This document shows, piece after piece, positions 1-64,000 of a stretch of 64,000 nt of DNA; positions within the stretch are counted from its first letter, which is position 1, and every line of letters begins with the position of its first letter. The translations under genes and the position numbers were made by a program. The notes under the pieces were generated by a model, which was not told where the DNA came from, did not search any database, and saw only the letters and a list, made by a program, of their open reading frames with translations. The stretch is from positions 1 to 64,000 of the IMG/VR virus record IMGVR_UViG_3300044838_000031; one strand, written 5' to 3'. This DNA comes from a virus.

Positions 1-216
1 CCCGGCTCGGGCGGCATACCGGCTACCTAAAAAACAGTAGCCATGGTACAGTCGATGCAGGTCAGCGCTATTTGTGCGTTTGCTGCTATCAATCTAGCAA
101 ACACTACTTGACCTGCGGTTATGTTCATCTACGTAGGTGGTGCGTAGGCCAGCTCTATCATTACTATAATAGCAAGATACCCACGTATACCCCCCGCGGG
201 TATACCAGCGCCTGTT
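1..216. other. Non-coding end of the left arm with inverted repeats
   Basis: No open frame with a credible start is seen here. Three inverted repeats are visible: GGCTAC/GTAGCC (21-26, 37-42), GCAGGTCA/TGACCTGC (57-64, 109-116) and GTATACCC/GGGTATAC (185-192, 198-205), the last a perfect 8-bp stem with a 5-nt loop. The region lies just downstream of the last leftward gene, so transcript-end processing or a protein-binding site is possible. No U-tract follows the 8-bp stem on the minus strand, so it is not a classical terminator. Confidence 0.4.
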
Positions 217-642
217 TCAACAATGCATGAGCATTAGTTGGTCACCGCATCCGGTCCAACTCTTCTCAAGGTTGCATCGCAGATGTGCGGCTTGGACATT
301 GACGTACACATGCGGCCCTCCCAAGGACATCGGGAGGATATGGTCGAGGCTCACGCGCATAGGATTAGATTGCGTAGCACGCCTATTGATTGGCTTGCGA
401 CAGATGCCGCACCGCCAACCATCTCTCTCGTACACCTTGGCCCGATCAATGTCTTCGTAGGACACACCCCAGTAGCGGGCTCTGGCTTTGTCATCGCCCC
501 CGAAGCTAGAGCGGTCATATAGTCGGCGCGCTCTTGACACTCCATATCGTGATCCGTGTGCGGCAACGGTCACATAATGCATGCGCCATGCGTTCCATTG
601 ATCTCTACCTTGTGGGCGTTCGAGGCGGCGTGCAGCAGTCAT
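217..642 (-). CDS. HNH endonuclease
   Basis: A 141-aa protein whose C-terminal half is an HNH nuclease core: a CxxC pair (CGICRKP, about residues 78-84), the first motif residues in SLDHILPMSLGG, and a downstream asparagine/histidine stretch (NVQAAHLRCN). The N-terminal half is basic and may bind DNA. A GGAGG sequence lies 9 nt before the ATG at 642. It is the last gene of the leftward early operon. Such genes in phages are usually homing endonucleases or packaging-associated nucleases; the position far from the terminase favours the former. Confidence 0.85.
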   Translation of the reverse strand: MTAARRLERPQGRDQWNAWRMHYVTVAAHGSRYGVSRARRLYDRSSFGGDDKARARYWGVSYEDIDRAKVYERDGWRCGICRKPINRRATQSNPMRVSLDHILPMSLGGPHVYVNVQAAHLRCNLEKSWTGCGDQLMLMHC

Positions 643-672
643 TGTTTTGTCCCTCCAACCTAGGGCGGGCGT

Positions 673-727
673 GCCCCAGAGGTTGGCTGGGGCAGCCCTA
701 CCGCAGAGATCAGGCTGCGGTTGTTTT
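673..727 (+). terminator. Two hairpins, terminator-like on the plus strand
   Basis: GCCCCAG/CTGGGGC (673-679, 687-693) is followed by CCGCAG/CTGCGG (701-706, 715-720) and then TTGTTTT. On the plus strand this reads as an intrinsic terminator. The flanking genes run leftward, so it would stop antisense transcription, or act as an mRNA hairpin between the two HNH genes. Similar arrangements occur at 1837, 12752 and 58536. Confidence 0.4.
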
Positions 728-730
728 ATC

Positions 731-1129
731 TTATGTGGTGAAGAAGGTGGTGGCTGCGCGGGAGGGGCGGCGGTGGCTGGCGATGCGTCGGCGTGCGTAG
801 CCGGGTGTGTGTTTGCGTAGGTGGGGTGGTATGTGGCCGGCTGCTATGAGGGCGCGTACTTCGGGCATGGGTAGGTCTCGGCGCCAGTCGTTGCATGGTT
901 TGCATGCGCCGGCCAGGTTTGAGGGTGCCATGAACAGGTCGGGGCGGTGGGCTGCGGGGATGATGTGGTCGGCGGTGGTGGAGCGGACGGTGCAGACGCC
1001 TGGGACGCGTAGGTGGCAGATGGGGTTGGCAAGCACGGTGACGCGGGAGAGCGCACGCCATGCGCGGCTGGATCGCCAGGCCCGTATATCGGCTGCTGTG
1101 GAGTTGATGGTGAGCGGTGCCAGGGTCAT
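731..1129 (-). CDS. HNH endonuclease
   Basis: Starting at the internal ATG at 1129 this is a 132-aa HNH nuclease: CHLRVPGVCT supplies paired cysteines, TTADHIIPAAHRP the catalytic histidine strand, and SNLAGACKPCNDWR the closing asparagine with a CxxC. The start is fixed by a 4-base ATGA overlap with the stop of the 22-aa membrane peptide upstream. The C-terminal tail is very arginine-rich. The domain order resembles phage HNH proteins that sit near terminase in other genomes, but here it lies at the far end of the early operon. Confidence 0.8.
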   Translation of the reverse strand: MTLAPLTINSTAADIRAWRSSRAWRALSRVTVLANPICHLRVPGVCTVRSTTADHIIPAAHRPDLFMAPSNLAGACKPCNDWRRDLPMPEVRALIAAGHIPPHLRKHTPGYARRRIASHRRPSRAATTFFTT

Positions 1130-1194
1130 AGGACGTGTAGCAGCAGCCAGATGACCAGGAGCAGCATGAGGAGCCCTCCGACGCCGTACAGCAT
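1126..1194 (-). CDS. 22-aa single-span membrane peptide
   Basis: A tiny frame of 22 codons composed almost wholly of Leu, Val, Gly, Met and Trp, ending HVL. The ATG comes 5 nt after the stop region of the upstream gene, and its TGA overlaps the next ATG, so translation is coupled on both sides. No function can be assigned. The coupling is the main argument that it is real. Confidence 0.45.
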   Translation of the reverse strand: MLYGVGGLLMLLLVIWLLLHVL

Positions 1195-1199
1195 GGCTA

Positions 1200-1550
1200 C
1201 TACTGCTGCTGCTTGTCTTCGGCTTTGACGCGCGCGTCTTCGGCCTTGACGCGGTCGTCGTGTGCCTTGCGGACGTGTTTGTGTGCCGCGGTGAGCCCCT
1301 TCGCCAACGCATCCACAGCGTCGGGGTTGGCGAACTGCAGTTGGTCGGCAACGTGGTCGGTGAGGTCGTCTACGGGTACGCCTACCTCGAGAAGGCCCGC
1401 GACTTTGCCTACGAGCAAAGGCAGGCCGGCGAGGCTGACGTCTAGGTTGGCGTCTTGGCGGCGTTGGTGACGGTGGATGGCGGCTTGTTCGTCTAGGTGT
1501 TTGTGGGCGATGGCTTCGTCGTCTTTGGGGTCGTGTTCTTTGATGGTCAT
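1200..1550 (-). CDS. Charged helical protein, unknown
   Basis: 116 aa from the ATG at 1550, which overlaps the previous stop as ATGA. The N-terminus is acidic and His-rich (EHDPKDDEAIAHKH), the centre is hydrophobic (SLAGLPLLVGKVAGLLEVGV), and the C-terminus carries a repeated Lys/Asp/Ala motif (RVKAEDARVKAEDK) that should form a charged helix. The family is not recognised. Its place in the operon between small proteins and HNH genes gives no function. Confidence 0.6.
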   Translation of the reverse strand: MTIKEHDPKDDEAIAHKHLDEQAAIHRHQRRQDANLDVSLAGLPLLVGKVAGLLEVGVPVDDLTDHVADQLQFANPDAVDALAKGLTAAHKHVRKAHDDRVKAEDARVKAEDKQQQ

Positions 1551-1813
1551 ATGGCTCCTCTGACGTCTTCGATGACGCGTTGGTGGTCGACGGTGAGGGT
1601 GTAGCCGCTGTCCCGGTTGGTGAGATCCAGGGTGATGTCTTGCCTGTTTTTGGCTGCGGTGGCGAAGGCGAGTAGGAGGGCGTTCATGCCTGGTTGGTTG
1701 CGGGCGGCGGGTGTGAGGAGTTTGGCCAGTTCGGTAGGTGGTGTAGGGCTCGACTGGCTGAGGTTGGTGTTGAGGATGGTGTCGCCGTCGATGGTGATCC
1801 GCGCATACGACAT
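1547..1813 (-). CDS. Small conserved-looking protein, unknown
   Basis: 88 aa with the ATG at 1813. The sequence reads as a compact fold with beta strands at both ends (RITIDGDTIL near the start, GYTLTVDHQRV near the end) around a helical, Ala-rich middle. It overlaps the next gene by ATGA. Immediately upstream lies the long hairpin at 1837-1906, which would sit in its 5' untranslated region. Confidence 0.6.
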   Translation of the reverse strand: MSYARITIDGDTILNTNLSQSSPTPPTELAKLLTPAARNQPGMNALLLAFATAAKNRQDITLDLTNRDSGYTLTVDHQRVIEDVRGAI

Positions 1814-1836
1814 CAGGGCGCGTCCCCGTGAATAGC

Positions 1837-1906
1837 GAACGCCGCCCTTCGCGATGTGTAACTGAGAGCCCGAAGCTCTGATCGCACACCAGGGCGGCGT
1901 TCTTTT
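1837..1906 (-). ncRNA. Nested stem-loop upstream of the 1547-1813 gene
   Basis: Three nested inverted repeats: GAACGCCGCCCT/AGGGCGGCGTTC (1837-1848, 1891-1902, perfect 12 bp), GCGAT/ATCGC (1851-1855, 1881-1885) and an inner AGAGC/GCTCT pair, which on the minus strand is closed by a UUCG-type loop. On the plus strand TTTT follows at 1903. It may be a structured leader or small RNA of the leftward operon, or an antisense terminator. It is assigned to minus only because it precedes a leftward gene. Confidence 0.4.
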
Positions 1907-1997
1907 GTGTGGGATGCGAGATGAAGGAACATCCTTCTGCTTCTCGGTGACCCGAATCCTGTCCCACGCAAGCCATTAAATGCTATCACCACAGGCA

Positions 1998-2426
1998 TTA
2001 GCTCGTCTCACATTCGGCTAGGTGTTTGTGTAGGCGGTCGCAGCGGATTTCGGCGGTGTCCGAACCTGGTTTGATGACCAGTTTGAGTAGTTGACGGTGT
2101 TTGCAGTGGACCGTGACGAGGTTGGGTTTGGCGTTGGCCGCCTTGGTGCGTAACTGCTCGAGATCCGATGTGCGCACCAGTTCCGCATCCAAACCCTTAA
2201 GCACCGTGTCGATCAATGCTTCGCCGAGCATGCGGGCGGTCTGCTGAATAGCGTCAACCACTTGCGGGTCAGGGTGGGCGGTGGTGTTGAAACCAGGCAG
2301 AAACAGGGGAACGTCGGGGCGATTGGGGTGACGGAGATTACCGGATGTGAGGGCTTCAGTGACCAGCTGCGCTGCGCTGGCGCGTAGGCCGTCAACGTGA
2401 AGGTCGGCTATGGCAGTGTCAGGCAT
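1998..2426 (-). CDS. Hypothetical protein with C-terminal Cys/His motif
   Basis: 142 aa. The N-terminal half is helical (AAQLVTEALTSGNL, VVDAIQQTARMLGEALIDTVL). The C-terminal third has strand-like segments with VTVHCKHRQLLKLVI and EIRCDRLHKH, a Cys-His/Cys-His pattern that could bind zinc. A 250-bp gap lies upstream with direct repeats, so it may head its own transcript. Function is unknown. Confidence 0.65.
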   Translation of the reverse strand: MPDTAIADLHVDGLRASAAQLVTEALTSGNLRHPNRPDVPLFLPGFNTTAHPDPQVVDAIQQTARMLGEALIDTVLKGLDAELVRTSDLEQLRTKAANAKPNLVTVHCKHRQLLKLVIKPGSDTAEIRCDRLHKHLAECETS

Positions 2427-2474
2427 TGACGTGCTTCCACGTAGAACCCCTTATGACTTGACCGATCGGTAGTG

Positions 2475-2501
2475 GGTCAGTTTGAAAAGGTCAGTTTGAA
2501 A
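2475..2501. repeat. Two 13-bp direct repeats GGTCAGTTTGAAA
   Basis: GGTCAGTTTGAAA occurs at 2475-2487 and 2489-2501 in the gap upstream of the 1998-2426 gene. A shorter match, GGTCAGTTTAA, occurs after the integrase near 20752. They may be operator half-sites for the leftward genes; the size and tandem placement are the only evidence. Confidence 0.35.
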
Positions 2502-2602
2502 TCGGTGACACAAACCTTCTTCTACGCTTGGAGCGCCAGTGACAAACGAAGGATGATTGCCTAGCATTTGCAGGTCCTCGGCCACTTGGGCCTTGATGCC
2601 GA

Positions 2603-2767
2603 TTAAAGCGTTCGTTCCGGACTCTCCACCGCGTGGACGTCGGCTAATTCGTCGCGGACGATGGCGCGTACCTCGTTAGTGGACAAGAAGCGACGTACAT
2701 CGTCTGGATGCAACGATGTCCCGGGTGGCGGGATAGGGATGTTTACCTTCGGCTGCGGGCTGCTCAT
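2603..2767 (-). CDS. Small hypothetical protein
   Basis: 54 aa from ATG at 2767, beginning MSSPQPKVNIPIPPPG and continuing with an amphipathic acidic helix (HPDDVRRFL, VRAIVRDELADV). Only a weak purine stretch precedes the start. A competing frame (2676-2852) covers part of the same DNA but is highly basic and has no helical pattern, so this frame is preferred. Function is unknown. Confidence 0.45.
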   Translation of the reverse strand: MSSPQPKVNIPIPPPGTSLHPDDVRRFLSTNEVRAIVRDELADVHAVESPERTL

Positions 2768-2787
2768 GCTCTTTCGTCTCTTTCTTT

Positions 2788-2848
2788 AGTCGAGTAGCGC
2801 GGCGATATCGCGGACTGTCCAGACGCGGTTTTCGATCCCAGCGGTCAT
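2788..2848 (-). CDS. 20-aa peptide, possibly a truncated HTH protein
   Basis: The ATG at 2848 overlaps the RHH gene stop as ATGA and the frame reads 20 codons ending VWTVRDIAALLD before TAA. That ending resembles the first helices of a helix-turn-helix domain, so this may be the remnant of a longer DNA-binding protein or a coupling peptide. The same frame reopens at the 2767 start after the stop. Confidence 0.25.
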
Positions 2849-3213
2849 GCATAGTCAACACCCCGCGGCGAGGGGGTTTTGCTAGCCGGGTTGGTCGGAT
2901 CAACTCCTACGGCCGTTAACGATTCAGACTCGGTCATTACACCTGTCCAGTGCATGACTGGCGCCGTGGGGAGGCCGACGCTCTCTGGGTAGCGTGGGCG
3001 TCGACGTTCAACCTCGGCCTCGACCACATCTCTAATCCACGAACTGACCGTCTTACGATCCGTGTCCGCGAGTTGCTTCACATCGCCAATAACCTCTGGG
3101 CTAAAACGGATCGGAACGTGCGTCGTCAGCGCCTTCGACACGCGGCGGCGTCCGGGTCCAGCGGGGACACGGTGTTCCGGGTCGGCGTAGTACTCATAGT
3201 CAGTGGTGGTCAT
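2845..3213 (-). CDS. Ribbon-helix-helix DNA-binding protein
   Basis: 122 aa. Residues about 29-70 give a ribbon-helix-helix pattern: a beta strand (THVPIRFSPEV) followed by two helices (IGDVKQLADTDRK and VSSWIRDVVEAEVERRR). The tail is unstructured and Pro/Thr-rich. RHH proteins bind operator DNA as dimers and often autoregulate. No toxin-like partner is adjacent, so this is more likely a phage regulator than an antitoxin. It is coupled by ATGA with both neighbours. Confidence 0.75.
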   Translation of the reverse strand: MTTTDYEYYADPEHRVPAGPGRRRVSKALTTHVPIRFSPEVIGDVKQLADTDRKTVSSWIRDVVEAEVERRRPRYPESVGLPTAPVMHWTGVMTESESLTAVGVDPTNPASKTPSPRGVDYA

Positions 3214-3455
3214 CGCGGGACGCCTTCGGGATGGCGCCGATTAAGGATGTGGACTAGCCGGTTGTGGATGCGTGCAGCGATCGAGCGTTGCGGTGTGTAG
3301 TTCTCGCCGCGGTAGCAGATGACGAACGGGTATTCATCAGTTTCATCAAGGCGAACTCCGAAGCATTCGTCGCCAATCACGACGTAGTCGCAAAGGGGTG
3401 TTTTACTGTCGAAGTGATCAATGGCCCACAGGATGGCGCGGGTGTTGGCGTTCAT
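3210..3455 (-). CDS. Small hypothetical protein
   Basis: 81 aa, with a beta-rich centre (DYVVIGDECFGVRL, YPFVICYRGENY) and a basic C-terminal helix. ATGA couples it to the RHH gene. No family is recognised. Confidence 0.55.
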   Translation of the reverse strand: MNANTRAILWAIDHFDSKTPLCDYVVIGDECFGVRLDETDEYPFVICYRGENYTPQRSIAARIHNRLVHILNRRHPEGVPR

Positions 3456-3650
3456 TCAGTAATACCATCGCCTGCCGCCGATGGGGCGTGTACCACCGGC
3501 TACGAGGCCCCAAATCAGCAGGAATAGGCCGATGCAGATCAGTATCCAGCCGCCGACGCTCAAGACCTCGGGGACGCCTGACGGCACGCTGGGAAGCAGT
3601 TTGGGAAGTGCCCATGCGATGAATACGAGCAGTATTCCGGCAGCGATCAC
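3456..3650 (-). CDS. Two-span membrane protein
   Basis: 64 aa from a GTG start at 3650 that overlaps the upstream stop as GTGA. Two hydrophobic spans are clear: IAAGILLVFIAWALPKLL and VGGWILICIGLFLLIWGLV, joined by a short Pro/Ser loop, with a basic C-terminus (RPIGGRRWYY). It resembles small phage inner-membrane proteins; whether it acts in lysis, exclusion or superinfection is not evident. Confidence 0.6.
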   Translation of the reverse strand: MIAAGILLVFIAWALPKLLPSVPSGVPEVLSVGGWILICIGLFLLIWGLVAGGTRPIGGRRWYY

Positions 3651-3844
3651 GGGGCCTCCTGGCGTGGTAGTCGGTCGACGAGCCTGTTCAGCTGGCGCTC
3701 CATAACGCAAGCGAAGCAGCCGTCGCACGTCGACATTTCGTGGTTGGGGTTAGCGTCTGCCCGGGCATGACGCAGCCGGGTGAGTGTGTTGACGAGGTCG
3801 GCGACGAGCTGGGCCGGAATGTTTGGGTGGGTTGCGGTGGGCAT
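3647..3844 (-). CDS. Small protein with CxxCxxC cluster
   Basis: 65 aa, helical, with the cluster STCDGCFACVMERQ near residue 40 that may bind a metal. It overlaps the following membrane-protein gene by GTGA. The family is not recognised. Confidence 0.55.
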   Translation of the reverse strand: MPTATHPNIPAQLVADLVNTLTRLRHARADANPNHEMSTCDGCFACVMERQLNRLVDRLPRQEAP

Positions 3845-3877
3845 TAGTGGGCCTCAGATCCGCTCGCAGAGATTGGA

Positions 3878-4360
3878 CTAGCTGGCAGCTTTCATGCGGT
3901 ACATCGCCAACACTTCATCCGAGTAGGTGTCTGATTGCAGGTGGTTGATGTGCTGTTGCAGCCGATCGGATACCCGGAAGTCCTCGCGGCGTCCTAGTCG
4001 TTCGGCTGCGAATTCATGATGTCGCTGTGCCTCTAGCGTGTGGCTGCCTTGTTCTATGGCTAGCACGTATTGCAGGTCGGTGCGCAGGCCCTTCAGTCGT
4101 AACGGAAGGTTGGTTGTTGTCCCGATCTTCACCACTGTTGGTGAGAGTGCCACGTAGTAAACCAGTGGTGTTTTCGGCGCAGATAGGGGCAGATCCGTGG
4201 GTGTGGCCAGGATGATGTCCATCTCGCGACTCACCGACAGACCGTGAACGAAGCAGATGGCCCAGCCTGGGTGTGCTGGGTTTCGGCATTCGGGCCATAC
4301 ACAATCCGGTTCGGCGCCGTAGTCGATTTCGGATGATGGCATAGGAGTACTAGCCGCCAC
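3878..4360 (-). CDS. GIY-YIG-type nuclease (MUG113/T5orf172-like)
   Basis: About 160 aa. The N-terminus has a small zinc-finger-like patch (CVWPECRNPAHPGWAICF). From about residue 66 it matches the GIY-YIG layout of the MUG113/T5orf172 group: VYYVALSPTVVKIGTT as the first strands, then an Arg (LPLRLKGL), Glu/His in LEAQRHHEFA, and REDF near the end. These domains cut DNA and in phages are often homing or restriction-like. The start is uncertain: GTG at 4360 or ATG at 4342, neither with a strong Shine-Dalgarno. Confidence 0.65.
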   Translation of the reverse strand: MAASTPMPSSEIDYGAEPDCVWPECRNPAHPGWAICFVHGLSVSREMDIILATPTDLPLSAPKTPLVYYVALSPTVVKIGTTTNLPLRLKGLRTDLQYVLAIEQGSHTLEAQRHHEFAAERLGRREDFRVSDRLQQHINHLQSDTYSDEVLAMYRMKAAS

Positions 4361-4371
4361 TGTATGTCATG

Positions 4372-4746
4372 TTACGTCGAACTGCCATGATTACGCTTGG
4401 CGTGTCGATGCTTTTGATGCTCGATGACGTCGCCCCAACGGTAGAGGTTTCGGCCACCATCGCTGCGTCCGCGGCGATGTAACGGCCAACGACTGACCCA
4501 GTTACGCACCGCGTCCTCGCTGACATCGGCCATCTCAGCCAAGTCCTGGGTGGTCATCAACGTTTCGGGATCGACCGCGAACCCGTCGATGATCCACTGT
4601 TGCCCGTAGGCGAGCATGACCTGGTCGAGTTCGGCGCATGCGGCCGCGTCGGTGTCAAGAAGTCTGTCCCGGTACATCAATGCTATACGCGACCGCCGCT
4701 CGAATCTGTTGTCGGGCCAGGGCCATTTCATCGGCTCAGTCGACAC
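4372..4746 (-). CDS. Helix-turn-helix DNA-binding protein
   Basis: 124 aa. Residues about 64-110 form a MerR/excisionase-like HTH: MTTQDLAEMADVSEDAVRNW, then RRGRSDGGRNLYRWGDVIEH, where the R..GR.LY pattern is a typical wing. The N-terminal helical half may mediate dimerisation. It overlaps the next zinc-rich gene by 11 bp. It is probably a transcription regulator of the early region; target unknown. Confidence 0.7.
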   Translation of the reverse strand: MSTEPMKWPWPDNRFERRSRIALMYRDRLLDTDAAACAELDQVMLAYGQQWIIDGFAVDPETLMTTQDLAEMADVSEDAVRNWVSRWPLHRRGRSDGGRNLYRWGDVIEHQKHRHAKRNHGSST

Positions 4747-5539
4747 TCAAGACTCCCCTTCTGTGCAGTTCGAGAAGTATGCGGTCCTGGCGGCGTATGT
4801 CATTTTCGGGGAATCGTGAGCCGCAGGCGGTGCAGTCGAAATGCTCCGATCCGGCCCAGCGTCCGACGGTCTTCGCGTGGCAGCGGCTGCAGGGAATGTC
4901 GCGTTGGTAGCGGGCTCGGGTCTGGCCTAGCGTGAAGTGGGCGATCCCTGAGAGATGGTCTAGTTCGGCGATCAGTTGTAGCCCGGTGGTGCATTTGACG
5001 CCGTGCAACGAGCCTGCTGTGTTCCAGAACATCACATCGATAGCAGGGTCTTGCGGTTCGCGGCCGCCGACACCGCTGATGCACATGAGGGCTTCCAGGT
5101 GGGGAGCCACGATCCACGCGCAGGTCTGTATTTGTGTTGCTGCGGGCGCGGCGTGGCGGGTTGGTCGCCATGCGAGGATTTGGGCGGTTCGATCAGGGTG
5201 GTCGGGGTTTTCCATGGCGAGACGGTCGGCGATAACTTCGGCGGCAATTGTGAGGGTGTCGGTGATTCTGCCTAGGAGTGCTTCGACGCTGACGTTCAGC
5301 AGTACGGATCCTGATGGTTTCTGCCGGATTCCTACATCGATGCCGGCAGCGTTTTTCTCCCCGATAATTGCCTGAAGATATCCCCATTGTTCTGGGAATT
5401 TCTCGATGTTTTTTCTTGATCGGCGTAGGCATCGCAGGCACAGTGTGTTGTTTGTCTTGACTTCGTCGCCGTGGTTGTCGAATCCGTTTGTGCATCGGCG
5501 ATCGTTCACACAAAATCGGGCGGCAGCGGTGTCGGTCAT
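4736..5539 (-). CDS. Zinc-finger protein, unknown
   Basis: 267 aa. The N-terminus has C-x5-C...C-x2-C (FCVNDRRC, LCLRCLRRSR). The C-terminus has a second zinc ribbon (PCSRCHAKT ... DCTACGSRFP). The centre is helical with a hydrophobic core (SVEALLGRITDTLTIAAEVI). Two zinc ribbons around a helical core suggest a nucleic-acid-binding role. It sits in a coupled set with an HTH protein; paralogues of this pair seem common in actinobacteriophages, but no biochemical role is known to me. Confidence 0.7.
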   Translation of the reverse strand: MTDTAAARFCVNDRRCTNGFDNHGDEVKTNNTLCLRCLRRSRKNIEKFPEQWGYLQAIIGEKNAAGIDVGIRQKPSGSVLLNVSVEALLGRITDTLTIAAEVIADRLAMENPDHPDRTAQILAWRPTRHAAPAATQIQTCAWIVAPHLEALMCISGVGGREPQDPAIDVMFWNTAGSLHGVKCTTGLQLIAELDHLSGIAHFTLGQTRARYQRDIPCSRCHAKTVGRWAGSEHFDCTACGSRFPENDIRRQDRILLELHRRGVLSVD

Positions 5540-5643
5540 GCGTGGTCTGCTTGGTCGATGGCGTGCGCCGCCAACACCAGGATGGCGAATGCGGCCACAA
5601 ATCCGGTGGCGAAACCGGCTACGAACCCGGCAGGGAATCTCAT
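5536..5643 (-). CDS. 35-aa membrane peptide
   Basis: Single hydrophobic span (FVAGFATGFVAAFAILVLAA) with a short charged tail. The start at 5643 overlaps the upstream stop, and its own stop overlaps the next ATG. Too small to classify. Confidence 0.5.
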   Translation of the reverse strand: MRFPAGFVAGFATGFVAAFAILVLAAHAIDQADHA

Positions 5644-5798
5644 TGTGCAGCCTCGAAGTTGCGGCGCCGTTTCAGGTCGTGGGCTGCGTCGATGCGTGAG
5701 ATGTTGGTGCCGGTGATGCGCCCGGTTTTCAGGGTGCGACACTTGCTACCTTTGGGTTGTCCGCAGATTGGGCAATCTATTAGCTGCCAGCTCAACAT
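5640..5798 (-). CDS. Small phage zinc-ribbon protein
   Basis: 52 aa: IDCPICGQPKGSKCRTLKTG followed by a histidine (DAAHDLKRRR). The CPxCG-x5-C...H arrangement matches small zinc-binding proteins found repeatedly in actinobacteriophage early regions. The start at 5798 uses TGATG coupling. It probably binds nucleic acid or protein; the role is not established. Confidence 0.6.
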   Translation of the reverse strand: MLSWQLIDCPICGQPKGSKCRTLKTGRITGTNISRIDAAHDLKRRRNFEAAQ

Positions 5799-5992
5799 CA
5801 GTATTCCTCCAGGTTGTCGAGTCCGTGGGATTCGAAGTACAACTTTTCGTACTTGTCGATAAGCCCCCGTAAGTAGCGGATGTCGGCGGCGTAGCACTGT
5901 TGAGCGAGCGAGCCGGGCTCTTCTGCTGCGTAAAGCGTTTGCATTTTGGCCAGTAGGTCTCGATCTGCGAGAATTCCGCGCTCTGGGTTCAC
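5798..5992 (-). CDS. Small helical protein
   Basis: 64 aa from GTG at 5992 (GTGA overlap with the preceding stop). Two predicted helices (DRDLLAKMQTLYAAEE, DIRYLRGLIDKYEKLYFES). Function is unknown. Confidence 0.55.
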   Translation of the reverse strand: MNPERGILADRDLLAKMQTLYAAEEPGSLAQQCYAADIRYLRGLIDKYEKLYFESHGLDNLEEY

Positions 5993-6069
5993 GACTCCTC
6001 GATTCTGTCGAGCATGGCGTCAATCCACGCGATAGCGGCATCCCAGTCGAATTCGACATCGTCGGTCAT
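5989..6069 (-). CDS. 26-aa acidic peptide
   Basis: ATG at 6069 overlaps the upstream TGA and the stop overlaps the next GTG. An acidic amphipathic helix (DWDAAIAWIDAMLDRIEE) fills the frame. It is retained because of coupling on both sides. Confidence 0.45.
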   Translation of the reverse strand: MTDDVEFDWDAAIAWIDAMLDRIEES

Positions 6070-6227
6070 GTGACGGTCCTCGCGAAGTGAACTAGGCGTC
6101 CTTTGAGGAGGGGCACACCGTAGATGTCGGTGCAGTCCTGGTTGGGTGTGGCGTGGCAGACGATGCAGCGCCGTGTGAGGGCGTCGTGGACGGGTGGGCT
6201 GTCACGGTCGGTGAACGGGGTTGTCAT
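6066..6227 (-). CDS. Small zinc-finger-like protein
   Basis: 53 aa with RRCIVCHATPNQDC and a downstream histidine (LVHFAR). It resembles the 52-aa zinc protein at 5640-5798 in design: CxxC, a third cysteine about 7 residues later, then His. Coupled by ATGA to the resolvase-like gene upstream. Confidence 0.5.
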   Translation of the reverse strand: MTTPFTDRDSPPVHDALTRRCIVCHATPNQDCTDIYGVPLLKGRLVHFARTVT

Positions 6228-6610
6228 GCGACCACATCCATCCGGTGGCCGTGGCGCTGGCCGGTGATCAGGGCTAGCAAATCGTCGACGGTGCAGTGGA
6301 CCCAGAATTTGCCGGGGTTGGTGGTGCCGCGGCGCTTGGCGATCACTATTCCGGTGAGTGCGTCGTCGTTTCCGGCTTCGGTGTGGGCTTCGCCTGTCCA
6401 GCCGGGTAGGTCGAGGCGGGCGCAGTCTTTGACTTCGATGACGATGCGTTGGCCGTGTGCGCGGAGGCCGCTGATGTCGCCGCGGTCTTTTGCGCCGCGT
6501 TTGACTCTGCGGTCGATGCGGTCGTCGTCGAGGGTGGTGGCGATGTAGTCGGCGACGGCGCGTTCGGTGTGTCCGCCGGCGTTACGGGCTGAGGTTCTGG
6601 ATCTGGTCAT
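6224..6610 (-). CDS. Holliday-junction-resolvase-like PD-(D/E)XK nuclease
   Basis: 128 aa. The core reads RGAKDRGDISGL (acidic residue of the first motif), then IVIEVKDCARLDLPGW (ExK motif), then EAGNDDALTGIVIAKRRG and a final strand (FWVHCTVDDL). This is the layout of the archaeal/phage Holliday-junction resolvase and nuclease group, in which E-V-K and an upstream Asp bind the catalytic metal. It probably resolves recombination or replication intermediates. It lies directly beside the putative origin and the primase-helicase gene. Confidence 0.75.
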   Translation of the reverse strand: MTRSRTSARNAGGHTERAVADYIATTLDDDRIDRRVKRGAKDRGDISGLRAHGQRIVIEVKDCARLDLPGWTGEAHTEAGNDDALTGIVIAKRRGTTNPGKFWVHCTVDDLLALITGQRHGHRMDVVA

Positions 6611-6639
6611 GGGTGGTGTTTCCTTTGTTAGCCGTAACT

Positions 6640-6848
6640 GGCAGATAGGTTGGACAGGTTGGACATGTTGGACGCCCCCCCGCGGGTTTGGTGCCTCGTC
6701 ATGAAATAGGATTTATATAGGTTATCTATATTAGCTAGTAGAGTACTATTTAGAGTTTTCTTAGTAAGGTAACCCTTATCAGAATTTTTGGGGGAGGGGT
6801 TGGACATGTCCAACCTTTGTCCAACCTTTCTTATATTTGCTGGACAGG
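6640..6848. other. Candidate replication origin: iterons around an AT-rich island
   Basis: The 9-mer GGTTGGACA occurs at 6648-6656 and 6657-6665 in tandem, with a variant TGTTGGACG at 6666-6674. After an AT-rich stretch (about 6700-6785) it recurs at 6798-6806, inverted at 6807-6815 (together the perfect palindrome GGTTGGACATGTCCAACC), inverted again at 6818-6826, and as a variant GCTGGACA at 6839-6846. Iterons flanking an easily melted region next to a primase-helicase gene are the classic layout of a phage origin. An operator array is the alternative. Confidence 0.6.
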
Positions 6849-9077
6849 TCATAACTTCACCCACCTGACACCGTCCGCGCTGCGTTTGATCAGCCCGTCA
6901 TCGACAGCGACAACAAGTACCGATTGCAGAATTGAGCGGTCCCGGCTGGACATTGCCCGCGTGATTTCCTGCCGGGACATGCCGTCGTCGCAGGCTTTGT
7001 CGAGCTTGTCCAGCAGCCAGCGCAGCACCCGCTGACCGCGCTCGCTGCGGCGGTGATCCCGCTCGGCATCCGATGTTTCGATCTCGATTCCGCGGACCAC
7101 ACCGCGGGCTTCGGCTTCGCGGGCGGAGGCGTCTTTGATGGCGTCGAGGACTAGTTCGCGGGTGTAGGTGGAAATGTCGGAGGCGATGCCTGAGAGTTCC
7201 CAGTCTTCGGATGTCATGTCGGTGCGGCCGTCGAGCACGGTGAGGGCGTAGGCTATTTTTTCCCGCACGAACAGTGCGTGGCCGTCGAGGGCGTCGGATT
7301 GTCCGCGCATCGCTTTGACCCGTTCGGTGAGGATCAGTTCGCGCGCCTCGTCGGGGATGGTCAGTTCGATGGGGTAGAGCCACGCAGAGGGGGGTGGGAG
7401 GGTGAGTGCGCCGGATTCCCAGGGTGGTGATGCGGTGATGCGTGGGTCGGTTCCGGGGAACCACATGAAGCGTTGCGGGGTTCCACCCCCGGTGTCATTG
7501 AGCAACGCGGTGGCTCGTTCTGGTTGGACGCTGACTACCAGTGTGAGCCGGTAGGTGTGTGCGTCGATGTTGCGGCGTTTGTCTTTGTCGGCGTAGGAGA
7601 ATCCGAGTTGTTCGGCGGAGAAGGCGCTGCGCATGATGGACATCAGGGTGGCGCCGGTGCGGCTGCCGAGAGCGGTGAGTGTGTCGATTTCGTCGGCGCT
7701 GAACAGGATGGCTTCGCGGCGCGAATCGGGGTCTTTCATATCGCCGGCGAACGCCGCAACGAGACCTTCTCCGGAGCCGAGGTTGTGCTGCTGAACGTGT
7801 CCTGGGACCAGTAGTCGGGCGGCCGCGGCGGCGGATCCTTTTCCGCCTCCGGAGACGGCGGTGATGGCGGCGAACCAGTTGAGGCTGCCGGGGCCGCCGA
7901 TGAGTGGCGGGAGTGTGATGCAGGGCCGTACCTGTGTGAGTGCGCGGGCGGCGCAGTGCGCCAGGACTGCCCACGGGCTGCACATGCGTGCCATGGCGGT
8001 GGTGTACACCATTTGTAGGGATTCTCGGGCGTCCCAGAATCCGCGCTCAATGTCAACGATGTGGTTGTGCGGCTCATGTTCTGGATCTTGAGGTGGTTCT
8101 GTTTTGGCTGCGGTGGTGTCGATGGTGATGTTGCGCATCCAGTCGGTCAGCGATGGCTGGGCGAGTTCGCGGGCGGCGCCGTCGCCGGTGACCATCGCCC
8201 GGAATTCGTGGATGGCTTCGTCTTTGCCACCGGCCCGGTCGGGTGCTACGAGGGCGATGAACATTTCTCCGAGCGCCAATAGGGCGCTGTTGACGCCGGA
8301 TTCGCCGCTTGTTCCCAGCCGTAGCAGGGCTAATACGTGTCCGCGGGTGGTGTCGTGGCGGGAATGCCCGGGCAGGTTGAGTTCTTTGATTGCTTGCCGA
8401 AGTCTGTCGACGACGGGTGTGGAGGGTTCGCCTTCGGTGAGTGCGTCTTTGATGCGGTAGGTGTGCCCGTGGAGTGTTGCCACCGATTTTTGGGCGCCCA
8501 GGCTGGTGATCCAGGTGTCGGGTAGTGGCGGTAGGTTGTCGGATTCGGGGATGCCGACGAGCTGGTCGGTGTCGTTAAGCCATTGGTATCCGCGGCCTTC
8601 GGGGTGAATGGATGGCCATGCGAGGACGTAGCGGTGGTGATGTTGAACGATTTCGATGTCACCGATTCCGAGTTCGGCGAATTCAATGCCTTCGGCGAGC
8701 TGTGTGCCTGGGGGGATGCGGTAGAGCCGGATGCCGGATACGCCGTCGCGGCGGCTGGTGGATCGGCTGGCCGGGGGGAGTTCACCCCAGCGGTGTTCGG
8801 CTTCTTTGAGGGTGCGGGCACCGGTTTTGGCGCCGTAGGCGTCGACGTCGATACCGATGATGCCGTCCGGTAGGCGTAGGCACAGGTTCCCGTCAGGATA
8901 GAGTTCTGCCCAGGACATGACGTCGGGGTAGGACGGATCGTTGCCGGCGCGGCCTGTGAAGCCTGTGGGTGGCGATTTTTTGTGTCCGCGCCGGATGGGT
9001 AGGATTCCGCGCCAGCCGTTGCGCCAGTAGGTGTCTGCGGCGGCGCCGTAGCCGAGGGTTTGTTGCTGTTCGGGCAT
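6849..9077 (-). CDS. Bifunctional primase-polymerase with helicase domain
   Basis: 742 aa from ATG at 9077 (a GTG 3 nt upstream is possible). The N-terminal ~200 residues look like an archaeo-eukaryotic Prim-Pol domain: the metal-binding D77-V-D79 (GIIGIDVDAYG), SGIRLYR at 114-120, histidines at 146-148 and PSIHPEGRGY at 155-164. The C-terminal part (from about 340) carries a P-loop, VSGGGKGSA near 408-416, and a Walker B, ILFSADEID near 457-465, like DUF3987-type phage helicases. The end has a possible winged helix (MSRQEITRAM). It should prime and unwind DNA at replication forks; the iteron island begins just after its stop. Confidence 0.85.
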   Translation of the reverse strand: MPEQQQTLGYGAAADTYWRNGWRGILPIRRGHKKSPPTGFTGRAGNDPSYPDVMSWAELYPDGNLCLRLPDGIIGIDVDAYGAKTGARTLKEAEHRWGELPPASRSTSRRDGVSGIRLYRIPPGTQLAEGIEFAELGIGDIEIVQHHHRYVLAWPSIHPEGRGYQWLNDTDQLVGIPESDNLPPLPDTWITSLGAQKSVATLHGHTYRIKDALTEGEPSTPVVDRLRQAIKELNLPGHSRHDTTRGHVLALLRLGTSGESGVNSALLALGEMFIALVAPDRAGGKDEAIHEFRAMVTGDGAARELAQPSLTDWMRNITIDTTAAKTEPPQDPEHEPHNHIVDIERGFWDARESLQMVYTTAMARMCSPWAVLAHCAARALTQVRPCITLPPLIGGPGSLNWFAAITAVSGGGKGSAAAAARLLVPGHVQQHNLGSGEGLVAAFAGDMKDPDSRREAILFSADEIDTLTALGSRTGATLMSIMRSAFSAEQLGFSYADKDKRRNIDAHTYRLTLVVSVQPERATALLNDTGGGTPQRFMWFPGTDPRITASPPWESGALTLPPPSAWLYPIELTIPDEARELILTERVKAMRGQSDALDGHALFVREKIAYALTVLDGRTDMTSEDWELSGIASDISTYTRELVLDAIKDASAREAEARGVVRGIEIETSDAERDHRRSERGQRVLRWLLDKLDKACDDGMSRQEITRAMSSRDRSILQSVLVVAVDDGLIKRSADGVRWVKL

Positions 9078-9385
9078 CACGCTGTCACCGCTTTACCCTT
9101 GTCGGCGATGACTTCGCGTCGCATTGTGTCGGCGCTGGCGATAGCTTTCAGGAGCATCGCCACCCGGTCAGCGTCGTCAGGTTTGGCTGATAGCCAGTGG
9201 ATCATCTGGTCTTGTATGTGCGCCAGGTTCCCGATGAGCCTGTCGATCAGTGCCTTGATCGCTTTTTGCTTAGGTGCCGGGTAGGCGATCCACAGTTCAC
9301 CGTTGTGGGTGAAGCGGGCGCTATGGCCGAGGGGCAGCCCAACCGAAAACGTAACCTGCACACGCTTCGTTACGTCCTCGGTCAT
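9077..9385 (-). CDS. Hypothetical protein, replication cluster
   Basis: 102 aa from ATG 9385. It begins with two strands (QVTFSVGLPLG, RFTHNGELWIAY) and continues as a long helix (KAIKALIDRLIGNLAHIQDQ). Overlap with the primase-helicase start is by TGATG or GTGA, so the two are translated together. The role is unknown. Confidence 0.6.
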   Translation of the reverse strand: MTEDVTKRVQVTFSVGLPLGHSARFTHNGELWIAYPAPKQKAIKALIDRLIGNLAHIQDQMIHWLSAKPDDADRVAMLLKAIASADTMRREVIADKGKAVTA

Positions 9386-9428
9386 GGGTTGGGCTGCCCT
9401 CTCAGAATCGTTGTCGGTGGCGGATGGC

Positions 9429-10001
9429 TCAGAACGGTGGCTGCGCCATGGTGTTAGCGATGGCCTGTTTGGCGTCGGCCGGCATCGCGGCCCACGCTTT
9501 GGGGTCGATACCGGCGGGCGGCTGCACGGGGATCGGCACATTCTGCGGCTGCACGGCTTGAGCGGTGCCGTTTCCGAAGTAGCCTGCGGTCGCAGACGTT
9601 GGCGGGGTGTAGCTGACGGTGTACTGCTTGGGCCCGTTGAGTCCCGGCCGCGACGGGGCACCATCGCTGGTGTAGGTCACCGACAGTTGGCCACCGATCT
9701 TCGGCTCGGTCTCGCCGGCTTTGCGAAGGGCGTCGCCGACGGCGCCCTTCATCCAACCGCGAACGTAGAGGGTGCGGGAGCCGTCATCGAATTCGATCTC
9801 GGGGTTGCGTTCCTCGGTTTGCAGTTCGATGCGTACCTGGGTTTTGCCGGGAATGTCTTGCCCGGTCTCGAAGTCCCGCTGTGGTTCTGGGGGGTGGACG
9901 GCGGTGATGGTTCCGTTGATGGCGGAGCCGATCGTCGGGAATTTGGCGGCTTTGCCCCCGCCGCTGAAGAATCCGGACAGACTTGGTGCTGGTTGTGACA
10001 T
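9429..10001 (-). CDS. Probable ssDNA-binding-type replication protein
   Basis: 190 aa. Residues about 20-130 are beta-rich and suggest an OB-like fold (TIGSAINGTITAVHPPE, QVRIELQTEERN, RTLYVRGWMKGAV, GGQLSVTYTSDG). The C-terminus is Pro/Gln-rich and flexible, ending QPPF, much as SSB-like proteins have disordered tails. Position between the exonuclease genes and the primase fits a DNA-binding accessory. The family assignment comes from fold reading and from similar proteins seen beside primases in actinobacteriophages; it is not certain. Confidence 0.5.
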   Translation of the reverse strand: MSQPAPSLSGFFSGGGKAAKFPTIGSAINGTITAVHPPEPQRDFETGQDIPGKTQVRIELQTEERNPEIEFDDGSRTLYVRGWMKGAVGDALRKAGETEPKIGGQLSVTYTSDGAPSRPGLNGPKQYTVSYTPPTSATAGYFGNGTAQAVQPQNVPIPVQPPAGIDPKAWAAMPADAKQAIANTMAQPPF

Positions 10002-10061
10002 GATGTTTTCTCCTATTTCAACTGGTTGTTATTGCTGTATTTAATTGTGGGGCTGAGGATG

Positions 10062-10634
10062 TCAGGACGCCTTCCACTGAGTGATGCTGCTGGCAGTTGA
10101 CCACATATCTTCGATTGCTTGCCGACCGCGTTTGATGTGCCCGAGATAGTGGTCACCGTCAGCATGTCCGCACGGTCGTCCCATGTAATAGTCGGTGTCG
10201 TGAAACACGTTTATTTCTAAGCACTTTAGGCAGTCATGCCATAGCCCGACTCCAATCGACCACTCGGGATCGTGAAGATCATTATCGGCGTAAAACTCGC
10301 CAAGTAGCCCGGCGGCGGGATAATCACCGTCAAAAGTGTTATTTAACAAAGAGACTGGGCTAGCTCCGACAATCAGATAATCTCCCTTCCAATGGCCAGC
10401 TAGGCCGGCTTCCACCTTCGGGATCGGGTCAAGGAAATCCCCGCGCGTTACAGCTGGCTTAACTTCAACCAGAAGCGGTCGATCACCATGTATCAGAAAA
10501 TCTGGGATGTAACCGTTCGTATCGAACGGTTCGTAGGTGTAGCACCAACCAATGACATCAAAGAATGCGGCCCATCGAGCTTCAAGCCGCGAACGGTATA
10601 CATTGCCCCGATACAGGGTCGGGATCGCTTTCAT
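10062..10634 (-). CDS. PD-(D/E)XK nuclease-like protein
   Basis: 190 aa from ATG 10634, with GGAGG 9 nt upstream. The pattern SRLEARWAAFFDVIG gives the conserved Glu helix, GYIPDFLIHG the Asp, and LLVEVKPAV the E-x-K of a PD-(D/E)XK core (about residues 10-65). The rest contains a Cys/His-containing tail. Such proteins, related to the Vsr/TnsA-like nuclease group, are common beside phage replication genes. Its substrate is not known. Confidence 0.7.
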   Translation of the reverse strand: MKAIPTLYRGNVYRSRLEARWAAFFDVIGWCYTYEPFDTNGYIPDFLIHGDRPLLVEVKPAVTRGDFLDPIPKVEAGLAGHWKGDYLIVGASPVSLLNNTFDGDYPAAGLLGEFYADNDLHDPEWSIGVGLWHDCLKCLEINVFHDTDYYMGRPCGHADGDHYLGHIKRGRQAIEDMWSTASSITQWKAS

Positions 10635-11374
10635 ATGTCGATGCCTCCGCATTTGAGTGCCGAGTCCGGGTTTGGTGAAAACCACGGGCAGAACATACAA
10701 TCCGGGCCGGAGCGTGAAAACCACTCGTAGTGATCGGGTTGGTGTTCGACGTCGAAATCGTGGATCAGCGCCGCGGCCTGGTGGCGGCGATAAATGATGG
10801 CGTCGGCGATGGACTCGTCGTAGGGTTCGGACCACAGGTGCGCGTTGGAGAGGGTGCCGCCGCGGGGAATCAGCATGACCGCGACCACCTCGACGGAGAG
10901 GTTGGCGTTGCGGAATCCTTTGCCGTACAAGTGAACCTGCTGGCGGTAGACCTCGCTCATCTGCTTTTTATAGGCAGTGAATCGGCTGGCACCGGGCACC
11001 TTGTAGTCGATGACTGTTGCGGTGTCCGCATCGTAAAGGTCACACGACCCGGATAGCCAGCTGGTGACATTCACCCGGGTTTCGGTGTGCCAGCGCTGGC
11101 GGCCCAATTGCGTGTTCGCGTACATGGCAGCCGATTCCAGCCACTTGTGTGTCGCGGTCCCGATGATCGCCGGCAGCGGATCAAAGCTAGGGTTGGGTTT
11201 GTCGACTTCCATCAGCCCGTACGCCAGGCGGCGCATGCAGGGGTGCGCGATTTCGGAGGGGCCGAGCGCGCGTTGCAGGTGCCGGGGTGTGGCCTGGTCG
11301 CGGGCGTGGATAATTTCGACGATGTCACGCTTCAATGCCTCGGCGCGGTTGGTGGCGAAAAAGGCTGCAGTCAT
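10631..11374 (-). CDS. RecB/Cas4-like exonuclease with Fe-S cysteines
   Basis: 247 aa from ATG 11374 (TAATG overlap). RecB-family nuclease motifs are visible: His76 in GTATHKWLE, Asp112 in SGSCDLYD, and D123-x-K125 in VIDYKVPG, then QQVHLYGKG. Four cysteines (C46, C226, C229, C242) are placed as in AddB/Cas4-type iron-sulfur nucleases, with three clustered at the C-terminus (PDCMFCPWF). It probably resects DNA ends for phage recombination. No other CRISPR-type gene is nearby, so Cas4 in the adaptation sense is rejected. Confidence 0.8.
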   Translation of the reverse strand: MTAAFFATNRAEALKRDIVEIIHARDQATPRHLQRALGPSEIAHPCMRRLAYGLMEVDKPNPSFDPLPAIIGTATHKWLESAAMYANTQLGRQRWHTETRVNVTSWLSGSCDLYDADTATVIDYKVPGASRFTAYKKQMSEVYRQQVHLYGKGFRNANLSVEVVAVMLIPRGGTLSNAHLWSEPYDESIADAIIYRRHQAAALIHDFDVEHQPDHYEWFSRSGPDCMFCPWFSPNPDSALKCGGIDI

Positions 11375-11655
11375 TAGTCGCACACCTCGAAGCGGCGCAC
11401 CTCGGTTGTGGACATGCACTCGGCGGCAGCCTCGGGATACAGACGCTTTAACAGCTGCTGATCCAGCGCGGTTCGCTTCTGCGACTTCCAGGTCACCGCA
11501 ACACCGCCGTCGACGGTGCCCACCATGTCGTCGTCGAGCGCGGACTGCACAGCGGCTTTCGCTTGGTCCTCAAGCTCTTTGATCTCCGCGCGTTTGTTTT
11601 TGCACCACCGCAGAATCTCCACCTGGGCCCGCATGTTACTGATATCTACGGTCAC
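11374..11655 (-). CDS. Exonuclease-associated small protein
   Basis: 93 aa from a GTG at 11655, with GGAGC about 7 nt upstream. A long helix (KNKRAEIKELEDQAKAAVQS) is followed by a short beta segment (VGTVDGGVAVTWKSQKRTA) and KRLYPEAAAEC. This helix plus YqaJ-accessory-like tail often accompanies phage RecB-type exonucleases. It probably helps the neighbouring nuclease; the precise role is unknown. Confidence 0.6.
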   Translation of the reverse strand: MTVDISNMRAQVEILRWCKNKRAEIKELEDQAKAAVQSALDDDMVGTVDGGVAVTWKSQKRTALDQQLLKRLYPEAAAECMSTTEVRRFEVCD

Positions 11656-11788
11656 GATGTGTGCTCCTTGCTGTTCCCGTTGGCTGAGGCTTCGGTTGCA
11701 CCAGTTGGTAGGGGGGCGCAGCATTTTTTCGGCGTGCTCCGATGGTGACGTCGCTAATCAACTGGGGGATGTCTAGCCGGGCGCTCAT
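11636..11788 (-). CDS. 50-aa hypothetical protein
   Basis: From ATG 11788 (ATGA overlap with the frameshifted gene upstream). It starts MSARLDIPQLISDVTIG and ends basic. It overlaps the next GTG start by 20 bp. Little can be said of function. Confidence 0.45.
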   Translation of the reverse strand: MSARLDIPQLISDVTIGARRKNAAPPYQLVQPKPQPTGTARSTHRDRRYQ

Positions 11789-11989
11789 TTGGTCTCTTCG
11801 CTGTAGACGTTTCCGGAGCAGTTGCCCCAGTCGGTGCGGCCTTCGGCGGTGTCGCCCTCGATGACGGCGGCTTCGTGGCGGAGTTCGGCTGGGGACCAGG
11901 CTTGTTCGTCGGGCCAGCGGTAGCCGTACAAAAGAGGCTTCGGCGAGGGTGGCGGCAGCAGTGCGCATCCGCGCGGGAAGGGTGCTCAT
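11785..11989 (-). pseudogene. Small gene split by one extra base at a T4 run
   Basis: Frame one reads MSTLPARMRTAAATLAEAS from ATG 11989. At a run of four T (four A at 11930-11933 on the plus strand) the frame must skip one base to continue as LYGYRWPDEQAWSPAELRHE and reach a TGA at 11785 that overlaps the next ATG. Removing one T gives one uninterrupted protein of about 67 aa. The first part is paralogous to the start of the next upstream gene (STLPKRMRYAARVLEEAT). Decay, assembly error or programmed +1 frameshift are all possible. Confidence 0.6.
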
Positions 11990-12318
11990 GCGGGATCGCC
12001 TTTACGCCAGCCGGATTCGATGAGTTTTCGCGCAGCCGACCTAGCCACTTCCTGATAGGATTCTTTGGCTTTCGACCAGCCCATTGCTGCTCCAGGCGGC
12101 AGGCCCCAGAGTTCGCATGCCAGCTCTTCCACTAACTTCTGACGCTTGGCGTAATCGGCTTTGTTGAACTCTCCAGCGCGATCCAGAAGGCGCTCGGCCG
12201 ACCACTTTCTCTCCTCAAAGACATTCTCCCGCAGCTCACGTTCGGTCGCCTCTTCGAGAACGCGTGCCGCGTAGCGCATCCGCTTCGGCAGCGTGGACAG
12301 ATCCGGTTGCTCACTCAT
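11986..12318 (-). CDS. Helical hypothetical protein
   Basis: 110 aa, strongly charged and helical throughout (RYAARVLEEATERELREN, KRQKLVEELACELWG, SYQEVARSAARKLIESGW). Its N-terminal STLPKRMR motif is shared with the frameshifted gene downstream, so the two may be relics of a duplication. The family is unknown. Confidence 0.6.
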   Translation of the reverse strand: MSEQPDLSTLPKRMRYAARVLEEATERELRENVFEERKWSAERLLDRAGEFNKADYAKRQKLVEELACELWGLPPGAAMGWSKAKESYQEVARSAARKLIESGWRKGDPA

Positions 12319-12545
12319 ATCCGACCTGCCTGGTGACGTTGCCGATCTGGTCGGGATGCCTTTGCCCTGTCCGCGTAGTCGCGCATGATGTAGGCGGTGA
12401 CAGCGTGGATGACGTGTTCGGTGTCTTCTTTGCTCGCTCCTGTGATGACCATCAGAGCTTCTGTCGCGAAGTTGAAATTCAGTTCCGCGCGTTCAGATGC
12501 GAAACGCTCGTCGGGGCCATACCTATCGTTTGATGGCTGCTTCAC
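12315..12545 (-). CDS. Small hypothetical protein
   Basis: 76 aa, helical core (NFNFATEALMVITGA, DTEHVIHAVTAYIMRDY), basic tail. Overlaps both neighbours by ATGA. Function is not recognised. Confidence 0.55.
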   Translation of the reverse strand: MKQPSNDRYGPDERFASERAELNFNFATEALMVITGASKEDTEHVIHAVTAYIMRDYADRAKASRPDRQRHQAGRI

Positions 12546-12724
12546 GAGCGGTCTCTGTCGAATGCGGCGAGACGCATAAGGTGCGCGGGTGTGGCGTGTT
12601 CAAAGATCGCCGTAGCTAGCCCGCGTAGGTACGCCATGTCGGCGTCAAACTCGTCCGGGTCTTCGGCTGTGATAAGTGGCTGTTCGGATTGAGGCCATGA
12701 CGGCTGATATGATTGGTGTGGCAT
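12542..12724 (-). CDS. Small hypothetical protein
   Basis: 60 aa from ATG 12724 with a GGAAGG about 11 nt upstream. A Gln/Ser/Pro-rich start is followed by an acidic helix (DPDEFDADMAYLRGLATAIF). The hairpin at 12752-12786 lies in its leader. Function is unknown. Confidence 0.5.
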   Translation of the reverse strand: MPHQSYQPSWPQSEQPLITAEDPDEFDADMAYLRGLATAIFEHATPAHLMRLAAFDRDRS

Positions 12725-12751
12725 GGGAACCACCCCTTCCTGTTGTTGTTT

Positions 12752-12786
12752 GCCCCGCCCGGTCAACCCCGGCGCGGGGCGCTTTT
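12752..12786 (+). terminator. GC-rich hairpin with TTTT on the plus strand
   Basis: GCCCCGC (12752-12758) pairs with GCGGGGC (12774-12780), with inner CCGG/CCGG arms, followed by GCTTTT. It reads as an intrinsic terminator for rightward, antisense transcription, or on the minus strand as a hairpin just upstream of the ribosome binding site of the 12542-12724 gene. Confidence 0.45.
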
Positions 12787-12789
12787 CCC

Positions 12790-12951
12790 CTATTTGTGGT
12801 GCAGAAACTGGGTGGGGAACCGTTCCTCGAGGAGTTGGCGGACGCCGACGATTTCGTCGCCGGTCAACACCGGCTCGAACGGTCGGTCGAGGGGTGCGTA
12901 TGCGTTGAGGACCGCCGACATCACGGCACAGCACATGCGGAACGGGTTCAC
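12790..12951 (-). CDS. Small hypothetical protein, GTG start
   Basis: 53 aa from GTG 12951 (GTG 12954 is equally open), preceded by GGGG. It holds CCAVMSAVLNAYAPL and then GDEIVGVRQLLEERFP. Function is unknown; it is kept because it fills the gap between two coupled genes with a plausible helical protein. Confidence 0.4.
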   Translation of the reverse strand: MNPFRMCCAVMSAVLNAYAPLDRPFEPVLTGDEIVGVRQLLEERFPTQFLHHK

Positions 12952-12961
12952 CACGGGTCCC

Positions 12962-13069
12962 CTAGTCTTCGAAGTGTTTGCGGTAGTCGCGTGCTTCAAG
13001 CCGGGCCTGCGCGGCGTGTTCAATGAACGCGAACGCAACCAGCGCGGCCGTAACCAAAGCAATGGTCAT
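12962..13069 (-). CDS. 35-aa membrane-anchored peptide
   Basis: N-terminal hydrophobic span (MTIALVTAALVAFAFI) followed by a charged amphipathic helix (QARLEARDYRKHFED). The start at 13069 is just after the stop of the coiled-coil gene. This type of peptide is common in actinobacteriophage early operons; role unknown. Confidence 0.45.
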   Translation of the reverse strand: MTIALVTAALVAFAFIEHAAQARLEARDYRKHFED

Positions 13070-13070
13070 G

Positions 13071-13442
13071 TCACCGCTCCTGTCGGCTGTAGTAGCTCAG
13101 CTGTGCGCGGGCGGAGTCTAGTTGGGTGGACACGTTGGCGAGTTCGGTTGCCAGCCTTCGGTTTTCGGCGCGCAGGCGGGCACACTCGGCGCACTCAGCG
13201 CCCGGATCATCGAGGGGTGCCGAGATGTTACGAAAGACGTCAAGCCGACCCTTGGGGCCGGTCGGATTTAGGTGTTGCGGGTCAGCAGGGCTAACGCAAG
13301 CAAGCCCCAGGTCAGAATCTGGAACGTCCTGCTGCTTATCCTCCCTGACAGACGGCTTGCTGAAAGACGAAACCCTTGAGGGGGAGTCCGAATTATGCCG
13401 TCTGCGAGGCTCGCTGCCGCACCAGCGAAGTATTTTTTTCAT
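13071..13442 (-). CDS. Coiled-coil hypothetical protein
   Basis: 123 aa from ATG 13442 (ATGA overlap). The first two thirds are low-complexity, Ser/Asp/Pro-rich. The last 40 residues form a coiled coil (CARLRAENRRLATELANVST and onward) headed by a CxxC (AECAECA). Function is unknown; the disorder-plus-coil layout suggests an oligomerising adaptor. Confidence 0.5.
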   Translation of the reverse strand: MKKILRWCGSEPRRRHNSDSPSRVSSFSKPSVREDKQQDVPDSDLGLACVSPADPQHLNPTGPKGRLDVFRNISAPLDDPGAECAECARLRAENRRLATELANVSTQLDSARAQLSYYSRQER

Positions 13443-13738
13443 CCGAATCGCCTGCTTTCGCACCATGGCGCGTCCGCACCGGTCAACCGAACAGACACAC
13501 CCCCACCCGACGGGCGGGGCGGCACACGATGTCTAGGCGGGCAACCATCAATCTCAGGCACCAACAGGCGGCCACACTTCACACACCGGCGATGCACCTG
13601 CGCCCGCCACAACTGCTCAGTCGGCCAATGCCGCCGCCGCTCAGCCGCAGCCGCGATACGGGCACCATGCTCGGCGTTCTCCTCAGGGGTTCGTTCACGG
13701 TGCCGGCGACACGTGCAACCCGGCGCGCACGCAGTCAC
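13439..13738 (-). CDS. Cys/His-rich small protein
   Basis: 99 aa. Opens MTACAPGCTCRRHRERTPEE, then RRCVKCGRLLVPEIDGC, giving two cysteine clusters that could bind zinc, and ends with a basic tail. ATGA overlaps on both sides. It may bind nucleic acid. Confidence 0.55.
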   Translation of the reverse strand: MTACAPGCTCRRHRERTPEENAEHGARIAAAAERRRHWPTEQLWRAQVHRRCVKCGRLLVPEIDGCPPRHRVPPRPSGGGVSVRLTGADAPWCESRRFG

Positions 13739-14181
13739 GACGCCGCCTTATGTGCGGCGCGATAGTCGCGCTGCCACTGATTCGCACACGCACGACAATT
13801 CCGCTGAGTGCCGTTCTTTTTGTAGATCGTGTTCTCAGGCGTGTACTCGTGACCATTGACGCAGGAAGCTTGGTCTGCGTGGGATCGTTGGACGTTCACC
13901 CGTGGTGTGACGGGCTCTAGGTGTGCGGGGTTACAACACCGCTTGTTTCGGCAGAGGTGGTCGATCTGGAGGCCGGGCAGGATGGGACCTACGAGTAGCT
14001 CGTAGGACAGGCGGTGCGTGGAACAGACGCGGCCCTGGTAGCCGACGCTTCCGTAGCACTTGCTGCTGACAGCGCCCGTCCAGGTCCAGCAAGTGGGGTC
14101 ATCCAGGTCGGAAGCCATGCATAGCTCAAACCGGATCTTCCGTTGCATATTCGGCGGCAACGCGCCAGCATCGGTGCTCAT
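13735..14181 (-). CDS. HNH endonuclease (HNH_3 type)
   Basis: 148 aa. Pattern CWTWTGAVSSKCYGSVGY, then RLSYELLVGPILPGLQIDHL, then CRNKRCCNPAHLEPVT is the HNH_3 core: His of the beta strand, the Asn in CCNPAHLE and paired cysteines. The C-terminus has the module NGHEYTPENTIY followed by CRAC, shared with the HNH proteins at 27438 and 38692. It sits second in the leftward operon, between the HTH gene and a zinc protein, which is typical for a mobile homing endonuclease. Confidence 0.85.
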   Translation of the reverse strand: MSTDAGALPPNMQRKIRFELCMASDLDDPTCWTWTGAVSSKCYGSVGYQGRVCSTHRLSYELLVGPILPGLQIDHLCRNKRCCNPAHLEPVTPRVNVQRSHADQASCVNGHEYTPENTIYKKNGTQRNCRACANQWQRDYRAAHKAAS

Positions 14182-14390
14182 GCCGAAGCTTCGAGAACCT
14201 CAAGCGCGGCGTCCACATCGTGCTGGTAGACGCGGTAACTACGTCCCCCCGGCAGGCGGATGGCGGTGAGTCGGCCGTCTTTGATCCACCGTTGGACGGT
14301 GCGGGGACTGGTGCCGAGCTGGTCAGCAACCTGAGCGACGGTGAGAGGCTGATTCGTAGGTTTACGATCATAAATATGGTGATCTGCCAT
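14178..14390 (-). CDS. Excisionase-like winged HTH regulator
   Basis: 70 aa. From residue 15: LTVAQVADQLGTSPRTVQRW, then IKDGRLTAIRLPGGRSYRV and YQHDVDAALEVLE. This is the MerR/excisionase-family HTH with a Gly-Gly-Arg wing. It is the first gene leftward from the divergent switch, a position filled in temperate phages by Cro-like regulators or recombination directionality factors. Its promoter gives an mRNA starting at or within 2 nt of the ATG. Confidence 0.8.
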   Translation of the reverse strand: MADHHIYDRKPTNQPLTVAQVADQLGTSPRTVQRWIKDGRLTAIRLPGGRSYRVYQHDVDAALEVLEASA

Positions 14391-14398
14391 AGCGTCAG

Positions 14399-14428
14399 AA
14401 TGTATGGCGAGTTACCATAGTGTGTCAA
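14399..14428 (-). promoter_or_regulatory. Leftward early promoter, leaderless
   Basis: On the minus strand TTGACA (14428-14423) is separated by 18 nt from TACATT (14404-14399), a near-consensus sigma-70/SigA promoter. Transcription should start at or within 2 nt of the ATG at 14390, with no Shine-Dalgarno. The sequence TGTC-N6-GACA (14423-14436) overlaps the -35 box and is a candidate operator. Confidence 0.7.
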
Positions 14429-14442
14429 GTACGACATACCTA

Positions 14443-14472
14443 TTGGCGCGAATGGCGGTTATGGCTTATCGT
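14443..14472 (+). promoter_or_regulatory. Repressor promoter, leaderless
   Basis: TTGGCG (14443-14448), an 18-nt spacer and TATCGT (14467-14472). The ATG at 14480 lies 7 nt after the -10 box, at the expected transcription start, and no ribosome binding site precedes it. The arrangement is divergent from the leftward promoter, whose -35 box is only 14 bp away. Confidence 0.6.
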
Positions 14473-14479
14473 GACGTCT

Positions 14480-14875
14480 ATGACGAGCACACCTAACGAG
14501 GGGCTAGACCCCGTAAAACAGGGAAACGCGCTCATCGGAGAGCGGGTACATACCCTCATGTGGCGCGGCAGCCGTACCCAAAAGCAGCTCGCCGCGATCC
14601 TGAACGTCGATCAGGGATCGATCTCAAACCGCTTGCGCGGGAAGACAAACTGGTCGGCCGTGGACGTTTCCGTAGTAGCGCAATGGCTGGGCGTGCCGGT
14701 CACCGACATCATGCCCGAGGTTGAACTAGGGTCGGACCCTCCTGAGCCCGGCGCCGCTGGATATCGCGTCGCCGGGCTTCCGCTCCCCTGGGTGTATTCG
14801 AAACACCAACCCTTCGGTCAACGGTTTAGGGCGTGGTGGCTGCCGTCGCTGGCACCGGTATATAAGGCGGCGTGA
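14480..14875 (+). CDS. XRE-type helix-turn-helix repressor
   Basis: 131 aa from ATG 14480; a longer frame opens at 14420 but would run through the promoter. Residues about 15-75 form a Cro/C1-type HTH: GERVHTLMWRGSRTQKQLAA, ILNVDQGSISNRLRGKTNWS, DVSVVAQWLGVPVTDIMPE. The C-terminal half is short, without a LexA-type protease fold, as in mycobacteriophage repressors that are controlled by degradation or integration rather than RecA. It is likely the immunity repressor acting on the divergent promoters. Confidence 0.75.
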   Translation: MTSTPNEGLDPVKQGNALIGERVHTLMWRGSRTQKQLAAILNVDQGSISNRLRGKTNWSAVDVSVVAQWLGVPVTDIMPEVELGSDPPEPGAAGYRVAGLPLPWVYSKHQPFGQRFRAWWLPSLAPVYKAA

Positions 14876-15048
14876 TGAGCGGCGTGAGGTGGCATTACTG
14901 GCGGGTCAATCCTTGTGAGGTTCATGTTGTGCCGGAGTCTGAACGTACCCAGCATATGCCGTGTGGGTGTCCGTGCGGGGCTGATTTAGATGCGATGTCG
15001 GATGGTGTTGTGAGGGTGACGCACCGTGAGTTTGGTGGGGCGGCGTGA
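14875..15048 (+). CDS. Small Cys-rich protein
   Basis: 57 aa, start TGATG-coupled to the repressor stop. Contains HMPCGCPCGADLD, a dense cysteine cluster, and NPCEVHVVPE. Zinc-binding is likely. Nothing further is recognised. Confidence 0.5.
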   Translation: MSGVRWHYWRVNPCEVHVVPESERTQHMPCGCPCGADLDAMSDGVVRVTHREFGGAA

Positions 15049-15056
15049 TAAGCAGC

Positions 15057-15194
15057 ATGGCGCCTACTGATGTGTGTCGACGGTGCGGTCATACCCGTGA
15101 CCGTCATTGGTACAGCGGGTTTGTGTGCATCGAATGCGGCTGCACACGGGGCCGAATCGCAGCAGCGTTCCGGCCTCTGGCCTCAGCAGCGTAG
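15057..15194 (+). CDS. Small zinc-ribbon protein
   Basis: 45 aa: CRRCGHTRDRHWY and CIECGCTRGR give a two-knuckle zinc ribbon. It follows the previous gene by 8 nt. It may bind nucleic acid. Confidence 0.5.
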   Translation: MAPTDVCRRCGHTRDRHWYSGFVCIECGCTRGRIAAAFRPLASAA

Positions 15195-15206
15195 GAGAAT
15201 AGAAGC

Positions 15207-15497
15207 ATGATTAATCTGCGGATCGGGCGCATAGGCCAGGTGTTCGCGCCAGGTTACGGATGGTGCTTGCGCTGTAAGACGCCGTGGCTATTCGTAAGCT
15301 GGCACGATACCCAATACGGCGCGGACGGTAACGGCTGCCTGCCGTTATGCGAGAAGTGTTGGGGCGAACTCACGCCGGCACAGAGATTGCCGTTCTACCG
15401 CCAGTTGATTGAGTCCTGGCATGAGCGACCCGGTCGCGGGTTGACGCTCGATGAGGAATGGCCGCTAGTTGAATCTGCTGTGATGAGTGACCACTAA
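15207..15497 (+). CDS. Zinc-ribbon hypothetical protein
   Basis: 96 aa, AGGAGA upstream. WCLRCKTPWLFVSW and LPLCEKCWGEL form a CxxC...CxxC pair about 30 residues apart; the rest is helical (RLPFYRQLIESWHE). It probably binds zinc. Similar single zinc ribbons occur repeatedly in this block. Confidence 0.65.
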   Translation: MINLRIGRIGQVFAPGYGWCLRCKTPWLFVSWHDTQYGADGNGCLPLCEKCWGELTPAQRLPFYRQLIESWHERPGRGLTLDEEWPLVESAVMSDH

Positions 15498-15508
15498 CCT
15501 GTTGGTTA
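15495..15508 (+). repeat. Palindromic intergenic element 1
   Basis: TAACC-TGTT-GGTTA, 2 bp before the end of the common tail GTTAACAGTCTGAG (15505-15518). Lies between the stop at 15497 and the start at 15537. Confidence 0.7.
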
Positions 15509-15536
15509 ACAGTCTGAGTGCTAGAGGATGGAAAGC

Positions 15537-15890
15537 ATGATTGACACACCAAACGAGCCAGCGGCAGGCGCGCGCAACGGACGATGGGTAAAGCTCGGCC
15601 ATGTCGGCGTCGACTCCGCTTCCATCGGCATCACCGATCTACTCATGGGCGTCAAAAACTCGGTGTTGAACAACGTCGGCGCCGCCGAGTCGCGCTATGC
15701 AGTGCCAGGCTCGGAGTTCGCGGGCGACTGGGGCACAGGTATCCGTTTCTGGGCCGGCTTTGGCGATGGTGGTTACGACGTATGGGGCTGGATCGTCGAT
15801 TACGGCGACGACGAAGTAGACGAGCGAGTCGCCCAGATCGTCGTCACGATGATCAGCGCCGACGACCTGGACGATTGGCATGCAGGCTGA
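15537..15890 (+). CDS. Hypothetical acidic protein
   Basis: 117 aa from ATG 15537 with GGAAAG upstream (ATG 15528 is also open). A compact beta-rich protein: GRWVKLGHVGVDSASIGITD, then TGIRFWAGFGDGGYDVWGWI, ending with an acidic helix. Strongly acidic overall. No family recognised; it looks like other small immunity- or inhibitor-like phage proteins but this is not evidence of function. Confidence 0.6.
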   Translation: MIDTPNEPAAGARNGRWVKLGHVGVDSASIGITDLLMGVKNSVLNNVGAAESRYAVPGSEFAGDWGTGIRFWAGFGDGGYDVWGWIVDYGDDEVDERVAQIVVTMISADDLDDWHAG

Positions 15891-15913
15891 CAGTTGGCCC
15901 GATTACCGACCAC

Positions 15914-15927
15914 TAACTGTTTGGTTA
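15914..15927 (+). repeat. Palindromic intergenic element 2
   Basis: TAACT-GTTT-GGTTA, one mismatch in the left arm, preceded by GACCAC as in element 1 and followed by AAAGGA before the ATG at 15948. Confidence 0.6.
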
Positions 15928-15947
15928 CCGACGGAAAGGATGAGCAC

Positions 15948-16142
15948 ATGAGCGACGCGATCTATCACGAATCGGTGCCGCTGTGCCCGCACATCATGGG
16001 GTATTTCCGCAATGACATACCGCCCGAAGAACACCAGATCCTCACCGGCGAATGTGAGGAGTGCGGACCCGTCAGCGCGACAGCACCCCATCCTCGAATC
16101 GAGCGGCCTGGTTTCGGCTGCGGCATCAGAGCAGAACTCTAA
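15948..16142 (+). CDS. Small Cys/His protein
   Basis: 64 aa from ATG 15948 with AAAGGA upstream. VPLCPHIMGYF and ECEECGPVS supply cysteines and a histidine for metal binding. Function unknown. Confidence 0.55.
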   Translation: MSDAIYHESVPLCPHIMGYFRNDIPPEEHQILTGECEECGPVSATAPHPRIERPGFGCGIRAEL

Positions 16143-16154
16143 CCGGCTTGGTTA
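16140..16154 (+). repeat. Palindromic intergenic element 3
   Basis: TAACC-GGCTT-GGTTA; the left arm overlaps the TAA stop of the upstream gene, followed by AGAAAGGA and the start at 16175. Confidence 0.65.
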
Positions 16155-16174
16155 ATGACCTAGAAAGGAAAAAC

Positions 16175-16567
16175 ATGGGAACGATGACATTTTGGGATCG
16201 GCTCTGGCCGTGGCTGCGCCACCCTCTCGACAATGTGAGCGGGACTATCGCAGTGCGGTGGCTCGATCGGCACGACATGGTCATGGAGTATGCGGACAAG
16301 TACAACGTCATGCACGCATCGTGGAAATCGTCAGAGCAGAACGAAGATTACGTCGAATACCCCATAAGTTCGGACTCACAGACTACTACCTGGACGCTGC
16401 CCAATCCCGACACCGTGTCTGATGGCTTTCGATTTGCGATTCGGACTCCAAAAGGCGACGAGGCGTGGGTATGCGTCTGGGAAGGCAAGCATGCGTTCTG
16501 GGAACGGGTCAGTATTGATCCCGTAACCAAGGAAGGTGAAACGAAAATGAGGATTGTTAACAGTTGA
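16175..16567 (+). CDS. Hypothetical beta-rich protein
   Basis: 130 aa from ATG 16175 with AAAGGA upstream. Reads as a single globular beta protein: GTIAVRWLDRHDMVMEYADK, YVEYPISSDSQTTTWTLP, FRFAIRTPKGDEAWVCVWEG. No family is recognised. The stop lies inside a half copy of the repeat element. Confidence 0.6.
   Translation: MGTMTFWDRLWPWLRHPLDNVSGTIAVRWLDRHDMVMEYADKYNVMHASWKSSEQNEDYVEYPISSDSQTTTWTLPNPDTVSDGFRFAIRTPKGDEAWVCVWEGKHAFWERVSIDPVTKEGETKMRIVNS
16556..16563 (+). repeat. Half copy of the intergenic element
   Basis: GTTAACAG, then TTGAG and GAGGA, matches the right half of the element but without the left arm; it overlaps the 3' end of the coding sequence at 16567. Confidence 0.45.
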
Positions 16568-16576
16568 GAGGAAGAC

Positions 16577-16717
16577 ATGCAGGTCGACAAAGCTCTTGAC
16601 GAACTCAAGTGGATTCACAAGGGGTTGGAAGACGCCCAGCAATGGCACGACTGGGATGAGGTCGTGCGGCTACGCGGGCGGGTAAGCCACGCGATGGCAC
16701 TCCTGAATCCATCGTGA
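16577..16717 (+). CDS. 46-aa helical protein
   Basis: Preceded by GAGAGGAAGAC. An amphipathic helix (DKALDELKWIHKGLEDAQQW) then a second (DEVVRLRGRVSHAMALL). Function unknown. Confidence 0.5.
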   Translation: MQVDKALDELKWIHKGLEDAQQWHDWDEVVRLRGRVSHAMALLNPS

Positions 16718-16726
16718 CCACTAACC
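16718..16726 (+). repeat. Left half copy of the intergenic element
   Basis: CCACTAACC directly after the stop at 16717, identical to the left flank of element 1, without a right arm. Confidence 0.4.
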
Positions 16727-16734
16727 GTGGCGTC

Positions 16735-16905
16735 GTGAGCGACGAACATGACCGCCGAGCGCGGGAGTACATCGAGGACGTTCTTAGGATCAACACGGAG
16801 CACGGGATACGTAACACTGAGGACCAACGCATCATCGAGGCTGCTGTCGCGGATGTCGCTGGCTGGGCGCGGCGACTTCACCAGTTGGCTAAAACAGAAC
16901 CCTAA
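16735..16905 (+). CDS. Small helical protein, GTG start
   Basis: 56 aa from GTG 16735, chosen because the repeat half-site lies upstream; GTG 16714 would add 7 residues and overlap the previous stop. Helical and charged (DRRAREYIEDVLRI, IIEAAVADVAGWARRL). No Shine-Dalgarno is obvious. Function unknown. Confidence 0.5.
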   Translation: MSDEHDRRAREYIEDVLRINTEHGIRNTEDQRIIEAAVADVAGWARRLHQLAKTEP

Positions 16906-16917
16906 CCGGCTTAGTTA
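16903..16917 (+). repeat. Palindromic intergenic element 4
   Basis: TAACC-GGCTT-AGTTA with the same spacer as the copy at 16140; the left arm overlaps the stop region of the upstream gene; start follows at 16948 after TAGGAGA. Confidence 0.6.
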
Positions 16918-16947
16918 ACGACGAGTCATCGGAAATAGGAGACACAA

Positions 16948-17418
16948 ATGGGCTATGACATGTACATCGTCGACGGCGGCGGAAACGAGATCGACGAAAG
17001 CGGCGATAGCTTCTACCTGCACCGCAACATATGGGGCGGCCAGCGCCTTGCGGACGCCCTAGTCGATGCCGGAATCGGGTACTGGCCGACCGGGCCGCAG
17101 CGCGAATATCCACGCGAGCCGGATGACGCCGAGTGGGGGGACTACAACTACTCACACGAGCTGCCACCAGCCAACCCGGCAGCCACGCAGTATCAGGCGA
17201 CGATGTTTCGGCACCTTCAAGACACCCGCGACGAGCGTCCCGGCATCTCGGTCTACAAGCTGTGCGGCTCCAATGACGGCTGGTGGGTGACAAAGGTTGA
17301 GTGCGAGTCGGCGTTGAAGATGTGGGAGCAGGCCGGCAATCCCGAGGTTGACCAGTACGGCGACGTTATCCCGTTTCTCCGCGCGGCATCTAAGCACGAC
17401 GGATTCAGGGTTTGGTGA
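16948..17418 (+). CDS. Hypothetical protein
   Basis: 156 aa with TAGGAGA upstream. Starts MGYDMYIVDGGG, with beta strands and an acidic middle (EPDDAEWGDYNYSH), then SVYKLCGSNDGWWVTKVECE and a helical end. The MGYDMY opening and WxV-type strands recall a small family seen in actinobacteria and their phages, but I cannot name it. It is the largest gene of the block before the integrase. Confidence 0.6.
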   Translation: MGYDMYIVDGGGNEIDESGDSFYLHRNIWGGQRLADALVDAGIGYWPTGPQREYPREPDDAEWGDYNYSHELPPANPAATQYQATMFRHLQDTRDERPGISVYKLCGSNDGWWVTKVECESALKMWEQAGNPEVDQYGDVIPFLRAASKHDGFRVW

Positions 17419-17421
17419 CCG

Positions 17422-17440
17422 TTAATCTCGTAGTGTTAAC
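17422..17440 (+). repeat. Palindromic intergenic element 5
   Basis: TTAAT-N8-GTTAAC, a degenerate left arm with the full tail GTTAACAGTCTGAG (17435-17448) followed by AGAGGA and the start at 17459. Confidence 0.6.
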
Positions 17441-17458
17441 AGTCTGAGAGAGGACAGC

Positions 17459-17653
17459 ATGAGGTATCTGTACCAGCGGGGACGCGGTGCGAAGCGTCGA
17501 GTCATGCATCTGTGCCGCTTCGATCAGTTCGGAAACGCGACTATGCAGCCGATTTGTGGCCGCAGCAACGGACTGCACTTCGATACAACGTGCAACCTTC
17601 CGTTAGGTCAGCACTTATGCAAGCGGTGCCGAGCTGACGAGAGGATGAGATGA
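17459..17653 (+). CDS. Small zinc-binding basic protein
   Basis: 64 aa, AGAGGA upstream. Three Cys patches (MHLCRFD, MQPICGRS, QHLCKRCRAD) and many Arg. A DNA- or RNA-binding zinc protein is likely. Confidence 0.55.
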   Translation: MRYLYQRGRGAKRRVMHLCRFDQFGNATMQPICGRSNGLHFDTTCNLPLGQHLCKRCRADERMR

Positions 17654-17915
17654 GCGACGATCAGAAGTGCGCGGGCTGCGACGGTCCGCTATCCGAGGAG
17701 GATGGCATCACCCCTCGTCATGGACGATGCCAGCCTCCGTGAGTATTACTGCGCGACGTGCAAACCACCAGGTACCGGCTACACGATCAGCGACCTGCAG
17801 CAGATGCGCGATGACGGCCAAGCCGAACGCGCCAAGTACGAGATGTCGCTGCTGGACAAAGGTCGGCCCAGACGTGTACTTCGCGGTCAAAGGTCGACCC
17901 GATGACGACCTTTAA
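17650..17915 (+). pseudogene. Zinc-ribbon gene interrupted by two single-base insertions
   Basis: ATG 17650 (ATGA overlap) opens CAGCDGPLSEEDGIT, which stops early at 17742. A second frame carries DDASLREYYCATCKPP and a long helix, and a third ends VGPDVYFAVKGRPDDDL at 17915. Removing one C from the CCCC near 17710 and one A from the AAA near 17857 joins the three into one 87-aa protein with two CxxC knuckles spaced like a single zinc ribbon. The breaks may be decay or homopolymer assembly errors. Confidence 0.6.
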
Positions 17916-17928
17916 CCGTATGGGGTTA
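17911..17928 (+). repeat. Palindromic intergenic element 6
   Basis: TTAACC-GTATGG-GGTTAA, the most perfect copy (6-bp arms), then AACGGTTTGAAG and AAAGGAGG before the start at 17956. The TAA of the restored upstream gene lies in the left arm. Confidence 0.7.
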
Positions 17929-17955
17929 ACGGTTTGAAGCAGAAAGGAGGGCGTA

Positions 17956-18117
17956 ATGCCTGAGCCAGAGTGTGACGGTAAATGTGCTCGCGACGAATGC
18001 ATCTGCCCGGTTGACGACGCCTACGACTGGGTTGACGACGATTCGATGAGTGCAGAAGAGACCATGCGCCGATTCGAAGCGCTCGGACCTGAGGAGACTG
18101 TAGGACCACCGCCATGA
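17956..18117 (+). CDS. Small Cys-rich acidic protein
   Basis: 53 aa, AAAGGAGG upstream. CDGKCARDECICPVDD clusters four cysteines; the rest is very acidic. It may bind zinc or iron. Coupled to the next gene by ATGA. Confidence 0.55.
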   Translation: MPEPECDGKCARDECICPVDDAYDWVDDDSMSAEETMRRFEALGPEETVGPPP

Positions 18118-18440
18118 GAATTTCCATAGACCCGAATGTCCGCGTCGAGAACAACTGGACCTACTCGGGTTTCGAGGACGTGTTCGGCGATGTTCACTTG
18201 CTCAATCCCGGCGACTGGGTGACGGCGATGTGGGCGGAAACCGATCAGATTTTTGACGCCAAGGTTGTGTGCTTGGAATTCGAGCGGCGAATCATCACGC
18301 TCGCTGTCGACTGGAAATCCGTGCGAGTGGATCAGAGGCCGATCATCGTTGGCACGGTCACTATTTCGTCAGGTGGCCGCACTAGACGGCTGCCGCTAGG
18401 CGAAGCTATCTCTGTACCGATAGTGGGCCTTAATGGATAG
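18114..18440 (+). CDS. Hypothetical beta-barrel-like protein
   Basis: 108 aa; strands dominate (DWVTAMWAETDQIFDAKVVC, FERRIITLAVDWKSVRV, IIVGTVTISSGGRTRRLPLG), suggesting a small beta barrel. Coupled to both neighbours by short overlaps. Function unknown. Confidence 0.55.
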   Translation: MRISIDPNVRVENNWTYSGFEDVFGDVHLLNPGDWVTAMWAETDQIFDAKVVCLEFERRIITLAVDWKSVRVDQRPIIVGTVTISSGGRTRRLPLGEAISVPIVGLNG

Positions 18441-18693
18441 CGAGCCGTATGACGAGACCGGCACCACCGTCGAGCAGTTCGACGCGATGTGGAAAGAAGC
18501 AGAGCCAGTCGAGACTGTTGTAACGCCTCCGGGTAAATACGACTTCAAGACGCCGACCGACCTTGAGACACGAGTGCAGAACCTTATCAACTCGTGGCGA
18601 CATTCGGTCGATGAGGCTTTCGGCGACGACGAGGGCTCGATCACCATCATGGCCGACCAGCTTGAGCGCGTTCTACGCGGACCAGAACTCTAA
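18433..18693 (+). CDS. Acidic helical protein
   Basis: 86 aa. Acidic N-terminus, then a helix (LETRVQNLINSWRHSVDEAF). Overlaps the upstream gene by 8 bp. Function unknown. Confidence 0.5.
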   Translation: MDSEPYDETGTTVEQFDAMWKEAEPVETVVTPPGKYDFKTPTDLETRVQNLINSWRHSVDEAFGDDEGSITIMADQLERVLRGPEL

Positions 18694-18704
18694 CCTAGGG
18701 GTTA
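18691..18704 (+). repeat. Palindromic intergenic element 7
   Basis: TAACC-TAGG-GGTTA with the full tail GTTAACAGTCTGAG (18701-18714), then AAAGGA and the start at 18727. The TAA stop of the upstream gene is part of the left arm. Confidence 0.7.
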
Positions 18705-18726
18705 ACAGTCTGAGAAAGGATGACAT

Positions 18727-18954
18727 GTGAAACTTTCACGAACGAAACTGCGTGATCTGCGGCAAATCCTCGATCACTTCGCCCATCTTGCGCGCGAGTC
18801 CGCGCACGCGCATGCTCCCGCTGAGGGTGATCCGGCTAGCCCCTTCCATCAATACCTGATCGGAAAAGCTGAGGGACTGGAAGCAGCCCGCTACGAACTC
18901 GACTTGCTGCGGGAAAAGCTAGCCGACACCAAGGCCGTAATTCGCCTGAGGTAG
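18727..18954 (+). CDS. Helical hypothetical protein, GTG start
   Basis: 75 aa from GTG 18727; AAAGGA lies upstream and the ATG 2 nt before is out of frame. A long amphipathic helix pair (RDLRQILDHFAHLARESAHA, EAARYELDLLREKLADTK). Function unknown. Confidence 0.55.
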   Translation: MKLSRTKLRDLRQILDHFAHLARESAHAHAPAEGDPASPFHQYLIGKAEGLEAARYELDLLREKLADTKAVIRLR

Positions 18955-18964
18955 AGAGGAAAAC

Positions 18965-19255
18965 ATGAATGACGACGGTGATGAGTTCGGCTATGAGCTG
19001 GTGATGCCGTTTCTGCCAGTGCAATCCAAGGGTGGCCCGCACGATGATGCCGCCTATGTGGCTGGCTATGAGATGGGTCTACTGGACGCGCAATTGGGCA
19101 ACAGCGAGTACGACCAGGGCCGCGCCATCCACGGGGAGAACCGCGAGCAAGCCGACCTCATCGCGATGCGCCACGGCTACCTCGCCGAATTCACCAATGA
19201 CAGCGGCGACGGATGGGTCCACATGAAGGTCCACGAGGTGCCCGTAAACCGATAA
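18965..19255 (+). CDS. Hypothetical protein
   Basis: 96 aa with AGAGGAAA upstream. Acidic; contains AAYVAGYEMGLLDAQLG, a helix of the kind seen in small phage proteins that bind host enzymes, then AMRHGYLAEF. The stop overlaps element 8. Function unknown. Confidence 0.55.
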   Translation: MNDDGDEFGYELVMPFLPVQSKGGPHDDAAYVAGYEMGLLDAQLGNSEYDQGRAIHGENREQADLIAMRHGYLAEFTNDSGDGWVHMKVHEVPVNR

Positions 19256-19266
19256 CCGTGCGGTTA
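19253..19266 (+). repeat. Palindromic intergenic element 8
   Basis: TAACC-GTGC-GGTTA, with the stop TAA in the left arm and CCGGTTTGG after the right arm, unlike the AACAGTCTGAG tail of others. Another CGGTTAC pair occurs after the integrase (20717, 20731). Confidence 0.65.
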
Positions 19267-19319
19267 CCGGTTTGGCTGTCGCAGTGGGGGCGATTTTTCG
19301 GAGAGGAAAAGGAGAAATG

Positions 19320-19592
19320 ATGACGGTGACCGAGCCGGGATCGATTGATATCCCGTTGAGGGGCGATCTGCGTGAGTGCGTCTTATATGAACTCGACAGA
19401 ATCATCGGCGAGTTGGATGCGCCGTTCACTACGGGCCTGATCCCGCGAACGCTGGTCGCGCATCTGCGAGGTGTTGTTGATGCGTGGCCCAACGTTCAGC
19501 AGCACATTTGGAAAGAACCCGATGGGACTATCCGCACTCTCGGCCAGGAGCGGGCTGGCGTTTACGGCTTTGGAGAGGCAGAGAAGCGGTGA
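19320..19592 (+). CDS. Hypothetical protein
   Basis: 90 aa from the second of two ATGs at 19320, which has AAGGAG at better spacing than ATG 19317. Helical (CVLYELDRIIGELDAPF, TLVAHLRGVVDAW) with a Trp/Gly-rich end. Function unknown. Confidence 0.5.
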   Translation: MTVTEPGSIDIPLRGDLRECVLYELDRIIGELDAPFTTGLIPRTLVAHLRGVVDAWPNVQQHIWKEPDGTIRTLGQERAGVYGFGEAEKR

Positions 19593-19729
19593 CCCGTGAT
19601 GAGGCTATCGACCACATCTGGGACTTGTCGGATGGTATGGCTGCCGAATTTTTTTGCACCAGCGCCCAAGAAGACGAGCTCAGGCAGAAGACACGCGAGG
19701 CACTCGCCGCACTTGGGGTTCTGAAATGA
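19589..19729 (+). CDS. 46-aa acidic helical protein
   Basis: GTG 19589 overlaps the previous TGA (GTGA). Contains DHIWDLSDGMAAEFFCTS and a charged helix (EDELRQKTREALAAL). Function unknown. Confidence 0.45.
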   Translation: MTRDEAIDHIWDLSDGMAAEFFCTSAQEDELRQKTREALAALGVLK

Positions 19730-19836
19730 GGATCGATCCGGCGAAAGTTCTAGCTGAAGCGGCAGCCATTACTAGACGCGAATCTGTCAAGGAACTGTCA
19801 ACTTATCCGAGAACCGTCCGATCGAAAGTTACCTGA
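19726..19836 (+). CDS. 36-aa peptide
   Basis: ATGA overlap upstream; basic and helical (DPAKVLAEAAAITRRE). Short; kept because of coupling and the absence of an alternative frame. Confidence 0.35.
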   Translation: MRIDPAKVLAEAAAITRRESVKELSTYPRTVRSKVT

Positions 19837-19852
19837 GAGTAGGCACAGTGTC

Positions 19853-20704
19853 ATGGATCACATACATGCGCTGTCCTACTCATTGCCCGGCCAATGGGAC
19901 ACAGCACTCGACGGATGGATAACCTGGCTGATCGCCTCCGGAACCTCGACGGCGACCCGAAAAACACGCCGGGCTCATGTGCGGCGGATCGCCCGCGAAC
20001 TGGATTCTCAGCATCCCCGCGACATCACTGATGCGCAGCTGCTGGCGATCCTCGGCCGGCCGGAGTATTCGATGGAGCATCGCCGCGGCCTGCGCGCATC
20101 GCTGGCCTCGTTTTACCGCTGGTCCCTCGAACAAGGTGTCGTCGACGAAGACCCGACGTTGACGCTCCCCCACATCAAGGCGGCGCTCGGCGCCCCCAAA
20201 CCCGCCACCGACGACATCTGGCGCGCCCTCCTCGAACAAGCTAGCCCCCGCACCGCACTCATGGCACGACTCGCCTGCGAAGCCGGCCTTCGGCGCGCCG
20301 AAGTCGCCTGCGTACACAGTGATGACCTGAACGCCGGCATCGGCGGCGCCGAACTGATTGTCCACGGCAAAGGATCGAAGCAGCGCGTCGTCCCGATCAC
20401 AGTCTCCCTGGCCACGGCGATCGCCAAAGCTCAGCCATTCGGCGGCTTCCTGTTCCCGGGGAAGATCGACGGGCATGCCAGCCCGGACTGGGTTGGGCGC
20501 CTCGTCAGTCGGGTGATGCCGCCCGGCTGGAGCATCCACAAGCTCCGACATCGGGCGGCCAGTCGTGGGTATGCTGGCACCGGCAACCTGAGAGCTGTGC
20601 AAGAATTTCTCGGCCACACATCGGTGGCTACGACACAGCGTTATGTGGCAGTGTCGTCAGCAGAGATCAGGCTCATCTCCGACGCTGCCGGCACCGCCTC
20701 CTGA
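19853..20704 (+). CDS. int: Tyrosine-family integrase
   Basis: 283 aa. The N-terminal core-binding SAM-like domain (about 15-105) contains a helical bundle with LIASGTSTATRKTRRAHVRR. The catalytic domain has Arg147 in ACEAGLRRAEVACV, Lys in HGKGSKQRVV (about 174), the H229-K-L-R232-H233 box, His255 in FLGHTS and the nucleophile Tyr264 in TQRYVAV. It should recombine attP with a host attB. It runs rightward, last before a convergent HTH gene. A putative attP lies in the next 75 bp. Confidence 0.93.
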   Translation: MDHIHALSYSLPGQWDTALDGWITWLIASGTSTATRKTRRAHVRRIARELDSQHPRDITDAQLLAILGRPEYSMEHRRGLRASLASFYRWSLEQGVVDEDPTLTLPHIKAALGAPKPATDDIWRALLEQASPRTALMARLACEAGLRRAEVACVHSDDLNAGIGGAELIVHGKGSKQRVVPITVSLATAIAKAQPFGGFLFPGKIDGHASPDWVGRLVSRVMPPGWSIHKLRHRAASRGYAGTGNLRAVQEFLGHTSVATTQRYVAVSSAEIRLISDAAGTAS

Positions 20705-20779
20705 AACGTCACGTGACGGTTACGACCGCACGGTTACCGGTCTTCGATACGGGTCAGTTTAACCCCTAGATACTGGCGC
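20705..20779. other. Candidate attP / integrase-binding region
   Basis: Between the integrase stop and the convergent HTH gene: the palindrome CGTCACGTGACG (20707-20718), two direct copies of CGGTTAC (20717-20723 and 20731-20737) and an AT-richer end. Integrase genes of temperate mycobacteriophages usually adjoin attP. No clear tRNA 3' end is seen here, so the core cannot be named. Confidence 0.3.
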
Positions 20780-20977
20780 TTATCTCTTGCCTACCCATTT
20801 GCGTACGGTCATACGGTCCACACCGAGTAGTTCAGCGATGTCGCGTTGGGAGTAGTCGGCGTCTGCGGCTTCGATGGCCGCGTCCTTGGCGGCGTGCCGC
20901 TTTACCTCTACGTCGCTGCGCGCTGCGGTGAAAGCGTTACCTGTAGCGCGCCATCGTTCCTCCGTGGGAGTGCCCAT
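20780..20977 (-). CDS. Small HTH regulator
   Basis: 65 aa. The C-terminus is a clear HTH of the homeodomain-like/HTH_23 type: ADYSQRDIAELLGVDRMTVR, then KWVGKR at the end. The N-terminal half is a charged helix. It is convergent with the integrase and divergent from the 21013 gene. It may regulate integration or excision, or repress the 21-kb rightward genes. Confidence 0.7.
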   Translation of the reverse strand: MGTPTEERWRATGNAFTAARSDVEVKRHAAKDAAIEAADADYSQRDIAELLGVDRMTVRKWVGKR

Positions 20978-20983
20978 GCGGTG

Positions 20984-21005
20984 AGCCTAGCAGAGGTGGT
21001 AAAGT
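20984..21005. promoter_or_regulatory. Second divergent leaderless promoter pair
   Basis: Rightward: TAAAGT (21000-21005) preceded by TGG as an extended -10, with ATG 21013 seven nt later. Leftward: TAGGCT on the minus strand (20989-20984), preceded by TGC, with ATG 20977 six nt later. Neither start has a Shine-Dalgarno, and no good -35 boxes are visible. The 35-bp gap would place both RNA polymerases in competition. Confidence 0.5.
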
Positions 21006-21012
21006 AATCCAC

Positions 21013-21195
21013 ATGAGTGATACGACGTTGAGCGGCTTGCAGCGGATCGTCATGGAGGCTGAGCGACTGCGCGAACCGGCGCCGCGCGGCTTTCCGGATG
21101 CGAAGCGCGTCGACCGGACCGATGCGATCTTGGATCTGATTATTCGCCTGGCGCGGGAGGTGGATGACGTGCTGCGTATTGCCACGCGCGACTAA
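21013..21195 (+). CDS. 60-aa helical protein
   Basis: Leaderless-type start. Helical throughout (LSGLQRIVMEAERLREPA, TDAILDLIIRLAREVDDVLR). It may be a partner of the divergent HTH protein. Function unknown. Confidence 0.55.
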   Translation: MSDTTLSGLQRIVMEAERLREPAPRGFPDAKRVDRTDAILDLIIRLAREVDDVLRIATRD

Positions 21196-21213
21196 AATGG
21201 GCGGGGCCGCTAG

Positions 21214-21303
21214 ATGTCGCATACTGGATCAGCTGCAGAACACTTCGGTGCAGTGGATGCAGTCAGCCGCCGGTATGCCGGAATCTGGAAAGCGTCGGTA
21301 TGA
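21214..21303 (+). CDS. 29-aa peptide
   Basis: ATG 21214 to a TGA that overlaps the next ATG. Short; no Shine-Dalgarno except a weak purine stretch. Kept for the coupling with the 21300 gene. Confidence 0.3.
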   Translation: MSHTGSAAEHFGAVDAVSRRYAGIWKASV

Positions 21304-21590
21304 GCGCACGTAAACAACTCGAGGATCGCGCCCGCGAACTGGGCTGTTTCCCTGATCCCGAGAACTACACCGACGTGCAGCTGTGGGATGCCATCAAATG
21401 CGAGCTGGCCGCGACTGGCTGGATGCAGAAATACGAGGCACTACCCACTGACGAGGACCGTATGGACGCAGTACACCGGCTGCGGCTGTCATTAGAACGA
21501 GAACGCCAACCTCGTGGTTGCCGACGCAAGGATGAGTACCGAAACGCCGCCCGCGCCGCGCTCGACGCGATGGAAGACCTAGAGAGGTAA
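21300..21590 (+). CDS. Hypothetical charged protein
   Basis: 96 aa. Helical with a conserved-looking WDAIKCELAATGWMQKYEAL. High in Arg/Glu. Function unknown. Confidence 0.55.
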   Translation: MSARKQLEDRARELGCFPDPENYTDVQLWDAIKCELAATGWMQKYEALPTDEDRMDAVHRLRLSLERERQPRGCRRKDEYRNAARAALDAMEDLER

Positions 21591-21592
21591 GT

Positions 21593-21775
21593 GTGAGCAG
21601 TGAGCCGCGCGAGGCAATCGCACGCATTCTCTACAACGAGGTGCTAGAGACTAGCGACGGTTACACCGAGCCCATCGGCGAGACCGAGTCTATGGACACG
21701 GTTCTGACGATTGATGGCCGATTCAACTTCGTTGACCTAGCCGACGCGGTCATCGCCGCGCTGGGACTGAAATAA
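21593..21775 (+). CDS. 60-aa hypothetical protein, GTG start
   Basis: GTG 21593, with AGAGG of the preceding stop region as ribosome binding site. EPREAIARILYNEVLE, then TIDGRFNFVDLADAVIAALG resembles the small phage/bacterial pattern in which a helix-strand-helix ends in ADAVIAAL. Function unknown. Confidence 0.55.
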   Translation: MSSEPREAIARILYNEVLETSDGYTEPIGETESMDTVLTIDGRFNFVDLADAVIAALGLK

Positions 21776-21802
21776 CAGACCGGCAAATGAAAGGTAGTTG
21801 CT

Positions 21803-22009
21803 ATGGCTCATGCAGGTGAAGTAACAATCAAGGTCAAGCCCGACCTCTCGGCGGTACAGAAGGCCAATCCCGAAGAAGTGACCGCTGTGTTGGCGGAACA
21901 CGTCTACGGCGACCGAGGCCCTGCAGCTGGGCACCCCGACGCATTGAGCGTCTGCACCCGGGCCGCTATCGACCTCTGCGATCGGTTCTACATCCTGCCG
22001 CGCACCTGA
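21803..22009 (+). CDS. 68-aa hypothetical protein
   Basis: AAAGG upstream. Starts MAHAGEVTIKVKPDLSAV, then a helix with CTRAAIDLCDRFY. Function unknown. Confidence 0.5.
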   Translation: MAHAGEVTIKVKPDLSAVQKANPEEVTAVLAEHVYGDRGPAAGHPDALSVCTRAAIDLCDRFYILPRT

Positions 22010-22128
22010 CAGAAATCTTACATCCTGACGTGCCATCCACCGCTGGTGCTGAACCTGGGCGCGGTGGCGTTGGGTCTGGTTGCGGTGCAAGACTTTATCA
22101 CCGCGCATCGACTATCGGGGTGACGTGA

Positions 22129-22254
22129 ATGCGGACATTCTTCGTTATAGCCGCCTATGTAGCCCCAGTCATCGTCGTGGGGGTTATCGCCGTCGCCGCG
22201 ATCACGGCAGTCTTGTACGGGTGTGCCAGGTTTTGGATCATGGTCATGGCGTAG
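22129..22254 (+). CDS. 41-aa membrane peptide
   Basis: A long hydrophobic stretch (FVIAAYVAPVIVVGVIAVAA and more) spans nearly the whole peptide. It ends the rightward block: its TAG (22252-22254) directly abuts the CTA that is the stop of the convergent leftward gene (22255-22257), with no terminator between. Confidence 0.45.
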   Translation: MRTFFVIAAYVAPVIVVGVIAVAAITAVLYGCARFWIMVMA

Positions 22255-22581
22255 CTACCAGTTGGCGCGGTCTGCTATCCGCCACGTCAACGAATAGGTT
22301 CGGCACGGTCCGCCCCACTGTAAACGCCAGCCGCCGAGCGTGGCGCCGGGCCGCGCCCGGGCGCCTGCGGGTAGCTGTCTGATGTTGAGCCGCCAGATCC
22401 TCACCGCTGCTCTGAGTGGGGTGATTTCCCACAGGTGTTGTGGGGGCAGAACGGATTCGGCTTTTTCAACATCCATCGCCTTTCCTCGATGCCGCATCTC
22501 AGCGAGCACACACATCAACACACCCAGCAATCCCACACACACCGCCCCCAAACCTAATACGGCAAAGCCGTATTCATTCAC
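22255..22581 (-). CDS. Membrane-anchored hypothetical protein
   Basis: 108 aa. One N-terminal span (FAVLGLGAVCVGLLGVLMCV), then a cytoplasmic part rich in Arg and Trp. The juxtamembrane LAEMRHRGKAM is similar to LALEMRHRNIAL in the 28791-29267 protein. Last gene of the leftward late operon; coupled by ATGA to the previous gene. Confidence 0.55.
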   Translation of the reverse strand: MNEYGFAVLGLGAVCVGLLGVLMCVLAEMRHRGKAMDVEKAESVLPPQHLWEITPLRAAVRIWRLNIRQLPAGARARPGATLGGWRLQWGGPCRTYSLTWRIADRANW

Positions 22582-22832
22582 GGCAGAATCGCGTGATAGC
22601 AGCGCTTGACGCCGCGGTGCGCCACATTGTCGGCGTTAAACATGTCAGCCCACGCCGGCAATACCCCACCCAAATGGGCGCCCACAACCAACAAAACCCC
22701 GCGCACCAGCCATTTGTGGCCGTCGCGGTAGCGGTCCGCCGCATCGCTCAACAGATCATCGGCGGCAAACTCATACACGATCGCCCCGGCCACTATCGAC
22801 GCCCACGCATAATCACCCGACTGGGGCTTCAT
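22578..22832 (-). CDS. Small membrane protein of an actinobacteriophage type
   Basis: 84 aa from ATG 22832. DYAWASIVAGAIVYEFAADD, then RGVLLVVGAHLGGVLPAWAD: two hydrophobic helices around a His-containing loop. This type of YEF-ADD / GAHL protein is common in actinobacteriophage late regions, where its role is not established; I recall it from such phages rather than from a computed match. Confidence 0.6.
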   Translation of the reverse strand: MKPQSGDYAWASIVAGAIVYEFAADDLLSDAADRYRDGHKWLVRGVLLVVGAHLGGVLPAWADMFNADNVAHRGVKRCYHAILP

Positions 22833-22935
22833 ATTGTCCGTCCGGTGGAAACGCCTGCTGCACAAGAAGCCTGCCCTGCCAATAGGCAATCCAGAACCGG
22901 TCGATGAACTCCTCATCGCTGGTGTCAATGATCAT
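22813..22935 (-). CDS. 40-aa hypothetical peptide
   Basis: ATG 22935 overlaps the stop of the secreted-protein gene (ATGA). It is acidic and aromatic (EEFIDRFWIAYWQGRLLVQQ), and overlaps the next gene by about 20 bp. Similar short acidic Trp-rich peptides sit next to tape-measure-type genes elsewhere; function unknown. Confidence 0.45.
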   Translation of the reverse strand: MIIDTSDEEFIDRFWIAYWQGRLLVQQAFPPDGQYEAPVG

Positions 22936-23477
22936 GGGGTTGGGTTCACGGTCGCGTCAGGGTTACCCTGATCCGGGTTCGTCACTGCCGGCGTGATCCC
23001 TGATGGGGGTGGCGGGTCGACCGTGAAATTCGGTGGCGCATCCGGCGGCGGTTCAGGCGGCGGCACATCCAGTATCGGCGGATCAAGAGGCACACAGGGT
23101 TTCGGCCTCAGTGCGTACTTCCATTCAGACGGCGGATTCGGTGTCTTACTGCGTAGACCACCGGGACAGTCGTAGTGGCAGCCGCCTTTCATCCCACCAA
23201 CCGGCCCAGATATGCCGACCTCCACCATCATCGAAAACCCTAGATTCCCCTGTCCTGCGGCGCCATAGTAGTAGCAATGCCAAGTCGAACCGTTTTCCTC
23301 GACCGGGAAATCGCAGCTCCACCAAAACGTTGCCACCAGCGTGCCGACCATGCCCTGGTCGCTGACACCCGGATACGGGCACGAACCAGGCGGCGGGACT
23401 TCAACGTTGATATCGGCGTGTGCCACACCACAACCCAGCCACACAGCGGCGATCAGTAGCGCGATCAGTCTGCGCAT
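22932..23477 (-). CDS. Secreted proline-rich protein
   Basis: 181 aa. A signal peptide (RRLIALLIAAVWLGCGVAHA) is followed by a Cys-containing folded part (ATFWWSCDFPVEENG, HCYYYGAAGQGNLG, GGCHYDCPGG) and a long Pro-rich tail (DVPPPEPPPDAPPNF and on). It resembles secreted mycobacterial proteins with a Cys core and Pro-rich end. In a phage this could be an envelope-modifying or superinfection-related moron. Whether it is expressed late with the lysis genes is unknown. Confidence 0.65.
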   Translation of the reverse strand: MRRLIALLIAAVWLGCGVAHADINVEVPPPGSCPYPGVSDQGMVGTLVATFWWSCDFPVEENGSTWHCYYYGAAGQGNLGFSMMVEVGISGPVGGMKGGCHYDCPGGLRSKTPNPPSEWKYALRPKPCVPLDPPILDVPPPEPPPDAPPNFTVDPPPPSGITPAVTNPDQGNPDATVNPTP

Positions 23478-24037
23478 CAGTGCCCGATGTGAACGACGAA
23501 AGCGTTAAACAGGGTGAGGATCAGTGTGAGGAATACGCTGGCACCCGCAATCCAAATCGCCATCTTGTTGTTGCCACTGTCCCGCGCATCAACAACCTGG
23601 GTTTTCTGTCCAGCCGCCTCATACTGCACGCGCCGCAGGTCTGCGATGTCCTTTTGGATCGGGTCCATTGCAAGCGCAAGAGCGGCACGAGATTGAGTCG
23701 CCGACTGGTCTACCGCGATACGCAGAGCCTCAGCCGATGCTGCAACCTGCCCGGCAAGCGTAGCCGCTTGTGTGGCGGCCACTTCGGCTGCGCGCTGCAC
23801 AGCGTTGATATCGACAGCCCGAATCGCGTCTAGCCGGGCGCTTTCCGTCTCGCGCAACTCTTTAGAATGGTTGTCACGCATCATATCTAGTTCGCGGATA
23901 TGCTTAGCTTCCGATTCCCGTAGATCGTCCTGCCGTTTTATGGCAGCCTCGACAAGCTGCAGCACGTTTTGGGTTGGATCAATGACAGCTTGACCTGAGG
24001 CGTCTACGCCGGGCCCCGGCGGTGTATTAGCTACCAT
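23477..24037 (-). CDS. Coiled-coil membrane protein
   Basis: 186 aa from ATG 24037 with GGGAGG upstream. A long coiled coil (about 35-125: EAKHIRELDMMRDNHSKELR, AEVAATQAATLAGQVAASAE) is followed by a single C-terminal membrane span (MAIWIAGASVFLTLILTLFN). Domain order fits a membrane-tethered lysis or spanin-like partner, but holin or regulator are equally possible. Confidence 0.6.
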   Translation of the reverse strand: MVANTPPGPGVDASGQAVIDPTQNVLQLVEAAIKRQDDLRESEAKHIRELDMMRDNHSKELRETESARLDAIRAVDINAVQRAAEVAATQAATLAGQVAASAEALRIAVDQSATQSRAALALAMDPIQKDIADLRRVQYEAAGQKTQVVDARDSGNNKMAIWIAGASVFLTLILTLFNAFVVHIGH

Positions 24038-24049
24038 CACAGCCTCCCG

Positions 24050-24235
24050 TCACAGGTCGGGCTCCTGCTCCAAGTCGCGCATAACCTCACCGATGGGATG
24101 ATGCGAGTAGATAGGCCGTCCGCACACCATGCACAGATAGCGGTACGACCCGGCCGCCTGGTTAGCGCGGTGAATCAGCCGCAACTCTTCGTGACAGAGG
24201 CCGCGGATTTCTGCGCGCTGATCACGGTCGAACAT
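24050..24235 (-). CDS. Small Cys/His protein
   Basis: 61 aa with a CMVCGRPIYSHHP patch and helical remainder. Zinc binding is likely. Function unknown. Confidence 0.5.
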   Translation of the reverse strand: MFDRDQRAEIRGLCHEELRLIHRANQAAGSYRYLCMVCGRPIYSHHPIGEVMRDLEQEPDL

Positions 24236-24244
24236 GACCGCCGC

Positions 24245-24403
24245 TCACGATGTCACTACCCAACTGATCTGATCACCGCTCTGAAGGTGATTGAAGAAGC
24301 CCCTCTGTAGCCAGAGGCTGGTGGTGTCGATCACCGCGCCATCTGAATCAACCAGCGACAGCACCGCGTTGGGCTCGTTAAATGACAGCACCCATTGCAC
24401 CAT
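24245..24403 (-). CDS. 52-aa hypothetical peptide
   Basis: ATG 24403. Reads as a small beta-rich domain (VQWVLSFNEPNAVLSLVDSD, then ISWVVTS at the end). Kept because it fills a gap and ends 10 nt before the next gene. Confidence 0.4.
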   Translation of the reverse strand: MVQWVLSFNEPNAVLSLVDSDGAVIDTTSLWLQRGFFNHLQSGDQISWVVTS

Positions 24404-24412
24404 TGCGCACCT

Positions 24413-24619
24413 TTAACTTTCCGGCTGCTTGGCCGCCACTACCGGCGCGAGCACGACATGACCGAGCACGCTGATGATGATGGCCCCAGCCGCGGCCAGC
24501 CACGCACCCACCGAGGCGGGCACCAGCCCAGTGGTGTTCGCCGCCACCGTGACCAGCACGGTGCCGGTCACCGATATCACCGCAACAATGACATGCGCGT
24601 GTTTACCCACCCACGACAT
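24413..24619 (-). CDS. Two-span holin-like membrane protein
   Basis: 68 aa. Two hydrophobic spans (VIVAVISVTGTVLVTVAANT, SVGAWLAAAGAIIISVLGHV) joined by a Gly/Leu/Val turn, with short charged ends. The TGATG overlap couples it to the next upstream gene. Length and topology fit a class II holin or a holin partner; the neighbours are the lysis genes. Confidence 0.55.
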   Translation of the reverse strand: MSWVGKHAHVIVAVISVTGTVLVTVAANTTGLVPASVGAWLAAAGAIIISVLGHVVLAPVVAAKQPES

Positions 24620-24762
24620 CAGAGAGGCCGATTCCTGAACGCTGCCTTCAACTCGGCGGTCTGCTTCTCAAACTGCCCCTTGAGGAACAGGTGATGCCAA
24701 AGGTGGTTAATCCCGGTGATGACCGTGACTCCACCGACGATGATCAATCCTCCAACAATCAT
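24619..24762 (-). CDS. 47-aa membrane protein
   Basis: AAGGAG 5 nt before ATG 24762. One N-terminal span (MIVGGLIIVGGVTVITGINH), then a cytoplasmic charged helix (KGQFEKQTAELKAAF). A possible holin partner. Confidence 0.5.
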   Translation of the reverse strand: MIVGGLIIVGGVTVITGINHLWHHLFLKGQFEKQTAELKAAFRNRPL

Positions 24763-24780
24763 GGTGTGCTCCTTGATCTT

Positions 24781-24999
24781 TCAGGGTGTTGGGTTGAGGG
24801 CGGCGTTGAGTGCGTCGAGGGCTTTGTCGACGGCGTCGATAAGGGCGACAACCTTCTCGGCGTCCGGCCCGACGACGGGTAGTTTGCCGATGAACCCTGC
24901 GGCCGCGTCGGCGTATTTGGTGACCAGGTCGGCGTAGCTGGTGGCCTGTGCCACGATGCTGTCCAGCTCGGCCACCAGTGTGGTGACGTTTAATGCCAT
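24781..24999 (-). CDS. Small helical protein in lysis block
   Basis: 72 aa, amphipathic helices (TTLVAELDSIVAQATSYADL, EKVVALIDAVDKALDALNAA), no membrane span. The gene lies between lysin B and the holin candidates. Function unknown. Confidence 0.5.
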   Translation of the reverse strand: MALNVTTLVAELDSIVAQATSYADLVTKYADAAAGFIGKLPVVGPDAEKVVALIDAVDKALDALNAALNPTP

Positions 25000-25013
25000 G
25001 GTGATCTCCTTTT

Positions 25014-25961
25014 TTAGTGCCCCGGTTGGTGGGGTAACGAATTCCCGATCGCCAGAGCGTCATCGATGACGGCGGTCAACGCCGGAAAATACTGGTAATG
25101 CGGGGCATTATTGCCGGCGGCAAAAAATGTGCCGGCGTTGATGAGGGCTTCAACATCCCCAATGGGATGGCCCAGAAGTGCTGCCAGACCCACGATGTCG
25201 GAGAAGCTTGGTTGCATGACAATTTTGAATATCTTGTACTCGACACTGCTGGCTGTCGGTAGCGTCGTCCACGGCGTGCTGCCCACGGGTGCGTCTGCAT
25301 ACAAGTCCCCGGGATTCACAAACGAGTTGATCAGATATTTCCCATCGGGCGCAAGCAGGTTGGCTTGGGCGAGGGTGTAGTCGAGCGGGCCCGCGATCCC
25401 GCCGGTCACCTGGCCGTCTACTTTCGGGGGGAGCGGCTGCCCTGCCATCTCGTTGCCGTGCGCCACGCCGGGACAGCGCATGGGGCAGCCGATTAGATAC
25501 AGCCGGTAAATGTGCGGTAGTAGGTAGTGCAGGGTGCCGGTGGCCGGGAGGATGTCCTGAAAGAAGGTTTGGCACCACACCATCGCGCCCTGGCTCCACG
25601 CCGACCCTAAGATGACGAGACCGTCGTAGCTGCCGTGTTGTACGTAGTAGGTGTTGGCGTACCAGCCGAGCGCCATATTCAAATTGGCGCGGCCCTGCTG
25701 GACCGATGGCCACATGGGCACCGTCAGGGCCTCGTAACCCACTCCCGGGGAAGCCCACAGTCCGTCTTGCGCGTTGATCAGGCCGCCGATGACAGCGGAC
25801 GCAAAACCCGACCAATAGCCGTTACCGTCATCGGTGATGAAGCTCGGCGGAGCGGGTGCGCCCGCATAGGCGGTGCCTTCGACAGCGAACAGGTAGCCGG
25901 CCGGGCTGTATTGGAGCCCGTTTTGGTCGGCGCGGATCTGAGGCCACAAACCCGAGGTCAC
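25014..25961 (-). CDS. lysB: Lysin B-like mycolyl esterase
   Basis: 315 aa from GTG 25961, which touches the previous stop (TAGTG); a longer frame opens at 26009. An alpha/beta hydrolase of the lysin B type: the nucleophile sits in GSAWSQGAMVW (Ser about 123), an Asp in NPGDLYAD, and a His near the end (NAPHYQYFP). Lysin B cleaves the mycolate-arabinogalactan ester, releasing the mycobacterial outer membrane after endolysin attack. The N-terminal peptidoglycan-binding domain seen in many lysin B proteins is absent. It is the last enzyme of the lysis block. Confidence 0.85.
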   Translation of the reverse strand: MTSGLWPQIRADQNGLQYSPAGYLFAVEGTAYAGAPAPPSFITDDGNGYWSGFASAVIGGLINAQDGLWASPGVGYEALTVPMWPSVQQGRANLNMALGWYANTYYVQHGSYDGLVILGSAWSQGAMVWCQTFFQDILPATGTLHYLLPHIYRLYLIGCPMRCPGVAHGNEMAGQPLPPKVDGQVTGGIAGPLDYTLAQANLLAPDGKYLINSFVNPGDLYADAPVGSTPWTTLPTASSVEYKIFKIVMQPSFSDIVGLAALLGHPIGDVEALINAGTFFAAGNNAPHYQYFPALTAVIDDALAIGNSLPHQPGH

Positions 25962-26341
25962 TACTTGCCGACCTCGAACGGCGGTGTGCCGGGGAAGTTC
26001 GCCGGCCACAGGCGTAACACCCCGGCAGCGGTGCGATAGCCGGCCAGCTTGCCTGGATCTGTTTCTGCTATCAGCTTTTCAACTGATACACGCAGGTAGT
26101 CGTGCAAGTCCCACACGTTGCCGTCGGAGGCGATGTAGCGGGACGCAACCTGCTCAGCGGTACCGACCATCGCGTCGTACAGGCTTGGGGTTGCCGGGGT
26201 GGTACCCCGCGAGAACGGAACAAGTTTAGTGCAGTGGCCGAGGATGGTGCGGGCGCGGACATACACCCACCGCCACGGCAACACGTTGTTGTTACCGTCA
26301 ACACCATTATTGGCGTTGTTAACGTCTTGGTCTGCGGTCAC
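25961..26341 (-). CDS. Hypothetical soluble protein
   Basis: 126 aa. Asn-rich N-terminus (NNANNGVDGNNNVLPW), then a helical body (YDAMVGTAEQVASRYI, LHDYLRVSVEKLIAE). Coupled to lysin B by the TAGTG overlap. A lysis regulator or accessory is possible. Confidence 0.55.
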   Translation of the reverse strand: MTADQDVNNANNGVDGNNNVLPWRWVYVRARTILGHCTKLVPFSRGTTPATPSLYDAMVGTAEQVASRYIASDGNVWDLHDYLRVSVEKLIAETDPGKLAGYRTAAGVLRLWPANFPGTPPFEVGK

Positions 26342-26661
26342 GAGTCGCTTCCTTGTGGTGCTTTCTCAAACAGCTTGATCGAGTGAACAGCCGTCTTGAT
26401 CAGATCGGGCAATTCCGCCTTGAGTTGATCCAGATACTTCTGCAGCAGCGGGTCCACCGTCTTGACGAGCAGAGGGATAGCCTCCTTGATAGCCTCCGAA
26501 AGAAGTTTCGCCCCTTGGGCTTCCAGTTGCGCCAGGGTCGCGTCGAGAACCTGGTGGGCATCGATCGTCAGAGTGACCGGCTTGACGGCAGGAGTCAGAG
26601 GTTTCGGCTTGTTCGCCGGGTCCGGGGGCGGCGGAACCGGGACAGGGGTAGGTGCGCTCAT
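26338..26661 (-). CDS. Pro-rich N-terminal, helical C-terminal protein
   Basis: 107 aa from ATG 26661. Opens with a Pro run (PTPVPVPPPPDPANK), followed by an amphipathic helix (DATLAQLEAQGAKLLSEAIK and DPLLQKYLDQLKAELPDLIK). No membrane span is seen. ATGA overlaps on both sides. Function unknown. Confidence 0.55.
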   Translation of the reverse strand: MSAPTPVPVPPPPDPANKPKPLTPAVKPVTLTIDAHQVLDATLAQLEAQGAKLLSEAIKEAIPLLVKTVDPLLQKYLDQLKAELPDLIKTAVHSIKLFEKAPQGSDS

Positions 26662-26789
26662 GGCTTCTTCTTCCTCGGGTGAGTGATGCCGCTGATGATC
26701 TTGTGGAGCTGGGTGACCTCGCCGAACATCCATCCGCCACAGGCACCGGCAGCGCCCATGACGATGGCCCCGGCAACGGTGGTGATCAT
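26658..26789 (-). CDS. 43-aa holin-like membrane peptide
   Basis: One N-terminal span (ITTVAGAIVMGAAGACGGWM) and a short charged tail (HPRKKKP). ATGA overlaps both neighbours. It resembles small class III-type holins. Confidence 0.45.
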   Translation of the reverse strand: MITTVAGAIVMGAAGACGGWMFGEVTQLHKIISGITHPRKKKP

Positions 26790-26926
26790 GCTCCCAGCCG
26801 AACACGCAGCGCGGCATCCTTGGCCTGCAACGTCTTTGTTCTAGTGGCCTTGTGGAACAGCCAGCCGCCGAACGCGCTGACCGCGCCCCCGATCAGCCAG
26901 ATCCCTACTGTACCAACGGTTATCAT
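26786..26926 (-). CDS. 46-aa holin-like membrane peptide
   Basis: ATG 26926 with AAGGAGA upstream. Single span (VGIWLIGGAVSAFGGWLFHK) then a basic tail. A tandem pair with the 43-aa peptide suggests a holin/antiholin set. Confidence 0.5.
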   Translation of the reverse strand: MITVGTVGIWLIGGAVSAFGGWLFHKATRTKTLQAKDAALRVRLGA

Positions 26927-26937
26927 TGTTGTCTCCT

Positions 26938-27441
26938 TCAGACAATCGGACCAGGTAGTATCAGCCACTGGTTGAATTCGCTGGCGTTGATGGCAACCTC
27001 GCCGAGATGGTAGTCGTTCGAATTGCCGCCCATCTCGATGACCACCCACGGCCCGCCGACAAAAGTCGGCACCTGGACGATCATGTGCGCGTCCTCGGGA
27101 TCAGCCTCCTGACGTACCGCGATGATCATGGCCGTACCGAAAGGAGCTGCAGCGGGCGAGGATACGCACACCAGATCGCTTGTGCAGTCGACGCCCGAGA
27201 ACGGGCCGGTATCGCCAGGCTGGGCACCGGCAAACGAGCCGGTATAGAACTGGCGCTGCCACAGCATGGCCGCCTCGCCATAACGCAGGGCGCACAGCTC
27301 GGCGGAACCTGCGCCCGTACAGTCAGTTCCGACCATCGGGTCGTCGCCCTGGAAGCTTCCGCCCCACACATATCCGACGCCGAGCCGGGGGTTGACGACC
27401 GTCTCCCACAGAAACTGCAAATTTGCTACCGGAATGCTCAT
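26938..27441 (-). CDS. NlpC/P60-like peptidase (lysin A-type)
   Basis: 167 aa. Matches a papain-like NlpC/P60 fold: YVWGGSFQGDD, then Cys41 in GTDCTGAGSAEL, and His119 in EDAHMIVQV with an acidic strand after. Such enzymes cut the gamma-D-Glu-DAP peptide link and serve as the peptidase half of mycobacteriophage endolysins. No cell-wall-binding domain follows. The HNH gene immediately upstream has interrupted its start: both begin with the same IPVANL motif. Confidence 0.7.
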   Translation of the reverse strand: MSIPVANLQFLWETVVNPRLGVGYVWGGSFQGDDPMVGTDCTGAGSAELCALRYGEAAMLWQRQFYTGSFAGAQPGDTGPFSGVDCTSDLVCVSSPAAAPFGTAMIIAVRQEADPEDAHMIVQVPTFVGGPWVVIEMGGNSNDYHLGEVAINASEFNQWLILPGPIV

Positions 27442-27953
27442 GCCGACCTACTCTCTGCATACTTTTCACGGCGACACTGTCGACACCAACGCCTACCATC
27501 ACGGACGTACGTGTTCTCTGGCGAATACTCATGCCCACGTGGGCAATGTGTTTTATTTGCCGCCCAGTGCTTTCCGTTGCGTACCAAATCAAACTTGTTG
27601 GCGCTGGGGGTGTTCCAGGATAGATTCGTCAGACGATTGTCAGTCTTAATATCGTTGGCATGTAGACACTCGCAACCAGAGGGACATGGACCAATAAATG
27701 CCCTTAACACCAGTCGATGAACTAGGACTACTTCGAACGCGCCGTTATGGTTCAGGGTGGCCTGCGGATAGCCTGTCGGTCCTGGACTGACCCTAAGATT
27801 CTGTCCCGGCTGGAACCGTGACTTACGTCCATCCTTGTAGGGAACCATCCGGTCAACGCTGCGCATTCGCCCCTGATCGGATACCTCATAGACTCCCTCA
27901 TACCGGACGACCGGGAGCCATCGCTCAGTCAGGTTAGCCACGGGTATTGTCAT
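27438..27953 (-). CDS. HNH endonuclease with NUMOD4-like start
   Basis: 171 aa from ATG 27953 (ATGA overlap). A NUMOD4-like section (ERWLPVVRYEGVYEVSDQG) is followed by the HNH_3 core (VVLVHRLVLRAFIG, CLHANDIKTDNRLTNLSW) and the C-terminal zinc module PRGHEYSPENTY then CRQC. The first eight codons, MTIPVANL, copy the start of the peptidase gene downstream (MSIPVANL) with different codons. This suggests insertion at the peptidase start with a duplicated N-terminus. Confidence 0.85.
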   Translation of the reverse strand: MTIPVANLTERWLPVVRYEGVYEVSDQGRMRSVDRMVPYKDGRKSRFQPGQNLRVSPGPTGYPQATLNHNGAFEVVLVHRLVLRAFIGPCPSGCECLHANDIKTDNRLTNLSWNTPSANKFDLVRNGKHWAANKTHCPRGHEYSPENTYVRDGRRWCRQCRREKYAESRSA

Positions 27954-28402
27954 GTGCCACCTGTCAACTGGTTGTAAAGGTTGACCGCGTCGCCCATACG
28001 CTGGTCGTATCGGTCGGGGTATGCGGACTGCTGCACGTCCTGCGCATAGGAGCCTGGAGACTGGTCGCCGCTGGTGTAGTCGAGGTTGGCGAGGCGACTG
28101 AAGAACAGTGCGGCCGACTTGTACGGGTCCATGCAGGTGGCGGCGTCGCCCCACCACCAGCCGTTGCCGCTGTCGACAACTTGTTGCTGGAACAGGCCGA
28201 CTGAATGGCTGTCGTAACCTAGCGGGCAGCCGGGGCATAGTGTCACGCTGTCAGGTACTGCCGGGTTGGCGTAGATCGTCCAGTTCGACTCGACAAATAC
28301 CGTGGCGAAAGCGATTTGAATCCCCAGCGGGGTGACGCCCATTGACTGGCCACACGCGAGGACTGCTCGCGCGTAGCCAATCTGATTGTCCGATAGCGTC
28401 AT
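27950..28402 (-). CDS. Lytic-transglycosylase/lysozyme-like enzyme
   Basis: 150 aa from ATG 28402 (ATGA overlap); the longer frame upstream overlaps the Gly-rich gene. SLT-like motifs: Glu38 in FATVFVESNW, then SHSVGLFQQQVV (S-x-GLFQ). Residues after are Trp/Gly-rich with a helical end (AALFFSRLANLDY, MGDAVNLYNQL). It should cleave the glycan strand. Together with the NlpC/P60-like gene it would make up a lysin A split over two genes by the HNH insertion. Confidence 0.65.
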   Translation of the reverse strand: MTLSDNQIGYARAVLACGQSMGVTPLGIQIAFATVFVESNWTIYANPAVPDSVTLCPGCPLGYDSHSVGLFQQQVVDSGNGWWWGDAATCMDPYKSAALFFSRLANLDYTSGDQSPGSYAQDVQQSAYPDRYDQRMGDAVNLYNQLTGGT

Positions 28403-28794
28403 CTGCCGAACAGCATGTGAGTCAGCCACCACAGCAGTGGTGGCGGGCGGTCGTAGTCCCAGTCGGGGCCGTAGCCGTATGGGCCCCATCCTTGGTGCCA
28501 GTGTGAGTCGCGGTCGCCGTCGCCGCCCCATCCGCGGCCACCGCCACCACCCCAGCCGCCGCCGTGGCCTCCGCCGCCCCAGCCGGGGCGCGGGCCGAAA
28601 CCACCACCGCCGTGCGGGCCTTCATGCGGGCCTTCGTGCGGTCCCCCACCGCCCCCACGGGGACCACCGCCTCCGCCGCCAGGATGGCCACCACCGTGAC
28701 CGCCAGGACCGGAGACAGGAGCGAACGGCGGGACACCCAGATGCCCGTGCAGATCTTCCAGCGCGGCGACCCGCGCCTCCAAGTCGTCGGTCAT
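28399..28794 (-). CDS. Gly/His/Pro-rich low-complexity protein
   Basis: 131 aa. A short normal start (MTDDLEARVAALEDLHGHLG) leads into a long Gly/His/Pro stretch (GGGHPGGGGGGPRGGGGG, then EGPHEGPHGG repeats, then GWGGGGHGGG) and a Trp/Tyr-rich tail (GWGPYGYGPDWDYDRPPP), ending PLLWWLTHMLFGR. The composition is collagen- or glue-like; metal binding by the His is plausible. It is coupled to the transglycosylase-like gene. Function unknown. Confidence 0.6.
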   Translation of the reverse strand: MTDDLEARVAALEDLHGHLGVPPFAPVSGPGGHGGGHPGGGGGGPRGGGGGPHEGPHEGPHGGGGFGPRPGWGGGGHGGGWGGGGGRGWGGDGDRDSHWHQGWGPYGYGPDWDYDRPPPLLWWLTHMLFGR

Positions 28795-29267
28795 GGCGTG
28801 GGGGTGACCGGTACGGGCGGCTCAAGGGCCTCCCCCGCCGCAAGCGCTGCGGCCAGACCCGACTCGTCGGCGGCCGCCAGCGGAACAGCCTGATTGGCGA
28901 CCAGCGTGGCGATGTATCCCTTCAGCGCCGTGAAAACATCGGTGAATCCGGAGGCGAACTTGGTCAGGTCACCCTGTGAAACCTGAACAAGATCAGTCGG
29001 AGCAGTCATTTCATGTCTTCCTTTTTGTTGTGGTACTAGACTTTTCAGATCAGACAGCGCCGCAGCGAGCGCGGTGGTGTCAGCTTTAGGGTGCGGCGTC
29101 AAAGCCGCTGCGATGGCTTCCAGTATTTCCAGCCATGGCGGTGTAGACAGACTGTCTGGCGCAACAACTTTGGCTAGCGCGATGTTGCGGTGCCGCATCT
29201 CAAGTGCCAGCGACAACACGATGCCGACCAGGACGATGATGGTCGCCGTCAAGCCGATGATGATCAC
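28791..29267 (-). CDS. Membrane-anchored Ala/Asp-rich protein with possible internal start
   Basis: 158 aa. An N-terminal span (LTATIIVLVGIVLSLALEM) is followed by a linker, and a second half of helices beginning MTAPTDLVQVSQGDLTKF. A strong AAAGGAAGACATGAA sequence precedes that internal ATG (near 29008), so a shorter soluble product may also be made from the same frame. The dual-start layout recalls holins with antiholin forms. Confidence 0.55.
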   Translation of the reverse strand: MIIIGLTATIIVLVGIVLSLALEMRHRNIALAKVVAPDSLSTPPWLEILEAIAAALTPHPKADTTALAAALSDLKSLVPQQKGRHEMTAPTDLVQVSQGDLTKFASGFTDVFTALKGYIATLVANQAVPLAAADESGLAAALAAGEALEPPVPVTPTP

Positions 29268-29857
29268 TTCGCCGCCCGTTGCTGCGCCAGCCCGATGGCG
29301 TGTTCACTATCCAGGTTTGCCGTGAACCGTGCCACGACAACTGGATTGACTGTCACCATGAGTGTGTTGCTTTGCGCCTTAACGTTTGTCGCGCCCTTCA
29401 CATCGGTGCCGATCCCTTCACCACTCGCGGACCAGTTAGTGGAGCCCTCGAATGCCACACCCGTGCCGACGCACACTCCACCCTTGGTGTGCAAAATCTG
29501 GTGGGTCGCGCTCTCGCAGATCACCACAGAGTTGGCGAAGCCGACCGGATCGAGCGTTTCATCTAGCGCCAGGATCTTGCGCTCATGTACGCCACCGGCT
29601 TGGCTTTTGTCGAGGCTGACCTGCACCCGGGTAGTGGGGGTTTTCAACATGTCCATGATGACGGTGTTCAGCTCGTCATCGTCGTACCCGAACATACTCA
29701 GCTTAAGCGCCAGCTTCTCTTGCATCAGTAGAGCTTTGAGGACACCGTGCACGTCATCGCGGCCGACGAAGAACAGGTAGGCGTCGCCGTGGCCCGGTGT
29801 GAGCGCGCCCTCCAGCGTGAACTGTGCCAGCGCAGCGATTCTCGGATCGTCAGTCAT
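29264..29857 (-). CDS. Phospholipase D-like phosphodiesterase
   Basis: 197 aa. A single PLDc-type motif: ILHTKGGVCVGTGVAFEGST, with NWSASGEG following and QSNTLMV later, as in single-domain PLD-like nucleases that dimerise. The Asp of the usual HxKx4D is replaced by Val here, so the catalytic set is atypical. The N-terminal half is a mixed alpha/beta domain. It could attack phospholipid or nucleic acid. Its position next to lysis genes favours an envelope role, without proof. Confidence 0.6.
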   Translation of the reverse strand: MTDDPRIAALAQFTLEGALTPGHGDAYLFFVGRDDVHGVLKALLMQEKLALKLSMFGYDDDELNTVIMDMLKTPTTRVQVSLDKSQAGGVHERKILALDETLDPVGFANSVVICESATHQILHTKGGVCVGTGVAFEGSTNWSASGEGIGTDVKGATNVKAQSNTLMVTVNPVVVARFTANLDSEHAIGLAQQRAAK

Positions 29858-30076
29858 TTAATGATTCCAATGGTTATAGGGTTGGCGCCGCAGACCGCCC
29901 GGGCCTAGATAGCGGTCACCGAACCAGCGCCGAATCGGGGTTGGCACAAGGAGATAGCCGATCCAGCCGGTCGCGATCCGCAGAAGCGAGAAGGTCAGCA
30001 GGAATGGGATTACCGCCGCGAATAGGTAGCCGTTGGGGCTATCCCAGCATTTTGCTAACCGCTTCGAGAAAGACAT
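29858..30076 (-). CDS. Small membrane protein
   Basis: 72 aa. One to two hydrophobic spans (YLFAAVIPFLLTFSLLRIAT, GWIGYLLVP) and a basic tail. Overlaps the 36-aa peptide gene by 38 bp. Function unknown. Confidence 0.5.
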   Translation of the reverse strand: MSFSKRLAKCWDSPNGYLFAAVIPFLLTFSLLRIATGWIGYLLVPTPIRRWFGDRYLGPGGLRRQPYNHWNH

Positions 30077-30149
30077 GCAGACCCAGTCCGAGGAGTGTCG
30101 CGAGGTAGATCGCCGTCAGCGCGCATACGGCGATCTCCTTGTTAGACAT
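30039..30149 (-). CDS. 36-aa membrane peptide
   Basis: Start TGATG-coupled to the C39-like gene stop. One hydrophobic span (IAVCALTAIYLATLLGLGLH). Holin-like peptide. Confidence 0.45.
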   Translation of the reverse strand: MSNKEIAVCALTAIYLATLLGLGLHVFLEAVSKMLG

Positions 30150-30943
30150 CACGATACTTTGGTGACTTCGGCCAGGTCTGCGCGTAGCTCTTTGTCTTTG
30201 ACACCGTCGATGTCGACCATTTTGGTCAGCATTTCCTCGGACAAAATGCAGGCGCCTTGGTTGTTGTAGGTGGTGTAGAAGTTGTCCGTAAACGGTTGCA
30301 GTTGGCCCCATGTGGGGGCTTGGCCGAGGCCGGCGGCGCGCCCGAAGCAGGGCACGCAGTGCCCACCGGCGATGCTGGTGTCCGATGTGGCGTCCCAAGT
30401 TTGGTGTGCCTGGGTCTGCTCCAGCGCACTGTTAGGCAGGTCGAAACCCAGCGTGGCGCCCTGAAACAGGAACGCGGCGGCCCAGAGCTGGTCGAGGTTC
30501 CCGGGTTTCATCTCGACGTAGGCGGCGATCATGTGCCGCTTACCGGCCGCGTCGACCATCCCGGTGTTGCGCCAAAATTTCAGCATCGTGTCCAGGTCGG
30601 TTCCGGTGTCGGTGGGGTTGGTGCCATCGGGCCACGGCTGCCCGGTCGCCGGATTGTTCAGGACGAAGCCTGCTATGCCGGAATAGTTTTGGAGGACTGA
30701 TGGGGTGTCGAACGGTGCAGGGGTTTTAGACTCGGCGCACCAGAGCAGCGACTGGTGTGCGGCGGCGGCGGGGGCGCAGTCCCCGTACAGGTCGTTGCCG
30801 AGGACCCCCCAGTTTTTGACTAGCGGGTAGTGCCCGAAATCCGGTGGCGGGGTGGGCAGTTTGCGGGGGATGATGTAGTCGGCTAGTTGTAGTTTGATCG
30901 AGCCGGGCCGCGGATCGCGCAATCCCAGCTTGAATCCATTCAT
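30149..30943 (-). CDS. C39/papain-like cysteine peptidase
   Basis: 264 aa. A cysteine-peptidase pattern: NWGVLGNDLYGDCAPAAAAH (Cys about 56, followed by Ala-His), and later SIAGGHCVPCFGRA (His about 195) with an acidic residue downstream. The G-N-D-x-x-G-D-C-x-P-A motif is seen in a group of phage proteins of the C39-like superfamily, some annotated as peptidases. It may digest peptidoglycan peptides at entry or lysis. It follows the tail fibre genes, so it may be a virion component. Confidence 0.55.
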   Translation of the reverse strand: MNGFKLGLRDPRPGSIKLQLADYIIPRKLPTPPPDFGHYPLVKNWGVLGNDLYGDCAPAAAAHQSLLWCAESKTPAPFDTPSVLQNYSGIAGFVLNNPATGQPWPDGTNPTDTGTDLDTMLKFWRNTGMVDAAGKRHMIAAYVEMKPGNLDQLWAAAFLFQGATLGFDLPNSALEQTQAHQTWDATSDTSIAGGHCVPCFGRAAGLGQAPTWGQLQPFTDNFYTTYNNQGACILSEEMLTKMVDIDGVKDKELRADLAEVTKVS

Positions 30944-30960
30944 GCGAATTCCATTCCGTG

Positions 30961-32262
30961 TTATGACCAGTTACCTACGGTGGTGACGGTGGCGGAACCG
31001 ACCGACCAGACCCGGAAGTAGGAGTCGACACCCACAATGGGGGTGGCGGCGGTACTCAAACTGATTGAGGGAATCACGGTGCCCGCGGTGCCTATTCGCA
31101 CCTTGCCCGTGATTTTGGCCCAACCGATCCCTGTGGTGTTCGCGGCGACAATCGCTGTGTTGGCGGCGCGATTCATCGTGCTCTGCGCGTTGATTGTCGG
31201 CGTCACAAGTACTGTTGAGCCACCTAGAGATTCCCAAAATTGGGCTGTGATTACAGCGGTGCCAGCAGCAAGAGCCCACCCAAAGACGCTGCTGGTGCCG
31301 GTGTTCAAGGAAGATAGCGTGAACATGCACTCGAAGAAGTAGCTGCCGATAGGCAGTGTGACCGCACCGTTGGTGCTGGTGTTGAACATTTTTTGTGCCG
31401 CGGTCTGTGACAGCGCAAGGGTGTACGCCGTTGTGAGGGTGCAGAATTGCTCAATGTCGTTGACGCATCGGGTGCTGGCTGCTGGTGTCAGATAGAACGC
31501 TGTGCCGTCATACTCCTGGACCCCTGCGGTTGGGGTGGTGAGGTTGGTTCCAGAAGTTAGTTTTAACGGTGCCAGGCTTGTGGTGCCAGCCGGTAAGACT
31601 AGGCCACCAGCAACCAGGTTCACCAAACCTGTTGCGGCGGTGGACGCATTCGTGCCACCGGAGGCGATGGCCAGCGGTGTGCTGAAGGTTTGCACGCCAG
31701 TGAAGGTTTGCGCGGCATCGGTGCGCGCGATGGTTGCCGATGTTGACGGGAAAGTCATTACCGTGCCGTCAGTACCGATAAGGTAGAGACTGTTGAAGGT
31801 ACTGAGAACTTTGCCCAGAGTGATGGATAGGCCAGTCCACTGGGTGAAATCAGTGGGAGTTGCGACAGAGGCGGTAACAACCACCGCTTGGAGAGCACCC
31901 AGGAAGAAGAGTGCTGTCGCGTTTGACGCCTCCACGGTGACGGATTGAGTTGACTGATTGATAATCGTGTACTGCTGACCAGCGGGCACCGAAGTGGTTG
32001 GTAGTTTCACAATCTGACCGGCGGTAATTCCAGTGAATACCTGAACCTGAGCGGAAGCAATCGTTAAAACAAGGGTGCTTGCCGAGGTAACTGTCGAAGC
32101 GGTGCCTTGCAGGAAGGTATTCGCCGACAGGTTCAGGTTGGCATCCCACCCAGCCCACGCAGACGCCGCGGGCGCGGTGGTGACGCTCGAAGCGTTAGTG
32201 CCGCCGTTAGCGACCGGCAGTAGTCCTGCAACCTGCTCGGTGAGGTTGATCTGCTCGCGGGC
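30961..32262 (-). CDS. Fibre-like tail protein with shared C-terminal domain
   Basis: 433 aa from ATG 32262 (TTG 32280 is the longer option). Thr/Ala/Ser-rich beta repeats. Residues about 55-150 resemble a module in the 32271-33779 protein (TLVLTIASAQVQVFTG against TLTVASAMLQQFTG). The last ~180 residues resemble the 53906-54547 protein (TAYTLALSQTAAQKMFNTST, and both end in GNWS). Probably a receptor-binding or adhesive tail protein. Confidence 0.6.
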   Translation of the reverse strand, partial: AREQINLTEQVAGLLPVANGGTNASSVTTAPAASAWAGWDANLNLSANTFLQGTASTVTSASTLVLTIASAQVQVFTGITAGQIVKLPTTSVPAGQQYTIINQSTQSVTVEASNATALFFLGALQAVVVTASVATPTDFTQWTGLSITLGKVLSTFNSLYLIGTDGTVMTFPSTSATIARTDAAQTFTGVQTFSTPLAIASGGTNASTAATGLVNLVAGGLVLPAGTTSLAPLKLTSGTNLTTPTAGVQEYDGTAFYLTPAASTRCVNDIEQFCTLTTAYTLALSQTAAQKMFNTSTNGAVTLPIGSYFFECMFTLSSLNTGTSSVFGWALAAGTAVITAQFWESLGGSTVLVTPTINAQSTMNRAANTAIVAANTTGIGWAKITGKVRIGTAGTVIPSISLSTAATPIVGVDSYFRVWSVGSATVTTVGNWS

Positions 32263-32270
32263 CATTAGGA

Positions 32271-33779
32271 TCAGTGCCAATACGTCGCGAAAAGTGTGTC
32301 ACCGGTTTGTGGGGCGTTGATAAACGTGATCGAGCTACCCGAGATCGTGTAGTCATTGGATCCGCCGGCCGTCAGCAGCAGGCCCCGCTGGAAGATCATT
32401 TCCGTACCGCTCACCGGCGTATTGACTAGGGTGAACGCGGTATTCGATGAGTTGACCGTCCCGCCGACAGCCTCACGCACAACGTATCCGCCGGCGAGCT
32501 GCGCGGTCGTAGCTGCCACCATAGCGTTAGAGCCGTTGGACGCCAACACCCCTGCCGCTAGCGATGTTTGGATGGTGATCGCCGGAGTTGACGTCGATGT
32601 GGCTACAGTGCCCTGGAAGCCGTTAGCAGTCACCACCGATGCTGAAGTGACCGTGCCGGTGCCGCCGGCGGACAGGTAACCCACATCCCACGTGCCCGCC
32701 GTGGTGCCATTGGATATCAACGTCAAAATCAGCTGCGATCCGGCCGCCATGGTCTGCAGCAGACCGCCGCCGTTGGCGTTAACAGTGACCACACCGGTGG
32801 ACCGGTTGGTGATGTAATACTCTTGCCCGTTGACCAGGGTGGTGCCGGATGGCATCACCACGGTTTGTGTGGTGCTGCCGGTGAACTGCTGCAACATTGC
32901 CGACGCCACCGTCAACGTGGTCGTACCAGCTGCAGTCGCTGTGGTCGCGACACTGCCGATGAACGCCAACGCTGTCAGGGCGGCGTTAGCGTCACGCAGG
33001 GCCACCGTGGACGCGGTCGCGCCGGTCGCCATACCCACAGCGGTGGGTGTCGCGGACGAGCCGGTGCTGTTACCGATCACCGAGTTGGCGGCCAGGTTGG
33101 CCTGTTTCGCCAATGTCACCGCGGCGGCGGCGATGGTGGTGGCGTTGGATCCTGTCGATGCGGTCACATCCCCGGTCAAAGCCGGGCGCGATAGCTGGTT
33201 TCCGGTTTTGGTGAGTGTGGAGTCGACGGTGATCTCGCCGGCGCCGGAGAACTGGGTCCACTTGATGTTGTTAGTGCCGTAGGTGAACGCGCCGGTCGTA
33301 CTCGGTGTGGAAACCACCCAGCCTGAGGCGGCGTTAGCGGTGCCGCCCTCGACATAGCAATACGCACCCTGCGGCAGGTTAGTACCGCTCATGTCGGTTG
33401 CGCGTGCCACCGTCAAGTTCGTCGTGGCGTTCGTGACCTGATACAAGCCGTTACCAGGCTGCGTCGACCCCGCGCTACCGGCGCCGGTCGCCGCCGGGGC
33501 ATCCTTGATCAACACATAGTCGTTGACAGCCGGGGACTGCCCATCCAAGGTGGTGCCAGAGATTGTCGTGACACTGCCCGAGGCGATGGTGATCGTCGTC
33601 TCCGCGCCAGTCGTGGCAGCCACCGCCGACAGCTTCGCGTTCAACCCCGCCGCTACACCATCCACATAACCCTTGGTCGCCACCTGGCCCGACGTCGTCG
33701 GGGTGGCAACATTCAATTGGGTTTGCGTAATGGTGGCAGACGCAATTTGCGTTCCACCATTTATCTGGGTTTGGGCCAC
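32271..33779 (-). CDS. Tail fibre-like protein
   Basis: 502 aa, composed of Thr/Ser/Ala/Gly-rich beta repeats. The C-terminal ~65 residues (GGTVNSSNTAFTLVNTPVSG, then a Gly-rich turn and LFATYWH) form a module also ending the 54561-55346 and 33793-34164 proteins. A start like GGTQIASATITQTQLNVATP is typical of phage fibre N-termini that attach to the baseplate. Likely adhesion to the host surface. Confidence 0.65.
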   Translation of the reverse strand: MAQTQINGGTQIASATITQTQLNVATPTTSGQVATKGYVDGVAAGLNAKLSAVAATTGAETTITIASGSVTTISGTTLDGQSPAVNDYVLIKDAPAATGAGSAGSTQPGNGLYQVTNATTNLTVARATDMSGTNLPQGAYCYVEGGTANAASGWVVSTPSTTGAFTYGTNNIKWTQFSGAGEITVDSTLTKTGNQLSRPALTGDVTASTGSNATTIAAAAVTLAKQANLAANSVIGNSTGSSATPTAVGMATGATASTVALRDANAALTALAFIGSVATTATAAGTTTLTVASAMLQQFTGSTTQTVVMPSGTTLVNGQEYYITNRSTGVVTVNANGGGLLQTMAAGSQLILTLISNGTTAGTWDVGYLSAGGTGTVTSASVVTANGFQGTVATSTSTPAITIQTSLAAGVLASNGSNAMVAATTAQLAGGYVVREAVGGTVNSSNTAFTLVNTPVSGTEMIFQRGLLLTAGGSNDYTISGSSITFINAPQTGDTLFATYWH

Positions 33780-33792
33780 TAGATGCTCCTAT

Positions 33793-34164
33793 TTAGATGA
33801 GGTAATCGACCGTGAGAACATCGGTTACCAATGGTGCTGTCGTGAAAGTTATTTGCGCAGCACCGGATTCGTTGTAGCCGACGTTGAGGCGTTCACGCAG
33901 ACCGTTGCGGAAGACCTGCGTCGAACCGGCCAGATAAGAGTTGACGAGGGTGAACACCTCATTGACACCGTTCTGTGTTCCGCCCGGAATCTCGTTCTCC
34001 ACAGGCGCATTCGAACCCGACGGCCCTTCCACACCGGGCACCCCCGGAACCGGCATAATCAACACCGGCGTCGGCCCCGGCGGCACAACAGCTATCTGGG
34101 GTGGACCGGGCGGCGCTAACGTCACCACCGCGCCCGACGGCAACAGGATCGGCTGCTCAGTCAT
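33793..34164 (-). CDS. Small tail protein with fibre-tip module
   Basis: 123 aa. A Pro/Gly/Val-rich start (PPGPPQIAVVPPGPTPVLIM, collagen-like) then the shared C-terminal module (GGTQNGVNEVFTLVNSYLAG). It overlaps the upstream gene by 8 bp. Probably a short adhesive tail protein. Confidence 0.55.
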   Translation of the reverse strand: MTEQPILLPSGAVVTLAPPGPPQIAVVPPGPTPVLIMPVPGVPGVEGPSGSNAPVENEIPGGTQNGVNEVFTLVNSYLAGSTQVFRNGLRERLNVGYNESGAAQITFTTAPLVTDVLTVDYLI

Positions 34165-34525
34165 TTCTTTGAACGGTGCCCTTGGCCCAATTAAAAGTGT
34201 CCGGCGTCGGCGTATTTACGTAGGCGATACGGATACGGATCAGCGCCCCAGTCGGAATCAGGTCGGTCACCGACGATTCCACTTTCCATACGACGTTGTC
34301 GCCGTTGAAGATTCCCGGCCACGCATCCAACTGTGTCCACGATGTGACGGGCTGGGTAGTGTCGGTGGTAGCCGGATAGACGTAGACGGTTGCGGTGGTG
34401 CCGACCGGGTATAGCGGGGACGGGGAGCCGGGTTGGGGCACCAGCTGAATAATCCAGTCCTGTCCCATAGAGAGTAGGACGGTGACCGGTATCGGTTCCC
34501 AGCCCAGCTCAACCGGAAAAGTCAT
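34157..34525 (-). CDS. Minor structural protein
   Basis: 122 aa, beta-rich (WIIQLVPQPGSPSPLYPV, TATVYVYPATTDTTQPVTSW, NVVWKVESSVTDLIPTGALI). Lies in the tail-fibre block. No motif recognised. Confidence 0.5.
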   Translation of the reverse strand: MTFPVELGWEPIPVTVLLSMGQDWIIQLVPQPGSPSPLYPVGTTATVYVYPATTDTTQPVTSWTQLDAWPGIFNGDNVVWKVESSVTDLIPTGALIRIRIAYVNTPTPDTFNWAKGTVQRND

Positions 34526-34532
34526 GCGGCGC

Positions 34533-34967
34533 TCATGACGCGGTCAACTGGAGCACGACACCGCCAGCCCAGTTGATGGAAAACGTGACACCGACCGGGG
34601 ATTGGGTGCCGCCGAAGTTGACGAAGCCGACCAGCGGATAGTTGGAATACGTGGAGCCGATACTTGTGTTGTAGATGATCCCGTAGGCGGTGTTGAACGT
34701 TGCGGTAGGCCAGGATGTGTTGGCGGCGGACAGGGTCCAGATGTTGCTGCTGTTCGCTACCGTCATCGAGGACAGGGCGACCCCGCCGGCGGTGTAGCCG
34801 GTGCCGGTGATTTCGAAGGCGCCCGGGGTGGAGGCGTAGGTGTCGGTGGCCTGGTTGGGGGTGTAGGACGATGTGGTGAGCATGACTTTCAGCGTGTTAG
34901 CGGGAATGTTGCCGCCGGCGAGGGCGGTGCTGAGTCCTTGCCCGTACCAGTGCGCGGTGACAGTCAT
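34533..34967 (-). CDS. Minor structural protein
   Basis: 144 aa, beta-sandwich-like repeats (NTLKVMLTTSSYTPNQATDT, GTGYTAGGVALSSMTVANSS, VGVTFSINWAGGVVLQLTAS). It resembles small phage tail proteins with a jelly-roll-like profile. Probably part of the tail tip. Confidence 0.55.
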   Translation of the reverse strand: MTVTAHWYGQGLSTALAGGNIPANTLKVMLTTSSYTPNQATDTYASTPGAFEITGTGYTAGGVALSSMTVANSSNIWTLSAANTSWPTATFNTAYGIIYNTSIGSTYSNYPLVGFVNFGGTQSPVGVTFSINWAGGVVLQLTAS

Positions 34968-34982
34968 TAAAGCGCCTGCTTT

Positions 34983-35918
34983 CTAAACGACGGTTGGCGT
35001 CGGGATGCTCGCCGTAACTACCAGGACGGGCCACTGAAGGGTGGGCGCGGGGATGACAGCTGTGACCCCCATAGCCGGTGCGGCGAGTCCGCCACTGACG
35101 GATGTGGACACACCCGGCGCGGGAATCACCCCCATCACAGTCACGGCCGGCGCGGTAATGCCCGCATCGAATGGCGACGGAATGTACACCGGCCGGTTGT
35201 AGGCGGACTCGATGGTAGGGCGGACAGCTTGATCGAGTGCCTGCGTGATCGGGTTCAAGGCGGTGCCGCAGATGGGTGCCGGATCGGTGAGCGACCAGAT
35301 GTAGGTGATGTTGCCGACGACCTTGCTGACGTTTCCCGGGGCGGTGGGGTTGGGGTTGACATTCTCGTAGTGGGGGTGGACGTTGGCCTGCCCGGCGAAG
35401 GCGTTCATTTCCGCATCGAACAGGCCGGCCCCCGACCCGGTCGGCCAGTCGGCCCAGCCGTCGTATTGCCTTGCTATAGAAAGGCATTGGAAGCTAGTCC
35501 CAGATGGTGCGGTGATGCCGCTGGCGGCGAACCAGTTGGGTAGCCACGCGCCGGTGGCGGGGCCGAGCGCGCCGCCGTACACCGACACAGAATTCCCGAT
35601 GAATACGAAAGATAGGTTTGAGGGACTGATGGTGGTGGTGCTGATCGGGCCGGTGACATAGTTGGACAGCCAGTAGTTACCGATCACCGCCCCCAGGCTG
35701 TGCCCGAACACCACCATCTGCCCGGTACCAGCCACCAAGTAGGTGTTGAGCATCGCCGCGCCCTGCTGCACAATGTTGAGGAACAGGCCGTTTGTGTTGA
35801 TGGGAACGATGATTGCGGTGTTGCCGGCGGTGATCGCGCCTTGAAGCTGGGACGGCATGTAGTTGTAGATTTCAAGCTCGCTGAACGCTCCACCCAACAT
35901 GAACACCGTCGAGGTCAC
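34983..35918 (-). CDS. PE-PPE-like alpha/beta hydrolase in the tail cluster
   Basis: 311 aa. A serine-hydrolase nucleophile elbow, VVFGHSLGAVIGN (Ser74), and the segment IARQYDGWADWPTG, which matches the region of the PE-PPE/cutinase-like domain where ..YDG.ADFP occurs in mycobacterial proteins. The C-terminal 80 residues are a Pro/Val/Ala repeat (APAVTVMGVIPAPGVSTS, with a second IPAP). A mycolate- or lipid-esterase on the tail tip would help open the mycobacterial envelope at infection. This is an inference; another role is possible. Confidence 0.6.
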   Translation of the reverse strand: MTSTVFMLGGAFSELEIYNYMPSQLQGAITAGNTAIIVPINTNGLFLNIVQQGAAMLNTYLVAGTGQMVVFGHSLGAVIGNYWLSNYVTGPISTTTISPSNLSFVFIGNSVSVYGGALGPATGAWLPNWFAASGITAPSGTSFQCLSIARQYDGWADWPTGSGAGLFDAEMNAFAGQANVHPHYENVNPNPTAPGNVSKVVGNITYIWSLTDPAPICGTALNPITQALDQAVRPTIESAYNRPVYIPSPFDAGITAPAVTVMGVIPAPGVSTSVSGGLAAPAMGVTAVIPAPTLQWPVLVVTASIPTPTVV

Positions 35919-37798
35919 ATCAGGCTCCGATTCTGTACTGCCGCACCGAAATAGGTGTCCGTTCCGGCTGTGGAGCCGAGCAGCGACAGCGACAACACGG
36001 TGCCGTTTCCGTCGATGTAGTAGCAGGGGGTGATGGTGTCGCCTGCGCTGCAGTAAACGCTGTGGAATACCGAATTAAACCGCGACGCAACGTATTGCGC
36101 ACCGACTCCGTTGATTCCGATACCGGAGCCGACACCGATTTCGAGGAGGGCACCGTTTATTTTCAGCGCACCCGACACCGCGACCATCGAGGTGTTTACA
36201 ACCAGGGTCATCAGGGATGAGATTTTGAACGTGTACCAGCCTGCATGGTTGATGGTCAGCGTGTTGGTGGACGATACGTAGGTGTAGTCCGCGGTTGAGA
36301 GGCTGGGTTGGGCCGTGTCGAAGAATGAGGCCGGGAATGCGAAGGCGGTGAAGAGGCTTGTTGAGGCGGCGACCGCTGTTGCGCTGGAACGGTATTGGCG
36401 GAACCCAGATCCGATTATGATTGATGGCAGTGGTAGTAGGTTGACCGCCACAGTAGCCCACTGGTTTGTTGTGGTGAACAACGCGGTGTCGGCGAAGCTG
36501 ACCGAGGTGCCCCCGGCGGCGTCACCAGCGAGGAACGCCGCCTGTAGAGCACCACCAGAGCTGGTGAGAGCACCTGAATTATATTGTGTTGTATAGCCTG
36601 CCGGTGATGTCACGGTCAGTGTTTCGATGCCGCCGCTGCTTTCGACAGTGGCCGCGTGCAGAATGTACTCGCCGGTGAAGGATGGGACCGTGAGAGACGG
36701 GCTGCTGTTGGAGCCGTTGTTGGAGTCGGTCGATCCCACCGAGCCGACACCGATAAGGGTGTCGGCGGTTGCGGCGGCGATATCCACCAATCCGAACGGG
36801 CAGTAAAGCTGTACCTGGATGGCGTTGGCCACCCCGGTGGAAGGGTTTGGTATGCCGTAGATTTGGGCGGTGGTGGTGCCGTTGGGACTGACGATCGTAT
36901 CCAAGAGTGCCAGCTGCACGCCGGCACACGTCGCGGTGACGAATGTGGCGCTGTTCGAATAGAATCCGACGCGCACCGTCAGATAGTTGGCGGTTGTGCC
37001 GGGGGTGATGTTCCACGGCACCATCGTGACCAAGGGGGATGGCGTGCCGTTGAACGGTGTGGCGTTAGCGTGCGCGTCATGGGTGATCGTGCCAGAACCT
37101 GGGCTCGGCGGGATTGCCACACTCGTGTGGGGAATCCCGTTGATCCCCAACAGATTGTCCAGAAACGCCACCGGACTATTCACAGACGTTGGGGCGCTAC
37201 CACCAGAAATCCCGTTGGACAGAAAGTTCGCGATGTCGTTCTCAACGGTCGTGATGGCGGCGACCGCCGGGGCACCGAACAGCGCGGTCGCGGCCGCGGT
37301 CAGGTCGTCGCCCAGACTGGGCCCCCCTAGCACGCTACCCAGTGCGGTCGGCAACACTTGCGTGCCGATAACCGGTGACCCGAACAGCAAGGTGAGCAGC
37401 GGGGTGAAGTCGCCGGTAGTGAGGGCTTCCGATACGTCGGTTGCCAGGTTCTGAAGCCACGTAATCGCCGCCACCACATCGGAATCGACAGCGCCGACAA
37501 TACCGTTGAACAGGTTCTGAAGGTTCAGCCACGACTGCTGCAGGCTCGCGCCGAACGCCGTGAACTGGGCTTGCAGATCCGCCCACCACGCCGCCAACTG
37601 CTCCGACCCCGTGGTGTCAGGCAGCACAAAGCCATCCACAATCTGCAAGAAACCCTGCCACACGGATTGCAGCAACTGCGCCTGCATCGCCTCCACCTGA
37701 GCGGTGGACAGCTGCGTGAACTGGAACGCCTTCGCCGTCGGCTGCTGCACCGGCGCGCTAGGGACTTGGGTGGCCCACGCGGGCGGCTCTACGGTCAT
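35915..37798 (-). CDS. Minor tail protein
   Basis: 627 aa. N-terminal helical section (QLSTAQVEAMQAQLLQSVWQ, then ADLQAQFTAFGASLQQSW) and a long beta-rich C-terminal section with Gly/Ser/Thr repeats. Overlaps both neighbours by 4 bp. The size and place after the 298-aa protein fit a mycobacteriophage minor tail protein. Confidence 0.6.
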   Translation of the reverse strand: MTVEPPAWATQVPSAPVQQPTAKAFQFTQLSTAQVEAMQAQLLQSVWQGFLQIVDGFVLPDTTGSEQLAAWWADLQAQFTAFGASLQQSWLNLQNLFNGIVGAVDSDVVAAITWLQNLATDVSEALTTGDFTPLLTLLFGSPVIGTQVLPTALGSVLGGPSLGDDLTAAATALFGAPAVAAITTVENDIANFLSNGISGGSAPTSVNSPVAFLDNLLGINGIPHTSVAIPPSPGSGTITHDAHANATPFNGTPSPLVTMVPWNITPGTTANYLTVRVGFYSNSATFVTATCAGVQLALLDTIVSPNGTTTAQIYGIPNPSTGVANAIQVQLYCPFGLVDIAAATADTLIGVGSVGSTDSNNGSNSSPSLTVPSFTGEYILHAATVESSGGIETLTVTSPAGYTTQYNSGALTSSGGALQAAFLAGDAAGGTSVSFADTALFTTTNQWATVAVNLLPLPSIIIGSGFRQYRSSATAVAASTSLFTAFAFPASFFDTAQPSLSTADYTYVSSTNTLTINHAGWYTFKISSLMTLVVNTSMVAVSGALKINGALLEIGVGSGIGINGVGAQYVASRFNSVFHSVYCSAGDTITPCYYIDGNGTVLSLSLLGSTAGTDTYFGAAVQNRSLM

Positions 37799-38691
37799 AG
37801 GTCGTAGGGGGTGGGCGCTACGCGCACCTTGAAGCGGGAGGCAGAGCCGACGGATGTGAAAGTGTCGGAGCCGGTTTGGCGTTCAAGGTTGAGGTAAACG
37901 GTGGCAATCGACCCCTTGGCGACCCGGTCCCACGAATCGGGGGAGCCGGACGGCAGCACCGACTCCAGCGACAGCGTGTAAGGGGTGGGCCCAGTCAGCC
38001 AACTACCAGCCGGCAACCCGCTGATGCGGCCCACCTCGTTACCCGTTGTGGCGTTGTTGAGCCGCGCCACCAAGTCCACCGTCACATTCAGCCCGGTGGG
38101 GGTGATAGGCACGAACCCGGCGACCTCAGGCCGCCAATCAGACGACCACGCCGGAATCGGCACACTACACAACGTGTAAAACGAATTCCCCGACGGGCAC
38201 GACGCAATCGACGCAGGCACAAACCGGTCACCCACCCGCTGACTGGCATACACAAACCCAGTCGCGGACGGATTCACCACCAACATCTGCGTAGGGATCG
38301 CACTCCCCGACCCCACAACATCCGCCGCCGACATCACCGCCGCCGACGGACCAGTCAAACCAGTAGCACCAAGATGCAACGCCAAATTCAACTGATACTG
38401 ATTAGTACCAATCACCGACCACGACGCCGAATCAGGAGTCGAAGAACCGAACGCCAACGGCGTGAAATTAATGATCGGGGAAATAATGGGCGCCGGACCC
38501 GGCGCACCAGTCACTAACGCAGGAAAACCACCCGAACCAATAGGCACCGCAGCATTCGGTGCAGCCACGGCTAGAAACATGTTCGAGTCTGGCGACCAGT
38601 CCAGAGGCACGCGAAATTGGGCGGTGTTGATAACCAGCATTTTGACACCGTCTATGGTGGTGACATTCCAATTCGCGCTCGGTGTCGTCAT
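37795..38691 (-). CDS. Minor tail protein
   Basis: 298 aa, beta-rich with a jelly-roll-like profile (VKMLVINTAQFRVPLDWSPD, ASWSVIGTNQYQLNLALHLG, YTLSLESVLPSGSPDSWDRV). Part of the tail tip block. The HNH gene lies directly upstream. Confidence 0.6.
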   Translation of the reverse strand: MTTPSANWNVTTIDGVKMLVINTAQFRVPLDWSPDSNMFLAVAAPNAAVPIGSGGFPALVTGAPGPAPIISPIINFTPLAFGSSTPDSASWSVIGTNQYQLNLALHLGATGLTGPSAAVMSAADVVGSGSAIPTQMLVVNPSATGFVYASQRVGDRFVPASIASCPSGNSFYTLCSVPIPAWSSDWRPEVAGFVPITPTGLNVTVDLVARLNNATTGNEVGRISGLPAGSWLTGPTPYTLSLESVLPSGSPDSWDRVAKGSIATVYLNLERQTGSDTFTSVGSASRFKVRVAPTPYDL

Positions 38692-39297
38692 TCATCGGCT
38701 CCTAGCTTCGCGGCGGAAACGCAGAACCGTACTTCGACTAACGCCAACTCCCTCAGCGATAAACCGATCAGGCAACCACGGGTCGGCCATTAGAAACCAG
38801 TCAATAATTCCGTGCTTCTGCTCACGCGTAAGGCACCGACCGTTACGTTTGGCGATCTGCCTCGTCCGATTCTCGCCAGATCTGATGTTGTCCCGGGTAC
38901 ATATCCGGCAGTGCCTAGTCCCCGCTGGCGTGATATAAACATTTTCCGGTGTATATTCGTGGCCTTGCGGGCATTCTGTTTTTTTCGAATTAAAAATAGT
39001 CCCATGACGTACCGCATCTTGTGAATTATCTTTATTGGTTCCATAGCACAGATTGCTGAGTGCAACGTGTTCTTTGATGCCATCAGCATGACGCGTTACC
39101 ATCCCTGGCGGCCGCGGGCCTAGGAACGCTGCGGCAACCAACTGGTGGACCTTTTTCTTTCCCCTTTTTGGGACATACACGCGCAGGTAACCATTAGCGG
39201 CTGGCTTTGGAATAAGCTCGCCGCGCATGCCGCTGATAATGGTGCCGTCCATTCCTGCATAGAGATCGTCATATCCGGGTACTGGGCGATAGATCAT
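38692..39297 (-). CDS. HNH endonuclease with C-terminal HTH
   Basis: 201 aa. A NUMOD4-like beginning (VPGYDDLYAGMDGTIISG), then the HNH_3 core (KVHQLVAAAFLGP, TRHADGIKEHVALSNL), the PQGHEYTPENVY / CRIC zinc module, and a basic C-terminal HTH (ADPWLPDRFIAEGVGVSRST). Inserted between two minor tail genes, it is probably a homing endonuclease. Good AAGGA-type sequence upstream of ATG 39297. Confidence 0.85.
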   Translation of the reverse strand: MIYRPVPGYDDLYAGMDGTIISGMRGELIPKPAANGYLRVYVPKRGKKKVHQLVAAAFLGPRPPGMVTRHADGIKEHVALSNLCYGTNKDNSQDAVRHGTIFNSKKTECPQGHEYTPENVYITPAGTRHCRICTRDNIRSGENRTRQIAKRNGRCLTREQKHGIIDWFLMADPWLPDRFIAEGVGVSRSTVLRFRREARSR

Positions 39298-39315
39298 GTG
39301 TTTATCCTAGTTCCT

Positions 39316-41070
39316 TTATGAACCCTGTGGCGACAAAGTAATCGTGTTGATGGCCTCGAGAACTCCGGTCAAAAGCCGTTGTTGTTTGGCGAGGCCGCTC
39401 TCTTTTGCTTTTCCGTCCCCGATTTCGCAGAAAACATCACGGGTGTGCGCGTCCAGCTTCCACGAGACTGTGTACACGTAGTCGGTGTACATGCGGGTGC
39501 GTGACATGTAGGCGACTGAGGCCAACGCGCCTTTGAATATGTCTTTCCCGAGGGTGTAAACCTCGCCATTACGGAATTTGATTTGCGCCAGGGTGAAGCC
39601 TCGGCTGTCGAAAAAGGCGTTAATAAAATCGAATACGGTTTCTACATTGTACGGCGCTGACGAGGTGGCGTGGAATACTTCGACGGCGGGGTGGTAGGGG
39701 CCGACGGCGACGCGGCGCGGGAAATGCATGATCAGTTGAAAGGCGAGGAATGCGTTATTCAGGAAACCTGAGAGCAAATCGGAGGGGATGCCTGTGACGC
39801 CGATCAGGATCGAGATTGAGTCGATGATCCATTCGTAAGTCACATTCATCAAATCATTCAGCCACTGCGGAGAACGACCGCCAATAATGTGCTGCCAGCC
39901 CTTAGGCGTGTGATCAGAAATTTTGCACGAATAGACGGAGCCCTTAGAGCCGTCAGGGTAGGGGGCAATAAACAGCACCCACGGCGGCACAAAATTCACG
40001 CCCAACGCCGGGTCGGTGAAAATACCCAAATCGGCTAGCGCCCCGGCGGATGTCATAGCGTTCTGCAGAGTGGTGTTAGGCGCCAGTACCGGCGCCATAG
40101 CATCCCCGGTGGGGGTGTCCTCAAACAGGGCACCCAAAATTTCGACAGTGGTCACAATGGTGGAACCCACGAAACCTGCTGCCGGCGCCGTCAACGACTC
40201 CCGGTCCTTCGCGGTGAACACATAGGTGGGGAGCTGCAGGTTCGCGTACTGGTCGGGCTGATCGTCCCCGGGGAGCCACAGTGAGAGTTCGCAGTCGACG
40301 CCGTAGGCGCGGGTGACATCTTTGATGACGGCGCCGACCGATTCCATGCGGACGGTGCGGGCAATGATTTCGGAGGTGTCCAGGCTGGGATCAATGCGGG
40401 ACACGTAGACGGGTGTTTGTAGTGCGACAGCGATGTTGGGGTTGTTGAGGAGCAGCGCAGCGAACCACGCCTGAAAATCCGGGTTCAAGCTGAGCGCGTT
40501 GTTGACGAAATCCCAAATCCCAGACTGCAACCGCAACGCTGGGATGGCCACCATATTCTGCAGGCACGTCACCAGGCTGCCAATAAAGATGGCGTAGCTA
40601 ATTGGCTGGGCTTGGATAGGCAGAAAATTGTCCGGCCAAATCTGCATATAGTTCAGGATGTCCCAGATGCCCAGAAGGTTGGCGGTGCTGGTCGACTCCC
40701 CTTTCTCGTTGGTTTCATAGTCGTGGGTGTCAACGTAGAAAGCCCAGCGTTGGCCTTCGGTCTCGATGGTGATGCCCACCATGGTTTGGCGGCAATTCAT
40801 CAGGGCGGCGACGTATTCGCTGTCACCCTTAATCTTCAGCGTCGCCGTAGGCAGATCATTGCGGGGATCTCGGCCCGAGTTTTCGATGACGTCGCCAGTC
40901 AGTTCACCGATCGGGTTCCAGTAAGGATCAAACACCGTGATGACGAATTCAGGGTCGACCGCAGACGCAGCGACAGCCAGCAACTCCGCAGCCGCCGACG
41001 CTGTGGCGGGGTCGCCCGTGGTGAGCTTGAGATTGAGTTCGGTGAGTTCCGCAACAGTGAGTATCGTCAT
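39316..41070 (-). CDS. Minor tail protein (baseplate hub-like)
   Basis: 584 aa. The first ~110 residues have the profile of phage tail hub proteins (FDPYWNPIGELTGDVIENSG, then ATLKIKGDSEYVAALMNCRQ) and the central part is mixed alpha/beta with aromatic strands. The position, second after the tape measure apart from the inverted insertion, fits a tail-associated hub in siphoviruses of actinobacteria. Confidence 0.65.
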   Translation of the reverse strand: MTILTVAELTELNLKLTTGDPATASAAAELLAVAASAVDPEFVITVFDPYWNPIGELTGDVIENSGRDPRNDLPTATLKIKGDSEYVAALMNCRQTMVGITIETEGQRWAFYVDTHDYETNEKGESTSTANLLGIWDILNYMQIWPDNFLPIQAQPISYAIFIGSLVTCLQNMVAIPALRLQSGIWDFVNNALSLNPDFQAWFAALLLNNPNIAVALQTPVYVSRIDPSLDTSEIIARTVRMESVGAVIKDVTRAYGVDCELSLWLPGDDQPDQYANLQLPTYVFTAKDRESLTAPAAGFVGSTIVTTVEILGALFEDTPTGDAMAPVLAPNTTLQNAMTSAGALADLGIFTDPALGVNFVPPWVLFIAPYPDGSKGSVYSCKISDHTPKGWQHIIGGRSPQWLNDLMNVTYEWIIDSISILIGVTGIPSDLLSGFLNNAFLAFQLIMHFPRRVAVGPYHPAVEVFHATSSAPYNVETVFDFINAFFDSRGFTLAQIKFRNGEVYTLGKDIFKGALASVAYMSRTRMYTDYVYTVSWKLDAHTRDVFCEIGDGKAKESGLAKQQRLLTGVLEAINTITLSPQGS

Positions 41071-41084
41071 CTAGTTAGCACATC

Positions 41085-42866
41085 TCAGTAAGGAAAACGA
41101 CGTAACGGCGTACCGGCACTGACTATGCGGGAGTTGGCGTTGCCGCCGGTAATGGAGACTGGGATTTCGTAGGCTTGCAGCGGCCCCGCGACAGGCCTGG
41201 GTACGATGCCGGAGTTGTCGGAAAACCGGCCATTCAACAGCGAATAGATGTTGCCTTGCGGGGCTACGATACCGAACTCTGATTCAATCGCCGCCACCAG
41301 CGGAATGGTGTTGTTCCCGATCGCGAAGCTCAGGAAGTCTTCGAGCGCGGTCTGCCACAGAGTGAGTGCTTGCGGGCTGGCGGGCTGGGAGGTGATGTCG
41401 GTGACACCACGCTTACGCGGATCAGTACGCAACTGCACAATCTGATTGGGCAGCAATGGCCCCATCGTCACCGTATTACCTGCGTTATTCGGGCCGTCAC
41501 CGATGATGAAGGTGCCGGGCCCATACAAGGTGTACCGCGGCCAGAGAGGTTGATCCCCGGCATTAACCATGGTGATCTGCCCGGACTGCGCTTCGGCGTT
41601 GTTGTCGCCGGCCGTCCACTGCAACACCGCCGCCGGAGTGGTATCCAGGGAGACGTGCATACCGAACCCGGCATGCCGATACGTGGAACCCATCAGCGAG
41701 CCGGCGCCGATCTCCGTTATCGGCGCCACCGCATTAGATTGGCCGGTAGCGTTACCCCGCTGAATCGTATACGTACGGCCCGAACAGATAACCGTCCAAA
41801 TTTCGCCGGGCAGCGGCGGAATCAGCAGAAACTGCTGACTTAGCACCGTTTCCACGCTGTCGTTGAACGAGCTTAGACGCAGGAAACCCTGACCCACCCG
41901 CAGCCGCATCCCATCCACCCCGGGCGCAACACTGCCCGGCGCCGGGCAGCGAAACCACAGATCGTTGAACGACGACCCATACACGAACCAGGTGGGAATG
42001 CTGCCCAAGGTGATGGACACCACCTGGTCATCAGAGGTGCTGACAAAGGTGTTGTTGATGGCGACCGCGTCAACACCACCAGAACCGATAGCATGCGCGG
42101 GGTCGTTAACCCATACCGCCATGCCGCCGTTACCCGGCGTGTAAATGGGAATACCGAGAACACTGAGGTCGCCGACGGCGGTCTCATTCAACCAGCCGCC
42201 GACACCGGAGTAGGTGATTGTCCACCCGGTTATGCCCGCAGCCTGCGTAGTAGTGGTAGAAGCGAAATTATCCGAACCACCCGCATAGGTGAAACCGAAC
42301 GAATCCACACAATCGTAGGACTGCCAAAAAGCTGAGTATGCGATCGCACTCCAGATTAGTGACTGCGGCAAATTGTTGCCGCCAGTCAATTTATCCACCG
42401 GAGCCTTATTCAACTGCACCGGCGCCCACCAATAACCCAGATCGTGGCTGAACCAACTTAGCGTGCCCGGCTTCTTGGCGTCCCAGGCTGCAATCCAATC
42501 CCGCAAAACCTGCCGAGTATGAGCCCCATCCCGGCCACGAATACGGACAGTCAGATCCGCCTCAATAGGGTTATATAGGCTATCTATATATGTGGCGCCA
42601 TCCTGGGTAGCGCCGCGCTGCGTAATGGACTGCCATGGCGGAATTAAGCCCTTGAGGTCAGTTATTTGAACTGATTCGGGAGTTGTCGGGTCATAAATGG
42701 CTTCACCGCCATACAAAGCGAACACGCAGCTATCATCATAGGACCTATACTTCATTGTTGGTATATGATTAGCCAATAAATGGTACGCGCCTGCAGGCGT
42801 TATTCCGGTTGGGTTATTGGGGTAGCGTTTTTTGACTGGGAAGAACGTTCCGGTCGGCGCCGTCAT
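41085..42866 (-). CDS. Minor tail protein (distal tail-like)
   Basis: 593 aa. The N-terminal ~200 residues resemble the Dit/distal tail type (ITDLKGLIPPWQSITQRGAT, LYNPIEADLTVRIRGRDGAH, then VLRDWIAAWDAKKPGTLSWF) and the rest is a jelly-roll-like galectin/carbohydrate profile. It would normally follow the tape measure gene; here two plus-strand genes are inserted between them. Confidence 0.65.
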   Translation of the reverse strand: MTAPTGTFFPVKKRYPNNPTGITPAGAYHLLANHIPTMKYRSYDDSCVFALYGGEAIYDPTTPESVQITDLKGLIPPWQSITQRGATQDGATYIDSLYNPIEADLTVRIRGRDGAHTRQVLRDWIAAWDAKKPGTLSWFSHDLGYWWAPVQLNKAPVDKLTGGNNLPQSLIWSAIAYSAFWQSYDCVDSFGFTYAGGSDNFASTTTTQAAGITGWTITYSGVGGWLNETAVGDLSVLGIPIYTPGNGGMAVWVNDPAHAIGSGGVDAVAINNTFVSTSDDQVVSITLGSIPTWFVYGSSFNDLWFRCPAPGSVAPGVDGMRLRVGQGFLRLSSFNDSVETVLSQQFLLIPPLPGEIWTVICSGRTYTIQRGNATGQSNAVAPITEIGAGSLMGSTYRHAGFGMHVSLDTTPAAVLQWTAGDNNAEAQSGQITMVNAGDQPLWPRYTLYGPGTFIIGDGPNNAGNTVTMGPLLPNQIVQLRTDPRKRGVTDITSQPASPQALTLWQTALEDFLSFAIGNNTIPLVAAIESEFGIVAPQGNIYSLLNGRFSDNSGIVPRPVAGPLQAYEIPVSITGGNANSRIVSAGTPLRRFPY

Positions 42867-42895
42867 CGAAGTCCCTGCAATGAAGGATGGGAACC

Positions 42896-43564
42896 ATGGC
42901 CTACGGCGGTTCGCCTGAGCAATACGCCGCCAACCTTGAGCGTCGGCGTGAAAAGTACGCCGCCAACCGCGAGCGATTCAATGAACTTGAGCGGAAGCGC
43001 CGCGCTAATCCTTACGTCCGTGAACGACGCAAGAAGCAAGGCCGAGAGTGGCGCGAGGACAACCGTGAATACCTTGAGCAGCGTAGGCGCGAATATGAGG
43101 CCGACCCCGCCAACCGGGAACGGCGCAAAGAGCTCGACCGCCAGCGCCGCGCCGATCCTGAGTATCGCGCACGCCGCGCCCAGCAGAACCGTGATAATCG
43201 CGCGGCCAACCGTGAACAGCGTAAACAGTACAACCGTGAATGGACTGCTGCCAACCGGGAGCGCTACCGCGAGTTGATTAACCAGGGCGGCCGTAAACGG
43301 CGTGCCCTTATCGCCGATGCGCAAATCATCCCGTTTACGATCGAGCAGTGGGCGGCTAAGGTCGCCTATTGGGGTGGCCGCTGCTGGGTGTGTGGTGGAG
43401 AATGGTCGGACGCCGATCATGTGAAGCCGATCGCCGCAGGCGGCTCGCACGTATTGTGCAACTTCCGCCCCATATGCCGGTCGTGTAATAGCTCTAAGAA
43501 GGACAGGTGGCCGTTGGCGGATGTGCTGGGTGTTCATCAGCGACCTCCTTCCGTAGCTGCTTGA
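42896..43564 (+). CDS. HNH endonuclease with coiled basic N-terminus
   Basis: 222 aa from ATG 42896 with AAGGA upstream (ATG 42887 is also open). Three short repeats of a charged Asn/Arg/Glu-rich coil (YAANRERFNELERKRRANPY and similar) precede a C-terminal HNH core: WVCGGEWSDADHVKPIAAGG, then CNFRPICRSCNSSKK. It runs opposite to the late operon and divergent from the minor tail gene. The repeats may track DNA or bind it. Likely a mobile insertion. Confidence 0.85.
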   Translation: MAYGGSPEQYAANLERRREKYAANRERFNELERKRRANPYVRERRKKQGREWREDNREYLEQRRREYEADPANRERRKELDRQRRADPEYRARRAQQNRDNRAANREQRKQYNREWTAANRERYRELINQGGRKRRALIADAQIIPFTIEQWAAKVAYWGGRCWVCGGEWSDADHVKPIAAGGSHVLCNFRPICRSCNSSKKDRWPLADVLGVHQRPPSVAA

Positions 43565-43593
43565 AACTGCTGCTCATCGGCGTGATTCGGGCG

Positions 43594-43599
43594 TACAGT
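43594..43599 (+). promoter_or_regulatory. Leaderless -10 box before the DUF732-like gene
   Basis: TACAGT (TANNNT) lies 6 nt before ATG 43606, the spacing expected of a start at the first codon base. No ribosome binding site is present. No convincing -35 box is seen, so strength is uncertain. Confidence 0.5.
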
Positions 43600-43605
43600 C
43601 CAGCT

Positions 43606-44067
43606 ATGAGCATCGACACCACCGTTCTGGACACCTCTAAGGCTGCGACGCTGGACCTGGCGTGGTCGCTGGAGGTGACCGACACAGCCTCGCTAGGTGA
43701 GCCCGAGCCGCTGGTTGTTGACGACGAGCAGGCCCCGCCCGGGCGCTACAGCTGGTGGTTGGTTTGGCGAAACGCGGTATTGCTCGTCGTCGCAGCCGCG
43801 CTGGCCGCGCTGGCCGTTATTCTCGTGTCGATGCGTGAGGGCCACGCGGCCGCGCCAGCCGCATCGCCGCCCAGCTACGCGGCCCATGATCCTTCTCTCG
43901 ACCCCCCCGTAGTGTGCGACTTCATCGCCTCCGGCTACACCCCACAACAGATCGCCGAGGGCGAGATGCGGAACGGCTTAACGACGGAGGACGCGCGTGC
44001 ACATGTCGCGGCCGCCATCGCCGCCGACTGCCCGGCGAGTGCCGGGTCAGCGACGGCCGGGGGTTGA
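43606..44067 (+). CDS. DUF732-like membrane protein (moron)
   Basis: 153 aa from ATG 43606; the longer frame upstream would overlap the HNH gene end. An acidic cytoplasmic N-terminus is followed by one span (WRNAVLLVVAAALAALAVIL) and an outside domain with the DUF732 look: VVCDFIASGYTPQQIAEGEM, then TTEDARAHVAAAIAADC, with two Cys. Such domains are common in mycobacterial membrane proteins. Its 3' end overlaps the tape measure gene on the other strand by 21 bp. Likely a lysogeny-expressed moron. Confidence 0.7.
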   Translation: MSIDTTVLDTSKAATLDLAWSLEVTDTASLGEPEPLVVDDEQAPPGRYSWWLVWRNAVLLVVAAALAALAVILVSMREGHAAAPAASPPSYAAHDPSLDPPVVCDFIASGYTPQQIAEGEMRNGLTTEDARAHVAAAIAADCPASAGSATAGG

Positions 44068-47000
44068 TTGGGCAGCGTACGAGCTCTCCACATGCCGGCC
44101 GATGTCTTGCCCGGCACTATTACTGTCGCCCTCGTCGTGAAAATGCTCAATGTGGACCAGCGGCCCGCTGCTGCCACTGCCGACTGAGCCGCCTTGGTCG
44201 AACCCGCGGGGTGTTGGACCAGCGGGGCCGACCACAGAGTTGGGGGATGGTCCTTGGAACGGGGCCATGTTCGGCCCGACTGCGGCGTCCCCTAATACAG
44301 AGCTGGGACCTGGCCGCGGCCCGGCAGGCACCCCGCTGGGGTTAGTCACCGGCCCGGGTGCCGCTGGTGGCGCTGACGCTCCGGGTGCGATGCCGCGTGC
44401 CGGCCCGAACGGTGACACTTCCTGCGGCGGCGTCATCATCGGCGGCGTCATTCCTGGAACGCCTGCGGGTGAGCTGTTTTGGGATTTGCCGGCCATGTTG
44501 GGGATTTGTGGTTGGGCGCCCATGAGGCCGCCGCCGATACGGGTCAACCACGAATTTTGGGCTAGTTTGCTGGCGCCGGTGGGTAGGAATGTTTCCGTGA
44601 ATGCTTCGGCGCCGACGCCGGCTAGTTGGCCGGCGTATTTGATGGCGCGTTGCGCTTCTTGCGCGGCGATGCTGGCGCCGAAGGACATCACGCCGGCGAC
44701 GGGGTCGGATAGGGCGGCGGCGCCGCCGCCGAATCCCGAGTAGATGGCGCCGGCGCCGCCGCTGCCGCCGGGTATCCCTGATCCCTCGCCTTTGTCTGGT
44801 GAGCCGCCCCCGATGTGGGTCGCCTCCCCTTGACCCGGTGGAACGGTGTCGCCGCCCGCCATGTGCAGCGATGACTTGAAGGACGCGACACCGGCGGGGC
44901 CGCCCATAGCGGTCACCTGGGGGACGCTGAACACTTCCTCACCGGGCGTTAGCCATGCCGGAACTGTGTCGGTTCCGCTGGGACCTCCGCCACCCGCATA
45001 GCCCTTCGGCGGCATGTTCGGGTTGGCTTGCTGAACGCCGCCGATGCCGCCGTAGCGGCCTTGAATGTATCGGATACCTGCGGCGATGTTGGCCACCGGA
45101 TCAGTGATCGACCCGGATGTCCCCGGTACGTGATTGCCCGCGAACGTGCCGGGAATGGTTTGCATCAACCCCTGTGATGGGTGTCCTGCTAGAGCGTTGC
45201 TGTCCGACAGATTGATGGCGTTGGGGTTGCCGCCGGATTCGCGGCCGATCAGGGTTTTCAGGCCTGAGGTCCAGGATGCGTCAACGCCGGCTGCGGTTTC
45301 TGCGGCGGTGATCCACGCATCTAAATTAGCCCCAGCGGGCGCCCCCGGAGCGCCGCCGCCCGCTAGCGCAGGTGCAGCGGCACCCGGTCCGCTGCCTGTG
45401 GCCGCGCCGGACCCACCCTGTGCGCCGAGACTGCCGGGGCCTCCGCCGAACGGGCCGCTCATAAAGCCGCCCAGGCCGCCGCCGCCGGGACCGCTGCTGA
45501 TGCCGGCAGCGGAGGCGGCCATACCGATCAGGCCACTACCGCCAGTGGCCTTGGCGCCGGCAGCCATCTGATTCAGCGCAGCCAACGGGCCGGCCATCAT
45601 CAGATTCCCCAGGAAACGGGTCAGGTTGTCCGCGATCCCAGCTAAGCCTTTGCTGACACCGAAGTCTTTATCAATTTTGGCGCCGAGGTCGGACATGTCG
45701 CTGGCGTGCTTTTTGGTCTGCTCAAGTTCGGCTTTGTTGTATTCGCTGATCGCTTTGAGCTGGTCGTTTTTGGCTTTTTGGATGGCGTCGGCGTCGTCGG
45801 CGTTGGTTTTCTCGAGCTGGTTGAGTCGCGCCGTGGTTTCGTCGATACCGTGCCGCTTCTCGAGGATGTCCTGTTCACGGCTGTACTGCTCGGCGCTCTC
45901 CCCCGGGCCGGGGGGTGCGCCGTAGCCGGCTCCGTACGGCACCTGAGGGGCTTCGGGTAGCCGCGGTCCTTTTTTGGGTTTGCCGCTGGCGTCGAAGTCG
46001 CCGGGGGTGAGTAGATCGCCCGGTGGGCCACCCGTGTCAGGGGTGCCCGGGGCGACAGGTGCTCCCGGCAGCCCCGGGCCTGCACGCCCACCCACGTCGG
46101 GGCCTTGACCGGGCCCGAATCGGCCCGTCCCCTGCCCGGCCGGTGGTTGGCCCGGCGCGCCGGCTGCTGCGCCGGGGGCCTGCATGTAGGGGCCCATGCC
46201 GGCGGGCATCGGACCCTCCCCCTGCAGCCATTGTTGGTAGCCGGGCGGCATCTGGCCGCCGTGCGCCTGTTGGTAGCGTTGCCCGGCCTTCTGTTTGTCG
46301 GAAGCGTTGCCGGCGGTGGCGCCGCGGGCGTCGCCGGCTGTCGCCAACACCTCTGCGGCGGTGGTGCCGACCAAAAGTAGGTCCGCGACTATGGTGCCGA
46401 GGGTTGCTGCGAGCCCAAGCATGGCGGTCTCGCCGACTTCGGCGGCCGCGGCCACCGCAGCCCCAGCCGAGGCGGATGCGGTTTCGACGGTAGCGCCGGT
46501 CGCGACTGCGGTGGTTGCCTCAAGGCCCAGCCACGTCACAATCGATTCGATGCCGGTCAATACGAACCCGAACGCCTTAAGGCCAACCCACGCCTCGAAC
46601 GCTAGCGTGATGGCGTCGATGAGGACTGGATGGCGCCCAAGGAACGCCCCGATGTTAGCGAGACCTCCGACGACATCTCCTATGGCGGTGAGAGATGTTT
46701 CGAAAAGTTGTCGCAGGTCATTAGCGTGGGCGTCGATGAACTTGATGAGCCCATCCATTTTGCCGGCTACCACATCAACAACACTCATGCCCGGCGGCGC
46801 CAGGGCGGCATCAATCGCGTTCTTGACGTGTTCCCACTGATTGCCAAGTGTCGCAGTATCTTTCGCCATCTGGGCTAGGTACTGGGCGTCCCCGGCGTAC
46901 GACGATTCCTTGGCTTTTTGTAGCGCGTTAATGGCCGCCAGCTCGTCAGTCCATTTCCGGGGGCCACCGATCCCGAGAGACACCGCTTCGGCGGCGGCCT

Positions 47001-47910
47001 CATTGCCGGCAACGTTCTTTCCTGCGGCGATCTGCTCCTGATAGTACTGAAGGCTGCGAGCGGCCCGATCCATGAAGGCGTTGAAGTCCACGCCCTCCTT
47101 GGCCGCCTCTTTCATGCCCATCTGTAGGCCCATGATGGCGGTGGCGGCGGGCACACCTTTCGCCGAGAGTTGGCCGAGCATGGCGCCGGCCTGCTCCGCG
47201 GTGAGGTGCATGGCTTTGAACAGCTCGCTGTTCGCGGCAAGGTTGGTGGCGAGTTCGGACAGTGGTATGTCGGTGCGCTGCACCGTCTGCGCGAGTGATG
47301 CGAGGACGTCGTTGGCGTTAGCGCCGGTGACGCCCATGTTTTGCAGCGCGCCAGCCATCGCGCCGACGTTGAAGTTGCCCATGCGGTCGCGCAACATTTC
47401 AACGTTTTTCGCTAGGTCGTCAAGCGGTTTCCCGGCGCCCATCTGCAGCCGAGTCGCCAGCGTCGCCATATCGGAGCCGAGATGTGACGCCGAGGAATCC
47501 AGCGACCCAACCAATGCGTCGGCGTGGGATTTCAGCTCCTCCAGGGCTTTACCTGATGCGGCGGTGTGCAGGGTGATGTCGCGGTTGATTTTCTCGAACG
47601 TCTCCCCCACCTTCACCCCGAGATCAACCAGCCCGGCGGCGGCGGCGACAGTGATACCACCGGCGAACGCCACCCCCAGAGCTTTACCGTGAGAGGCCGC
47701 CTGCCCCACCATGCCTGCGCTGGACAGCACCCCGGTCATCGATTCGAAGTCAGCGCTACGGAAACCACCGGTGAGACCCCTGGCTAGGTTGCCGCCGAAT
47801 GAGACGCCGGCAGCCTCACCGCTTCGCTCGAACTGCTGCTCCAACTCCCGCGCTCCAGCCGCCGCCGACCGCTGATCGATATGTGTGAGGACATCCAAAA
47901 TCAAAGGCAT
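44047..47910 (-). CDS. Tape measure protein with SLT domain
   Basis: 1287 aa, the longest gene. The N-terminal third is helical (repeated ~15-residue helices), with Gly/Ala hydrophobic stretches in the middle that fit membrane insertion, and a Gly/Pro-rich linker. Near residue 891 a soluble lytic transglycosylase motif is clear: TLIGRESGGNPNAINLSD and SQGLMQTIPGTF, then an IRYIQGRYGG. It sets tail length and probably opens peptidoglycan during DNA entry. It is preceded by the frameshifted chaperone gene pair. Confidence 0.95.
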   Translation of the reverse strand: MPLILDVLTHIDQRSAAAGARELEQQFERSGEAAGVSFGGNLARGLTGGFRSADFESMTGVLSSAGMVGQAASHGKALGVAFAGGITVAAAAGLVDLGVKVGETFEKINRDITLHTAASGKALEELKSHADALVGSLDSSASHLGSDMATLATRLQMGAGKPLDDLAKNVEMLRDRMGNFNVGAMAGALQNMGVTGANANDVLASLAQTVQRTDIPLSELATNLAANSELFKAMHLTAEQAGAMLGQLSAKGVPAATAIMGLQMGMKEAAKEGVDFNAFMDRAARSLQYYQEQIAAGKNVAGNEAAAEAVSLGIGGPRKWTDELAAINALQKAKESSYAGDAQYLAQMAKDTATLGNQWEHVKNAIDAALAPPGMSVVDVVAGKMDGLIKFIDAHANDLRQLFETSLTAIGDVVGGLANIGAFLGRHPVLIDAITLAFEAWVGLKAFGFVLTGIESIVTWLGLEATTAVATGATVETASASAGAAVAAAAEVGETAMLGLAATLGTIVADLLLVGTTAAEVLATAGDARGATAGNASDKQKAGQRYQQAHGGQMPPGYQQWLQGEGPMPAGMGPYMQAPGAAAGAPGQPPAGQGTGRFGPGQGPDVGGRAGPGLPGAPVAPGTPDTGGPPGDLLTPGDFDASGKPKKGPRLPEAPQVPYGAGYGAPPGPGESAEQYSREQDILEKRHGIDETTARLNQLEKTNADDADAIQKAKNDQLKAISEYNKAELEQTKKHASDMSDLGAKIDKDFGVSKGLAGIADNLTRFLGNLMMAGPLAALNQMAAGAKATGGSGLIGMAASAAGISSGPGGGGLGGFMSGPFGGGPGSLGAQGGSGAATGSGPGAAAPALAGGGAPGAPAGANLDAWITAAETAAGVDASWTSGLKTLIGRESGGNPNAINLSDSNALAGHPSQGLMQTIPGTFAGNHVPGTSGSITDPVANIAAGIRYIQGRYGGIGGVQQANPNMPPKGYAGGGGPSGTDTVPAWLTPGEEVFSVPQVTAMGGPAGVASFKSSLHMAGGDTVPPGQGEATHIGGGSPDKGEGSGIPGGSGGAGAIYSGFGGGAAALSDPVAGVMSFGASIAAQEAQRAIKYAGQLAGVGAEAFTETFLPTGASKLAQNSWLTRIGGGLMGAQPQIPNMAGKSQNSSPAGVPGMTPPMMTPPQEVSPFGPARGIAPGASAPPAAPGPVTNPSGVPAGPRPGPSSVLGDAAVGPNMAPFQGPSPNSVVGPAGPTPRGFDQGGSVGSGSSGPLVHIEHFHDEGDSNSAGQDIGRHVESSYAAQSTPGRR

Positions 47911-47913
47911 GGG

Positions 47914-48829
47914 CTACACCGCCGCGTCCTGTTGGCGGCTGATGTCGGCCATGGCGAAGATGGATGCCCGCGCGCTGCCGGCTTCCTCCGCGCGTTCAGC
48001 CATGCCGCGCAACAAATGGAGTGGGATGAAGAGGTGCGAACCCCACGTGTCGCCGTCAGCGCCGGGCACCATCCCGGCCCGCAAAACGGCGGTGTCGCTG
48101 GCGGTTTGGAACACCGCCGACGCGAGTTCCGACCATTCGCCTTCGCGTGCGGCGGTTTTGTAGGCGCCGTCAGCATCCATAAACTCGCACAGCTCGAGCA
48201 GCTCGTAAGACAGCATGTCGCCGTAATGCCATTCCGCTATCCGGCGCCGATGGAATCGGGACAGGTCGGATGCGATTTCACGAGGATGCCGGCGCCACAC
48301 TTGTACGGCCTCGAACACTTTTGGGATCGGCGGTCTCCCGTTCGGCCAACTCCAATCCCTGCTCATTCCAGATGGCCCACACGTCGGCCGCCGATTTACC
48401 GGCCGCCTTGAGTTTCTTGTAGGTTTCCTCGCCGAGGCACGCTTGGCACACTTTGACCGACCAGGGCGGCTTAACGAGTTCGGTGGTGCCGTCGTCGTGT
48501 TTGATGCGGTAGGGGGTTTTGAGGATGCCGCGCCTGGTTTCGGCGGGCAAAACGATGCCGTTCTCCAACTTCTGTTCGGGGATGAGGATGTCCGGCTCGC
48601 GGTCATAAATCTCCTCCGCTTCAAACAGCAGGTCTTCGTAGGCGTCGAGGTTGTCGTCGTCGAGGAGCCGCAGGTTGGGGTGCGGCGGGATCTCGATGTC
48701 TTCGGTGGTTTCGTCCGGATAGTTGAGGGTCATGGTGGTGGGGGCGAACATGGAGTGGTAGGCGGTGGCCTGCTCTTTGGCTTTGCGGGGGCCGTCTCCT
48801 GCGGGGGGTGCCGGCTGGCGGGTAGACAT
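47914..48829 (-). CDS. Tail assembly chaperone, frameshifted long form (GT)
   Basis: The chaperone reads frame 1 from ATG 48829 and must change frame near GAT CCC AAA AGT (48328-48317) to reach the second frame that stops at 47914. The second frame contributes about 135 residues (PKVFEAVQVWRRHPREIASD and on). The shift is +1 or -2, not the usual -1, giving a protein of about 304 aa. The long form would bind the tape measure during tail assembly. Confidence 0.65.
48278..48829 (-). CDS. Tail assembly chaperone, short form (G)
   Basis: 183 aa. Acidic and helical, with a segment DDDNLDAYEDLLFEAEEIYD and a C-terminal part that is skipped in the long form. The pair lies between the major tail protein and the tape measure, the normal place for G and GT in siphoviruses. 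The G stop lies 13 codons past the shift site. Confidence 0.8.
   Translation of the reverse strand: MSTRQPAPPAGDGPRKAKEQATAYHSMFAPTTMTLNYPDETTEDIEIPPHPNLRLLDDDNLDAYEDLLFEAEEIYDREPDILIPEQKLENGIVLPAETRRGILKTPYRIKHDDGTTELVKPPWSVKVCQACLGEETYKKLKAAGKSAADVWAIWNEQGLELAERETADPKSVRGRTSVAPASS
48317..48328 (-). promoter_or_regulatory. Predicted frameshift site
   Basis: Minus strand GATCCCAAAAGT. Frame G reads GAT CCC AAA AGT; frame T reads ATC CCA AAA GTG. A +1 slip of the Pro tRNA from CCC to CCA, or a -2 slip on AAAA, both join the frames. A canonical -1 slip (X XXY YYZ) does not. Confidence 0.55.
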
Positions 48830-48873
48830 GGGTGTTTCCTCTCGATTTGTGAAGTGTCGGCTTAAAGGTGTGG

Positions 48874-48910
48874 GCCCGGGCGGGCGCCAGCCGACGAACC
48901 CCGCCCGGGC
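48874..48910. other. GC-rich hairpin between 48.9-kb gene and chaperone
   Basis: GCCCGGGCGGG (48874-48884) pairs perfectly with CCCGCCCGGGC (48900-48910), an 11-bp stem with a 15-nt loop. It lies in the leader of the chaperone gene. No T-tract is present on either side, so it is more likely an mRNA-stability or ribosome-control element than a terminator. Confidence 0.45.
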
Positions 48911-48928
48911 AGTTCTCGGTTATTCCGC

Positions 48929-49213
48929 TTAGTCAGGCCAGCGCCCGTGAAGCCGTCGGCCGTCATCACTGACGTTGCCGTCCAATAGCCAGATGACACG
49001 TTGCCCGTCGCTCTCGTAGATCACCCGAGCACCTTTCAGGCAGTTCACGTGATGCGTCAGAGGCCGTGGCCAATGTGCTCCGCATGACGACGCCGTTGAC
49101 CAATCCACTGTGAAACCTGGTGGCGGGTCAGCGAGAAGTTTGCGGCTGAACCAAAGAACGCTCATCTCCGCAGCCGACGGATCCTTGACGAGCAGGTAAC
49201 GCCGCTTGCCCAT
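48929..49213 (-). CDS. Small hypothetical protein
   Basis: 94 aa, with its ATG directly after the major tail protein stop. Contains AAEMSVLWFSRKLLADPPPG, a Cys/His pair (HHVNCLKGARVIY) and a strand end (RVIWLLDGNVSDDG). No family recognised. Confidence 0.5.
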   Translation of the reverse strand: MGKRRYLLVKDPSAAEMSVLWFSRKLLADPPPGFTVDWSTASSCGAHWPRPLTHHVNCLKGARVIYESDGQRVIWLLDGNVSDDGRRLHGRWPD

Positions 49214-50335
49214 TTAGGTTGTGGTGACGATGGAGTTGGAGTACTGCGACGTCGCCGAACCCCCGTTAGTGCCGGTCGCGATCATCTGGAAACGCACCGT
49301 CCCCGCCGCAATCCCCGAGGACAGCAGGAACGTGGTGTTCCCGCCCGACGGGGTGATCGACGTCGGTGTGATCGTCGTCCACAATGTGGGCCACACCCCC
49401 GCCACCGCGATCTGATATTGGAACGTGTACGTGATCGACGCGCCACCACCAACCGGGGTAGCAGCAACCACCGACGCGCCCGCTGTGGAGACCGGGGTGG
49501 CGACAGGCGGGTTCCCAATCCACACCGGCACCCCACCGACCTGCGTCCACCCTGGCCCGGCGATCCACTCCGAATACAGCGCCGGAACCAACACCTGCGA
49601 CGCCGGGTTGGTCGGATCAATGTCAACGTGGAACGGGTCCGGCAACACAGAGAACCCCAGGTTCGGGGAGTCGGATGCCGACTTGTCGCGCTTGTAGTTA
49701 CCGATATCGTCGAGGCGGACCAGCGGATAGCCTTCGGCGGTGTAAATGTAGGCGCCCTGATGTAGGCGGGCGAACACCAGGATCAGCTGGTAGTCGGCGT
49801 CCAAAGTGGTGGTGGGGCGTGAAATCACGTACGGCGCCCCAGGATTCTCCACTATGTTGTTGCCGTTGTTGTCGGCGAGCGGCAGGTTCATCCGCAGCCG
49901 GCGCAGCAGCGGGGACAGCATTTGCACACCGTTGAACTGGATGGCCATCGCCATCCCGGTCAAATCGGAGTCGAACGGGAAAATCGACTGTAAGACCATG
50001 GCGTCGTCGTGTTTCACCCCGGGTCGGCGTTCTGGGCCGCCTTTGTCTTCGAACGCGCCGATCAACCAGAAGCCCTGGTTGACGTTGGGGTTCACCGTCC
50101 AGACGCCGTTGGTCAGCACGTAGGAGAACAGGTCGGCGCGAAGGTTGCCGTCCGCGGCGAACGGCGACCAGTTATACACCGGCGGCGTTCCCGGCGCGTA
50201 GGGGGCGATGGAGGTGGCCAGGCCGCGGTTATCGCGGATCAGCGCCGCCGCCAACCCGCCCCTCGCGAAATAACGGTTATCAGTCGACTGGTAGCCGCCG
50301 GCCTGCATCGTGGTGCCGGTAGTTGGTTGAGTCAT
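49214..50335 (-). CDS. Major tail protein
   Basis: 373 aa. A beta-rich tail-tube protein (PPVYNWSPFAADGNLRADLF, GFWLIGAFEDKGGPERRPGV, DDAMVLQSIFPFDSDLTG), the usual size for mycobacteriophage major tail proteins. The C-terminal ~85 residues (GASITYTFQYQIAVAG, TPSGGNTTFLLSSGIAAG) look like an Ig/FN3-like extension that decorates the tube. It follows the tail terminator-like gene. Confidence 0.8.
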   Translation of the reverse strand: MTQPTTGTTMQAGGYQSTDNRYFARGGLAAALIRDNRGLATSIAPYAPGTPPVYNWSPFAADGNLRADLFSYVLTNGVWTVNPNVNQGFWLIGAFEDKGGPERRPGVKHDDAMVLQSIFPFDSDLTGMAMAIQFNGVQMLSPLLRRLRMNLPLADNNGNNIVENPGAPYVISRPTTTLDADYQLILVFARLHQGAYIYTAEGYPLVRLDDIGNYKRDKSASDSPNLGFSVLPDPFHVDIDPTNPASQVLVPALYSEWIAGPGWTQVGGVPVWIGNPPVATPVSTAGASVVAATPVGGGASITYTFQYQIAVAGVWPTLWTTITPTSITPSGGNTTFLLSSGIAAGTVRFQMIATGTNGGSATSQYSNSIVTTT

Positions 50336-50356
50336 TTCTAGCCTTCCATCTTGGAA

Positions 50357-50794
50357 TTAACCGGGTGTGACGCTGACCGGGTTGTAGGAGACGCCGATCT
50401 GATATCGGCCGACATAACGGATGACCGTCGTCATCCCGAACGGCAACCTTTGTTGGCCCTCAATGACCTTCACGTAGTCGGCGCCGAACACCCTGCCGCT
50501 CAACGGAACCGGGGGCAGATACCGCCCGAGTTCGAGCATCCGCTGGTGGGTGATGTTTTTTTCGTTACGCGCGTTTATGTAGCCCAACGCTTTATCGCAC
50601 AGGGTGTCGACCTGCACGATCGGGTCGCCGAACCCCACCTCAATGTCTTCGGTTCCGGTGAGGTGGGTGATCAGGGTGAACGGGGTGCCGTCGCCGGTCT
50701 CCCACACCCACGACGACCGCCGGATCGGCCGAAACCATTCCACCAACGCTGTTTCGATGTCGTCCGGGCCGACAGGAAGCAGCAGCTCAGTCAT
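50357..50794 (-). CDS. Tail terminator-like protein
   Basis: 145 aa. Mixed alpha/beta with a C-terminal strand segment (LPFGMTTVIRYVGRYQIGVS). Place between a gp10-like protein and the major tail protein matches the tail terminator of HK97-like phages. Assigned by position and size. Confidence 0.6.
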   Translation of the reverse strand: MTELLLPVGPDDIETALVEWFRPIRRSSWVWETGDGTPFTLITHLTGTEDIEVGFGDPIVQVDTLCDKALGYINARNEKNITHQRMLELGRYLPPVPLSGRVFGADYVKVIEGQQRLPFGMTTVIRYVGRYQIGVSYNPVSVTPG

Positions 50795-51138
50795 CAGATG
50801 TGGATGTCCTTGGCGGCGATGCTGTCGATGAACGCCTTCGTCGACGTCAGGGTGTGGTGCGGCGGGGTGTCGTGGGTGCCGTACTCGATGGACACGGCGC
50901 CGGGGTCGTCGTTGCGTATCTGCGACATCGGCAGATCACCTTCACGGCGGGGCGCGTAATCCCGTACGCTCCAATACTTTTGGAAGTCGCCGGCGTGCGC
51001 ATCGTCCCCGATGGGGGAGATGGATTGGGCGTAGTTGAGGCCTGCTTCGGCGAGGTCGTGTGTTTCTTTGGCGATGCGCTGCACATGGTCGGTGCGCACC
51101 ATTTCCGCGATGAGTTCACCGACCGTGAAACTAGCCAT
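50794..51138 (-). CDS. Head-tail connector, HK97 gp10-like
   Basis: 114 aa. N-terminal helix (DHVQRIAKETHDLAEAGLNY), then the HK97-gp10 pattern with a Gly-Asp-rich loop and beta end (PGAVSIEYGTHDTPPHHTLT). Overlaps the next gene by 1 bp. Confidence 0.65.
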   Translation of the reverse strand: MASFTVGELIAEMVRTDHVQRIAKETHDLAEAGLNYAQSISPIGDDAHAGDFQKYWSVRDYAPRREGDLPMSQIRNDDPGAVSIEYGTHDTPPHHTLTSTKAFIDSIAAKDIHI

Positions 51139-51376
51139 CGCCGCCCTCCTCGATTAAGGCTGCGGCTGCGGCGCGGTGGGGCTTGGCCTTGCTTTTGAAC
51201 TCCTCGGGGGCCAGCTCATCCGGTACCGGCCCGGTGACCAACGGCTGCACCGCATCCCCCAACGCGGCGGCGGCGTCTTCGGGGATCTCGGCTATGACGC
51301 CGCCCTCCATGTGCTGCACTGCAGCACCGAAAGCGTTGACGTACGCGCAGGGCTCTTTCACAAGATATTGCGGCAT
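51131..51376 (-). CDS. Small connector-region protein
   Basis: 81 aa, with a beta-rich start (QYLVKEPCAYVNAFGAAVQH) and a Glu/Pro-rich tail. Comparable small genes appear between connectors and gp10-like proteins in many actinobacteriophages. Role unknown. Confidence 0.5.
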   Translation of the reverse strand: MPQYLVKEPCAYVNAFGAAVQHMEGGVIAEIPEDAAAALGDAVQPLVTGPVPDELAPEEFKSKAKPHRAAAAALIEEGGDG

Positions 51377-51391
51377 AACAGGTTCCCTTTT

Positions 51392-51790
51392 TTAGGCGAC
51401 GGGGGATTGGCGTTCCGACAGAAACGACACCTTGACGACGTTCCCGCTGATGTCTTCGAACGGGCGTGCGTCCCCGAGGATGCGGTAAACAACACCGTTG
51501 ACGGTGATGTTGTCGGACGCCTTCGCGGCCAAAGCGGCCGGCCACGCCGGACAGGTGGACTGCCACCAGTCGGTGGTGATACCCACCCCTTCTTCGGGGT
51601 ATTCGGAGCGGGCGAAACGCGCACTGCGGCTGGTGTTACGGAACGGGCGGTGCCGGCATCCCGGCACCACACTCGGTGTCCCCTTCAACGGGGTGAAGGT
51701 GCCCGATTCGTCGGGGAACACCTGGGCCGGGTCGGGGTTGAATGAGGTGAACGTGATGGTGTCCCCGCCGAACGACAGACTGGCCGTCAT
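51392..51790 (-). CDS. Head-tail stopper-like protein
   Basis: 132 aa from ATG 51790. Beta-rich (SLSFGGDTITFTSFNPDPAQ, then VNGVVYRILGDARPFEDISG and GNVVKVSFLSERQ). Assigned by position after the adaptor. The central Arg/Trp part (CRHRPFRNTSRSARFARSEY) is unusual. Confidence 0.55.
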   Translation of the reverse strand: MTASLSFGGDTITFTSFNPDPAQVFPDESGTFTPLKGTPSVVPGCRHRPFRNTSRSARFARSEYPEEGVGITTDWWQSTCPAWPAALAAKASDNITVNGVVYRILGDARPFEDISGNVVKVSFLSERQSPVA

Positions 51791-51794
51791 GTCA

Positions 51795-52394
51795 TTAGAC
51801 CCATTTGTAGAGGATCCGGTAGTGGGCCAGTATGTTTTCGATGGACGCCAAACCCTGGGTAGCACCCCATGCATAAATGACGTCGTCAATTTGTTTGGAT
51901 TCCAGTTCGGAGTCGGGGCGGCCGGCGGCGACGATCTGCGAAATGTTGACCACCAGCGCGAGGATGGCTTGGCGCCAGTCGTCGGCGGTGGAACCCGTGA
52001 ACCCGGTGATCGCCTTAGCTGCCGCGGTGTTTTCGGGGAATCCGTGATCCATGGTGACCACGACCCCGTTGTATTGGTTGGAGAACACGCCAACGTTTTT
52101 GATCAGCAGATTCGGGGTTTCGCAGTCCAGGGTTACATCCGTGGTGGGGTTCAGCGCTACCCCGTCATTGGTGATGGCGTCGATGTTGATGACTTGTTTT
52201 GTTGGTAGCCGTAGCCGGTTGGTGCCGGTCCCGTTCAACGTGATCACGTCAGTGGCGACGGGTGATACGTGCCAGCGGACGTCGCGGCGGGCGGTGGACA
52301 GCGCGGCGTCCAGCATGCGTTGCGTCTCCGGGGCGGCCGCCGACAGCCTGCCCCCAGTGAACTGCTCCACATCCGACGGCGCTAGTTCCGGCAT
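51795..52394 (-). CDS. Head-tail adaptor (gp6-like)
   Basis: 199 aa. Helical start (SDVEQFTGGRLSAAAPETQR) with the phrase ARRDVRWHVSPVATDVITLN and a helical C-terminus (DDWRQAILALVVNISQIVAA). Matches phage head-tail adaptor proteins of the gp6 type. The gene follows the beta-helix protein. Confidence 0.7.
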   Translation of the reverse strand: MPELAPSDVEQFTGGRLSAAAPETQRMLDAALSTARRDVRWHVSPVATDVITLNGTGTNRLRLPTKQVINIDAITNDGVALNPTTDVTLDCETPNLLIKNVGVFSNQYNGVVVTMDHGFPENTAAAKAITGFTGSTADDWRQAILALVVNISQIVAAGRPDSELESKQIDDVIYAWGATQGLASIENILAHYRILYKWV

Positions 52395-52412
52395 CAGGAC
52401 ACCACCCAGTGC

Positions 52413-53906
52413 CTACACATAAGCGGTCAAAAGCTCTGCGTACCAGGCGTTGTCGGACGGGTAGTAGGTGAGACGGACTTTGTCGACGGCGTTGTTGGCG
52501 GTGGATAGGGTGTGGGCGCCGCCAGCCCATTTCACGTTGGACGGCCAAGTGATAGTTCCGGCGGCACCCGAAGACGGTTGATGCCACAGTAATTCCAGCT
52601 TGCGTGCTCGAAGGACACCGCCCGGGTCTATAGCGGCGATGGTGCTGGCCCCGTTGTGCAGCACCCACTCCTGCACATCCCCGAATTGTGCGAAAATGCT
52701 CCCGCCAGTGAAAAAAGCGTTCGTGTTACTGCCGTAGACAGCCCACTGTGTACCACCATGAAATGCGGCGGCATCACCGAACGCCATGTTCCCCAACACC
52801 GCATCGCTGACGTAGCCGGAGAAGCCGAACAGGCTCCCTGGTGTGATCGCTGCACCCTGGAAAAGGGGACTGGCGAACACCATCACGCCGGTACCGGTGA
52901 GCTGGCAGTTGGGTAGGGAGCTGCCCATCACCAAGGTCTTGTGGCCGACACCGGAATTGTCCGCCTCCACCACGATGTCGTACTCGCCGTTTTGGATGCT
53001 GCTTGTGCCCGACGTGTTGCCGGGGTCCAGTGCGAGCACCCACCCGGAGTTGCTGACCCCGGCTGCGAAGTTCCCTCGCATCGCCAGCCTGCAACCGAAA
53101 AGCGCGGCGCCGTTTTGTAGGGTCACGCCGGACTGGTTGAAATTGGATTCGATGAGGAACTCGTACGTCGAGTAGTCGAACGAGCCGTTGTTGAAAACGA
53201 CCCCGGTGGTGTTGAGATATGAGGTGATGCCGGTGAAGTTATTCCGCTCACAACTGTAGGACCCATTGTTGTTAAAATAGAGGCCAATTGAGCCGGTCTT
53301 ATTGAAATTCTGCAAGCAGAGATCGCGTCCGAAAGAATTGTACAGCGAGCCCATCTGCAAACCGATGGCACCCGCGGCTGCTGCGCTGCCGTCGATGCTG
53401 AAACCCTCGAAACCGCACGGGCTGTCCGCAGCGGTGACGGCAACGGTATTAACAGCCGAGACGCACGGACCCGTGCCGGTGTAGTTGAGGATGGTGTTGC
53501 TCTTGCCGTCCCCGCGTAGGCGTCCAAGCTGGTTGAACGTCAGCGTGCTAGAGATCTTGTAATTACCGGATGGCGCATACACCCAGCCGCCGGTCGACGA
53601 GAGCGCGGCGATGGCAGCGGTGAACGCGGAAGTGCTGTCAGCTACCCCGGTTGGATCGGCACGATAAGCGGGGTCCAGGGCGTTGATCCAGGCGGGGCGT
53701 GCGTTGGTGTAGGCCACCGCCTCAACGGTCAGGCTTGATGTTGCCGGGATCTGAAAACTGAAGGCGGAGTTGACTTCTAGAGTCTGCAACGCCCTTGCTT
53801 TGGTGGATGCCGGCAGCACTTCGTTGTTTTGGGTGACCTCAGAAACGCCGCCGTAGGTTGGGGAGAGAATCCCCTGGACCTGATCGGGCAGATTGATGTG
53901 CGCCAT
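52413..53906 (-). CDS. Pectate-lyase-fold beta-helix protein
   Basis: 497 aa. The section DPTGVADSTSAFTAAIAALS, then GGWVYAPSGNYKISSTLTF (about 85-125) is the entry to a right-handed parallel beta helix as in pectate_lyase_3 proteins, with rungs of Asn/Gly/Ser repeats following (GLYFNNNGSYSCERNNFTGI, GVVFNNGSFDYSTYEFLIES). Such folds form trimeric tailspikes or decoration spikes. It lies among head-tail connector genes, far from the tail tip, so it may decorate the head. Confidence 0.65.
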   Translation of the reverse strand: MAHINLPDQVQGILSPTYGGVSEVTQNNEVLPASTKARALQTLEVNSAFSFQIPATSSLTVEAVAYTNARPAWINALDPAYRADPTGVADSTSAFTAAIAALSSTGGWVYAPSGNYKISSTLTFNQLGRLRGDGKSNTILNYTGTGPCVSAVNTVAVTAADSPCGFEGFSIDGSAAAAGAIGLQMGSLYNSFGRDLCLQNFNKTGSIGLYFNNNGSYSCERNNFTGITSYLNTTGVVFNNGSFDYSTYEFLIESNFNQSGVTLQNGAALFGCRLAMRGNFAAGVSNSGWVLALDPGNTSGTSSIQNGEYDIVVEADNSGVGHKTLVMGSSLPNCQLTGTGVMVFASPLFQGAAITPGSLFGFSGYVSDAVLGNMAFGDAAAFHGGTQWAVYGSNTNAFFTGGSIFAQFGDVQEWVLHNGASTIAAIDPGGVLRARKLELLWHQPSSGAAGTITWPSNVKWAGGAHTLSTANNAVDKVRLTYYPSDNAWYAELLTAYV

Positions 53907-54547
53907 CAGGACCAGTTGCCTAGAGCGACGGCGGTGTTGGTGCCGAACGGGGTGAACACAATGTAAGAGTTCGATAGCATTGTTTGCACGCCGCCCGGCG
54001 CGACGGAGAGTTGGACCTGCGGAATCAAGGTTCCGCCCGCGTTGATACGGACAACGCCGGTCAACGAAATCGACACGTTCTCTGTCACCGACGTCGACGC
54101 CGCGGTCACCACGAACGCCGTCCCCAGCGTGGTGGTGTATCCGGCGGATGCTGCGCCGACCGCGTTAGATGTGTTCGAAATCGCCTGAGCGACAAGCTGA
54201 CCGGATGTGAGGCTGGCTGTCCCCCCGAACAGCACAGCCCAGGTGTGGCTGGTGGTGCCGGTATTGGTGATCAGATAGTTCGCTTCGAAAAGCCAACTAC
54301 TGGACGCGGGCAGGGTGATAGCGCCGTTAGGGGTGGCGTTAAATGCTTTCTGCACTGCGGTCCCGTTTGTGAGCGTGTAGTTCGATGAGAGAGCGCAGAG
54401 CAGCATTTCTTGGATCGGCCACACATTGCCTGCACTATCCACCCGGGTCAGTCGCGGCAGGGTGGCGTTAGCCATGTAGATGCCGTCTTTACCCGACGCG
54501 GGCGTGGACGGCTGCGCAACCTCATTGAGGATCAGTTCGCCTGCCAT
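53906..54547 (-). CDS. Beta-rich structural protein related to tail-fibre C-terminus
   Basis: 213 aa. It begins like a phage decoration module (LILNEVAQPSTPASGKDGIY) and its body resembles the last 180 residues of the 30961-32262 fibre protein (SNYTLTNGTAVQKAFNATPN against TAYTLALSQTAAQKMFNTST), with the same GNWS ending. It therefore shares a domain across the head and tail modules. Confidence 0.6.
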   Translation of the reverse strand: MAGELILNEVAQPSTPASGKDGIYMANATLPRLTRVDSAGNVWPIQEMLLCALSSNYTLTNGTAVQKAFNATPNGAITLPASSSWLFEANYLITNTGTTSHTWAVLFGGTASLTSGQLVAQAISNTSNAVGAASAGYTTTLGTAFVVTAASTSVTENVSISLTGVVRINAGGTLIPQVQLSVAPGGVQTMLSNSYIVFTPFGTNTAVALGNWS

Positions 54548-54560
54548 GTATTTTCCCTTA

Positions 54561-55346
54561 TCAGTACCAGTAGGTGGCCAGCAGCACGCCCGCTAGCGGT
54601 GCTGTGACGAACGTTATTGTTGCGCCGGCGATGGTGTATTCCACACCGCCTGCGGTTTGCTCTAATCCGTTGTAGGCCAACACTTCTGTGCCCGATACGG
54701 GGGTGTGCGATAACAGGAATGTGAGGTTCGAGCCGTTGACACTGCCGGAGGGTGTTTCCCTGCCAAATGTTGCGTCGGCAAGCGCAGAGCCGGTGCTTTT
54801 CACCATGCCCGCGCCCGGTACAGCCGCCACACCGAGCAGGACTTGCGCGGCCGCCTCGTTTACCGCCCCCAGCAGCTCCACCCCAAACGCGGTGATCCCC
54901 GCCGGCAAGCTAAATGTGGGGACGACACCGCCGTAGGCGTACCGGGTTAACGACGGACCCGTCAAACTCACCGGGGTTGCGGTGGTAGGCGCAGGGAACG
55001 AGAAATTTTCGATCTGGTAGCCCAAAGACACCTGCGTGAAGTTGACGTCATACCACAGTTGCGTGATACCGGCGGCCGCCAACGCCGGACCCAGCACGGT
55101 GGGATCGTTGGCCAGCAAAGCCCCGGTCACCACCCCGTTGACGGAGACGAATGGCTGCGGGGGAAACGCCAGCGCAGTATCCGCCCCAATCCCGCCGCCG
55201 GTATCCAAATTACTGATCAGCGCGGTGAAACCGGCCGGCAACCTGGGGGTGCATACCACAGTGGCGTTGAACGGCAGCTCCGACCCGTTCACGGCGGTGG
55301 TGCCGAGAAACCCGCTGACGGGGAAAAATGTCAGCTCAGCTGCCAT
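54561..55346 (-). CDS. Beta-rich structural protein with shared C-terminal tip
   Basis: 261 aa. Beta-sandwich body (LTFFPVSGFLGTTAVNGSEL, TATPVSLTGPSLTRYAYGGV) and a C-terminal 65-residue module (SGSVNGSNLTFLLSHTPVSG) also found at the end of the 32271 fibre and in the 33793 protein. It may be a head decoration or fibre subunit. Confidence 0.6.
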   Translation of the reverse strand: MAAELTFFPVSGFLGTTAVNGSELPFNATVVCTPRLPAGFTALISNLDTGGGIGADTALAFPPQPFVSVNGVVTGALLANDPTVLGPALAAAGITQLWYDVNFTQVSLGYQIENFSFPAPTTATPVSLTGPSLTRYAYGGVVPTFSLPAGITAFGVELLGAVNEAAAQVLLGVAAVPGAGMVKSTGSALADATFGRETPSGSVNGSNLTFLLSHTPVSGTEVLAYNGLEQTAGGVEYTIAGATITFVTAPLAGVLLATYWY

Positions 55347-55399
55347 CCGCTATTCCCCAATCACTATGTAGTTTTAGACAGACCAGTCGTCGGCGAAGG

Positions 55400-55639
55400 C
55401 TAGTCGTCGGCTAGCCGGCCGCCTTCGCCGCGAAGCCACGGATACGTGAAACGGCCCGCCGACGGCAAATCAGCACCGACGCCCGCGTCGTCACCGTCAT
55501 CGTCGGGCAGTTGCGTGCTGAAACCCTCCGCGACCTGCGCCTCATGATCACTGGCAAGATCACCCGCAGTTGGATCACCGAAACCGTAGCTGCCGCCGGT
55601 GTAGCTGCCGTCGCGGCCCACGTCGAACGGGGAGCTCAT
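55400..55639 (-). CDS. Small acidic paralogue A
   Basis: 79 aa. Starts MSSPFDVGRDGSYTGGSYGF and shares the pattern SSPF..GRD........GDL.S..EAQ.AEGFS with the 55636 gene. The C-terminus is unique (DDDGDDAGVGADLPSAGRFT). Overlaps the next gene by ATGA. Possibly a small capsid accessory. Confidence 0.5.
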   Translation of the reverse strand: MSSPFDVGRDGSYTGGSYGFGDPTAGDLASDHEAQVAEGFSTQLPDDDGDDAGVGADLPSAGRFTYPWLRGEGGRLADD

Positions 55640-55815
55640 GGCTTGTGCTCCGGGTCGCGGTAGTCCTTCTCGGACAGGTTGTCGCGCGTCCAGGAGAATC
55701 CCTCAGCGGCCTGCGCCTCAACCCCGCTGTTGAGGTCGCCCGGGACTGGGACGCCGAACATGTCACTGGAAGGGCCGGCGCTGGAATCGCGGCCCGCATT
55801 GAATGGTGAACTCAT
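55636..55815 (-). CDS. Small acidic paralogue B
   Basis: 59 aa from the second ATG (55815), which has AGGAG at better spacing. Begins MSSPFNAGRDSSAGPSSDMF and carries EAQAAEGFSWTRDN; tandem duplicate of paralogue A. Confidence 0.5.
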   Translation of the reverse strand: MSSPFNAGRDSSAGPSSDMFGVPVPGDLNSGVEAQAAEGFSWTRDNLSEKDYRDPEHKP

Positions 55816-55827
55816 CATGTGCTCCTT

Positions 55828-55974
55828 CTAGACGGGATACGGTGCGGGACTATCGGTCAGGCTGTAAAACGGGTCATGCACCTGATCGAAATTGATCTGT
55901 CGATCGACGGGCCCCCCGCGTTCGGTCGTGTAGGTTTCCTCGCCGAGATCATCGTGCGTGAACGGAACAGTCAT
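55828..55974 (-). CDS. Small acidic protein
   Basis: 48 aa, AAGGAAG upstream. MTVPFTHDDLGEETYTTERG and a hydrophobic/acidic end (DQVHDPFYSLTDSPAPYPV). The same short, acidic composition as the two paralogues, but no clear match. Function unknown. Confidence 0.45.
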   Translation of the reverse strand: MTVPFTHDDLGEETYTTERGGPVDRQINFDQVHDPFYSLTDSPAPYPV

Positions 55975-55984
55975 GGTCTTCCTT

Positions 55985-56314
55985 TCAGAACCAGGGGCTG
56001 GCGGGCGTGGTCAACCCGGTCACCATCCGCGCGGCATCCGAGCAGCTCGAGCACGGCGCGGCGTCAGTGACGCCGAACGCGCCACACCCAGAACACTTCT
56101 GCCCTAAATCCATGATGTAGCGGTCAGGTTTCGGCGGCGCAGCATTCGGAGGGTCACTGCTCAGCGGGTTATCGTCGCTGTCACCCACCTTCCATGGCAA
56201 CCCCGCATCCGGCGGCGCCGGCGCAGCCCCGGTATACAGCTCCGTGTAGTAGCCGCCGGTCAGGGTTTTCTTGTAGCCTGGCATCGCCTTCGCCGCGTTC
56301 TCGCCGTTACTCAT
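55985..56314 (-). CDS. Zinc-ribbon-containing protein
   Basis: 109 aa. Its C-terminal CSGCGAFGVTDAAPCSSCSD is a two-knuckle zinc site. The N-terminal part is flexible and Pro/Gly-rich. Coupled by ATGA to the glycosyltransferase. Possibly a structural adaptor. Confidence 0.55.
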   Translation of the reverse strand: MSNGENAAKAMPGYKKTLTGGYYTELYTGAAPAPPDAGLPWKVGDSDDNPLSSDPPNAAPPKPDRYIMDLGQKCSGCGAFGVTDAAPCSSCSDAARMVTGLTTPASPWF

Positions 56315-57333
56315 AGAATGCTTTCGTATGCAATGGCCCAGTCTTTCCAGCCGGTTTGGATCGTGTGCTGCGACGCCACTTCTTTAGCCTTGCAACCCAT
56401 TTCGGTTCGCATGGCCTCATCGTTGACCAACTCGCGCAGCCGTTGCGCCCACTGCTCAGGGCGTCGCACCAGACAGCCGGTTACCCCATCAACAATATAA
56501 TCAGCGTATGGGGTGACATCGCTTGCGACGCAAGGGATTCCGAGCGCACCGTACTCCATCACCTTAATGGCCGATTTGGCGTCGGTGAATATGCCGGGCC
56601 GCAAAGGTGCGATACCGATATCGAAGTCGATCAGCTTGTAGTAGTCGGCGGTGCGTTTCTCCCATGGGGTTACACGGGCCTCACAACGCATGATTCGGCG
56701 CATATCGGTACCGATAAGATGCGCCTCCACGGTTTTCGGGAACCAGGCCAGTACCCGCCGCAACCCGTACGCGCACTCTTGCATGTCCGCGAAATGGCTC
56801 GGACCACCCGTCCACCCGATAACCAGCTTGTCGCGGCGGGGACGCTCGAGCGCGAGCAAGGATTCGTCGATACGGTTCTTCAACACAACCACATTCGGAT
56901 TCAACCGCCGCATCCGCTCAGCCAACGGTTCCACCGAACAGGTCACCAAATCCGCTGTCCGAATACAGAACTCGAAGGAATCCCGCGAGTTCGCCGCATT
57001 GTAGTCCATATGCGCCGGGTTCGAATGCTCTATCTCAAAAGGGTCATCATCCAACTCATAAACCCGGCGGCACGTCATCGCCATACGACGCCACCACCGA
57101 TGCACATCCGGCGCCTCCCGATGATGCACCGTCCCCGCCATATGGGCCACAACAACATCCGCCCCCCCCGCGGAGACATTCGTCAACGCCGGCTCACAAC
57201 TCGTGACGTGCCCGTGCCGGCCCAACTCCTCGAGCGGCATCCGAATGCGATACCAGCCGCCGCCCTCTGGAATGTTCCAGAGGCCCTTAACTTTCAGGGT
57301 TCGCGTCCTTCCAACCCGGCGCGTCCTCATCAT
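56311..57333 (-). CDS. Glycosyltransferase of GT-B (GT4-like) type
   Basis: 340 aa. C-terminal GT-B motif: FDIGIAPLRPGIFTDAKSAI, then KVMEYGALGIPCVASDVTPY, the nucleotide-sugar binding region of GT4 enzymes. The N-terminal half has KLVIGWTGGPSHFADMQECA. Some mycobacteriophages carry glycosyltransferases beside structural genes that modify capsid or tail proteins. Its place between the head-module small genes and HNH fits such a role. The start at 57333 overlaps the next gene by 47 bp and a later start cannot be excluded. Confidence 0.75.
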   Translation of the reverse strand: MMRTRRVGRTRTLKVKGLWNIPEGGGWYRIRMPLEELGRHGHVTSCEPALTNVSAGGADVVVAHMAGTVHHREAPDVHRWWRRMAMTCRRVYELDDDPFEIEHSNPAHMDYNAANSRDSFEFCIRTADLVTCSVEPLAERMRRLNPNVVVLKNRIDESLLALERPRRDKLVIGWTGGPSHFADMQECAYGLRRVLAWFPKTVEAHLIGTDMRRIMRCEARVTPWEKRTADYYKLIDFDIGIAPLRPGIFTDAKSAIKVMEYGALGIPCVASDVTPYADYIVDGVTGCLVRRPEQWAQRLRELVNDEAMRTEMGCKAKEVASQHTIQTGWKDWAIAYESIL

Positions 57334-57565
57334 GCCAGTCAGGATCTTTCTTCGGGCGCCCGCGCCGCGGTTTCACCACCGCCGCCTCCACCTTCTCATC
57401 GACGACCGCATGCTCCTCAACATCTTTGACCAGTTCAGCAAGACCGCTTTTGATGTAGCGGGCAGCGTTAGCATCGTCGACATCGACGACCTGGCCGACC
57501 TCCACACCACCCTCAATATGGTGGAAAGTCCCAGTCACAGGTTGACGAAGCTTGATGAGGGTCAT
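57287..57565 (-). CDS. Small acidic protein with AT-hook-like motif
   Basis: 92 aa from ATG 57565, preceded by AAGAAAGG (GTG 57571 is also open). A beta-rich start (RQPVTGTFHHIEGGVEVGQV), acidic centre (EHAVVDEKVEAAVVK), and RRGRPKKD near the end, an AT-hook-like patch. Comparable head-accessory genes follow the capsid in some phages. Confidence 0.5.
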   Translation of the reverse strand: MTLIKLRQPVTGTFHHIEGGVEVGQVVDVDDANAARYIKSGLAELVKDVEEHAVVDEKVEAAVVKPRRGRPKKDPDWHDEDAPGWKDANPES

Positions 57566-57567
57566 GA

Positions 57568-58506
57568 TCACCTTTCTTTCTGGGACTGCAGATATCGAAC
57601 CAACCCCAGCGCCCGTTCCTGCGAATCCAACAGCAAACCAAGAGCCCTATTGCAATTCCCGCACAGCAGCCCACGCACCGCGCCAGTCGCATGGTCGTGG
57701 TCGACATGTGGAACCTTGTCACCGAACTCGTCGCCGCAGCCAGCACACCTACCGCCTTGCGCTTCAAACAGCCGGTCGTAGTCCTCCGGGGTAAACCCGT
57801 TGTAGAGACGTCTCCTCTGACGATTCCGCGCCAGAACCTTGACCTTCTCCGAATTGTTTGCAGCCCATATCTTTGTCTTCTCGATCACGATCTCGCGGTT
57901 CCGCACGTAGTAATCCCGATGACTATCTTTTTGACACGATTTGCAACGAGACTGAAAACCGCTCTTGTTCGCTCGGTGGTGACTGAACTGCCCGATGGGC
58001 TTGATAACTTCACAGACAGTGCAGCGCTTCTCACGAATGGTCGGATCGGGATCATAGCTAAGAGCACGTCCATGTTCGCGATGGCATGACTTGCACCACG
58101 CCGCAAGACCACTCTTATCCAGCCTATTTGGACTGAACTGATCGGCAGTCTTAACGAGTTTGCATCTGGTGCAACACTTCTCGGAAACCGACACATCGTA
58201 GCTCAACCCAGATCGATACTCGCTGACGCAGGCTTTACACTGACCCGATAACCCGTCAGTAGCTAGTCTGTTTCGCTTAAACTGATCAGCGGGCTTAGTC
58301 AACTTACATGCGCTGCAACGCTTTTCGTCAGGAACATCGATAACGCTGCGCTGCCGGTTTCGTTCGCAGCGAGCGCGCTGCGCGGCCCTGTCGCACTCTC
58401 GACATATGCGCGCCAAGCCGTCTTCCCTGGACCGGCACCAGTTGAACTGGTCCACAGACTTCGTCTGCTTACATTTACCGCAACGCTTCAGCGTAGTATC
58501 AGTCAC
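57568..58506 (-). CDS. Endonuclease VII-like nuclease with four zinc repeats
   Basis: 312 aa from GTG 58506, fixed by AGGAGG 6 nt upstream. Four ~45-residue repeats (CGKCKQTKSVDQF, CSACKLTKPADQF, CTRCKLVKTADQF, CTVCEVIKPIGQF), each with a CxxCK..K..DQF and a GL..CK.C half. The C-terminal ~90 residues match recombination endonuclease VII: CAGCGDEFG, VDHDHATGAVRGLLCGNCN. Inserted between the capsid and the 57287 gene, it is probably mobile. Confidence 0.8.
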   Translation of the reverse strand: MTDTTLKRCGKCKQTKSVDQFNWCRSREDGLARICRECDRAAQRARCERNRQRSVIDVPDEKRCSACKLTKPADQFKRNRLATDGLSGQCKACVSEYRSGLSYDVSVSEKCCTRCKLVKTADQFSPNRLDKSGLAAWCKSCHREHGRALSYDPDPTIREKRCTVCEVIKPIGQFSHHRANKSGFQSRCKSCQKDSHRDYYVRNREIVIEKTKIWAANNSEKVKVLARNRQRRRLYNGFTPEDYDRLFEAQGGRCAGCGDEFGDKVPHVDHDHATGAVRGLLCGNCNRALGLLLDSQERALGLVRYLQSQKER

Positions 58507-58535
58507 GTCGAACCTCCTACATAGGTTTGGCCACA

Positions 58536-58568
58536 CCCGGGCCTGCTTGCGGCAGGCGCCGGGCTTTT
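58536..58568 (+). terminator. GC-rich hairpin with TTTT on the plus strand
   Basis: CCCGGGCCTGC (58536-58546) pairs with GCAGGC-GCCGGG (58552-58563, one bulge), followed by CTTTT. As at 673, 1837 and 12752, the T-run is on the strand opposite to the genes. On the minus strand it lies upstream of the endonuclease start. Confidence 0.5.
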
Positions 58569-58686
58569 GATGCCTTCAGCTTACATGATACTCCACTTAG
58601 TAGCAGAACATGATCTTGGGTCCGAGACTAGCAAACTACAACCCTTGGTCACATTTGTTTACTGGATAGACTGCGAACACGCCGAA

Positions 58687-59988
58687 TTATGTTGCAGGCG
58701 TTGCATATAGCTTGATTGCGTTGGTGTCCACGAGTACGCCATCAGTCCGCATCAGTGCCCTGAAGGCAATGGCATCTGAGCCGAATAAGTATTCGTCCGA
58801 TCTTTCGAATCTCAATGGGCTAACATCTCGGATATAATAGGCGCTGAAATCTCCGAAGGCGATGACGCCGTTCACGCTGACACCGAATGTTGGGAACGCC
58901 GGATTGGCGTACACCGGTTTGCCCATGATGGTGTCGGGGACTCCAGCTTGTAGTGATGGTTCCCAGATGAACCGTCCTAGGGTGTCTGTGACTTGGCGTA
59001 GCACTTTGATGGTGGAGTCGTTCATCATCCATGCGGCTCGCGGACGGTACTGCGGGATGATGCTGTGATACAGCGACACAATGACGCCGAAGCCGCCGCC
59101 TGCCCCGGTGGGGAGTCCGGCGGTGCCGCCTTGCCCGGCGGTACCGGTGAATGCGGTGGTCGCCGTACTGAAGAGCCCGAGTGGTTGGGTGGTGCCGGTA
59201 CCGGACACGTAGGCAGCGTTGGATGCGATGCCGATGTTACGGCCGGATGATTGCGCCAAATATCCGATCAGGTCGAATCCGACGTCGGTGGCCAGTTCTT
59301 TGGACACCTGGATCAGCTTGCCGAGCTTGTGGGCATTCAGCGTGACACTCGACAGGGTTGGGTCGCCCGTCGGTAGCGCCGCAGCTTCAGCCACCCACGC
59401 CGCAGCACCTTCAGCGGTTGCCCGAGGCACCATAATCGATTCACCGGTTTGGGTGGAGATGACGGTGGCGCCGGCCTGCCGAATCGAGCTGGTGTCGACC
59501 AGATAGGTGTAAAGCTGGTGGATGAAGCTGGTGGGCATCGGAACACCCGCCACCGCCAGGGCCCGCGACTCGTAGGCTCCCGGGTTGGTGATCATCCTGC
59601 GCTCGAACGTTGATGGCCACACGAAGTCCAGGCCCTCGCCCTTCGCCTTGTGGACGAGCTTGCGGAATTCCTCGGTCTCCTGCTCATACGACATGGCCGG
59701 GGAGGCGCCCGCAGCGGCGCCGGGGTCGATACCGGGTGCCGCTGGCTGTCCCAAGATCGCCGACGTGGTTTCCTTAAACGCTGCCGCGCGCTCTTCGCCA
59801 GACTTAATGGTCTGCACCGTTGTATCGATGCGGACGCATTCCGCATCCCACTCATCGAATTGACGCTTTTCCTCGCCCGTCATATCGCGCTTCTCTTCGA
59901 ACGCTAACGCGGTGACAGCTTTGGCATGCTCCCAGCAGGACGCACGCTGTTCCATCATCCTGTCCAGAAGTGCTGCTTGTTCGCTCAT
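58687..59988 (-). CDS. Major capsid protein, HK97 fold
   Basis: 433 aa from ATG 59988, with AAGGAG upstream. The N-terminal ~110 residues form a charged helical delta domain (MTGEEKRQFDEWDAECVRID) that is cut in maturation. The rest matches HK97-type capsids: TSFIHQLYTYLVDTSSIRQA, then SVTLNAHKLGKLIQVSKELA, and PLGLFSTATTAFTGTAGQGG. Length and the preceding protease support the call. Confidence 0.95.
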   Translation of the reverse strand: MSEQAALLDRMMEQRASCWEHAKAVTALAFEEKRDMTGEEKRQFDEWDAECVRIDTTVQTIKSGEERAAAFKETTSAILGQPAAPGIDPGAAAGASPAMSYEQETEEFRKLVHKAKGEGLDFVWPSTFERRMITNPGAYESRALAVAGVPMPTSFIHQLYTYLVDTSSIRQAGATVISTQTGESIMVPRATAEGAAAWVAEAAALPTGDPTLSSVTLNAHKLGKLIQVSKELATDVGFDLIGYLAQSSGRNIGIASNAAYVSGTGTTQPLGLFSTATTAFTGTAGQGGTAGLPTGAGGGFGVIVSLYHSIIPQYRPRAAWMMNDSTIKVLRQVTDTLGRFIWEPSLQAGVPDTIMGKPVYANPAFPTFGVSVNGVIAFGDFSAYYIRDVSPLRFERSDEYLFGSDAIAFRALMRTDGVLVDTNAIKLYATPAT

Positions 59989-60929
59989 GGCCGAACTCCT
60001 TCTTTCAGTGTTTCTTCGGCCATTGGCCGTGGGTGAACATTTATGGGGCATGCAAGTTCGAGGACGCGGAGTCTGGCAAGCGCCGTAGCCACCGGAATGC
60101 CGTCCGGTTCAACATCCAGCTCGAGCTGCTGACCCGCCTCGGCCGGTTCGGCCGGGGGCGCATCAGGTGGCCCGGCGGGCGGCATATCGGGGGGAACCAG
60201 CGGTGCCGCGTCGGTGCGCACAAAAAATCGGCGTAGCTCATATTGAGCGGCCGCCGCGGCAACATCGTCCTCTGGGACATCCAGAAAGGCCGCCAAGCTT
60301 CGCAGCGCGACATTGGCGTTCGGGTAGGCAGCAAGCGCGCTCACCGGGGCGACATCAACGAGCGTGCCCCGGACCAGGGTGCGCTGTGTCACGCCGTCCG
60401 TGTAGACCCAGTCGTCGCCGCCTTGGTCTGGCAGCCCGAAAGTGAAGCTAGAAGCCGCGATGTCGCGGCGCTCCACCCCTTCAAGCACATCCTCACGGGA
60501 GCGCGGCACGTCCACCGTGTAATCCAGCCCGCGGCCATCTAATCGGAGTTGCAGGGTGCCGGATTGGCTGCTGCCAAGCAGGAACTCGTCTTTGTGGTTG
60601 TAGCGGCAGACGACGCCGTTGTCGCTGGGCCCGGGCCAATGAGCGGCGGCGTCGTGGTCAAAGAAGCCGGGCAGCACCCGCTCGGTGAATGGGCCTTGCC
60701 TGCCGGGGATGAGCCGCGACGGGCTGTTGAACACTGCCGCAAGGCCACCAATTAGCCTGCGGGGGGTTCCGTCTTCGCCTGCGGCGCTGCGCAACTCGAC
60801 GGTGAGGTAGGTGATGCGCCGCTCAGTGTTATCGGAGGGCTTCGGGTCGGCCCGTGTTTTGCCCACGGCTATGTACATCCCATGCTCCTGATCCCATTCC
60901 AATGGGGGGCGGTCATCAACCATGTTCAT
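59985..60929 (-). CDS. HK97-type prohead protease (possible scaffold tail)
   Basis: 314 aa. HK97-family serine protease: His112 in CRYNHKDEFLLGS and Ser161 in DIAASSFTFGL, with SRLIPGRQGPFTERVLPGFF before. It cuts the capsid delta domain. After about residue 235 a Pro/Ala-rich linker leads to a C-terminal stretch (EAGQQLELDVEPDGIPVATA) that may act as a scaffold. Coupled by ATGA to portal and capsid; AAAGGA precedes the ATG. Confidence 0.9.
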   Translation of the reverse strand: MNMVDDRPPLEWDQEHGMYIAVGKTRADPKPSDNTERRITYLTVELRSAAGEDGTPRRLIGGLAAVFNSPSRLIPGRQGPFTERVLPGFFDHDAAAHWPGPSDNGVVCRYNHKDEFLLGSSQSGTLQLRLDGRGLDYTVDVPRSREDVLEGVERRDIAASSFTFGLPDQGGDDWVYTDGVTQRTLVRGTLVDVAPVSALAAYPNANVALRSLAAFLDVPEDDVAAAAAQYELRRFFVRTDAAPLVPPDMPPAGPPDAPPAEPAEAGQQLELDVEPDGIPVATALARLRVLELACPINVHPRPMAEETLKEGVRP

Positions 60930-62281
60930 GTTCCTTTCGTCGCCGTAGCGGGCGCGTGCCCATTCGAGCCGTTGACGCGGCCGCGCATCATGCCGTTGAC
61001 AGCGGCGGTGGCCGCCGACGACGCGCCCGGCGGCGCTGTCTTCGTGTTACCCGGCGTCGGCTGCGCACCAGACTCCTTTTTCGGTGCCGGGCCGCCGGCA
61101 GGCGCAGCTGGCGGCGCCATGGCCGCTGTCCATTGCGTGGGCACCTTGCCCGGTTTCAGGTTCCGGCCCGCCCGCACCTCGTCACGGTCCAGCCAGCCCG
61201 TGTTTTGGAAGCCCAAACTAATGTTGTCAATCTCCGCGCGAGTCTTCGCATCGATGCGGATGAATTCATCGTTCTCAAAACGCACAAATTGTCCCCGAGG
61301 AAAGCACGTAGAAAAGGCGTATTCGAACCGAGTTAGCCAAGGCCGGAACGAAAACTGCAACACATCAATCGATTCCTGCTCGACAGTGGAATATGTCAAG
61401 CTGTCGCCAATGGTGCCCCCAATTTTGTGCGGGGGCACTCCGTAAATCACCGCTATCTGGGAGGCGACCATCGACGACGTCTCGATGAAGCGGGCTTCCA
61501 TCGCCGAAATCTGGATGGGGTTGTACTCCCAGTCCATGCCATACACCAGCGGCTCGCCGCGGCGTATGCGCCGCGCCTGGCGAGCCGCGATTTCATCGGC
61601 ATCGTCGGGTAATACCTTCTGCTGGGTGTTGCGGTAGGTGCCCGGCGGTACGCCGCCGTTGCGATACCAACCTTCCGCCATGTGCTCCGCACCTAAACCC
61701 ACGTTCATGGTGGCCGCGTACGCCATCATCGGGGTAAGACCGCGCACCCGCCACGGCATACAAAACCAAGGGATGTGCAGCAGATCGGCTGGGTCCATCG
61801 GGCGCCCCCACCAATACCAGCGCGGATCCACATAGGAGCCGGGGCCCTCGATGGCCCGGTCCAACGTTTGGACGTTGATCGGGTTCAGCCACTCAATCAT
61901 GGTGGGGAAGCCGTAATAGTCGCGTTGGGTGATCAAGCCGATGCCGTCGCCGCGCAGACACATGCTGATGACCGCTTTGTGCAGCCAATCAAACAGGGTG
62001 CCGTGAATGGACGGGTTCGCGAACAGGCTGGGGGTGGGTTGGCGCTCCGCGATATCGTCGGCGCCGAGTTTGTACAGGCCCAGGCCGGGTGCCATGGCGG
62101 CAATGTTGTCTGCCAGGAACCGGATAGCGCCGAACACTGGGACCAGGCGCAGCGCCCGCTCCTCGCCGCCGCCCTCCCACGGTGCCGGACCGCCCGCACC
62201 CCACTGCTGCGTCGGGTTCCCCCACGGCACACTGTCGAGTGAGCGCCGCTCCTCAGAGCCACGCTTACTGAAGGGCCACAT
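60926..62281 (-). CDS. Portal protein, HK97 type
   Basis: 451 aa. The portal family signature is visible: ALRLVPVFGAIRFLADNIAA near residue 43, then a Trp/Pro-rich clip region, and EQESIDVLQFSFRPWLTRFE in the crown-adjacent helices. The C-terminus is Ala/Pro/Lys-rich and flexible. It forms the dodecameric DNA gate. It shares one base with the large terminase stop. Confidence 0.93.
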   Translation of the reverse strand: MWPFSKRGSEERRSLDSVPWGNPTQQWGAGGPAPWEGGGEERALRLVPVFGAIRFLADNIAAMAPGLGLYKLGADDIAERQPTPSLFANPSIHGTLFDWLHKAVISMCLRGDGIGLITQRDYYGFPTMIEWLNPINVQTLDRAIEGPGSYVDPRWYWWGRPMDPADLLHIPWFCMPWRVRGLTPMMAYAATMNVGLGAEHMAEGWYRNGGVPPGTYRNTQQKVLPDDADEIAARQARRIRRGEPLVYGMDWEYNPIQISAMEARFIETSSMVASQIAVIYGVPPHKIGGTIGDSLTYSTVEQESIDVLQFSFRPWLTRFEYAFSTCFPRGQFVRFENDEFIRIDAKTRAEIDNISLGFQNTGWLDRDEVRAGRNLKPGKVPTQWTAAMAPPAAPAGGPAPKKESGAQPTPGNTKTAPPGASSAATAAVNGMMRGRVNGSNGHAPATATKGT

Positions 62282-63720
62282 CAGAGAATCGACGCCAGCA
62301 CGTCGTAGGGAATATCAGCCAAAACACGCCACCGGTGATATGCCGCCGCCGCGCCTATCAGCGCAGACCCGGTGCCTTCTTCCCACGTCTCCGACGGACC
62401 CACCCTGCGGGTCTTCGCCTTAGCGACCGCACCATCAAGCTCATGGTGATACGTGTAACGAAGAGTCGGCCGCTCCTTCCGGGCCACCGCTGCGGCTGAC
62501 TCGGTGACCGCCGCCTGAAACGCCGTACACGACGCCGCGATATCGGTCCCGGCGAGCTTCTTGAACTCGACACCAGCCGACGCCAACTCACCCTCCAAGC
62601 CGCGCGCCTCACCCGGGCACAACGCCACCTCGACGACATCATGCTTGGCTACCAGTGCGATCACCTTCTGCGTCACCCACTCCATTCCGTCACCGCAATC
62701 CACCAGCACCACCACACCACCATCGGCGGCGACACCAGCTACCGCGATTGCCGCCGTCTTGCGGTACTCACCGACATGCGCCACCAACGCGACCCGCCCC
62801 CCCGGTGCAACGTCGGCCACCAAGTCCAGCCACCCCACCAAATCGAACACCGTGCGAATGTTGCCGGGCCAAATCCCCAACCCCTCACGGCGGAAACCAT
62901 CCGGCCCCAACCGTTTCCGCAACCGCAAAATCGACTCCGCAGACGTGTGTTCCGGATACGACGGATTCGCCTTCGCCCACTGCTCCCGATCATCCAAATC
63001 AGCATCATCATCGGCGCCGCACTCCACCCACGCGGAGTCGAACTCCTGCCCCTCCTCCAGCGCCAAAGCCTCGGCCCGCATCTCCTCAAACGCCTCACAC
63101 GGATCACCCTGCTTCGGCGGAGTGCCCAAATAGACGTGCAAACCGAACGGGGAGCGGTTCATCGCCGCCAGCATGTTCTCCAACGCCTTCATGGACAGGA
63201 TTTGCGCCTCATCGAACACCTCAACGTCGACATTCGGGATACCGCGGCCAAACCCACGCTCCCGGGCACCGAACAAAATCCGCGACCCGTTCACGAACCG
63301 CACCTCTTCATCACCAGACCCGGTGAACACATCGGCGATGAACTGCTCCACCCGCGGCTGCCGACAAAACGCCTGCATATACAGGAAGGTTTCGGCGTGC
63401 GTGCGGGAATGGTGCGCCGTCCACAACGACAACAAACCCGGTTTCTCAATGGACAACGTGAACAACGCCGCCGTCATGTAGTACGTCTTCCCAGACTGAC
63501 GGGCGAACGATGCGGCGAAGCCACCCACCGTGCAGGCCAATCGCCCGTCCGCACGTTTCGACAGCATGATCTGACCGCAGCCGTCCTGCCAGCCATCGAA
63601 CCGCACACCCAGCTTGCGATGAGCCGACAACCGAATCTTCGGCCACTCCGTCGACACAATCCCCGTCGGCATCACCAAATGCTTCGTCACCGCCGACAAC
63701 GGGCGACCATGCGGCTCCAT
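62281..63720 (-). CDS. terL: Terminase large subunit with altered nuclease residues
   Basis: 479 aa. ATPase: Walker A SFARQSGKTYY (about 71-81) and Walker B VDVEVFDEAQ (Asp170-Glu171). The C-terminal RNase H-like nuclease region has GRVALVAHVGEYRK and VEVALCPGEARG and ETWEEGTGSALIGAAAA; in family members these three places normally hold the catalytic Asp residues (VDV, LDP and SD-I). Here they read His315, Cys368 and Ala453. Either the nuclease uses other residues or is impaired. The ATPase appears intact. Confidence 0.9.
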   Translation of the reverse strand: MEPHGRPLSAVTKHLVMPTGIVSTEWPKIRLSAHRKLGVRFDGWQDGCGQIMLSKRADGRLACTVGGFAASFARQSGKTYYMTAALFTLSIEKPGLLSLWTAHHSRTHAETFLYMQAFCRQPRVEQFIADVFTGSGDEEVRFVNGSRILFGARERGFGRGIPNVDVEVFDEAQILSMKALENMLAAMNRSPFGLHVYLGTPPKQGDPCEAFEEMRAEALALEEGQEFDSAWVECGADDDADLDDREQWAKANPSYPEHTSAESILRLRKRLGPDGFRREGLGIWPGNIRTVFDLVGWLDLVADVAPGGRVALVAHVGEYRKTAAIAVAGVAADGGVVVLVDCGDGMEWVTQKVIALVAKHDVVEVALCPGEARGLEGELASAGVEFKKLAGTDIAASCTAFQAAVTESAAAVARKERPTLRYTYHHELDGAVAKAKTRRVGPSETWEEGTGSALIGAAAAYHRWRVLADIPYDVLASIL

Positions 63721-63723
63721 CAG

Positions 63724-64000
63724 CTAGACAGTGGAGGCGTCCCAGACACCATCGCGATCCTCATCGCCGACCTCATCAGCGTTCTGCACGTCGTCGGCGC
63801 GGGCATCGATAGCCCGAATCTTGGTGTCCAACTGCTGGAATGTCCGCGCAATCCTGTCGAACACGTGCGCCGGCACGTCATCCTGGTCTAACTTCACGGC
63901 AGCCATATGCCGCAAAATCACCAGCATCTCACGCTCAGTCGAACCCGAAGTGACAGCACTCAGAAGCGTCCTAGGACGCCTGCGCGTAGTGGCAGTTCGC
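63724..64000 (-). CDS. Terminase small subunit, partial
   Basis: The frame is open from the right edge (64000) to a TAG at 63724, at least 91 codons, so the start is outside the window. The part visible reads TLLSAVTSGSTEREMLVILR, then helices with HVFDRIARTFQQLDTKIRAI and an acidic end. This matches the helical small terminase of actinobacteriophages (an ...AVxSG...E..LRxxLA.. pattern), which sits just upstream of the large subunit. Confidence 0.6.
   Translation of the reverse strand, partial: RTATTRRRPRTLLSAVTSGSTEREMLVILRHMAAVKLDQDDVPAHVFDRIARTFQQLDTKIRAIDARADDVQNADEVGDEDRDGVWDASTV

What the first reader, a model, noticed from the sequence alone, without database searches (positions are those of the whole stretch)
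6640..6848. Iteron-flanked AT-rich island, candidate replication origin
Five exact and two variant copies of GGTTGGACA bracket about 100 bp of AT-rich sequence; three are tandem direct repeats and two form the 18-bp palindrome GGTTGGACATGTCCAACC. The island lies directly between the primase-polymerase/helicase gene and a Holliday-junction-resolvase-like gene. The sequence shows this directly; origin function is inferred from the general layout of iteron origins.
Basis: partly seen in the sequence, partly recalled or inferred. Interest (0 to 1): 0.75.

Follow-up and report, generated by a model that had tools for sequence, protein, structure and literature searches.

The report
Phage replication origin with swappable key
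The repeats flanking an AT-rich patch are very probably the place where this actinobacterial phage starts copying its DNA; relatives keep the layout but each uses its own repeat word, which changes together with the DNA-reading tip of the neighbouring replication enzyme.

Summary
Confirmed and extended. The 9-mer GGTTGGACA occurs five times in the 64,196-bp virus record, all within 179 bp, around the most AT-rich 100 bp of the window (31% GC). The island directly follows the stop codon of a Prim-Pol/DUF3987 helicase gene and precedes a RusA-like gene. Among 137 non-redundant relatives of that helicase, 77 have at least 4 copies of some 8-mer in the same 450 nt; only 47 of 2,237 control windows do. 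71 of the 77 have copies on both sides of an AT minimum, most often as →→← [AT] →←←. The repeat word differs between phages and follows the helicase's last ~75 residues, predicted to fold as a winged helix. In two M. abscessus prophages the DNA is 96–100% identical except for those codons plus the island. This is the PICI/SaPI origin plan, which one paper says no other known replicon shares, here in autonomous tailed phages. Origin activity and binding were not tested; GC skew gives no support.

The parts
6849..9080 (-). Prim-Pol / MCM-like (DUF3987) helicase gene, 743 aa; proposed self-loading replication initiator
   Evidence: Pfam PF09250 E 4e-19, DUF3987 E 2e-5 (score below cut-off); phrog_11515 E 9e-228; helicase model pLDDT 94.5, best solved folds MCM, Z about 15
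6852..7091 (-). C-terminal 80 codons (aa 664-743): winged helix, proposed iteron-reading domain; modelled recognition helix aa 712-727 begins SRDR (about 6900-6947)
   Evidence: AlphaFold2 pLDDT 87.5; winged-helix matches; iteron covariation peaks here
6836..6843 (-). CCAGCAAA element just after the helicase stop codon; function unknown
   Evidence: [CT]AGCAAA within -10..+30 of the stop in 16 of 77 origin loci, 0 in two control offsets
6818..6826 (-). iteron GGTTGGACA
6807..6815 (-). iteron GGTTGGACA (palindrome half)
6798..6806 (+). iteron GGTTGGACA (palindrome half)
6687..6790 (.). AT-rich core, 31% GC; proposed melting region
6666..6674 (+). variant iteron TGTTGGACG
6657..6665 (+). iteron GGTTGGACA
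6648..6656 (+). iteron GGTTGGACA
6224..6610 (-). RusA-like Holliday-junction resolvase gene, first gene after the island; next to the origin, not shown to be part of it
   Evidence: phrog_244 E 4e-28

Best explanation
The island is the phage's replication origin. The protein encoded immediately before it (- strand order) carries an N-terminal AEP-type Prim-Pol, an MCM-like AAA+ ring helicase and a C-terminal winged helix. The winged helix binds the 9-bp iterons in two inverted blocks on either side of the AT core, which would seat two oppositely facing helicase rings. The AT core melts, the rings load onto single strands, and the fused Prim-Pol primes. Shown here: the repeats, core, position, recurrence in relatives, winged-helix and MCM-like predicted folds, and covariation of the iteron word with the C-terminal domain. 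Inferred: binding, melting, ring loading, bidirectional start and origin activity itself.
For: Recurrence: 77 of 137 non-redundant homologous loci have at least 4 copies of an 8-mer in the 450 nt around the helicase stop (101 of 165 before de-duplication) against 47 of 2,237 control windows. 71 of 77 have copies on both sides of an AT minimum, and in 48 of these 71 the majority orientation of the two blocks is opposite. The arrangement ++-[AT]+-- recurs in dozens of loci. Blind scan: of 24 viral contigs holding the palindrome GGTGGACATGTCCACC, 11 carry the helicase, with a palindrome 21-235 bp past its stop; most of the others hold the palindrome alone. Covariation: partial Mantel r 0.32, p 0.002, given the helicase core; 30-residue windows peak in the last 60 residues (0.34-0.36) against at most 0.18 elsewhere. 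RDR at the recognition helix goes with GGACA in the iteron: 21/28 vs 5/49, and in phylogenetically independent pairs about 5.9 vs 0.3 (median p 0.03, range 0.008-0.38). Natural swaps: GD17-1 vs GD05-1 are 96-100% identical apart from about -200..+250 around the helicase stop (56-76%), with downstream gene and core elements kept; GD12-2 vs GD17-1 lose all DNA similarity from -227 to about +650. Folds.
Against: No binding, melting or replication data. About 44% of non-redundant homologous loci show no iteron cluster at this spot; many are distant or fragmentary, and cluster O phages have theirs about 5.5-5.8 kb before the helicase stop. GC skew has no extremum here. P4 shows that such a 3' iteron region can be a helper element (crr) with the start elsewhere. 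The Mantel correlation is moderate, and the iteron consensus calls are automatic.
Confidence: 0.87

Rival explanations
1. The island is a P4 crr-like helper or incompatibility site for the initiator, and the replication start lies at another locus.
For: In phage P4 the iteron-bearing crr lies directly 3' of the alpha gene while ori is about 4.5 kb away. One relative (L085/L197) has a second iteron cluster 3.2 kb before the helicase stop.
Against: The 9-mer has no other cluster in this record, and P4's own ori shares the iterons. The commonest relatives carry a single site with an AT core between the two blocks.
Confidence: 0.08
2. The repeats are operators of a transcription regulator controlling the RusA-side genes, and the AT core is a promoter.
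For: The island lies upstream of the RusA-like gene on the same strand. One weak promoter-like match was found (9 of 12; 1 found, 0.4 expected).
Against: The word changes with the helicase C-terminus, and in the GD17-1/GD05-1 pair the downstream gene stays 92-100% identical while both the word and the C-terminus change. Cluster O phages keep the layout in a different gene context.
Confidence: 0.04
3. The iterons are host DnaA boxes, so the origin is fired by DnaA.
For: From memory, actinobacterial DnaA boxes read like TTGTCCACA. Relative L006 contains that string, and the window word TTGTCCAAC differs at two positions.
Against: Sister phages use unrelated words such as CCAGCAAACC, CCCTCGGAACC and GGCGCCTCCACC with the same architecture; DnaA-box-like strings are essentially absent from the cores.
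Confidence: 0.02

Closest known systems
SaPI / PICI rep-ori
   Same: Initiator helicase, sometimes fused to a primase, with the origin immediately 3' of its gene and two iteron sets flanking an AT-rich region (PMC6092414); the SaPI Rep C-terminal domain recognises the iterons (PMC7581432).
   Different: Here in complete temperate tailed phages of actinobacteria. No sequence relative at E<=1 in the solved-structure set other than P-loop and winged-helix matches. The Prim-Pol is fused to a DUF3987/MCM-like helicase.
SCCmec Cch2 helicase and its putative origin
   Same: MCM-like helicase whose isolated C-terminal domain binds direct repeats downstream of its gene (PMC7581432).
   Different: Only three 5-nt iterons are reported there, and the primase is a separate protein (CCPol-MP).
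Phage P4 alpha / crr / ori
   Same: Primase-helicase initiator with iterons directly 3' of its gene (crr); repeat TGTTCACC against TGTCCACC common in this family.
   Different: P4 also needs a remote ori. Alpha shows no homology beyond the P-loop in a single-sequence comparison (hhalign probability 5.6%).
Cluster O mycobacteriophage AT-rich element (Corndog group)
   Same: Prim-pol 47% identical; ATGTTGTACA iterons flank an AT-rich core. The 2015 authors suggested that one of two AT-rich elements may be the origin (PMC4351075).
   Different: The element lies about 5.5-5.8 kb before the prim-pol stop instead of directly after it.

Membership tests
PICI/SaPI-type origin | Origin region immediately 3' of the initiator helicase gene | tested here: met
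   Island starts at the stop codon; recurs in 77 of 137 relatives
[quoted passage not shown]
   71 of 77 relatives
PICI/SaPI-type origin | Initiator C-terminal domain recognises the iterons | tested here: inconclusive
   Winged-helix prediction and covariation agree; binding itself cannot be tested here
PICI/SaPI-type origin | Autonomous replication of a rep-ori plasmid | not testable with these tools
   needs an experiment
PICI/SaPI-type origin | Carried by a phage satellite lacking its own full virion gene set | tested here: not met
   The record encodes terminase, portal, major head protein, tape measure, tail proteins and integrase: an autonomous temperate phage. It works like a PICI origin but is not a PICI
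MCM-like helicases of mobile elements | MCM-like AAA+ fold | tested here: met
   PDB matches dominated by MCM, Z about 15, 248 residues aligned at 4.3 A; a predicted fold only
P4 alpha-type replicon | Iterons at both a remote ori and a crr site | tested here: not met
   Only one iteron cluster in the record; the record may be incomplete at its ends
P4 alpha-type replicon | Initiator homologous to P4 alpha | tested here: inconclusive
   hhalign finds only the P-loop, against a single alpha sequence
DnaA-box origin | Clustered DnaA boxes in the origin | tested here: not met
   No exact DnaA-box-like string in the island; 1 of 73 cores of the family

The most novel reading that the evidence does not exclude
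The initiator's C-terminal winged helix and its iterons form a rapidly diversifying, jointly exchanged specificity cassette, comparable to plasmid incompatibility types. It would let co-resident or superinfecting phages keep replicons apart or escape hijacking, and would yield a readable protein-to-DNA recognition code.
Probability: 0.4. Interest if true: 0.78.

Novelty: new variant of a known kind. Interest (0 to 1): 0.62.

Why it matters
[quoted passage not shown] the data here place the same plan across actinobacterial phages and related elements. It predicts replication origins for many sequenced actinophages for which I found no described origin in the papers searched. It also supplies natural experiments (near-identical helicases with different winged helices and different iterons) from which a winged-helix recognition code could be worked out and origin plasmids built for Gordonia and mycobacteria.

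Tried and rejected
GC skew: no extremum at the island. Exact window palindrome GGTTGGACATGTCCAACC in all viral contigs: no hit, so this exact word is private to this phage in that collection. Near DNA relatives of window 1-25000 in phage records: none. phmmer of the initiator against PDB sequences: none; a profile found only P-loop and winged-helix matches. Conserved motifs inside the AT core: ACCTGC, TATATATA and AGGGYNNCC-type strings are enriched in cores I had looked at, but only TATATATA and, weakly, ACCTGC carried over to held-out cores, so no universal core motif is claimed. Downstream nuclease as the iteron reader: rejected, because GD17-1 and GD05-1 keep the downstream DNA at 92-100% while the iterons change. 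Non-helicase hits of the blind palindrome scan: most hold the palindrome alone and look like chance; L193 and L201 do not.

Full report
Observation. GGTTGGACA occurs five times in the whole 64,196-bp virus record, all at 6648-6826; shuffles of the window never reach five. No other 250-nt window of the 64 kb has as many copies of one 8- or 9-mer. The core at 6687-6790 is 31% GC in a 60.6% GC sequence and contains its most AT-rich 100 bp. On the - strand, in the direction of the genes, the order is: stop of the 743-aa primase-helicase gene (6849), CCAGCAAA, three iterons, AT core, three iterons (one a variant), start of the RusA-like gene (6610).

Setting. The gene encodes a Prim-Pol domain (PF09250) and a DUF3987 region (below Pfam's cut-off), and matches phage primase/polymerase families. 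The record also carries terminase, portal, major head protein, tape measure, tail genes and an integrase, so this is an autonomous temperate tailed phage and not a satellite. The initiator's closest named relatives infect Mycobacterium and Gordonia, at 45-47% identity over nearly the whole length.

Comparison. I fetched regions around homologous helicases from named phages, viral contigs and bacterial genomes. In the 450 nt around the helicase stop, 101 of 165 loci carry at least four copies of an 8-mer, against 47 of 2,237 control windows of the same loci and about two copies in shuffles. After removing near-duplicates the figure is 77 of 137. Copies lie on both sides of an AT minimum in 71 of the 77, and in 48 of these 71 the majority orientation of the two blocks is opposite. 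The commonest arrangement is two iterons, one reversed, AT core, then the mirror image. The word differs widely: ATGTGGACA, AGGTGGCCA, CCAGCAAACC, CCCTCGGAACC, GGCGCCTCCACC, GTGTCGGCCA and others. A blind scan of viral contigs for GGTGGACATGTCCACC, ignoring genes, returned 24 contigs; 11 hold the helicase, with a palindrome 21-235 bp past its stop codon. Most of the other contigs hold the palindrome alone.

What reads the iterons. The last 80 residues are predicted as a winged helix (pLDDT 87.5) at the end of a long helix leaving an MCM-like helicase (pLDDT 94.5; MCM matches at Z about 15; winged-helix matches). Across 70 loci, similarity of the iteron word follows similarity of this domain after allowing for the helicase core (partial Mantel r 0.32, p 0.002). 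A scan of 30-residue windows peaks in the last 60 residues at 0.34-0.36, against at most 0.18 elsewhere. Proteins with RDR at the start of the recognition helix have GGACA in their iterons in 21 of 28 cases, against 5 of 49 for the rest; pairs independent on the helicase tree agree in about 5.9 cases and disagree in 0.3, with a median p of 0.03 that varies with the pairing.

Natural swaps. Prophages GD12-2 and GD17-1 are 96.7% identical up to 227 bp before the helicase stop, then unalignable until about 650 bp after it; the block covers the winged helix, the island and the next gene. GD17-1 and GD05-1 are sharper: 96-100% identical upstream, 92-100% from +250 to about +650, and 56-76% only between -200 and +250. 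Inside that stretch the palindromic word changes from GTGTCAGCGCTGACA to GTGGAGGCGCCTCCA while core strings such as CCCTAATAAACGTCTCTA are kept. The next gene is therefore not the partner. L008/L009 and L054/L081 show similar local dips.

Mechanism. Shown: sequence anatomy, recurrence, predicted folds and covariation. Inferred from SaPI Rep and Cch2 (PMC7581432): the winged helix docks the ring helicase on the iterons, the opposed blocks seat two rings, the AT core opens, and the fused Prim-Pol primes.

Known context. [quoted passage not shown] Phage P4 has its crr iterons directly 3' of alpha, with a separate ori. In cluster O mycobacteriophages the element sits about 5.5-5.8 kb before the prim-pol stop, where an origin had been suggested in 2015 among two candidate AT-rich elements (PMC4351075). 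In the open-access papers searched I found no description of this family of actinophage origins; subscription papers were not searchable.

Limits. Nothing here measures replication or binding. About 44% of homologous loci lack a detectable cluster at this spot, GC skew is silent, and P4 warns that a 3' iteron region can be a helper site. Confidence that the island is the origin used by this initiator: 0.87.

Noticed in passing
L011 (Mycobacterium phage Catdawg) about 550-760; same in Ryadel L010: ATGTTGTACA iterons in a ++ [AT-rich] +-- layout about 5.5-5.8 kb before the prim-pol stop: a displaced origin of the same type, supporting one of the two sites proposed in the 2015 cluster O paper.
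   Followed up: partly
L197 / L085, -3322 to -3170 relative to the helicase stop: A second cluster of GGGGTGGACA iterons 3.2 kb before the helicase stop, in addition to the 3' one, reminiscent of P4's ori plus crr.
   Followed up: partly
L193, 5640-6000 (- strand gene 5802-8147): GGTGGACA palindromes and repeats in and directly after a different initiator (PriCT_2 plus AAA_25): the same word on an unrelated helicase chassis.
   Followed up: partly
window 6836-6843 (-) and the helicase stop of 15 further relatives: Conserved (C/T)AGCAAA just after the helicase stop codon; function unknown. In Pimento the iteron itself reads CCAGCAAACC.
   Followed up: partly
L201, 9014-9280: Twelve GTCCACC/GGTGGAC copies in a stretch without any Pfam match.
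   Followed up: no
window 57568-58536 (-): Protein matching endonuclease VII families several times over, encoded between the glycosyltransferase and major head protein genes.
   Followed up: no

Follow-up and report, generated by a model that had tools for sequence, protein, structure and literature searches.

A tRNA-Asn-like palindrome repeated at the ends of small phage genes may be a cassette boundary

By what route phages acquire and trade single small genes at precise gene borders has long been asked; the usual answer combines selection with illegitimate or relaxed homologous recombination. In integrons, attC sites have the core RYYYAAC / GTTRRRY and a length of about 57 bp or more. We have analysed a 64,000-nt stretch of DNA from a mycobacteriophage-like virus (the window) that carries an array of small genes and repeats, and several described systems resemble it in part. 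Integron attC arrays and CALINs (PMC8618304) share with it the tandem, small and co-oriented ORFs, mostly of unknown function, the partly palindromic sites at their ends and the adjoining tyrosine recombinase; here, however, the site is ~24 bp long and tRNA-Asn-like, the recombinase is a phage integrase, and recombination is what we infer. Cluster O mycobacteriophages carry 17-bp palindromic repeats (TGTTCGG-N3-CCGAACA), which are likewise numerous, short and often intergenic, and some insertions and deletions in these phages go back to recombination between the repeats; their sequence is different, they have no clear orientation, about a third lie within genes and no tie to stop codons or tRNA has been reported for them (PMC4351075). 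The start-associated sequences (SAS/ESAS) of cluster K are also short repeats that follow the direction of transcription where small non-structural genes meet, but SAS reads GGGATAGGAGCCC and sits at translation starts, whereas the present element has another sequence and sits at gene ends (PMC3203893). Cluster A stoperators similarly lie between genes or overlap gene ends, in one orientation to transcription; they are 13-bp asymmetric repressor sites found genome-wide, whereas here dyads occupy a few gene islands and leave the repressor promoter free (PMC3029335). In integration-dependent immunity, attP lies within the repressor gene (prophiGD43A-5, PMC4557955), where the window and its relative G017 have a tRNA-like stretch; unlike in that system, the repressor and integrase genes of the window are ~5 kb of cassettes apart.

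The window contains eight copies of a palindromic element, one of them diverged, and two half copies, with the consensus GAMCNC-TAACC-N4-GGTTAAC. They are spread over the 'cassettes', an array of ~17 small ORFs of unknown function (15207..19836, + strand), between the genes of a 131-aa immunity repressor (14480..14875, +) and a 283-aa tyrosine integrase (19853..20704, +). Further out lie the genes of an excisionase-like protein of 70 aa (14178..14390, −) and a small HTH protein (20780..20977, −). The initial annotation had spoken of early genes, a setting that we revise: the block of small ORFs begins at the immunity repressor, ends at the tyrosine integrase and does not consist of early lytic genes. 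The cargo ORFs had no family match in Pfam or PADLOC, and the best PHROG matches of the integrase were phage integrases.

All copies are on the + strand. Elements 1 (15489..15512; gaccacTAACC.TGTT.GGTTAACAG; 29.5 bits in a profile search), 2 (15908..15931; gaccacTAACT.GTTT.GGTTACCGA; 27.6 bits), 3 (16134..16158; gaactcTAACC.GGCTT.GGTTAATGA; 29.6 bits) and 4 (16897..16921; gaacccTAACC.GGCTT.AGTTAACGA; 27.0 bits) are followed by the diverged element 5 (17417..17442; gaccgtTAATC.TCGTAG.TGTTAACAG; 15.6 bits), and then by elements 6 (17907..17932; gaccttTAACC.GTATGG.GGTTAACGG; 27.6 bits), 7 (18685..18708; gaactcTAACC.TAGG.GGTTAACAG; 30.5 bits) and 8 (19247..19270; aaccgaTAACC.GTGC.GGTTACCGG; 24.2 bits). 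The half elements comprise a right arm plus tail (16556..16568; GTTAACAGTTGAG) and a left arm (16716..16726; GACCACTAACC). The array is real: every site of the initial annotation exists, and exact TAACC-N4-6-GGTTA cores occurred five times in the window record, against a shuffle mean of 0.055 (shuffle maximum 1), all five at gene junctions. Its description of eight near-complete copies with spacers of 4 or 5 nt and two half copies needed correction in detail: the copy at 17423 is diverged (TAATC-N6-TGTTA), the spacer at 17913 is 6 nt long and the sites at 16556 and 16722 are single arms. The exact tail TTAACAGTCTGAG was found three times, as had been described, each time rightward, with none in the reverse control. 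Alignment of the copies revealed conserved arms around a variable centre, which in four window copies is 5 or 6 nt long and not 4. Conservation reached past the palindrome into both flanks: GAMCNC on the left, where all 16 copies examined have A at -5 and C at -3, and AC[GA] on the right.

The leftward genes of the window held no strong independent copy, with a best profile match of 15.3 bits compared with 24-31 bits for the seven good copies, which agrees with the initial observation. Two weaker copies had gone unlisted. The one at 14807 (14801-14824, +; CAACC.CTTC.GGTCAACGG; 19.7 bits) lies within the repressor gene, in its 3′ part, and overlaps a candidate attP; the other, degenerate and within an ORF, is at 21507 (21501..21524, +; CAACC.TCGT.GGTTGCCGA; 19.2 bits). 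A further degenerate element 3′ of the integrase gene (20715..20745; CGACC.GCAC.GGTTACCGGT) has the same right flank as element 8.

Within the repressor-integrase block, all eight gaps of at least 30 nt carry an element copy, and the 12 shorter junctions are all without one. The TAA stop codon of the upstream gene falls within the left arm at 15495, 16140, 16903, 17913, 18691 and 19253; the initial annotation had reported this for several copies. Most copies lie 18-50 nt upstream of a start codon, and they run in the same direction as their genes both in the window and in its relatives. In these genomes, each cassette consists of a tandem ORF with a 3′ site in a single orientation, which is the integron type of arrangement. 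The attC core itself is absent, since left 7-mers such as CTCTAAC and the right GTTAACR misfit and the conserved length is about 24 bp. The gene ending at 17913 is frameshifted. The element marks the 3′ gene end and bounds the gene there. That it belongs to the gene end follows from a copy at 50891 of the relative G009, where the next 350 nt downstream contain no gene start; hence, the suggested positional analogy with SAS/ESAS fails.

Pattern searches found the element in two distantly related phages, G009 and G017. With a profile trained on window copies only, their copies scored 21-36 bits, compared with at most 11 in a reversed-sequence control, and G009 has five exact cores against 0.03 expected. 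These copies are co-oriented with the local genes, and the upstream TAA is usually inside the left arm. The centres TAGG and GTGC recur across the two phages (P = 0.004). The homology of ORF 17650-17915 with G009 stops at the end of element 6, whereas a gene common to G009 and G017 (77%) is accompanied by the element in G017 only, the homology ending just before it, which counts against a cassette site. The orientation of the G017 copies, opposite to the attP core, counts against it as well. The searches turned up no close relative, which is why neither an empty nor an excised site was seen.

Beyond these phages, the exact element with its strict tail had no related match in viral contigs and 84,980 genomes; the genome scan covered this tail alone, so that mycobacterial chromosomes may hold arrays with other tails. 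The six genome matches were isolated, scattered copies, and no named actinobacterium was among their carriers. Contigs retrieved with looser patterns mostly held single copies, mainly in AT-richer sequence and not in arrays. BLAST of the elements against 50,697 phage records returned chance matches only, and an Rfam search gave no credible match.

Among the contigs retrieved with the bare element pattern, one turned out to be a tRNA-Asn gene. In antisense, the element matches actinobacterial tRNA-Asn from the T-loop to the anticodon loop. The window profile scored 20-24 bits on the tRNA-Asn genes of four records, 8.3 bits on the best of 23 other tRNAs and at most 15.1 bits in 2000 tRNA shuffles. 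The single consistent difference is a C to T change at arm position 1, and this change gives the cassette gene its TAA stop codon. The repressor gene of G017, whose integrase is 74% identical to that of the window, contains 38 bp of tRNA-Asn (94.7%). This stretch is probably attP, and the tRNA-Asn gene is probably the chromosomal attachment site for this group of integrases. The candidate attP of the window (14770..14824, +), in the 3′ part of the repressor gene, includes a tRNA-like stretch (14770-14818) with a blastn match to G017 44239-44287 and the centre CTTC of tRNA-Asn; its support consists of only 13 exact tRNA-Asn bases and this G017 match.

We give a probability of about 0.5 to the reading in which the element is a cassette-end boundary built on the core-type (attachment-site) sequence of the integrase, analogous to integron cassettes. 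The initial annotation had listed cassette recombination boundaries among its proposals; the gene-end position, the homology end of a shared cassette and the tRNA-Asn match favour this one, with recombination itself a matter of inference. The inverted conserved arms RACCNCTAACC and GGTTAAC-[AG], flanking a short variable centre at the 3′ boundary of small co-oriented cassettes, would be bound by a tRNA-Asn-type integrase. Copies with matching centres would then recombine, and small cassettes could be gained, lost or traded among phages in the fashion of integron arrays. Conserved inverted arms and a variable centre are those of a core-type site, but a fixed overlap length is expected there, and the variation of the centre between 4 and 6 counts against this reading, since a tyrosine recombinase should not accept it. 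The main evidence against an integrase site comes from G009, which has the best-preserved copies yet an unrelated integrase. Its copies occupy two operons distant from this integrase, and no tRNA-Asn attP is recognisable in G009, so that the match of the element to a cognate attB/attP does not extend to this phage. An array without a matching recombinase resembles a CALIN (PMC8618304).

The same genome lends support to passive homology patches, that is, a short repeat at which general homologous or annealing recombination swaps genes without a recombinase of its own, while the likeness to tRNA-Asn is an ancestral trace. G009 encodes a single-strand annealing protein and lacks the tRNA-Asn integrase, and Corndog gene 14 lies between 17-bp direct repeats that are single-copy in relatives (PMC4351075). 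We consider this rather unlikely, as conserved arms with a varying centre and the retained integration-site match are left unexplained.

Less probable is a sequence-specific phage DNA-binding protein, for example the HTH protein, that would occupy the intergenic dyad and form a roadblock or a silencer there, in a stoperator-like regulon. The perfect dyad, its mostly fixed spacing and its intergenic, transcription-oriented placement, as in cluster A (PMC3029335), fit such a role, and the C-terminal HTH segment IAELLGVDRMTVRKWVGKR is identical in the window and G009. Promoters, including that of the HTH gene, are nevertheless free of copies, and the tRNA-Asn match and the stop codon in the arm are not accounted for. 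An intact copy occurs in G017, where no HTH homologue was found, while G001 has a nearly identical recognition helix and no copy in 54 kb, although the repressor side is missing from its sequence. The HTH protein had no further match in phages.

Slightly more doubtful still is a translational or RNA element, with stop codon, weak hairpin and Shine-Dalgarno forming a portable intercistronic insulator like the cluster K start-associated sequences. The element does lie between stop and Shine-Dalgarno, with the start codon mostly 18-50 nt downstream. Folding was no stronger than in shuffles (z -0.96 to 1.33) and few predicted structures contained the hairpin, which speaks against the initially proposed mRNA hairpins uncoupling genes. 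The distance to the start varies, the G009 copy at 50891 has no start within 350 nt, the loop is variable, and the arm sequence is kept and not mere pairing. With a five-bp stem, no T run and a folding z of about 0, the element does not resemble an intrinsic terminator. A promoter was rejected, as a second conserved hexamer is absent and the space before the start codon is too small; antisense pairing with tRNA-Asn is unlikely because the centre needed for it is not conserved. That the copies are operators for the immunity repressor of this phage, as suggested initially together with stoperators and by the repressor gene directly upstream of the block, is very improbable, since the excisionase/repressor intergenic region (14390-14480) has no profile match and holds a distinct dyad, ATGGY-N5-RCCAT (ATGGTGATCTGCCAT and ATGGCGAGTTACCAT), and the G009 and G017 copies lie in other operons.

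Returning to the cassette boundary, we tentatively propose that some mycobacterial temperate phages may carry integron-like arrays whose recombination sites derive from the tRNA-Asn integration site; the integrase would read the arms, and the centres would decide the exchange partners, avoiding recombination with the host tRNA gene. A repeat at the end of gene after gene suggests that the phage gathers small genes at ready-made docking sites and exchanges them there. Giving the stop codon and resembling the chromosomal docking site, this repeat offers a concrete, testable route of gene exchange. If the integrase does not act on the element, the tRNA-Asn likeness needs another explanation; if it does, phages would own an integron-like system.

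The full virus record comprises 64,196 bp, of which the window covers nearly all. The rightward block (14480-20704, + strand) opens with an immunity repressor gene, matched to a PHROG transcriptional repressor; the repressor region shows ~67% DNA match to phages WST1 and IdentityCrisis. About 17 small ORFs follow, in which domain searches revealed no known domains, and a tyrosine integrase gene comes last; an excisionase-like gene (14178-14390) lies divergently to the left. The block is therefore a repressor-integrase block and not an early lytic region, which corrects the "early genes" setting proposed in the initial annotation. The dyads ATGGTGATCTGCCAT and ATGGCGAGTTACCAT (~14365-14430), between the excisionase-like gene and the repressor, are the probable true repressor operators.

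Exact TAACC-N4-6-GGTTA cores occurred five times against 0.055 expected from dinucleotide shuffles, with three near-copies and two half copies making up the rest of the series. All eight of the block's gaps of at least 30 nt held an element, and the 12 junctions that were shorter or overlapping held none. The palindromic array described in the gaps of the rightward genes was confirmed. The upstream stop codon had been placed within the left arm "in several" copies; indeed, the first three arm bases form the TAA stop in six of eight. Compared with its homologue, one of these six ORFs (17650-17915) is disrupted by two one-base insertions, reflecting either sequencing error or a pseudogene; the insertions fall in short runs, and the homologue in the related phage G009 (50889-51269) is intact.

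Pattern scans of IMG/VR yielded two further carriers, G009 (IMGVR_UViG_3300021404_000017; 51,308 bp) and G017 (IMGVR_UViG_3300036804_000088; 66,486 bp). G009, probably a complete, circularly mapping genome, has a direct terminal repeat of ~140 bp at the record ends. It holds five exact cores (0.03 expected). Three point rightward and lie in an island that separates the structural from the early genes; the two leftward cores belong to a methyltransferase operon, lying inside it and at its end. In G017, a single intact copy and several decayed ones adjoin the integrase. A profile trained on the window only recovered these copies at 21-36 bits (reversed-sequence controls, at most 11), bearing out conservation in related phages, and intact copies run in the direction of the adjoining genes. 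The three phages have little DNA in common, their shared proteins are mostly 23-74% identical and their cargo is almost wholly different; conservation of the element thus extends well past that of its surroundings. In the window, a second small island of rightward genes (21052-22009), with a degenerate element (21507), adjoins an HTH gene, as does the element-bearing island of G009. The small HTH proteins (window 20780-20977; G009 13109-13276) have identical C-terminal segments and divergent N-termini, each gene adjoining a rightward gene island.

Alignment of 16 copies gave the consensus G-A-[CA]-C-N-C-T-A-A-C-C-(N4, rarely 5 or 6)-G-G-T-T-A-A-C-[GA], with conserved arms (A at -5 and C at -3 invariant) and a variable centre. 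Two of the window's four 4-base centres recur exactly in G009 (P = 0.004). The suggestion of small mRNA hairpins found no support, RNA folding being ordinary (z from -0.96 to 1.33).

In the sole cargo gene common to the window and G009, homology runs to the element end and stops there. For a gene common to G009 and G017 (77%), homology is confined to the gene itself, with an element directly behind it in G017 and none in G009. The G009 copy at 50891 comes after the last gene of its operon, and the next 350 nt contain no start codon. Hence, the element is tied to gene ends. On either side of the window's integrase segment lie element 8 and a degenerate copy, which have their right flank (GGTTACCGGT) in common, and the G017 integrase gene is flanked by two element-like direct repeats (CTCTAATC-N4-GATYAGC; 42707 and 43793), the second being a near-perfect longer palindrome, AAACC-N-CTAATC-AGTA-GATTAG-N-GGTTT.

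A 49-bp stretch within the repressor gene is common to the window and G017 (14770-14818 and 44239-44287; peptides LPWVYSKHQPFG and LPWEESNLQPFG). In G017, 38 bp of the stretch match mycobacterial tRNA-Asn at 94.7%, the form expected when an attP corresponds to a tRNA gene; in the window, 13 bp match exactly. An attachment site within the repressor characterizes integration-dependent immunity (PMC4557955; also prophiGD43A-5), which these sequences suggest here, with tRNA-Asn as attB. The element itself resembles tRNA-Asn, a likeness spotted after the fact: the antisense segment (AACCTC-CAACC-CTTC-GGTTAACAG) agrees with the consensus at all conserved positions but the first arm base. Scores were 20-24 bits for four tRNA-Asn genes, at most 8.3 for 23 other tRNAs (controls from one Streptomyces phage) and at most 15.1 for shuffled tRNA. 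One contig retrieved by the bare element pattern was a tRNA-Asn gene, and an element-like copy (14801-14824; 19.7 bits) overlaps the window's attP-like stretch.

Inverted arms that are conserved around a variable centre, a co-oriented position at gene ends and a likeness to the integration site are, in combination, as expected of core-type recombination sites at cassette ends, where we infer both integrase binding and recombination. Counting against this, some copies have longer centres, neither a cognate integrase nor attP was found in G009, and no close relative showed cassette gain or loss at an element.

Neither the literature searched nor the cultured phage records yielded a described phage element with these features. 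Cluster O palindromes and cluster A stoperators occur in a similar setting, but their sequences and positions are not those of the element. The analogy drawn with cluster K SAS/ESAS likewise held for setting and failed for position, the element being tied to gene ends; sequence differs, as already stated there. The element falls outside the attC definition of integrons, but an integron cassette array is the nearest functional analogue of the window's array.
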